A stretch of 16,567 bases of DNA from Eubacteriales bacterium (lineage in GTDB: Bacteria; Bacillota; Clostridia; Oscillospirales; Oscillospiraceae): assembly GCA_030528965.1 (NCBI GenBank), contig JAUMXS010000009.1:283-16849 (forward strand), read 5' to 3'. Position numbers and translations under genes: made by a program. The notes under the pieces are model-generated. The model searched no databases, was not told where the DNA came from, and worked only from the letters and a program-made list of their open reading frames with translations. Below, in pieces: positions 1 to 16,567 of the stretch. Positions within the stretch are counted from its first letter, which is position 1; every line of letters begins with the position of its first letter.

Positions 1-1
1 C

Positions 2-697
2 GACAAAAAGGTCCTCATGCCCGACCCCGCCGCCGACTGTCCCATGGCTCACATGGTCCGGCCCGGCATCATCGAGGAACTGCGGGAAGCCTATGACGAC
101 CTCGCCGTCGTATGCTACATCAATTCCACCGCCGATATGAAGTGCCTCAGCGACGTCTGCGTCACTTCCTCCAACGCCGTGAATATCATCCGCGCCCTGC
201 CGAACAAAAACATCTTTTTTATCCCCGACCGCAATCTCGGCCGCTTCGTTGCCGAACAGGTCCCCGAGAAGAATGTCATCCTTAACGACGGCTGCTGCCC
301 CGTCCATGCCGCCATCTCTCCCGATGAGCTGAAGGAACTGAAGGCCCAGTTCCCCAACGCTCCCGTCCTCAGCCATCCCGAATGTGAAGAACCCATTCTC
401 GCCCTCTCCGACTTCATCGGAAGTACCTCGGATATCATCGGCTACACCAAATCCAGCCCCGCTTCCGAGTTCATCATCTGCACCGAGGACGGCGTCGAAT
501 TCAAAATGTCCTCCTTTAACCCCGATAAGAAATTCTATTTCCCCAAAACCAGACCCTGCTGCAAAGACATGAAGCTCAATACCCTCGAAAATCTGCTCCA
601 TGTCCTCGAAACCGAAGAAAATGAAGTGACCGTCAGTGAGGAACTCAGCCGGAAGGCCCTCGTCCCGCTTGACAGAATGTTGGAGCTTGCGAAATAA
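2..697 (+). CDS. nadA: Quinolinate synthase, C-terminal part (5' end outside window)
   Basis: NadA condenses iminoaspartate (from NadB) with dihydroxyacetone phosphate to quinolinate, using a [4Fe-4S] cluster in the cytoplasm. The reading frame is already open at base 2 (DKKVLMPDPAADCPMAHMV), so the gene is cut by the window edge. About 231 residues are present of the roughly 300 usual for the short bacterial family, so some 70 N-terminal residues are missing. Numbering from the internal ATG at 17, the three cluster cysteines expected for the family are C48 in DVCVTSSNA, C123 in HPEC and C182 in CKDMK. The family motifs IPDRNLG and DGCCPVHA are also present. The stop is one base before the nadB start, so the two are probably translationally coupled. 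Codons end mostly in C. Identification is firm; only the true start is unknown. Confidence 0.96.
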   Translation, partial: DKKVLMPDPAADCPMAHMVRPGIIEELREAYDDLAVVCYINSTADMKCLSDVCVTSSNAVNIIRALPNKNIFFIPDRNLGRFVAEQVPEKNVILNDGCCPVHAAISPDELKELKAQFPNAPVLSHPECEEPILALSDFIGSTSDIIGYTKSSPASEFIICTEDGVEFKMSSFNPDKKFYFPKTRPCCKDMKLNTLENLLHVLETEENEVTVSEELSRKALVPLDRMLELAK

Positions 698-698
698 A

Positions 699-1961
699 AT
701 GATAACGGATGTTTTAATTATCGGATGCGGCGTTGCAGGCCTTTACTGTGCCCTCAATCTGCCGGAAGACCTGAACATCGTCATGGTCACCAAGGATGAA
801 GCTTCCAAAAGCGACTCCTTCCTTGCACAGGGCGGTATCTGTGTGCTTCGTGACGCCAATGACTATACCGCTTTCTTTGAAGATACCATGAAAGCCGGGC
901 ATTATGAAAATAACCCCGACTCCGTCGATATCATGATCCGTTCCTCTCAGGACGTCATCATCGACCTGCTGTCCTACGGCGTCTGCTTCGAAATGAACGG
1001 GGAAGAATTCTCCTATACCCGTGAGGGCGCACACACCAAACCCCGCGTCCTCTTCTATGAGGACGAAACCGGTAAGGAGATCACTTCCCATCTCCTCGAT
1101 ACCGCCCGGAAACGGAAAAATATCACCCTGATCGAAAACTTTACCATGGTCGATCTCGTCCGTGAGAAAAACGAATGCCGCGGCATCATCGGTCATAACC
1201 TGAACGGAGAATATTCCGCCATCCACGCCAACTATACCATCCTCGCCACCGGCGGCATCGGCGGTCTCTTCCAGCATTCCACCAACTATCGCCACCTCAC
1301 AGGCGATGCTCTGGCGCTGGCTCTGAAATACGATATCAAACTCCGCAACATCGATTACATCCAGATCCACCCCACCACCCTCTTTACGCATAAGGAAGGA
1401 CGCAAATTCCTGATTTCCGAATCCGTCCGCGGTGAGGGCGCTGTCCTCCTGAACTCCAAAGGTGAGCGCTTCGTCAATGAACTGCTCCCCCGTGACGTCG
1501 TTACCAACGCCATCCATGAGGAAATGAAAAAGGAAGGCTCCGAACACGTCTGGCTCTCCCTCGCTCCGATCCCCGTCGAAAAGATCATGACCCATTTCCC
1601 CAATATCTATCAGCACTGTCTCGATGAGGGCTATGACGTTACCAAGGAACCCATCCCCGTCGTCCCCTCCCAGCATTATTTCATGGGCGGTATCGATGTC
1701 GATACCCATGGCAAAACCTCCATGGATCGCCTCTATGCCGTCGGTGAGACCGCCTGCAACGGTGTCCACGGCAAAAACCGTCTCGCCAGCAATTCCCTCC
1801 TCGAAAGCCTCGTCTTTGCCAAACGCGCCGCGCGGCATATCTCCGCCCATTATTCCGTCACCGACCTGCCCGTCGAAACCGAGATCGACGAATCCCTCTA
1901 TCAAAACTATCAGGCTGAATATAAGCAGGCCGTACTCGAAGCGATTGAAAAGGAAAAGTAA
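699..1961 (+). CDS. nadB: L-aspartate oxidase, short form
   Basis: FAD enzyme that oxidises L-aspartate to iminoaspartate, the substrate of NadA; in anaerobes fumarate is the likely electron acceptor. I chose the ATG at 699 (MITDVLIIGCGVAG) because it puts the FAD-binding GxGxAG at residues 9-14, where the family has it; an ATG 63 bases upstream would add an unrelated tail lying inside nadA. Other motifs are SDSFLAQGG (38-46), IHPTT (H224), PRD (R265, matching Arg290 of the E. coli enzyme), HYFMGG (H326, matching His351) and the FAD-binding stretch ending NRLASNSLLES. At 420 residues it lacks most of the C-terminal helical domain of the about 540-residue E. coli enzyme; I believe short forms are common in Clostridia, so this is not read as truncation. 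The ribosome binding site is weak, consistent with coupling to nadA. nadC starts 4 bases after the stop. Confidence 0.95.
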   Translation: MITDVLIIGCGVAGLYCALNLPEDLNIVMVTKDEASKSDSFLAQGGICVLRDANDYTAFFEDTMKAGHYENNPDSVDIMIRSSQDVIIDLLSYGVCFEMNGEEFSYTREGAHTKPRVLFYEDETGKEITSHLLDTARKRKNITLIENFTMVDLVREKNECRGIIGHNLNGEYSAIHANYTILATGGIGGLFQHSTNYRHLTGDALALALKYDIKLRNIDYIQIHPTTLFTHKEGRKFLISESVRGEGAVLLNSKGERFVNELLPRDVVTNAIHEEMKKEGSEHVWLSLAPIPVEKIMTHFPNIYQHCLDEGYDVTKEPIPVVPSQHYFMGGIDVDTHGKTSMDRLYAVGETACNGVHGKNRLASNSLLESLVFAKRAARHISAHYSVTDLPVETEIDESLYQNYQAEYKQAVLEAIEKEK

Positions 1962-1965
1962 TATT

Positions 1966-2817
1966 ATGAATAATATCTCCATTAGACTCAACGCCGATGA
2001 CCAGATCCGCAGTGCTCTCAAAGAGGATATCGACAGCGAAGATATCTCCACCAACTCCGTCATGCGCGAATTCCGCCTCGGCGAAGTGGAACTCATCTGT
2101 AAACAGGACGGCATCGTCGCCGGTCTGGACGTCTTTAAACGAGTGTATACCATCCTCGATGAGAATATCGAGGCCACCTTTACCTGCAAAGACGGTGACG
2201 CTGTCAAAAACGGTGACGTCATCGGCCGTATCCGCGGCGATATCCGCGTTCTCCTCTCCGGTGAGCGCACCGCCCTCAATTACCTCCAGAGAATGAGCGG
2301 TATCGCTACCTATACCCACTCCGTCGCCTCCATGCTCAAGGATACCAATACCAAACTGCTCGATACCCGTAAAACGACCCCCAATATGCGCCTCTTTGAG
2401 AAATACGCCGTCAAAGTCGGCGGCGGCCATAACCATCGCTATAACCTCAGCGACGGGATCCTCCTCAAGGATAACCACATCAACGCCGCCGGCGGCGTCA
2501 AAGAAGCCGTCGCTATGGCCAGAGATTATGCCCCCTTCGTTCAGAAGATCGAGATCGAAGTCGAATCCCTCGATATGCTCCGCGATGCCCTCGAGGCCGG
2601 CGCCGATATTATCATGCTCGATAATATGAACGTCGACGATATGCGCGAAGCCGTCAAACTCTGCGCCGGCAAGGCCGTCACCGAATGCAGCGGCAACGTT
2701 ACAAGCGAGAATATCTCCAAACTCGTCGATATCGGCGTGGATTATATCTCCTGCGGCGCTCTCACCCATTCCGCGCCCATCCTTGACTTCTCCCTCAAAA
2801 ATCTTCATGCGATTTAA
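1966..2817 (+). CDS. nadC: Nicotinate-nucleotide pyrophosphorylase (carboxylating)
   Basis: NadC (quinolinate phosphoribosyltransferase) turns quinolinate and PRPP into nicotinate mononucleotide, CO2 and pyrophosphate. The protein has 283 residues, a normal family length. The start at 1966 (MNNISIRLNADDQIRSALKED) follows the nadB stop by 4 bases, behind a purine-rich AAGGAAAAG; upstream in-frame ATGs lie inside nadB. Diagnostic motifs are ERTALNYLQRMSGIAT (100-115), DTRKTTP (133-139), GGGHNHR (152-158), LLKDNH (166-171) and a C-terminal ECSGNV followed by the GVDYISCGALTHS phosphate-binding segment. It is the third enzyme of the nadABC operon and is followed after 18 bases by the regulator of the same pathway. 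Identification is secure from the motifs and the context. Confidence 0.96.
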   Translation: MNNISIRLNADDQIRSALKEDIDSEDISTNSVMREFRLGEVELICKQDGIVAGLDVFKRVYTILDENIEATFTCKDGDAVKNGDVIGRIRGDIRVLLSGERTALNYLQRMSGIATYTHSVASMLKDTNTKLLDTRKTTPNMRLFEKYAVKVGGGHNHRYNLSDGILLKDNHINAAGGVKEAVAMARDYAPFVQKIEIEVESLDMLRDALEAGADIIMLDNMNVDDMREAVKLCAGKAVTECSGNVTSENISKLVDIGVDYISCGALTHSAPILDFSLKNLHAI

Positions 2818-2835
2818 CCAAAGAAAGGATCCGGC

Positions 2836-3396
2836 ATGAAAGCGGTCGAAAGAAGAAAATCCATCGCTGCTCTCCTGATGACCGAAAAAAATGCTGTCTC
2901 GGGGAGCGCTCTGGCACAGCTGTTTCATGTGTCCAGACAGATCATCGTGCAGGATATCGCCCTCCTCAAAGGGCAGGGTTACGATATCCTCTCCACCCAT
3001 CAGGGCTATGTCCTCCAGAAATCCCCCCTCGCCGAACGCATCGTCAAACTGCGGCACAGTTCCGATCAGACCGAAGATGAACTCTGCACCATTGTCGATC
3101 TCGGCGGCACCGTCGTCGATGTTTTTGTTCGGCACAAGGTTTACGGTAAACTTTCCGCCCCTCTCAATATCTCCTCGCGCCAGCAGGTCCTTCTCTTTAT
3201 CGAGGGCGTGCGTACCGGTAAGTCCGTCGAACTCATGAACATCACCGGCGGATATCATTACCACACCATCCGCGCCGATTCCGAGCGTATCCTGGACGAG
3301 ATCGTTGCCCGGCTCCGGGATCGCGGATATCTGGCACCCGAGAAGGATCCCCAGGTTCCCGGGGACCTTTCCCATCCGGCTGTGTCCGATACTTAA
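2836..3396 (+). CDS. niaR: NAD biosynthesis transcriptional repressor, NiaR (YrxA) type, HTH plus 3H domain
   Basis: The 186-residue protein has an N-terminal winged-helix HTH (about 5-60; SGSALAQLFHVSRQIIVQDI is the recognition region) and a C-terminal 3H domain (about 70-180). NiaR proteins repress NAD synthesis and niacin uptake genes when nicotinate is available. H74, E82, H141 and H143 have the same spacing as the metal ligands I recall for the Thermotoga maritima homologue (His79, Glu87, His144, His146), and H100 may be the further conserved histidine. An AGGA lies 7 bases before the ATG. It is the last gene of the nad operon, so it probably represses its own synthesis through an operator upstream of nadA, which is outside this window. 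A strong terminator follows. Confidence 0.93.
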   Translation: MKAVERRKSIAALLMTEKNAVSGSALAQLFHVSRQIIVQDIALLKGQGYDILSTHQGYVLQKSPLAERIVKLRHSSDQTEDELCTIVDLGGTVVDVFVRHKVYGKLSAPLNISSRQQVLLFIEGVRTGKSVELMNITGGYHYHTIRADSERILDEIVARLRDRGYLAPEKDPQVPGDLSHPAVSDT

Positions 3397-3412
3397 CCTT
3401 ATATATGTATAT

Positions 3413-3453
3413 AAAAGGAAGCGCCCTCCATCGTGGAGGGCGCTTCCTTTTTT
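3413..3453 (+). terminator. Rho-independent terminator of the nadABC-niaR operon
   Basis: Perfect 18-bp stem (3413-3430 with 3434-3451) closed by a TCG loop, with GC-rich core GCGCCCTCCA/TGGAGGGCGC, an A-rich left base and a run of six T (3448-3453). It begins 16 bases after the niaR stop and ends the operon. Confidence 0.95.
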
Positions 3454-3688
3454 GCGGACGGCTGACCTGACAAGGGGAATCTTGGGCGCTGCCGCGCCGA
3501 AAAGTAATAAGTAATAGTGAAGAGTGAATAGGTAAGGGAGCCTTGAGGGGAAGTACGGTGTCGTGAGGTGAGGGAGAGCCAAGGCCCTCTCAGTCGGCTT
3601 CGCCGCCAGCTCTCCCAAAGGGAGAGCCAAGTTCAGTCAGCTTTGCTGACAGCTCCTCTGACAAGGGAGCCTTTGGGGGGTCCTCTAT
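3454..3688. repeat. Non-coding intergenic region made of repeat and hairpin modules
   Basis: No gene is seen here. CTGACAAGGGGAATCTTGGG (from 3473) resembles CTGACAAGGGAGCCTTTGGG (from 3658). Between them lie two diverged tandem modules of about 42 bp (3590-3631 and 3633-3675). Module 1 has an imperfect hairpin GTCGGC-TTC-GCCGCC (3593-3607) and a perfect one GCTCTCCC-AAA-GGGAGAGC (3609-3627). Module 2 has GTCAGC-TTT-GCTGAC (3636-3650) and a decayed second hairpin. Similar modules are, from memory, common between genes of gut Clostridia. They lie just downstream of the small minus-strand gene and could serve as its transcript 3' end; this is inference. Confidence 0.8.
3502..3536 (+). repeat. 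35-bp dispersed repeat, copy 1
   Basis: An A/G-rich element built on AGTAATAGTGAA. It matches the reverse complement of 16281-16315 at 30 of 35 bases. It is non-coding and sits next to the hairpin modules, as its partner sits next to the right-hand repeats. Confidence 0.75.
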
Positions 3689-3808
3689 TTACTCTTTCTC
3701 ACAGGCTACCGGTTTTCCGGTCTTGGCATGATGCTCTCTGCATTCATCACATTTTCCGTGGCGTACACAGTTTTCCTTTTTGCACGGACAATTCTCAACT
3801 ATCGTCAT
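3689..3808 (-). CDS. Small six-cysteine protein (39 residues), function unknown
   Basis: A short gene on the minus strand. It has an ATG at 3808, a TAA at 3689-3691, and a very good ribosome binding site GGGAGG (3817-3822) 8 bases upstream. The product begins MTIVENCPCKKENCVRHGKC, continues DECREHHAKTGKPVACEKE, and has cysteines at 7, 9, 14, 20, 23 and 36. The CPC, CxxxxC and CxxC spacing with an RHGKCxECREHH core suggests metal (zinc or iron-sulfur) binding. I recall similar unnamed small proteins (CPC..., RHG.C..CR..H) in clostridial genomes but know no function. It lies 49 bases after the stop of the PLP enzyme, on the same strand, so co-transcription is possible. The clean RBS, the cysteine pattern and the stop right before repeat DNA support a real gene. 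Confidence 0.8.
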   Translation of the reverse strand: MTIVENCPCKKENCVRHGKCDECREHHAKTGKPVACEKE

Positions 3809-3835
3809 TATGATTGCCTCCCGTATGTTTTTTTC

Positions 3836-3859
3836 ATCGGATGAACTTCCGATTTTTTT
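3836..3859. other. Small inverted repeat with flanking T tracts between the PLP enzyme and the small Cys-rich gene
   Basis: ATCGGA (3836-3841), loop TGAACT, TCCGAT (3848-3853), then six more T on the + strand (3854-3859). T tracts sit on both sides of the + strand, so as an intrinsic terminator it would work in the + direction, where there is no gene. On the minus strand it has no T tail, so read-through from the PLP gene into the small gene looks possible. It overlaps the PLP stop codon. Confidence 0.4.
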
Positions 3860-5318
3860 ACTTCTTTACGGCTTCATTGAATTCATTGATCAGAGCATCG
3901 ATCTCCGCCGCCTGACCGTGGACACTGCCCCAGAAGGTATCGTAATCATACCACTGTGCATCCAGCTCCGCCGCCGTGCGGCCCTGCTGTTCCACCCAGG
4001 TGTAGTACTTCAGATTGTGGATCCGCTTGCGCTCACGGTAGCCCAGCTCCAGCATATGATCCGTTCTCTGGCCGCCCAGATGCCGCGCATAATCCACCGC
4101 CGCAGCCTTGTCACTGTACGCTCCGTCGCGCTCACGCAGCTCTTCGATCCGCGAGCCGTACATCTCGATGCTGTCCGTCAGTACCGTCGCCAGCACGTCG
4201 TTCTCGCCCAGCTCATAGTACTTCGCCATCTTGATGCAGCACAGCAGGTTCGCAATGCCCGAAATGCCCAGAAGACCCAGCTTTTCGACCGTTTCTTCGT
4301 CCACACCAAGCTCATTCTTCAGAAATGCCCGGCCTTCCGGCTCGTTGAACAGTCTCGTCAGATTCTGGCTGTCATTATCGTCGATCGAGATGACCATATC
4401 CGTGTTCTTTACATTATGGATCCAGGGCACATGCTTGTCCCCGATACCCTCGATCCGATGTCCGCCGAAGCCGTTGTCCAGCAGCGTCGGACACTGCAGA
4501 GCCTCTCCCGCGCCGATCTTCAGGCCCGGATACTGCTCCTTCAGATAGTCGCCGGCACCGATCGTGCCCGCGCTGCCCGTCGTGAAGCACACGCCTGCCA
4601 GACGCTGGCCCGCAGTCTTCAGATTCTCAAAGGCTTCCGCGATGGCCCGGCCCGTGACCTCATAGTGCCACAGATGGTTGCCCATCTCCTCGAACTGGTT
4701 GAAGATCATATTCTGACTGTCCTGACGCAGTTCCGCCGTCTTGTCAAAGATCTCCTTCACGTTCGATTCACAGCCCGGAGTCGCAATGATCTCTCCCGCT
4801 ATGTTCCGAAGCCACTCAAAACGTTCCCGGCTCATCTCCGCCGGCAGAATTCCGATCGAATACACGCCCAGCAGGCGGGAGTTGAACGCTCCGCCGCGGC
4901 AATAGTTGCCCGTGCTCGGCCATACCGCCTTCTGCCGTTCCGCATCAAACTGTCCGGTCACCAGCCGCGGCACCAGACAGCCGAACGACGCGCCTACCTT
5001 GTGACAGCCGGTCGGGAAATATTTTCCCACCAGGGCAAATATCCGGCAGTTCACGCCCGTCAGTTCTTTCGGAAATTCAATATAATTCGGCGCTCCGAAC
5101 AGTCCGCCGCTCGCCTTCGGCTCGTTCTTCCATGTAATGCGGTACAGGTTCACCGGATCTATGTCCCACAGACCCGTCGTCTTCAGCTTTTCCTGTGCCT
5201 CTTCCGGTACCAAACGAGGATCCTTCATCTGCGCAAACGTCGGGATCACCACGCCGTTTTCCCGCGCTTTCCGTACGTTCCGCGCCCATACTTCGCGATT
5301 GATCGTCAAATCTATCAT
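3858..5318 (-). CDS. PLP-dependent enzyme, fold type II (cysteine synthase/tryptophan synthase beta-like), substrate unknown
   Basis: A 486-residue cytoplasmic protein of the tryptophan synthase beta superfamily, longer than CysK (about 310). The probable Schiff-base lysine is K107 in TGCHKVGASFG; PSTGN (134-138) matches the substrate and cofactor asparagine loop of this fold; the glycine-rich TTGSAGTIGAG (246-256) should hold the PLP phosphate. Conserved-looking blocks include FNQFEEMGNHLWHY, GGHRIEGIGDKHVPWIHNVK and a C-terminal KYYTWVEQQG. Large relatives in clostridia are usually annotated only as a PLP-dependent protein or cysteine synthase; the reaction (beta-replacement, lyase or dehydratase) cannot be named from sequence. 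The ATG at 5318 has AAGGAG (5327-5332) 8 bases upstream. A good promoter lies in the 101-bp gap before it, so it can be transcribed apart from the MATE gene. Confidence 0.88.
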   Translation of the reverse strand: MIDLTINREVWARNVRKARENGVVIPTFAQMKDPRLVPEEAQEKLKTTGLWDIDPVNLYRITWKNEPKASGGLFGAPNYIEFPKELTGVNCRIFALVGKYFPTGCHKVGASFGCLVPRLVTGQFDAERQKAVWPSTGNYCRGGAFNSRLLGVYSIGILPAEMSRERFEWLRNIAGEIIATPGCESNVKEIFDKTAELRQDSQNMIFNQFEEMGNHLWHYEVTGRAIAEAFENLKTAGQRLAGVCFTTGSAGTIGAGDYLKEQYPGLKIGAGEALQCPTLLDNGFGGHRIEGIGDKHVPWIHNVKNTDMVISIDDNDSQNLTRLFNEPEGRAFLKNELGVDEETVEKLGLLGISGIANLLCCIKMAKYYELGENDVLATVLTDSIEMYGSRIEELRERDGAYSDKAAAVDYARHLGGQRTDHMLELGYRERKRIHNLKYYTWVEQQGRTAAELDAQWYDYDTFWGSVHGQAAEIDALINEFNEAVKK

Positions 5319-5394
5319 TTCTTCAGCTCCTTATCCGGTCCAGCTTCCTTTTTTCCTTCGGTCTGCCTTAAATTATCTTTCGGTCCTGCTTTTT

Positions 5395-5423
5395 ATTATA
5401 GCGTATCCCTCATCGATTCTCAA
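5395..5423 (-). promoter_or_regulatory. Sigma-A-type promoter for the PLP enzyme gene
   Basis: On the minus strand TTGAGA (5418-5423), 17-base spacer, TATAAT (5395-5400): a perfect -10, 5/6 -35 and optimal spacing. The -35 box overlaps the MATE stop codon. The start point would be near 5388, giving a leader of about 70 bases. Confidence 0.8.
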
Positions 5424-6805
5424 GTACATTCCTCTCTTGTTACCACATGGATCCACCGGCCGGAAACAAGCCGGGGCAGTCCGATCAGCGCTTTTATCAC
5501 GTCGTCACAATATATGATGATATACACCACCCGGATCCCCAGATCCAGCACCAGTCCCGTGAGCGCGGCCAGCGGCACGCAGAACGCAAACATCGGGATC
5601 AGATCCAGATACAGCGCATACCTTACATCTCCGCCGCCGCGGAATACCCCGATTATATTCGTGAGCGTCACACTGCGCAGCGGTGAGAAGATCGACAGTA
5701 CCAGCAGCATATACAGCGCGGTCTCCGACGCTTCCGCGCCGAAATCCATCAGCGGGAACAGATATTGCCGCGCCAGAAATGTTCGCGTCAACAGCATCAG
5801 TACCGTACAGAGCAGGCCAAAGCCCAGCGCCACCATATTCAACGCCATCGCCTTGCTGTACAGCGTTTCGCGATGTCCCATTCCGATCTCCCGACCGATG
5901 ATCACCGCCGCCGCCGAGCCGCAGGCAAATATCGCCACCGTCAGCAGTTTATCCAGATTGCCTACCAGCGTATATGCCGCCAGAAGCGGCGTGTTGTTCG
6001 GCATGTGTCCGAGTATGACCGAATATGACGAGAATGCCAGTGACCACAGCAATTCGTTGCAGACTACCGGCAGACAGTATTTCACAAAATCCTGTCCCAT
6101 CTCTCTGCCGGGACGCAGCAGCAGTTCCGCCTTCAGCTTCAGACTCTTACTGCGCAGCGCACAGGGTATGACCGCGACCACTTCCAGCATGCGGCTGATC
6201 AGCGTTGCCAGCGCAGCACCCGATACTCCCATCGCCGGAAAGCCCAGCTTTCCGAAGATCAATACCCAGTTTAAAAATATATTCAGGATTCCCGAACCGC
6301 ACAGAATGACGGCACCCAGTCTCGGTTCCGACATGCTGCGCCGGACCGCCAGATACATTCCGCTGATCGATGCAAAAAAATAGGAGAATCCCGCTATCCT
6401 CGTATACGCTGCGCCCGGTTCCACAAGACTTTCGTTATTCGTCAAAAGCCGCATGATTCCTTCCGGGAACAGTGCCGCCACAAGTCCCAGCAGAAATGTC
6501 GCGCCCATCGAGGTCCATAGTCCTATGCCCAGGATCCGGTTGATCGCATTCATTCCGCCGCCGCGCCCGTGGTACTGCGCAACCAGTACCCCTACGCCGC
6601 TCTGCAGTCCGAAACACAGAAGAAGCGCCAGAAAAAACGGCGTGTTCGCCATCGTTACCGCCGCAAGCTCCCGTTCTCCCAGAACACCGACCATAAACGT
6701 ATCCGCCAGAGAAAGGGATGAGGTGATGAAATTCTGTGCCGTCAGCGGCAGCATCAAGCCCAGCACACGCCGATAAAAACCCTTCTCCTGCCGAAGATAT
6801 TTCAT
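5420..6805 (-). CDS. MATE family efflux transporter
   Basis: Integral membrane antiporter of the multidrug and toxic compound extrusion family, exchanging Na+ or H+ for an organic substrate that cannot be predicted. The 461 residues show the family's two repeated six-helix halves. LMLPLTAQNFITSSLSLADT and VGVLGERELAAVTMANTPFF mark the first two helices; the second half begins near residue 240 (FVKYCLPVVCNELLWSLAF). I take the ATG at 6805 (MKYLRQEKGFYRRVLGLMLP) because it gives the standard MATE N-terminus; a start 138 bases upstream would add an arginine-rich tail read out of frame from the neighbouring HAD gene. It begins 4 bases after the HAD stop, so it is in one operon with proC and the HAD gene. 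Usual length, no defect seen. Confidence 0.93.
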   Translation of the reverse strand: MKYLRQEKGFYRRVLGLMLPLTAQNFITSSLSLADTFMVGVLGERELAAVTMANTPFFLALLLCFGLQSGVGVLVAQYHGRGGGMNAINRILGIGLWTSMGATFLLGLVAALFPEGIMRLLTNNESLVEPGAAYTRIAGFSYFFASISGMYLAVRRSMSEPRLGAVILCGSGILNIFLNWVLIFGKLGFPAMGVSGAALATLISRMLEVVAVIPCALRSKSLKLKAELLLRPGREMGQDFVKYCLPVVCNELLWSLAFSSYSVILGHMPNNTPLLAAYTLVGNLDKLLTVAIFACGSAAAVIIGREIGMGHRETLYSKAMALNMVALGFGLLCTVLMLLTRTFLARQYLFPLMDFGAEASETALYMLLVLSIFSPLRSVTLTNIIGVFRGGGDVRYALYLDLIPMFAFCVPLAALTGLVLDLGIRVVYIIIYCDDVIKALIGLPRLVSGRWIHVVTREECT

Positions 6806-6809
6806 ATGT

Positions 6810-7628
6810 CTATGCCTTCTCTCCCAATACAAACCGTTCGATCGCCAGAGCAAGGCCATCCTCCTCCGCCGTCCCGGTCGTATATACGGCCGCCTGCCGA
6901 ACCTTTTCCGGCGCACTGCCCATCGCGATCCCATACCCCGCATATTCGATCATCGCCAGATCGTTCATCTCATCTCCGACCGCCATGATCTCATCCCGAC
7001 GCAGTCCCATTCGCTCCGCCAGCAGTGCCAGCCCCGTCCCTTTGCTCACTCCGGGACGTACCATCTCTATATATTCCTTCTCCGAGCGCATGTAATGCAC
7101 GCCCGGGATCCCTTCCGCATCCAGATCCTTCAGGACCTCGTCGATCACCGCTTCTTCCGCCACCCACAGCATCTTGACGATACCTTCCGGAATGACTTCT
7201 TCCACGTCTTCTATGACCTTTGCCGTCCATACCGGCGCGCAGATCGCCACGCCCCGATATACCTTCATCGGACCGTCTTCACGGTTCAGATACAATCCGC
7301 TTTTCGTCCACGCCACAACGCCCAGACCCAACGCGATCCCGCGGTCCCAGACCTCGCGCGCTCCGTCGGGATCCATCCCGACTTCCTGTTCCACTTCGCC
7401 GCCCGGCTTCGCCAGAAGCGCTCCGTTGGCGAATACTGCCATCGCATCCTCGCTCATCCAACGCGTGTAGAACCGCGATGCCACCGGCATGCGTCCCGTC
7501 GCCAGCGCCACTTTTACGCCCTTTTCCTGCGCCGCGCGCAGCGCCGCTTTGACCCGTTCCGTGGGCTCTTCACGGCATCCGTATATGAGCGTACCGTCTA
7601 TATCCGTCGCAATAAGCCGAATCGCCAT
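6810..7628 (-). CDS. Cof-type HAD-IIB phosphatase
   Basis: A 272-residue cytoplasmic phosphatase of the haloacid dehalogenase superfamily, subclass IIB. All four HAD motifs are visible: DIDGT (nucleophile D9, acid/base D11), ATGR (T44), K196 in VSKGTG, and GDEMND (218-223) for Mg2+. The cap domain lies between about residues 80 and 190. Cof-type enzymes act on sugar phosphates, nucleotides or vitamin phosphates; the substrate cannot be read from sequence. The start at 7628 has GGGAGG in the final codons of proC. The gap to proC is 6 bases and to the MATE gene 4 bases, so the three are co-transcribed. No functional link to proline synthesis is evident. Confidence 0.92.
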   Translation of the reverse strand: MAIRLIATDIDGTLIYGCREEPTERVKAALRAAQEKGVKVALATGRMPVASRFYTRWMSEDAMAVFANGALLAKPGGEVEQEVGMDPDGAREVWDRGIALGLGVVAWTKSGLYLNREDGPMKVYRGVAICAPVWTAKVIEDVEEVIPEGIVKMLWVAEEAVIDEVLKDLDAEGIPGVHYMRSEKEYIEMVRPGVSKGTGLALLAERMGLRRDEIMAVGDEMNDLAMIEYAGYGIAMGSAPEKVRQAAVYTTGTAEEDGLALAIERFVLGEKA

Positions 7629-7634
7629 GCTCTA

Positions 7635-8438
7635 TTAGCCTCCCAGTTCTTTCGTCCTCTCATAAGACGCACGCACCGCCCGGATCATTGCCGCGCGCAC
7701 GCCTCCGTCTTCCATCGCAGCTACGCCGCGGATCGTGCTTCCGCCGGGACTGCATACCGCATCCCGCAGTTCTCCCGTGTGCCGTCCCGTCTTCAGGACC
7801 AGTTCGGCGGCTCCGCGTGCCGCGCTCGCCGCCATCTTTACCGCGCTGGCCCGCGGCAGGCCGCACAATACGCCTCCGTCCGCCATCGCTTCCATGCAGA
7901 GATACATATATGCAGGTCCGCAGCCGCTCAATACGCCCGCCGCTTCCAGAAGCCCTTCACCCAGCTCCTCAAATTCACCCGCACTCTTCCACATCCTCAG
8001 CATCTCTGCCTTCTCGTCTTCCGTCACGCCGTCACAGCAGAATACCGTATAGCCGCAGCCGACCTGCACCGGCGTGTTCGGCACCATTCGTACCACCGGA
8101 TACTCTCCGCCGGCATATTCCCGGATCTTTTCCATCGTGATCCCCACGGCCAGGGATACCAGTATAAACCGATCCTCCCGTTTTGCCAAAACCGGCGCGA
8201 TCTCTTCCAGCACCGCACGCAGGCCCTGCGGCTTGACGCACAATACAACGATCTCGCTCTCACGCGCCACTTCGAGGTTATTCTTCGCCATCGCACAGTC
8301 TGTTTCCATGCTGAATGCGACCGCCTTCGTGACTGTCCGGTTGCTCACGATCACGTTTTCTGCGCCGACACCGCTGATCGCTGCGCGAGCCATCGCGCTG
8401 CCCATCGTTCCCGTTCCGATAAATCCTGCTTTTTTCAT
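7635..8438 (-). CDS. proC: Pyrroline-5-carboxylate reductase
   Basis: ProC reduces pyrroline-5-carboxylate to L-proline with NAD(P)H, the last step of proline synthesis. The protein has 267 residues with the N-terminal Rossmann motif GFIGTGTMG (5-13), VKPQ, the SLAVGI and RMVPNTP segments, and the family signature LSGCGPAYMYL followed by a C-terminal SPGGSTIRG. I place the start at 8438 (MKKAGFIGTG) because AAGGAG (8446-8451) is 7 bases upstream; an in-frame ATG 18 bases earlier has no such site. There are 60 bases between the recF stop and this start and no convincing promoter in them, so it may be read through from recF or have a weak promoter. In the usual order gyrB would follow recF; here proC does. 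Confidence 0.95.
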   Translation of the reverse strand: MKKAGFIGTGTMGSAMARAAISGVGAENVIVSNRTVTKAVAFSMETDCAMAKNNLEVARESEIVVLCVKPQGLRAVLEEIAPVLAKREDRFILVSLAVGITMEKIREYAGGEYPVVRMVPNTPVQVGCGYTVFCCDGVTEDEKAEMLRMWKSAGEFEELGEGLLEAAGVLSGCGPAYMYLCMEAMADGGVLCGLPRASAVKMAASAARGAAELVLKTGRHTGELRDAVCSPGGSTIRGVAAMEDGGVRAAMIRAVRASYERTKELGG

Positions 8439-8498
8439 TCTCTTTCTCCTTCTCACCGCACAGCGATCTGCGCCTGCGCCTGCCGTTTTCCCATAGTC

Positions 8499-9602
8499 TC
8501 AAACAGCAAAGGTGGGATATACCTTCCCACCCTTCAGATAATACCTCGCCGGGCCAAGCTCCGTTTCCTCACAGCTCGTGATCAGCGTCTGACTGCCGCC
8601 CAATCGATGCAGCAGATAGCTCCGGCGTCCCGCATCCAGTTCCGACAATACATCGTCCAAAAGAAGAATAGGACTTTCCTCCGTCTCCTTCTCCAGTATC
8701 TCACGCTCCGCCAGCTTTACGGATATCGCTGCCGTACGTGCCTGACCCTGTGACGCATAGGCCCGTGCCTCCCGGCCCGATACCTCTATTTCCATCTCAT
8801 CCCTGTGCGCGCCGACCAGACACAGTCCCGAGTCCAGCTCCGCCTGACGCAGTTCCGCCTGACGCGTATACAGTTTCTCGTATATCTCCCGTGCCGGGGC
8901 TTCCGCATCCTCGATGCCCGCTCCGCAGCGATATCGCAGCCGAAGTTCTTCCCGCTTGTCCGTGAACTCACCGTGGATCCTTCCGGCCTCTTCTCCCAGC
9001 CTGCGCACATACGACGCGCGTGCCCGTATTATATGCACCGATGCGGCACAGAGCGCCGCCGAGTATTCTTCCAGCATTTCCAGCAGGGATGCTTTCTCAT
9101 GCCATCCCCGCAAAATCGCACGCTTTTGTTCCAGCACTCGCTCATATTCCGTCAGCCGGCGCGCGTAGCCCGGCCGCAGCTGTCCGATCGCACGGTCTAT
9201 CTGCTGCCTGCGCAGTCCCGGTCCGCCTCTAACCAGCTGCAGATCATCCGGACTGAATATCACGGCCCGCAGTACGTCTCCCAGTTCCGCGCTTGAAGAT
9301 TTTACCCCGTTCCGGAAACTTCTTCGGCCCGTTCCGCGCCGGATCCGCAGCTCTATCTTCTGCTCCCGGCCGCCGGATTCCACCTTGCCGCGGATGATCG
9401 TCATGTCGCCGTCAAACCGGATCAGCTCCCGGTCATAGCGCGCACGAAAACTCGGTGCGCCCGTCATCAGGTACGCCGCTTCCAGAAGCGTCGTTTTTCC
9501 CTGCGCGTTCGCACCAAGTATGATATTCGTGCCTTCACAGAATTCTATTTTCTGATCCGCGAGCATCCGGAATCCTTCTGTTTCCAGTTCAATGATCCGC
9601 AT
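8499..9602 (-). CDS. recF: DNA replication and repair protein RecF
   Basis: RecF is an SMC-like ATPase that, with RecO and RecR, loads RecA at single-strand gaps and stalled forks. The 367 residues fit the family. Walker A is GANAQGKTT (30-38), the ABC-type signature is SQGQARTA (284-291) and Walker B is ILLLDD (312-317) followed by VLSELD, the D-loop. The middle region (about 140-260) is the helical arm, rich in Arg and Glu. The ATG at 9602 lies within the last codons of yaaA (14-bp overlap), with GGGAG upstream inside yaaA, so translation is coupled. It belongs to the dnaN-yaaA-recF block typical of Bacillota. Confidence 0.96.
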
Positions 9603-9819
9603 CCACTTTCAGCTCCCGCCTGTCGCCGTCTATCTCCAGGATGACTTCATCCCCAGGTCGGAGCTTTTTTCCTCTCTGCAGACAAAGCTCGCCGTTCACC
9701 TTTACCAGACCCGCCTGGATCCATTCTTTCGCTTCTCCGCCCGTCATGGATAGACCGGCGTACTTAAGAAAACTGTCCAGCCGGATATATTCCGTTTCGA
9801 TCCCGATCGTTTCTGCCAT
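9589..9819 (-). CDS. yaaA: S4-domain protein YaaA (RNA-binding-like)
   Basis: A 76-residue protein with an S4 fold: the segment [20 protein letters not shown] followed by [21 protein letters not shown] is the family pattern. It is the small gene nearly always found between dnaN and recF in Bacillota; its cellular role is poorly known, and RNA binding is inferred from the fold. The ATG at 9819 is preceded by AAGGAAG, with GGAGG further upstream inside dnaN. It starts 9 bases after the dnaN stop and overlaps recF by 14 bases, so the three form one translational unit. Confidence 0.93.
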
Positions 9820-9828
9820 AATTCTTCC

Positions 9829-10947
9829 TTATTCCTCCGAACGGAGCCGCACCGGCAGGACCAGATACAGAAACTTTTCTTCTCCGTCCGCCGCCCGGAT
9901 CACACAGGGAGATGTCGAAGTATTGAAGCTCAGTTTCAGCTGATCCGCAGGCGCAGCACGCAGCGCTTCCAGCAGATATCGGTTATTGAATCCTATCTCG
10001 AATCCTTTGCCGTCTCCGTCCACCGCGCACACGTCTTCCGCACGGCCCATCGGTGTATTGCAGCGGATCCATAGTTCCGAATCCCCAAACACACAGCGCA
10101 GCGGATGCCGCGTTCTGTCATCTACAAACAGCGCAACACGGTCCGCACACCGGATCAGATCCGAACGCTCCGCCTTGAATTCCAGTGTGAAATTCGAGGG
10201 AATGCTCTTTCTGTAATCCAGAAAATCTCCCTCCAGCCGACGGCTGATCAGTTCCGTCTTATCTCCGCGCAGACTGATATGCCGGCTTCCTACTCCGATA
10301 TAAAGCTCGTCCTCCTCCGTGAACAATTTGCCCACGTCGGACAGTGCCGTTCCCGGAACGACAAACTTTTCCGCCTGCATCTCACTGCCTTCGAGTTTTT
10401 CATGCCGCAGCGCCAGCCGGAAACCGTCCAGCGCGACGATCGTGATATCCTCGCCTTCCGTTTCAAACAGAGCGCCGGTATAGATCGGGCGGCTTTCGTT
10501 GTCCGACAGAGAGAAGATCGTCTCATCGATCATCGAAACCAGCGTATCCCGGGGAACTTTCAGCTCCGCGTCACCTTCCACTTCCGGAAGTTCGGGATAT
10601 TCGCCGGCATCCATCGCCTGCATCTCGTATGCCGTCCGGCCGCCTTTGATAACAGTCCGGCCGTTATCTTCACATTCCACGCTCACTGCCCCGTCCGGCA
10701 GTTTCCGCAGAATATCACCCAGTACCTTTGCACTCAAAACAATACGGCCGCCGATTTTTACATCCGCCGCAAAATGCGTCCGGATCCCTTTCTTCAGGTC
10801 GTATCCCGTTATTTCCACATCACTTGAACCGGTGCTCCCACAGAGCAGCAGACCTTCCAGCACCGCAATCGGACTCCGCGCCGCAGATGCACGCGACGCT
10901 GTCGTCACCGCCGTCAGAAACCACTGTTTCTCTCCGATGAATTTCAT
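9829..10947 (-). CDS. dnaN: DNA polymerase III beta subunit (sliding clamp)
   Basis: The homodimeric ring that tethers DNA polymerase III to DNA. The 372-residue length is standard for three clamp domains (about 1-125, 126-250, 251-372). Recognisable segments are LEGLLLCGS and ITGYDLKKGIRT in domain 1, AMDAGEYPELP, ALDGFRLALRHEKL in domain 2, RVALFVDDRTRHPLRCVFGD in domain 3 and the C-terminal LVLPVRLRSEE, which resembles the conserved end lining the partner-binding pocket. The start at 10947 has GAGGAGG (10955-10961) 7 bases upstream. dnaN would normally follow dnaA, but the upstream neighbour here is aspS, with a DnaA-box cluster between them. A dnaN promoter must lie in 10962-11200 but I cannot assign a convincing -35/-10 pair. 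Confidence 0.96.
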   Translation of the reverse strand: MKFIGEKQWFLTAVTTASRASAARSPIAVLEGLLLCGSTGSSDVEITGYDLKKGIRTHFAADVKIGGRIVLSAKVLGDILRKLPDGAVSVECEDNGRTVIKGGRTAYEMQAMDAGEYPELPEVEGDAELKVPRDTLVSMIDETIFSLSDNESRPIYTGALFETEGEDITIVALDGFRLALRHEKLEGSEMQAEKFVVPGTALSDVGKLFTEEDELYIGVGSRHISLRGDKTELISRRLEGDFLDYRKSIPSNFTLEFKAERSDLIRCADRVALFVDDRTRHPLRCVFGDSELWIRCNTPMGRAEDVCAVDGDGKGFEIGFNNRYLLEALRAAPADQLKLSFNTSTSPCVIRAADGEEKFLYLVLPVRLRSEE

Positions 10948-10969
10948 TTTCCGTCCTCCTCATATCTTT

Positions 10970-11203
10970 CGTTCTCTATCTATCAGACAGATAGAAAGAA
11001 TATATTTGTAGTAGTAGTGTCAGTAGAAGGAATGCTTTGTGGAAAAGTGGGCTGAGGCCTTGAAATTGTTAGAAAAATTTTCCGCAGTTCCCTGTTGATA
11101 ATTTAGACGGTTTTCCACAGCTCGCTTCAGCCCTTTTCGGATGGTTCCTTTTTCCACAGATGTGAACATCTATGTTTTCCACAATTGCGGAACCTGTGCA
11201 AAA
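10970..11203. other. oriC: Candidate replication origin: DnaA-box cluster with AT-rich region upstream of dnaN
   Basis: Five 9-mers fit the DnaA-box consensus TTWTNCACA: 11038-11046 (-), 11111-11119 (+), 11150-11158 (+), 11175-11183 (+), all TTTTCCACA, and 11195-11203 (-), TTTTGCACA. TTATCAACA at 11093-11101 (-) is one base off, and ATGTTCACA at 11161-11169 (-) two off. On the dnaN side are a TAG-triplet run (11009-11029) and an AT-rich stretch (10970-11010) with inverted repeat CTATCT/AGATAG (10976-10981, 10989-10994). This order (boxes, triplets, AT-rich DNA, dnaN) is that of the dnaN-proximal half of Bacillus-type origins. Against it: no dnaA next door and no visible strand-skew change. 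The alternative is a DnaA-controlled dnaN promoter or a relic. No other gene lies in 10948-11295. Confidence 0.7.
11009..11029 (+). promoter_or_regulatory. Possible DnaA-trio element
   Basis: Seven consecutive triplets TAG TAG TAG TGT CAG TAG AAG; five fit the DnaA-trio pattern (5'-[T/A]A[G/A]-3'). The run ends 8 bases before a DnaA box (11038-11046) and is bordered on the other side by AT-rich DNA, the arrangement described for the Bacillus subtilis unwinding element, where DnaA extends from the box onto one strand. Two triplets are off pattern, and the spacer is not GC-rich. Confidence 0.5.
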
Positions 11204-11295
11204 GTTTTTCGGGGGTTTTTCTGTCCGTTTTCATCCTTTACCGATGCCTTCCCACCGTATATGGGACGGCTGAACGGATGCATGACCCTTCGTCG

Positions 11296-12588
11296 TCAGG
11301 GAGTCAGACGGTTCGGGCCGCGGAACAGGAACATGACTTCCTTGATCGTGATGCCCAGGATCAGCATGGTCATGCGGTCGATGCCCAGACCAAATCCGCC
11401 GTGCGGCGGGCAGCCGTAGCGGAAGAACTCCAGATAGAACTTGACATCTTCGCCCAGTCCCTTTTCATCCGCCTGCGCCTTCAGCTGCTCATAGCGATGC
11501 TCACGCTGTGCGCCCGTCGTGATCTCCACGCCGCGCCAGATGAGGTCATAGCCCAAAGGCATGCCGTTTTCGTCACGCATATGATAGAAAGCACGCTTTT
11601 CGGGCTTGTAATCCGTGATGAACAGGAATTCGTGGCCGAACTTTTCCATGGACAACTGGGCACAGAGTCTCTCCGCCTCCGTCGTGAGGTCGTTCTTTTC
11701 TTCTTCCGGTACCGTGAAGCCGTAGCGTTCTTCCAGTTCCCGATATACATCTTCCAGCTTCATTTCGGGGAAGGGGAGAGTCGGTACGATCACTTCCAGA
11801 CCGAATACTTCCTTGATCTTCTCGCCCCAGCGTTCCTTGACCTGCGCAAGGCAGTACTGCAGCAGCTCCGCTTCAAAGGCCATGACGTCACGGAAGCTTT
11901 CGATGCAGCTCATTTCCATATCAAAGCCGGTGAACTCGGTGGCATGCTTGTTCGTGAAGGATTTCTCCGCGCGGAATACCGGGCCGACTTCAAAGATACG
12001 GTCAAATCCCGAGGCCATCGCCATCTGCTTATAGAACTGCGGGCTCTGGCTCAGGTATGCCTTGCGGTCAAAGTAGCCCAGCTCGAAAACGTCCGCGCCG
12101 CTCTCACTCGCCGCGCCGATCAGCTTCGGCGTATGGATCTCCATGAAATGATGATCCAGCATAAACTGACGCATCGCCGCTACCAATGTCGTCTGGACCT
12201 GGAAGATCAGCGTATTGCGCTCGGACCGCAGATCGAGCCAGCGATAATCGATGCGCAGATCGATCGAAGAATCCTCCTTGATCGGGAAGGCTTCCGCGAT
12301 GCTCTCGATCTGCATCGTATCCGGAAGCATCTCTTTGCCGCCCATCTTGACATATTCGTTGCTCACGACCGGGCCTTCCGCCGTTACGAATGAACCGATG
12401 CTCAGACTGTCAATCACCGGAATCAGAGCCTCGTTCTTGCTCTTTTCCACCGTTACCTGCAGTTTGCCCGTTATGTCACGGATGACCAGAAACGCCATCG
12501 TCCGCTTGTTCCGCAGATTCTCCACGAAACCCTGGATCTTCATGCGTTCGCCGGTTCCCTGTACATCTCCTATATACGTTCTTTCCAT
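11296..12588 (-). CDS. aspS: Aspartyl-tRNA synthetase, archaeal/eukaryotic-type (short, class IIb)
   Basis: Charges tRNA-Asp (and perhaps tRNA-Asn) with aspartate. The 430-residue protein has an N-terminal OB-fold anticodon domain (about 1-105) and a class II catalytic core with motif 2 FRAEKSFTNKHATEFTGFDM and motif 3 GGFGLGIDRMTM. ESGADVFELGYFDRKAYLSQ followed by SPQFYKQ is the aspartate-site pattern rather than that of AsnRS. It lacks the GAD insertion domain of classical bacterial AspRS (about 590 residues), so it belongs to the archaeal-type branch also found in many Clostridia. Whether it is non-discriminating cannot be decided here; a GatCAB amidotransferase elsewhere would favour that. 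The start at 12588 has AAGAGGA upstream. No terminator is seen after the stop, so its transcripts point into the DnaA-box region and dnaN. Confidence 0.92.
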   Translation of the reverse strand: MERTYIGDVQGTGERMKIQGFVENLRNKRTMAFLVIRDITGKLQVTVEKSKNEALIPVIDSLSIGSFVTAEGPVVSNEYVKMGGKEMLPDTMQIESIAEAFPIKEDSSIDLRIDYRWLDLRSERNTLIFQVQTTLVAAMRQFMLDHHFMEIHTPKLIGAASESGADVFELGYFDRKAYLSQSPQFYKQMAMASGFDRIFEVGPVFRAEKSFTNKHATEFTGFDMEMSCIESFRDVMAFEAELLQYCLAQVKERWGEKIKEVFGLEVIVPTLPFPEMKLEDVYRELEERYGFTVPEEEKNDLTTEAERLCAQLSMEKFGHEFLFITDYKPEKRAFYHMRDENGMPLGYDLIWRGVEITTGAQREHRYEQLKAQADEKGLGEDVKFYLEFFRYGCPPHGGFGLGIDRMTMLILGITIKEVMFLFRGPNRLTP

Positions 12589-12611
12589 CTTGCGTCCTCT
12601 CTTTCCTGTTG

Positions 12612-12639
12612 TTTATCGCTATACATTGCTGAATGTCAA
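12612..12639 (-). promoter_or_regulatory. Probable promoter of aspS
   Basis: On the minus strand there is a perfect -35 TTGACA (12634-12639), 16-base spacer and GATAAA (12612-12617) as a 4/6 match to the -10. The -35 overlaps the stop codon of the upstream LtaS-like gene. The -10 choice is uncertain. Confidence 0.45.
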
Positions 12640-14519
12640 TTCGTTTCTTTTAAATAGTACTGTACCTTCAGATACCGGTCCAGTACCGCCTGCGCCTTTT
12701 CGGATGCTTCATCCGTGAGCTTTCCGTTTTCCCGGACCAGTCCTGCGATATGGACCACATCCAGATATTCGCCCAGTTCCCGTCCCATCTGTGTCCAGCC
12801 GGGTCCTTTCCAGCCGCAGAGTTCGAAAACACGCGGCATCAGAAGATAGGGCGAGAACGTTCCGCCTTCTTCTCCGCTCAGCGGCATATCCAGCGCTTCC
12901 TTTGCCGCTTCGTTTCCCCAGAATACCCACGGCGTTTCGTAGAAGTCATAGAAACTCGCGTCCGTCTGGCGGCTTAAGTCGATGCCCATATCTTCATACA
13001 CGAAGCTTCCGTCCCCCAGCCAGGGATTGTGGTCCCCAAACAGCAGAACGACCACCGGCTCTTCCATCGCACGGTATTCTTCGATCATTTTCTCCAGCGC
13101 CTTGTCCGTCTCCCGGATGCCCCAGAGATAATTGTTCAGAATATAATAACTCTCCGGCCGGATCCCGTCCGCCGATATATATTCTCTCTCCGTGTCATAC
13201 AGATAGTTCACCGCATACGGCCCGTGGTTCTGGTATGTGACCATGAAGCCGAAGAACGGCTCATCCTTCGCCGCCGAATCTTTCAGCCGGCCCGTCAGGA
13301 TATCAAATGCCCCGTCATCCATCATGAAGGTATCGTCCCAGGGCATCGCATACAGCGTTTCCCGGAAGTGGACCTCATCGAAGCCCAGATAGTCCATCAC
13401 GTTCTGACGATTATAGAACCAGCCGTAGAAAGGATGGTGGAACTCCGTTTTATATCCCTGTTCTCCGAACCAGCGGGCATAGGACCACGCGTCTGTCCGG
13501 TATTCATACATCTCCGTCGAACCCGTGATCACACAGCGCTCCGTGTCGATCGTTCCGCCCGCGAAGATGTTCGTTACCAGTTTTCCCGTTACGCCTTCTT
13601 CCTGCAGTTTATGGAAAAAGGCGTATGGGTCGGCCTCTTCCGTAAACGTGAGGCCCATGAGATCGCTCATGTCGTTGTACGCTTCCAGCATGATGCAGAT
13701 GAAGTGTACCTTTTCTTCCTCTTCCAGCGGCGCCTGATCCTTATATGCAGACAGGATCTCGGAGGCATTCCGCTCCGTATATCCCGACGGAGCTGTGTTT
13801 ACCACCTGCTTCGCGCTGTAGATCAGAGGATAAATATAACCCCGGCTGACATACTGGTCCGTCTCGTTCCACGGCGAAAGCCAGCGCGAGTTCGAAAGTT
13901 CCACGTCCAGATTTTCCGTCTTTTTGTAGATCTCTTCGCTCCGGTATACCGTCGGCCACAAAGCGCCGCCCACCAGAGCCCATACCAGGATCCACGCAAG
14001 CCGCGTCTTAATAGACCGGAACTTTCCCCGGACCAATACCGCACAGAATATCGTCCCCGCGATGATCGCTCCGTAGGTCAACGCAATGGACGGCGTCACC
14101 GGCAGCGAATATCCCTGCACCGCCGATATGTCCAGTGCTTCGAAGAAATATCCGAAATCGATCCACATCATCGGATTGCCCCGGAACAGGATCTTGAAAT
14201 AATTGGCCAGTGCTGCCGTACTGAAAAAAATTCCGCTCACCAGTACCGTCAGCCAGACCCGATTCGTGAGTCCGTAGAGAATATACGACGCCCAGATGAG
14301 CGGGAACAGATTTAATATGATCGTCAGCGGAATGTCAAAATACGACCGGAACATCTCCCGTCCGTAGTTCGCCTTCGCAAAAAACAGACACACCAGTCCA
14401 AGACCCAGTCCCCAAAGACTGAGCAGCAGCAAACGAATCCAGAATTTGTCGCCCCAGCTTCGCAGATGCGCCAGACCCGTCTTTTTCGTTTGTCCGGATG
14501 GTTCATGGTTCTGCTTCAT
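12636..14519 (-). CDS. LtaS-like membrane phosphoglycerol transferase/sulfatase-family protein
   Basis: A 627-residue polytopic protein of the lipoteichoic acid synthase family: five predicted N-terminal membrane helices (about 27-49, 63-84, 88-110, 145-165, 172-192), then a large extracellular alkaline-phosphatase-fold domain (about 270-600). Aligning motifs with Staphylococcus LtaS gives metal ligands E279 (MLEAYND), nucleophile T323 (AGGTIDTE, versus GKTSDSE), D496 and H497 (FGDHNP), and substrate histidine H432 (QNHGPY). It probably transfers glycerol phosphate or a similar group from a lipid to an envelope polymer. Whether this is true LTA or another glycopolymer modification is open. 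The start at 14519 follows AGAGG by 10 bases. It lies between two tRNA synthetase genes with no clear promoter of its own, only about 30 bases after a terminator-like hairpin. Confidence 0.9.
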   Translation of the reverse strand: MKQNHEPSGQTKKTGLAHLRSWGDKFWIRLLLLSLWGLGLGLVCLFFAKANYGREMFRSYFDIPLTIILNLFPLIWASYILYGLTNRVWLTVLVSGIFFSTAALANYFKILFRGNPMMWIDFGYFFEALDISAVQGYSLPVTPSIALTYGAIIAGTIFCAVLVRGKFRSIKTRLAWILVWALVGGALWPTVYRSEEIYKKTENLDVELSNSRWLSPWNETDQYVSRGYIYPLIYSAKQVVNTAPSGYTERNASEILSAYKDQAPLEEEEKVHFICIMLEAYNDMSDLMGLTFTEEADPYAFFHKLQEEGVTGKLVTNIFAGGTIDTERCVITGSTEMYEYRTDAWSYARWFGEQGYKTEFHHPFYGWFYNRQNVMDYLGFDEVHFRETLYAMPWDDTFMMDDGAFDILTGRLKDSAAKDEPFFGFMVTYQNHGPYAVNYLYDTEREYISADGIRPESYYILNNYLWGIRETDKALEKMIEEYRAMEEPVVVLLFGDHNPWLGDGSFVYEDMGIDLSRQTDASFYDFYETPWVFWGNEAAKEALDMPLSGEEGGTFSPYLLMPRVFELCGWKGPGWTQMGRELGEYLDVVHIAGLVRENGKLTDEASEKAQAVLDRYLKVQYYLKETN

Positions 14520-14549
14520 CCGAATGTCGCCTCTTTTTTCGTTGAATTG

Positions 14550-14579
14550 AAAAAATCCGCCCCGTTTTCACGGAACGGG
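14550..14579 (-). terminator. Weak intrinsic terminator between glyS and the LtaS-like gene
   Basis: On the minus strand CCCGTT (14574-14579), 7-base loop, AACGGG (14561-14566), then five bases and a run of six T (14550-14555). The stem is short and the T run is offset, so termination of glyS transcripts here may be partial, which would let some polymerase reach the downstream gene. Confidence 0.5.
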
Positions 14580-14617
14580 TTCCTACGTACTTCGACGCCG
14601 CCTTCCACTTTCTTTAT

Positions 14618-14651
14618 GGGCCGTCCGCCGTTTTACTTTGACGGACGGCCC
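14618..14651. terminator. GC-rich hairpin downstream of glyS
   Basis: Perfect 10-bp stem GGGCCGTCCG (14618-14627) with CGGACGGCCC (14642-14651), 14-base loop. It lies about 30 bases after the glyS stop (minus strand). Read on the minus strand it is followed by ATAAAGAAAG, not T, so it may be a transcript-end stabiliser. Read on + it is followed by TTTGTTGTTTATT and looks more like a terminator, but no + gene needs one. Confidence 0.55.
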
Positions 14652-14682
14652 CTTTGTTGTTTATTCGGGTCCCGATCTTCGA

Positions 14683-16098
14683 TCAGTACTGTACTTTCTC
14701 GCGAATATAGGCCGCTACTTCCGAAATGGGAATACGGACCTGAGACATGCTGTCGCGCTCACGGATGGTCACGCAGTGGTCAGCTTCCGTCTTGTCGTCG
14801 CCGACAGTCTGGAAGTCCACCGTGATGCAGTACGGCGTGCCGATCTCGTCCTCACGGCGATAGCGCTTGCCGATCGATCCGGTGTCGTCATAATCGCACA
14901 TGAATTCACGGCTCAGCTGCTCATGCAGTTCCTTCGCGGGGCCGGCCAGCTTCTTCGACAGAGGCAGGATCGCGCACTTGAAGGGAGCCAGCGCCGGATG
15001 CAGGTGCAGGACCGTACGCACATCGTTCTTCGCCTCATCGATGACTTCTTCGTCATAGGCTTCACACAGGAATGCCAGCGCTACACGATCCGCGCCCAGA
15101 GACGGCTCAATGACGTACGGAATGTACTTCGTGTTCTTTTCCTGATCGTAGTAGCTCATATCCTGACCGGAGGTGTTCTGGTGCTGCGTCAGGTCGTAGT
15201 TGGTACGGTCCGCAACGCCCCACAGTTCGCCCCAGCCAAACGGGAACAGATATTCAAAGTCCGTCGTCGCCTTGGAGTAGAAGGACAGCTCTTCCGGACC
15301 ATGGTCGCGCAGACGCAGGCTCTCATCCTTCATGCCCAGCTCAAGCAGCCACTGGTGGCAGAACTCACGCCAGTATTCAAACCACTCGAGGTCGGTGTCC
15401 GGCTCGCAGAAGAACTCCAGTTCCATCTGCTCGAATTCTCTCGTGCGGAAGGTGAAGTTGCCCGGCGTGATCTCGTTGCGGAAGCTCTTGCCTACCTGGC
15501 AGATGCCGAACGGGATCTTGCGGCGGGTCGTACGCTGGACGTTCTTGAAGTTTACGAAGATGCCCTGCGCCGTTTCCGGACGAAGATATACTTCCGTGCC
15601 GGTGTCTTCCGTTACGCCCTGGTGCGTCTTGAACATCAGGTTGAACTTGCGGATGCCGGTGAAGTCGGATTTGCCGCAGCCGGGGCAGGGAATGTTCTGC
15701 TCTTCGATGAAGGCGACCATGTCGTCGTTCGTCATCGCTTCGACATTCGCTTCAAAACCGGTCTCTTTGCACCAGGCTTCGATCAGCTTGTCCGCGCGAT
15801 GGCGCATCTTGCAGGATTTGCAGTCGATCAGAGGATCGTTGAAGTTCGTGACGTGGCCGGAAGCTACCCACGCCTGCGGGTTCATCAGAATGGCCGCGTC
15901 CAGTCCGACGTTGTACGGATTTTCCTGTACAAACTTCTTCCACCATGCACGCTTTACGTTGTTCTTGAACTCCACACCCAGAGGACCGTAGTCCCAGGTA
16001 TTGGCCAGTCCGCCGTAGATCTCACTGCCGGCAAATATATAGCCGCGCCCTTTGCAAAGAGCTACGACTTTTTCCATCGTCTTTTCTTTGTTATCCAT
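14683..16098 (-). CDS. glyS: Glycyl-tRNA synthetase, dimeric (alpha2) type
   Basis: Charges tRNA-Gly with glycine. The 471-residue protein is the eukaryote/archaeal-like dimeric form, not the alpha2beta2 GlyQ/GlyS form. It shows TWDYGPLG (35-41) typical of the family, two zinc-type pairs C93-xx-C96 and C138-xx-C141, motif 2 in [10 protein letters not shown] and [15 protein letters not shown], motif 3 in [12 protein letters not shown], and a C-terminal anticodon-binding domain from about residue 370 ([10 protein letters not shown]). The start at 16098 is preceded by GAAGGGG about 9 bases away; a second in-frame ATG (residue 8, base 16077) is possible but has a poorer site. A good promoter (16160-16188) gives a leader of only about 55 bases, too short for the T-box riboswitch that often controls GlyRS in Bacillota. 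Confidence 0.95.
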
Positions 16099-16121
16099 CT
16101 TTTCGGACCCCTTCCCATCCC

Positions 16122-16138
16122 GCGGCGGGTGCCGCCGC
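16122..16138 (-). promoter_or_regulatory. GC-only hairpin in the glyS leader
   Basis: GCGGCGG (16122-16128), loop GTG, CCGCCGC (16132-16138): a perfect 7-bp G/C stem. It ends 23 bases upstream of the glyS start codon and just before the ribosome binding site. It might protect the 5' end or affect translation; no known riboswitch is recognised. Confidence 0.5.
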
Positions 16139-16159
16139 TCAACTTAGAATCATTTCCTT

Positions 16160-16188
16160 ATTTTATCACTTTATTGCCTGTAAATCAA
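16160..16188 (-). promoter_or_regulatory. Sigma-A-type promoter of glyS
   Basis: On the minus strand TTGATT (16183-16188), 17-base spacer, TAAAAT (16160-16165). The surrounding DNA is AT-rich compared with its GC-rich neighbours. Predicted transcript start is near 16153. Confidence 0.7.
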
Positions 16189-16280
16189 GCGTTTCCTCGC
16201 GTTATTCCCCCGCCTCACTTGACATTCTCACGCCTTTCCTTTACAATATCCTCCGCCCCTTCGGAACGGCCTGCCCGTTT

Positions 16281-16315
16281 TTTACTTCTTCACTATTCAC
16301 TATTACTTCTTACTT
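16281..16315 (-). repeat. 35-bp dispersed repeat, copy 2
   Basis: Its reverse complement matches 3502-3536 at 30 of 35 bases, built on AGTAATAGTGAA. It is about 12.7 kb from copy 1, in inverted orientation, and again next to hairpin-type repeats. Confidence 0.75.
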
Positions 16316-16321
16316 CATTGT

Positions 16322-16391
16322 GGGGCCCCGTCCGCGGATTTAAAAGCGCCGCACCTGCGGCGGCTCGCTCACGCTCGCGTCGGCGGACCCT
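16322..16391 (+). repeat. 70-bp direct repeat, copy 1
   Basis: Runs from GGGGCCCCGTCCGCGG to GGCGGACCCT and matches 16498-16567 at 69 of 70 bases, offset 176. Internally it has GTCCGC/GCGGAC near the ends (16330-16335, 16383-16388), a hairpin CGCCGC-ACCT-GCGGCG (16347-16362) and a doubled GCTCGC around CTCAC. It resembles a REP-type extragenic palindromic element. Confidence 0.85.
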
Positions 16392-16475
16392 CTTTCCGAG
16401 TGATTGCGGTCCGTTCTCCCCATTGGGAAAAATCTTAAATCATGCCCCCGTACCTCACCGGGATAGAGTGAGATA

Positions 16476-16500
16476 CCCCACAAAACGATGTTTTGCGGGG
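16476..16500. other. Hairpin abutting the second 70-bp repeat
   Basis: CCCC-A-CAAAAC, loop GAT, GTTTTG-C-GGGG: 10 paired positions with one A/C mismatch. It overlaps the start of the second 70-bp repeat by a few G. There is no T tail, so it is not a clear terminator; it may be part of the repeat unit. Confidence 0.5.
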
Positions 16501-16567
16501 GCCCCGTCCGCAGATTTAAAAGCGCCGCACCTGCGGCGGCTCGCTCACGCTCGCGTCGGCGGACCCT
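16498..16567 (+). repeat. 70-bp direct repeat, copy 2 (reaches the window edge)
   Basis: Identical to 16322-16391 except A for G at the CCGCAGATT/CCGCGGATT position. The match runs to the last base of the window, so its right end is not known. Confidence 0.85.

Follow-up and report, generated by a model that had tools for sequence, protein, structure and literature searches.

A DnaA-box cluster with a DnaA-trio lies beside dnaN and apart from dnaA in a draft genome of the Oscillospiraceae

The aspS-dnaN intergenic region

The stretch of DNA analysed here (16,567 bp; hereafter, the window) lies on contig C127 (19,634 bp) in a draft assembly of 1.248 Mb, which comprises 167 contigs and is 71% complete. 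Its genes and sequence elements are collected in Table 1. As the initial annotation had noted, aspS is transcribed towards the cluster of DnaA boxes described below and occupies the canonical place of dnaA. The sulfatase-family protein encoded next to it is presumably LtaS-like. At the far end of the window, a NadA-NadB-NadC run and a 3H-domain regulator are encoded (17-3396), an N run immediately beyond the window truncating NadA; we take the regulator to be NiaR-like, and the gene name of NadB is likewise our assumption. Also just outside the window is a 100-N scaffold gap (L004, 16850-16949), on the flanks of which a repeated GC-rich element was noticed.

Table 1. Coordinates of genes and sequence elements in the window
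Feature	Position	Strand	Remarks
PLP-dependent enzyme	3858-5318		
proC	7635-8438	-	TIGR00112; after recF, where relatives carry remB-gyrB
recF	8499-9602	-	TIGR00611
dnaN, DNA polymerase III beta subunit	9829-10947	-	TIGR00663
AT-rich stretch, candidate unwinding element	10961-11020	.	70% AT vs 45% for the window; overlaps the trio
oriC-like region (AT-rich part, DnaA-trio and box cluster)	10970-11203	.	sequence elements
DnaA-trio TAGTAGTAGTGTCAGTAG (+ strand; CTACTGACACTACTACTA on the dnaN strand)	11009-11026	+	spaced 11 nt from the box nearest dnaN; 10-11 nt in most relatives
Trio-proximal DnaA box TTTTCCACA	11038-11046	-	exact; position 0 of the array
Near box TTTTCCGCA	11078-11086	+	one mismatch
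Near box TTATCAACA	11093-11101	-	one mismatch; position -55, common to 35/72 aligned relatives
DnaA box TTTTCCACA	11111-11119	+	exact; position -73; relatives' counts 19, 23, 7 at -72, -73, -74 (n=72)
DnaA box TTTTCCACA	11150-11158	+	exact; position -112; relatives' counts 6, 12, 3 at -110, -111, -112 (n=72)
DnaA box TTTTCCACA	11175-11183	+	exact; position -137; relatives' box there mostly in opposite orientation
DnaA box TTTTGCACA	11195-11203	-	exact; aspS-side end of the cluster
Aspartate--tRNA(Asn) ligase (aspS), in dnaA's place	11296-12588	-	NF003483; reads towards the cluster
Sulfatase-family protein	12636-14519	-	PF00884
glyS	14683-16098	-	NF003211; near the origin in several relatives

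The gap between aspS and dnaN is 348 bp long and contains, within 166 bp (11038-11203), five exact DnaA boxes (TTWTNCACA) and two boxes with one mismatch; the five boxes of the initial annotation are hence retained, while its single near match has become two. The cluster is indeed denser than chance, as had been claimed: when the window was resampled 200 times with a first-order Markov model, 166-bp stretches held a maximum of 2 exact boxes, or 4 with up to one mismatch. No further group of three close exact boxes was found among the matches listed for the assembly. Also, C127, with 5, is the sole contig to exceed 2 exact boxes in 209 bp among the 43 of 167 contigs sampled, four of which were represented by 20,000 bases; 2 were counted in five of the other sampled contigs and 1 or 0 in the rest. 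When boxes with one mismatch were included, up to 7 and up to 6 were found in 209 bp of C19 and C116, respectively, in neither case with an exact box among them.

The most telling element of the segment is a DnaA-trio, which is absent from the initial annotation. It is located between the last box and dnaN, with the TAG repeats on the strand opposite to CTACTGACACTACTACTA, and is followed by AT-rich DNA, which had been correctly placed on the dnaN side of the boxes. A motif combining a box with a trio (TTTTCNACA-N8-16-CTACT) has one match in the draft assembly, at the cluster. The order of box, trio and AT-rich DNA is that of a basal unwinding system described in Bacillus subtilis and predicted for clostridia (PMC6669920, PMC7561715). 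A scan of the intergenic region for promoters and terminators found nothing, and Rfam at gathering scores gave no match in the window or in the contig carrying dnaA (C39).

Comparison with relatives and with known origins

Relatives of dnaN were collected by using a DnaN alignment as the query, a single DnaN query having given none, and the best 80 of 575, mostly from uncultured Oscillospiraceae/Clostridiales drafts, were kept. In 79 of these 80 loci, dnaA adjoins dnaN; in the remaining locus (L159), no match to dnaA was found in the 720 bp upstream of dnaN, and gaps of 701 and 1,067 bp do occur in the family. Among the genomes of the family, dnaA and dnaN are adjacent on one contig in all of the 57 assessable ones (of 60; G037, G048 and G059 were set aside, and only the C-terminal part of dnaA at a contig end was used in G019 and G058). 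The gap is shorter than 700 bp in 55 of the 57 and has the two lengths mentioned above in the others. Furthermore, the order of dnaA-dnaN-recF was found in 20/20 stretches of relatives (recF being cut by the contig end in one), followed by remB and gyrB where the contig continues.

The dnaA-dnaN gaps of the relatives are rich in boxes, with a mean of 5.13 boxes with up to one mismatch vs 0.98 in shuffled sequences (94 loci), whereas the mean in the 300 bp upstream of dnaA is 1.08 vs 0.64 (89 loci). A clear trio, i.e., two or more consecutive CTA following a box, is present in 63 of the 94 distinct gap sequences; a run of two CTA is absent in the other 31, which counts against reading the cluster as oriC. 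The distance from the box to the start of the trio is 10 or 11 nt in 54 of 64 sequences (63 relatives and the window). A stricter box-trio motif, which the window lacks, matched in 9 of 39 relatives, in all nine once between dnaA and dnaN, with one stray match in G010. When the boxes were aligned with the trio-proximal box as the anchor, which was feasible for 72 of the 94 loci, they recurred at -55 (35 loci), about -73 (49 at -72 to -74) and about -111 (21 at -110 to -112), and the window shares all three. The gap of the window has, moreover, local nucleotide similarity to 31 of the 94 dnaA-dnaN gaps at E<=0.05 (best, 6e-11), whereas 4 of 100 shuffled queries gave any match (2 targets or fewer each, 5 matches in all, best E of 0.002). 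Given the shared box positions, trio spacing and local similarity, sequence comparison indicates that the cluster is the family's dnaA-dnaN origin minus dnaA, i.e., the orthologue of the dnaN-proximal half (oriC2/incC); these same features uphold the earlier assignment to the dnaN-proximal half of a Bacillus-type oriC.

The incC of B. subtilis and clostridial oriC2 have in common with the window the box array, the trio-proximal box, the DnaA-trio, the AT-rich DNA and dnaN downstream (PMC6669920, PMC7561715). In incC/oriC2, however, dnaA is immediately upstream, whereas the window has aspS there and dnaA is on C39; also, the bipartite origin of clostridia and Bacillus has oriC1 upstream of dnaA, whereas no exact-box cluster is next to dnaA here. 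In Clostridioides difficile, unwinding in vitro required both halves of oriC (PMC7561715), which counts against the dnaN-side half alone. The layout itself is not new in kind, since an oriC beside dnaN with dnaA encoded separately is already known from cyanobacteria, where dnaN is on one side in 55 of 68 species; an oriC adjoining dnaN, a dnaA elsewhere and TTTTCCACA boxes are common to the two (PMC4674748 and PMC7198777). Cyanobacteria belong to another phylum, however, and the split here was seen in a single genome, from a family in which the relatives have dnaA joined to dnaN; this genome also retains the Bacillus-type trio. The window thus resembles the cyanobacterial type of origin in layout only and is not a member of it, because the relatives of its dnaN come mostly from the drafts named above. 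According to a review (PMC4285127), many bacteria have oriC in another gene context. For the window's family, no report of a dnaN-linked oriC without dnaA was found in the literature, some items of which were judged by their title or the start of their abstract.

Separate contigs carry dnaA and dnaN in 5 of the 34 assessable genomes from the order's other families (G063, G064, G086 and G098 were set aside). One of these, G071, is similar to the window in that dnaA is unlinked and exact boxes are found upstream of dnaN, three within 78 bp as compared with five in the window; the trio in G071 is poorly recognisable, and no exact box was found within 5 kb of its dnaA. Two genomes of the same genus in another family, G066 (L210/L211) and G089 (L212/L213), also have dnaA and dnaN on different contigs, but no exact box was found upstream of either gene. 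Both genomes were noticed to have dnaN-recF-remB-gyrB without dnaA. The separation in G067 may be due to contig ends, and the dnaN match of G092 is solitary, with neither dnaA nor recF beside it.

As for aspS, its product is a 430-aa enzyme of the aspartate--tRNA(Asn) type. A close relative was found only in G074, which belongs to another family (67%; among 59 relatives), while the next near full-length matches were at 38% or less; aspS may hence be an acquired replacement. In its own assembly, the AspRS has one other match only, a 478-aa frame on C138. One of the AspRS relatives (P0002, 543 aa) appears to have its C-terminal part duplicated internally. A foreign origin was also considered for the aspS-side flank as a whole and was rejected, since glyS has relatives of up to 80% in the family.

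The dnaA contig and the direction of replication forks

The sole dnaA of the assembly is on a separate contig, C39, in agreement with the initial annotation, which had noted its absence beside the cluster; dnaA and dnaN are each present in a single copy. The gene order on C39 is rnpA-rpmH-galU-like-queT-queH-unnamed gene-spoIIR-dnaA-GT2 glycosyltransferase-rSAM-like-remB-gyrB-xdhC, in which galU-like and radical-SAM-like were called from matches below curated cut-offs and the latter name is our assumption. As compared with the relatives, dnaN-recF and the boxes are missing between dnaA and remB. The 252 bp upstream of dnaA contain no exact box (two overlapping near boxes are there), and a single exact box exists on the whole contig, near rpmH and 4 kb from dnaA. 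Within this range, therefore, no second cluster of the oriC1 type was found beside dnaA; a search for any second cluster had been proposed in the initial annotation. Contig-end overlaps among the 43 fetched contigs were limited to C1-C3, and C127 and C39 are unlinked. No parS was found on C127 or C39; two perfect parS sites are near parA-parB on C78 (L110, 3459-3474 and 3597-3612), which is unlinked to dnaA or dnaN, so that parS does not help in placing the origin.

GC skew was evaluated with 408 genes, called by a simple codon model, in 43 of the 167 contigs, and a single fork direction was the best fit for 33 of the 43. Leading and lagging distributions were taken from other contigs (206 and 147 genes) with labels based on the total skew of the same contigs and are hence partly circular; by these distributions, C127 and C39 are each one-directional as whole contigs. 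The skew test named in the initial annotation thus gave no sign change at the cluster, where the strength alone changes, nor on C39. The five genes on the aspS side are better fitted by forks moving as on the dnaN side, with 17.8 log units in sum against reversal (8.7 without the two genes beyond the 100-N scaffold gap), and the mean GC3 skew is 0.31 on the dnaN side vs 0.09 on the aspS side (exact permutation, 1/462; eleven one-strand genes of our choice). A skew minimum at another locus, which had been set against the origin reading, was not seen beside dnaA, but weak minus-to-plus changes do exist on C124 (L123, about 3.7-4.0 kb; gain of 9.1 log units) and C49 (L114, about 5.8-6.0 kb; 6.7 log units), the strongest in the 43 contigs, and neither has an exact-box cluster. 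In relatives, the total skew from left to right of dnaA goes up in 12 and down in 6 of 18. C39 is no better candidate for the origin, since its skew keeps one sign and its only exact box is 4 kb away from dnaA. A reversal is expected at a settled bidirectional origin, whereas none is expected after a recent rearrangement or with an origin elsewhere; a recent move would explain why it is missing. Were the cluster a long-standing bidirectional origin, aspS and glyS would be transcribed head-on to the fork.

Origin status and history of the cluster

We consider it probable that the segment is the oriC of the chromosome, namely the dnaN-side half carrying nearly all DnaA boxes of the family, which was split from dnaA...remB-gyrB by a rearrangement; to judge from its sequence, the cluster is most likely a working oriC that was rearranged together with dnaN-recF, an arrangement known from this one draft genome. 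DnaA, encoded elsewhere, would assemble on the box array, and the trio-proximal box would direct it onto the TAG repeats, where it would form a filament on the single strand and open the AT-rich DNA next to dnaN. Separation of the oriC-dnaN-recF block from the dnaA...remB-gyrB block by a chromosomal rearrangement would be tolerable, since the boxes needed in cis would be those on the dnaN side. The scarcity of boxes upstream of dnaA and their richness in the dnaA-dnaN gap suggest that dependence on the dnaN-side half is already a trait of the family, and losing the link to dnaA would then be harmless.

Alternatively, the cluster might be a displaced or inherited remnant, which is preserved as a dnaN promoter under DnaA control or as a DnaA-titrating site while the working origin is elsewhere, for example, in an unassembled stretch. 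We regard this as rather improbable: the trio, the spacing and the box array are intact and like those of the relatives' origins, and a second box-trio motif was not found in the assembly, even though the lack of a skew reversal at the cluster and the absence of about 29% of the genome would be consistent with a remnant, as would the skew of C39 and C127, which fits forks arriving from outside both contigs. The minus-to-plus changes on C124 and C49 point in the same direction, but both contigs stay at or below 2 exact boxes in 209 bp, and C124 is compositionally odd.

Quite unlikely is an artefact of assembly or binning, in which C127 and/or C39 would be chimeric and dnaA would truly adjoin dnaN. 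For this, four junctions (dnaA/GT2, rSAM-like/remB, aspS/boxes and recF/proC), which are unseen in the fetched relatives and all at gene borders, must be wrong. To be sure, the genome is known from one draft of metagenome type, the C127 scaffold contains N runs, there is a change in composition and skew strength across the junction, and the best relative of aspS is in another family; a second copy of the species was not seen either (the AspRS cluster of the assembly has one member on one contig). The junction between aspS and the boxes, however, has no N and is without a repeat in the 43 fetched contigs; the best relatives of dnaN, recF and glyS on C127 and of dnaA on C39 all come from the same family, and single copies of dnaA and dnaN also argue against an artefact. 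Finally, chance clustering can practically be dismissed: single exact boxes are common (106 in 1.25 Mb), but the resampled windows never came near five, and the positions and the trio are conserved.

Returning to the cluster as a working oriC, its separation from dnaA suggests that the origin can follow dnaN and not dnaA once both part, and that dnaA need not be in cis. The neighbourhood of rnpA-rpmH-dnaA-dnaN serves as a landmark of the origin in Bacillota, and origin-calling based on dnaA would then presumably be wrong here. The lineage is also a testable case of origins that lose one half and then move.

As to the route, C127 in reverse (proC, recF, dnaN, boxes, aspS, LtaS-like gene, glyS) and then C39 would approximate the order in G005, G014 and G030, in which an LtaS-like gene and glyS are left of rnpA-rpmH-dnaA and read away from the origin; the oriC-dnaN-recF block might have been lifted out and reinserted in inverted orientation beyond the LtaS-like gene. 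Because C127 and C39 are unlinked in the assembly, this is a route that we infer. It is conceivable, albeit doubtful, that oriC-dnaN-recF recently left its place between dnaA and remB-gyrB as one inverted block and came to lie on the far side of glyS, the strand composition still recording older fork directions. If so, this would be a natural relocation of an origin in progress, made possible because the origin of the family no longer needs boxes near dnaA. Other relatives differ in the placement of glyS: G022 and G036 carry it on the gyrB side, G077 has it between rpmH and dnaA, and in the stretches covered of G003, G011, G019 and G023 it is not near the origin.
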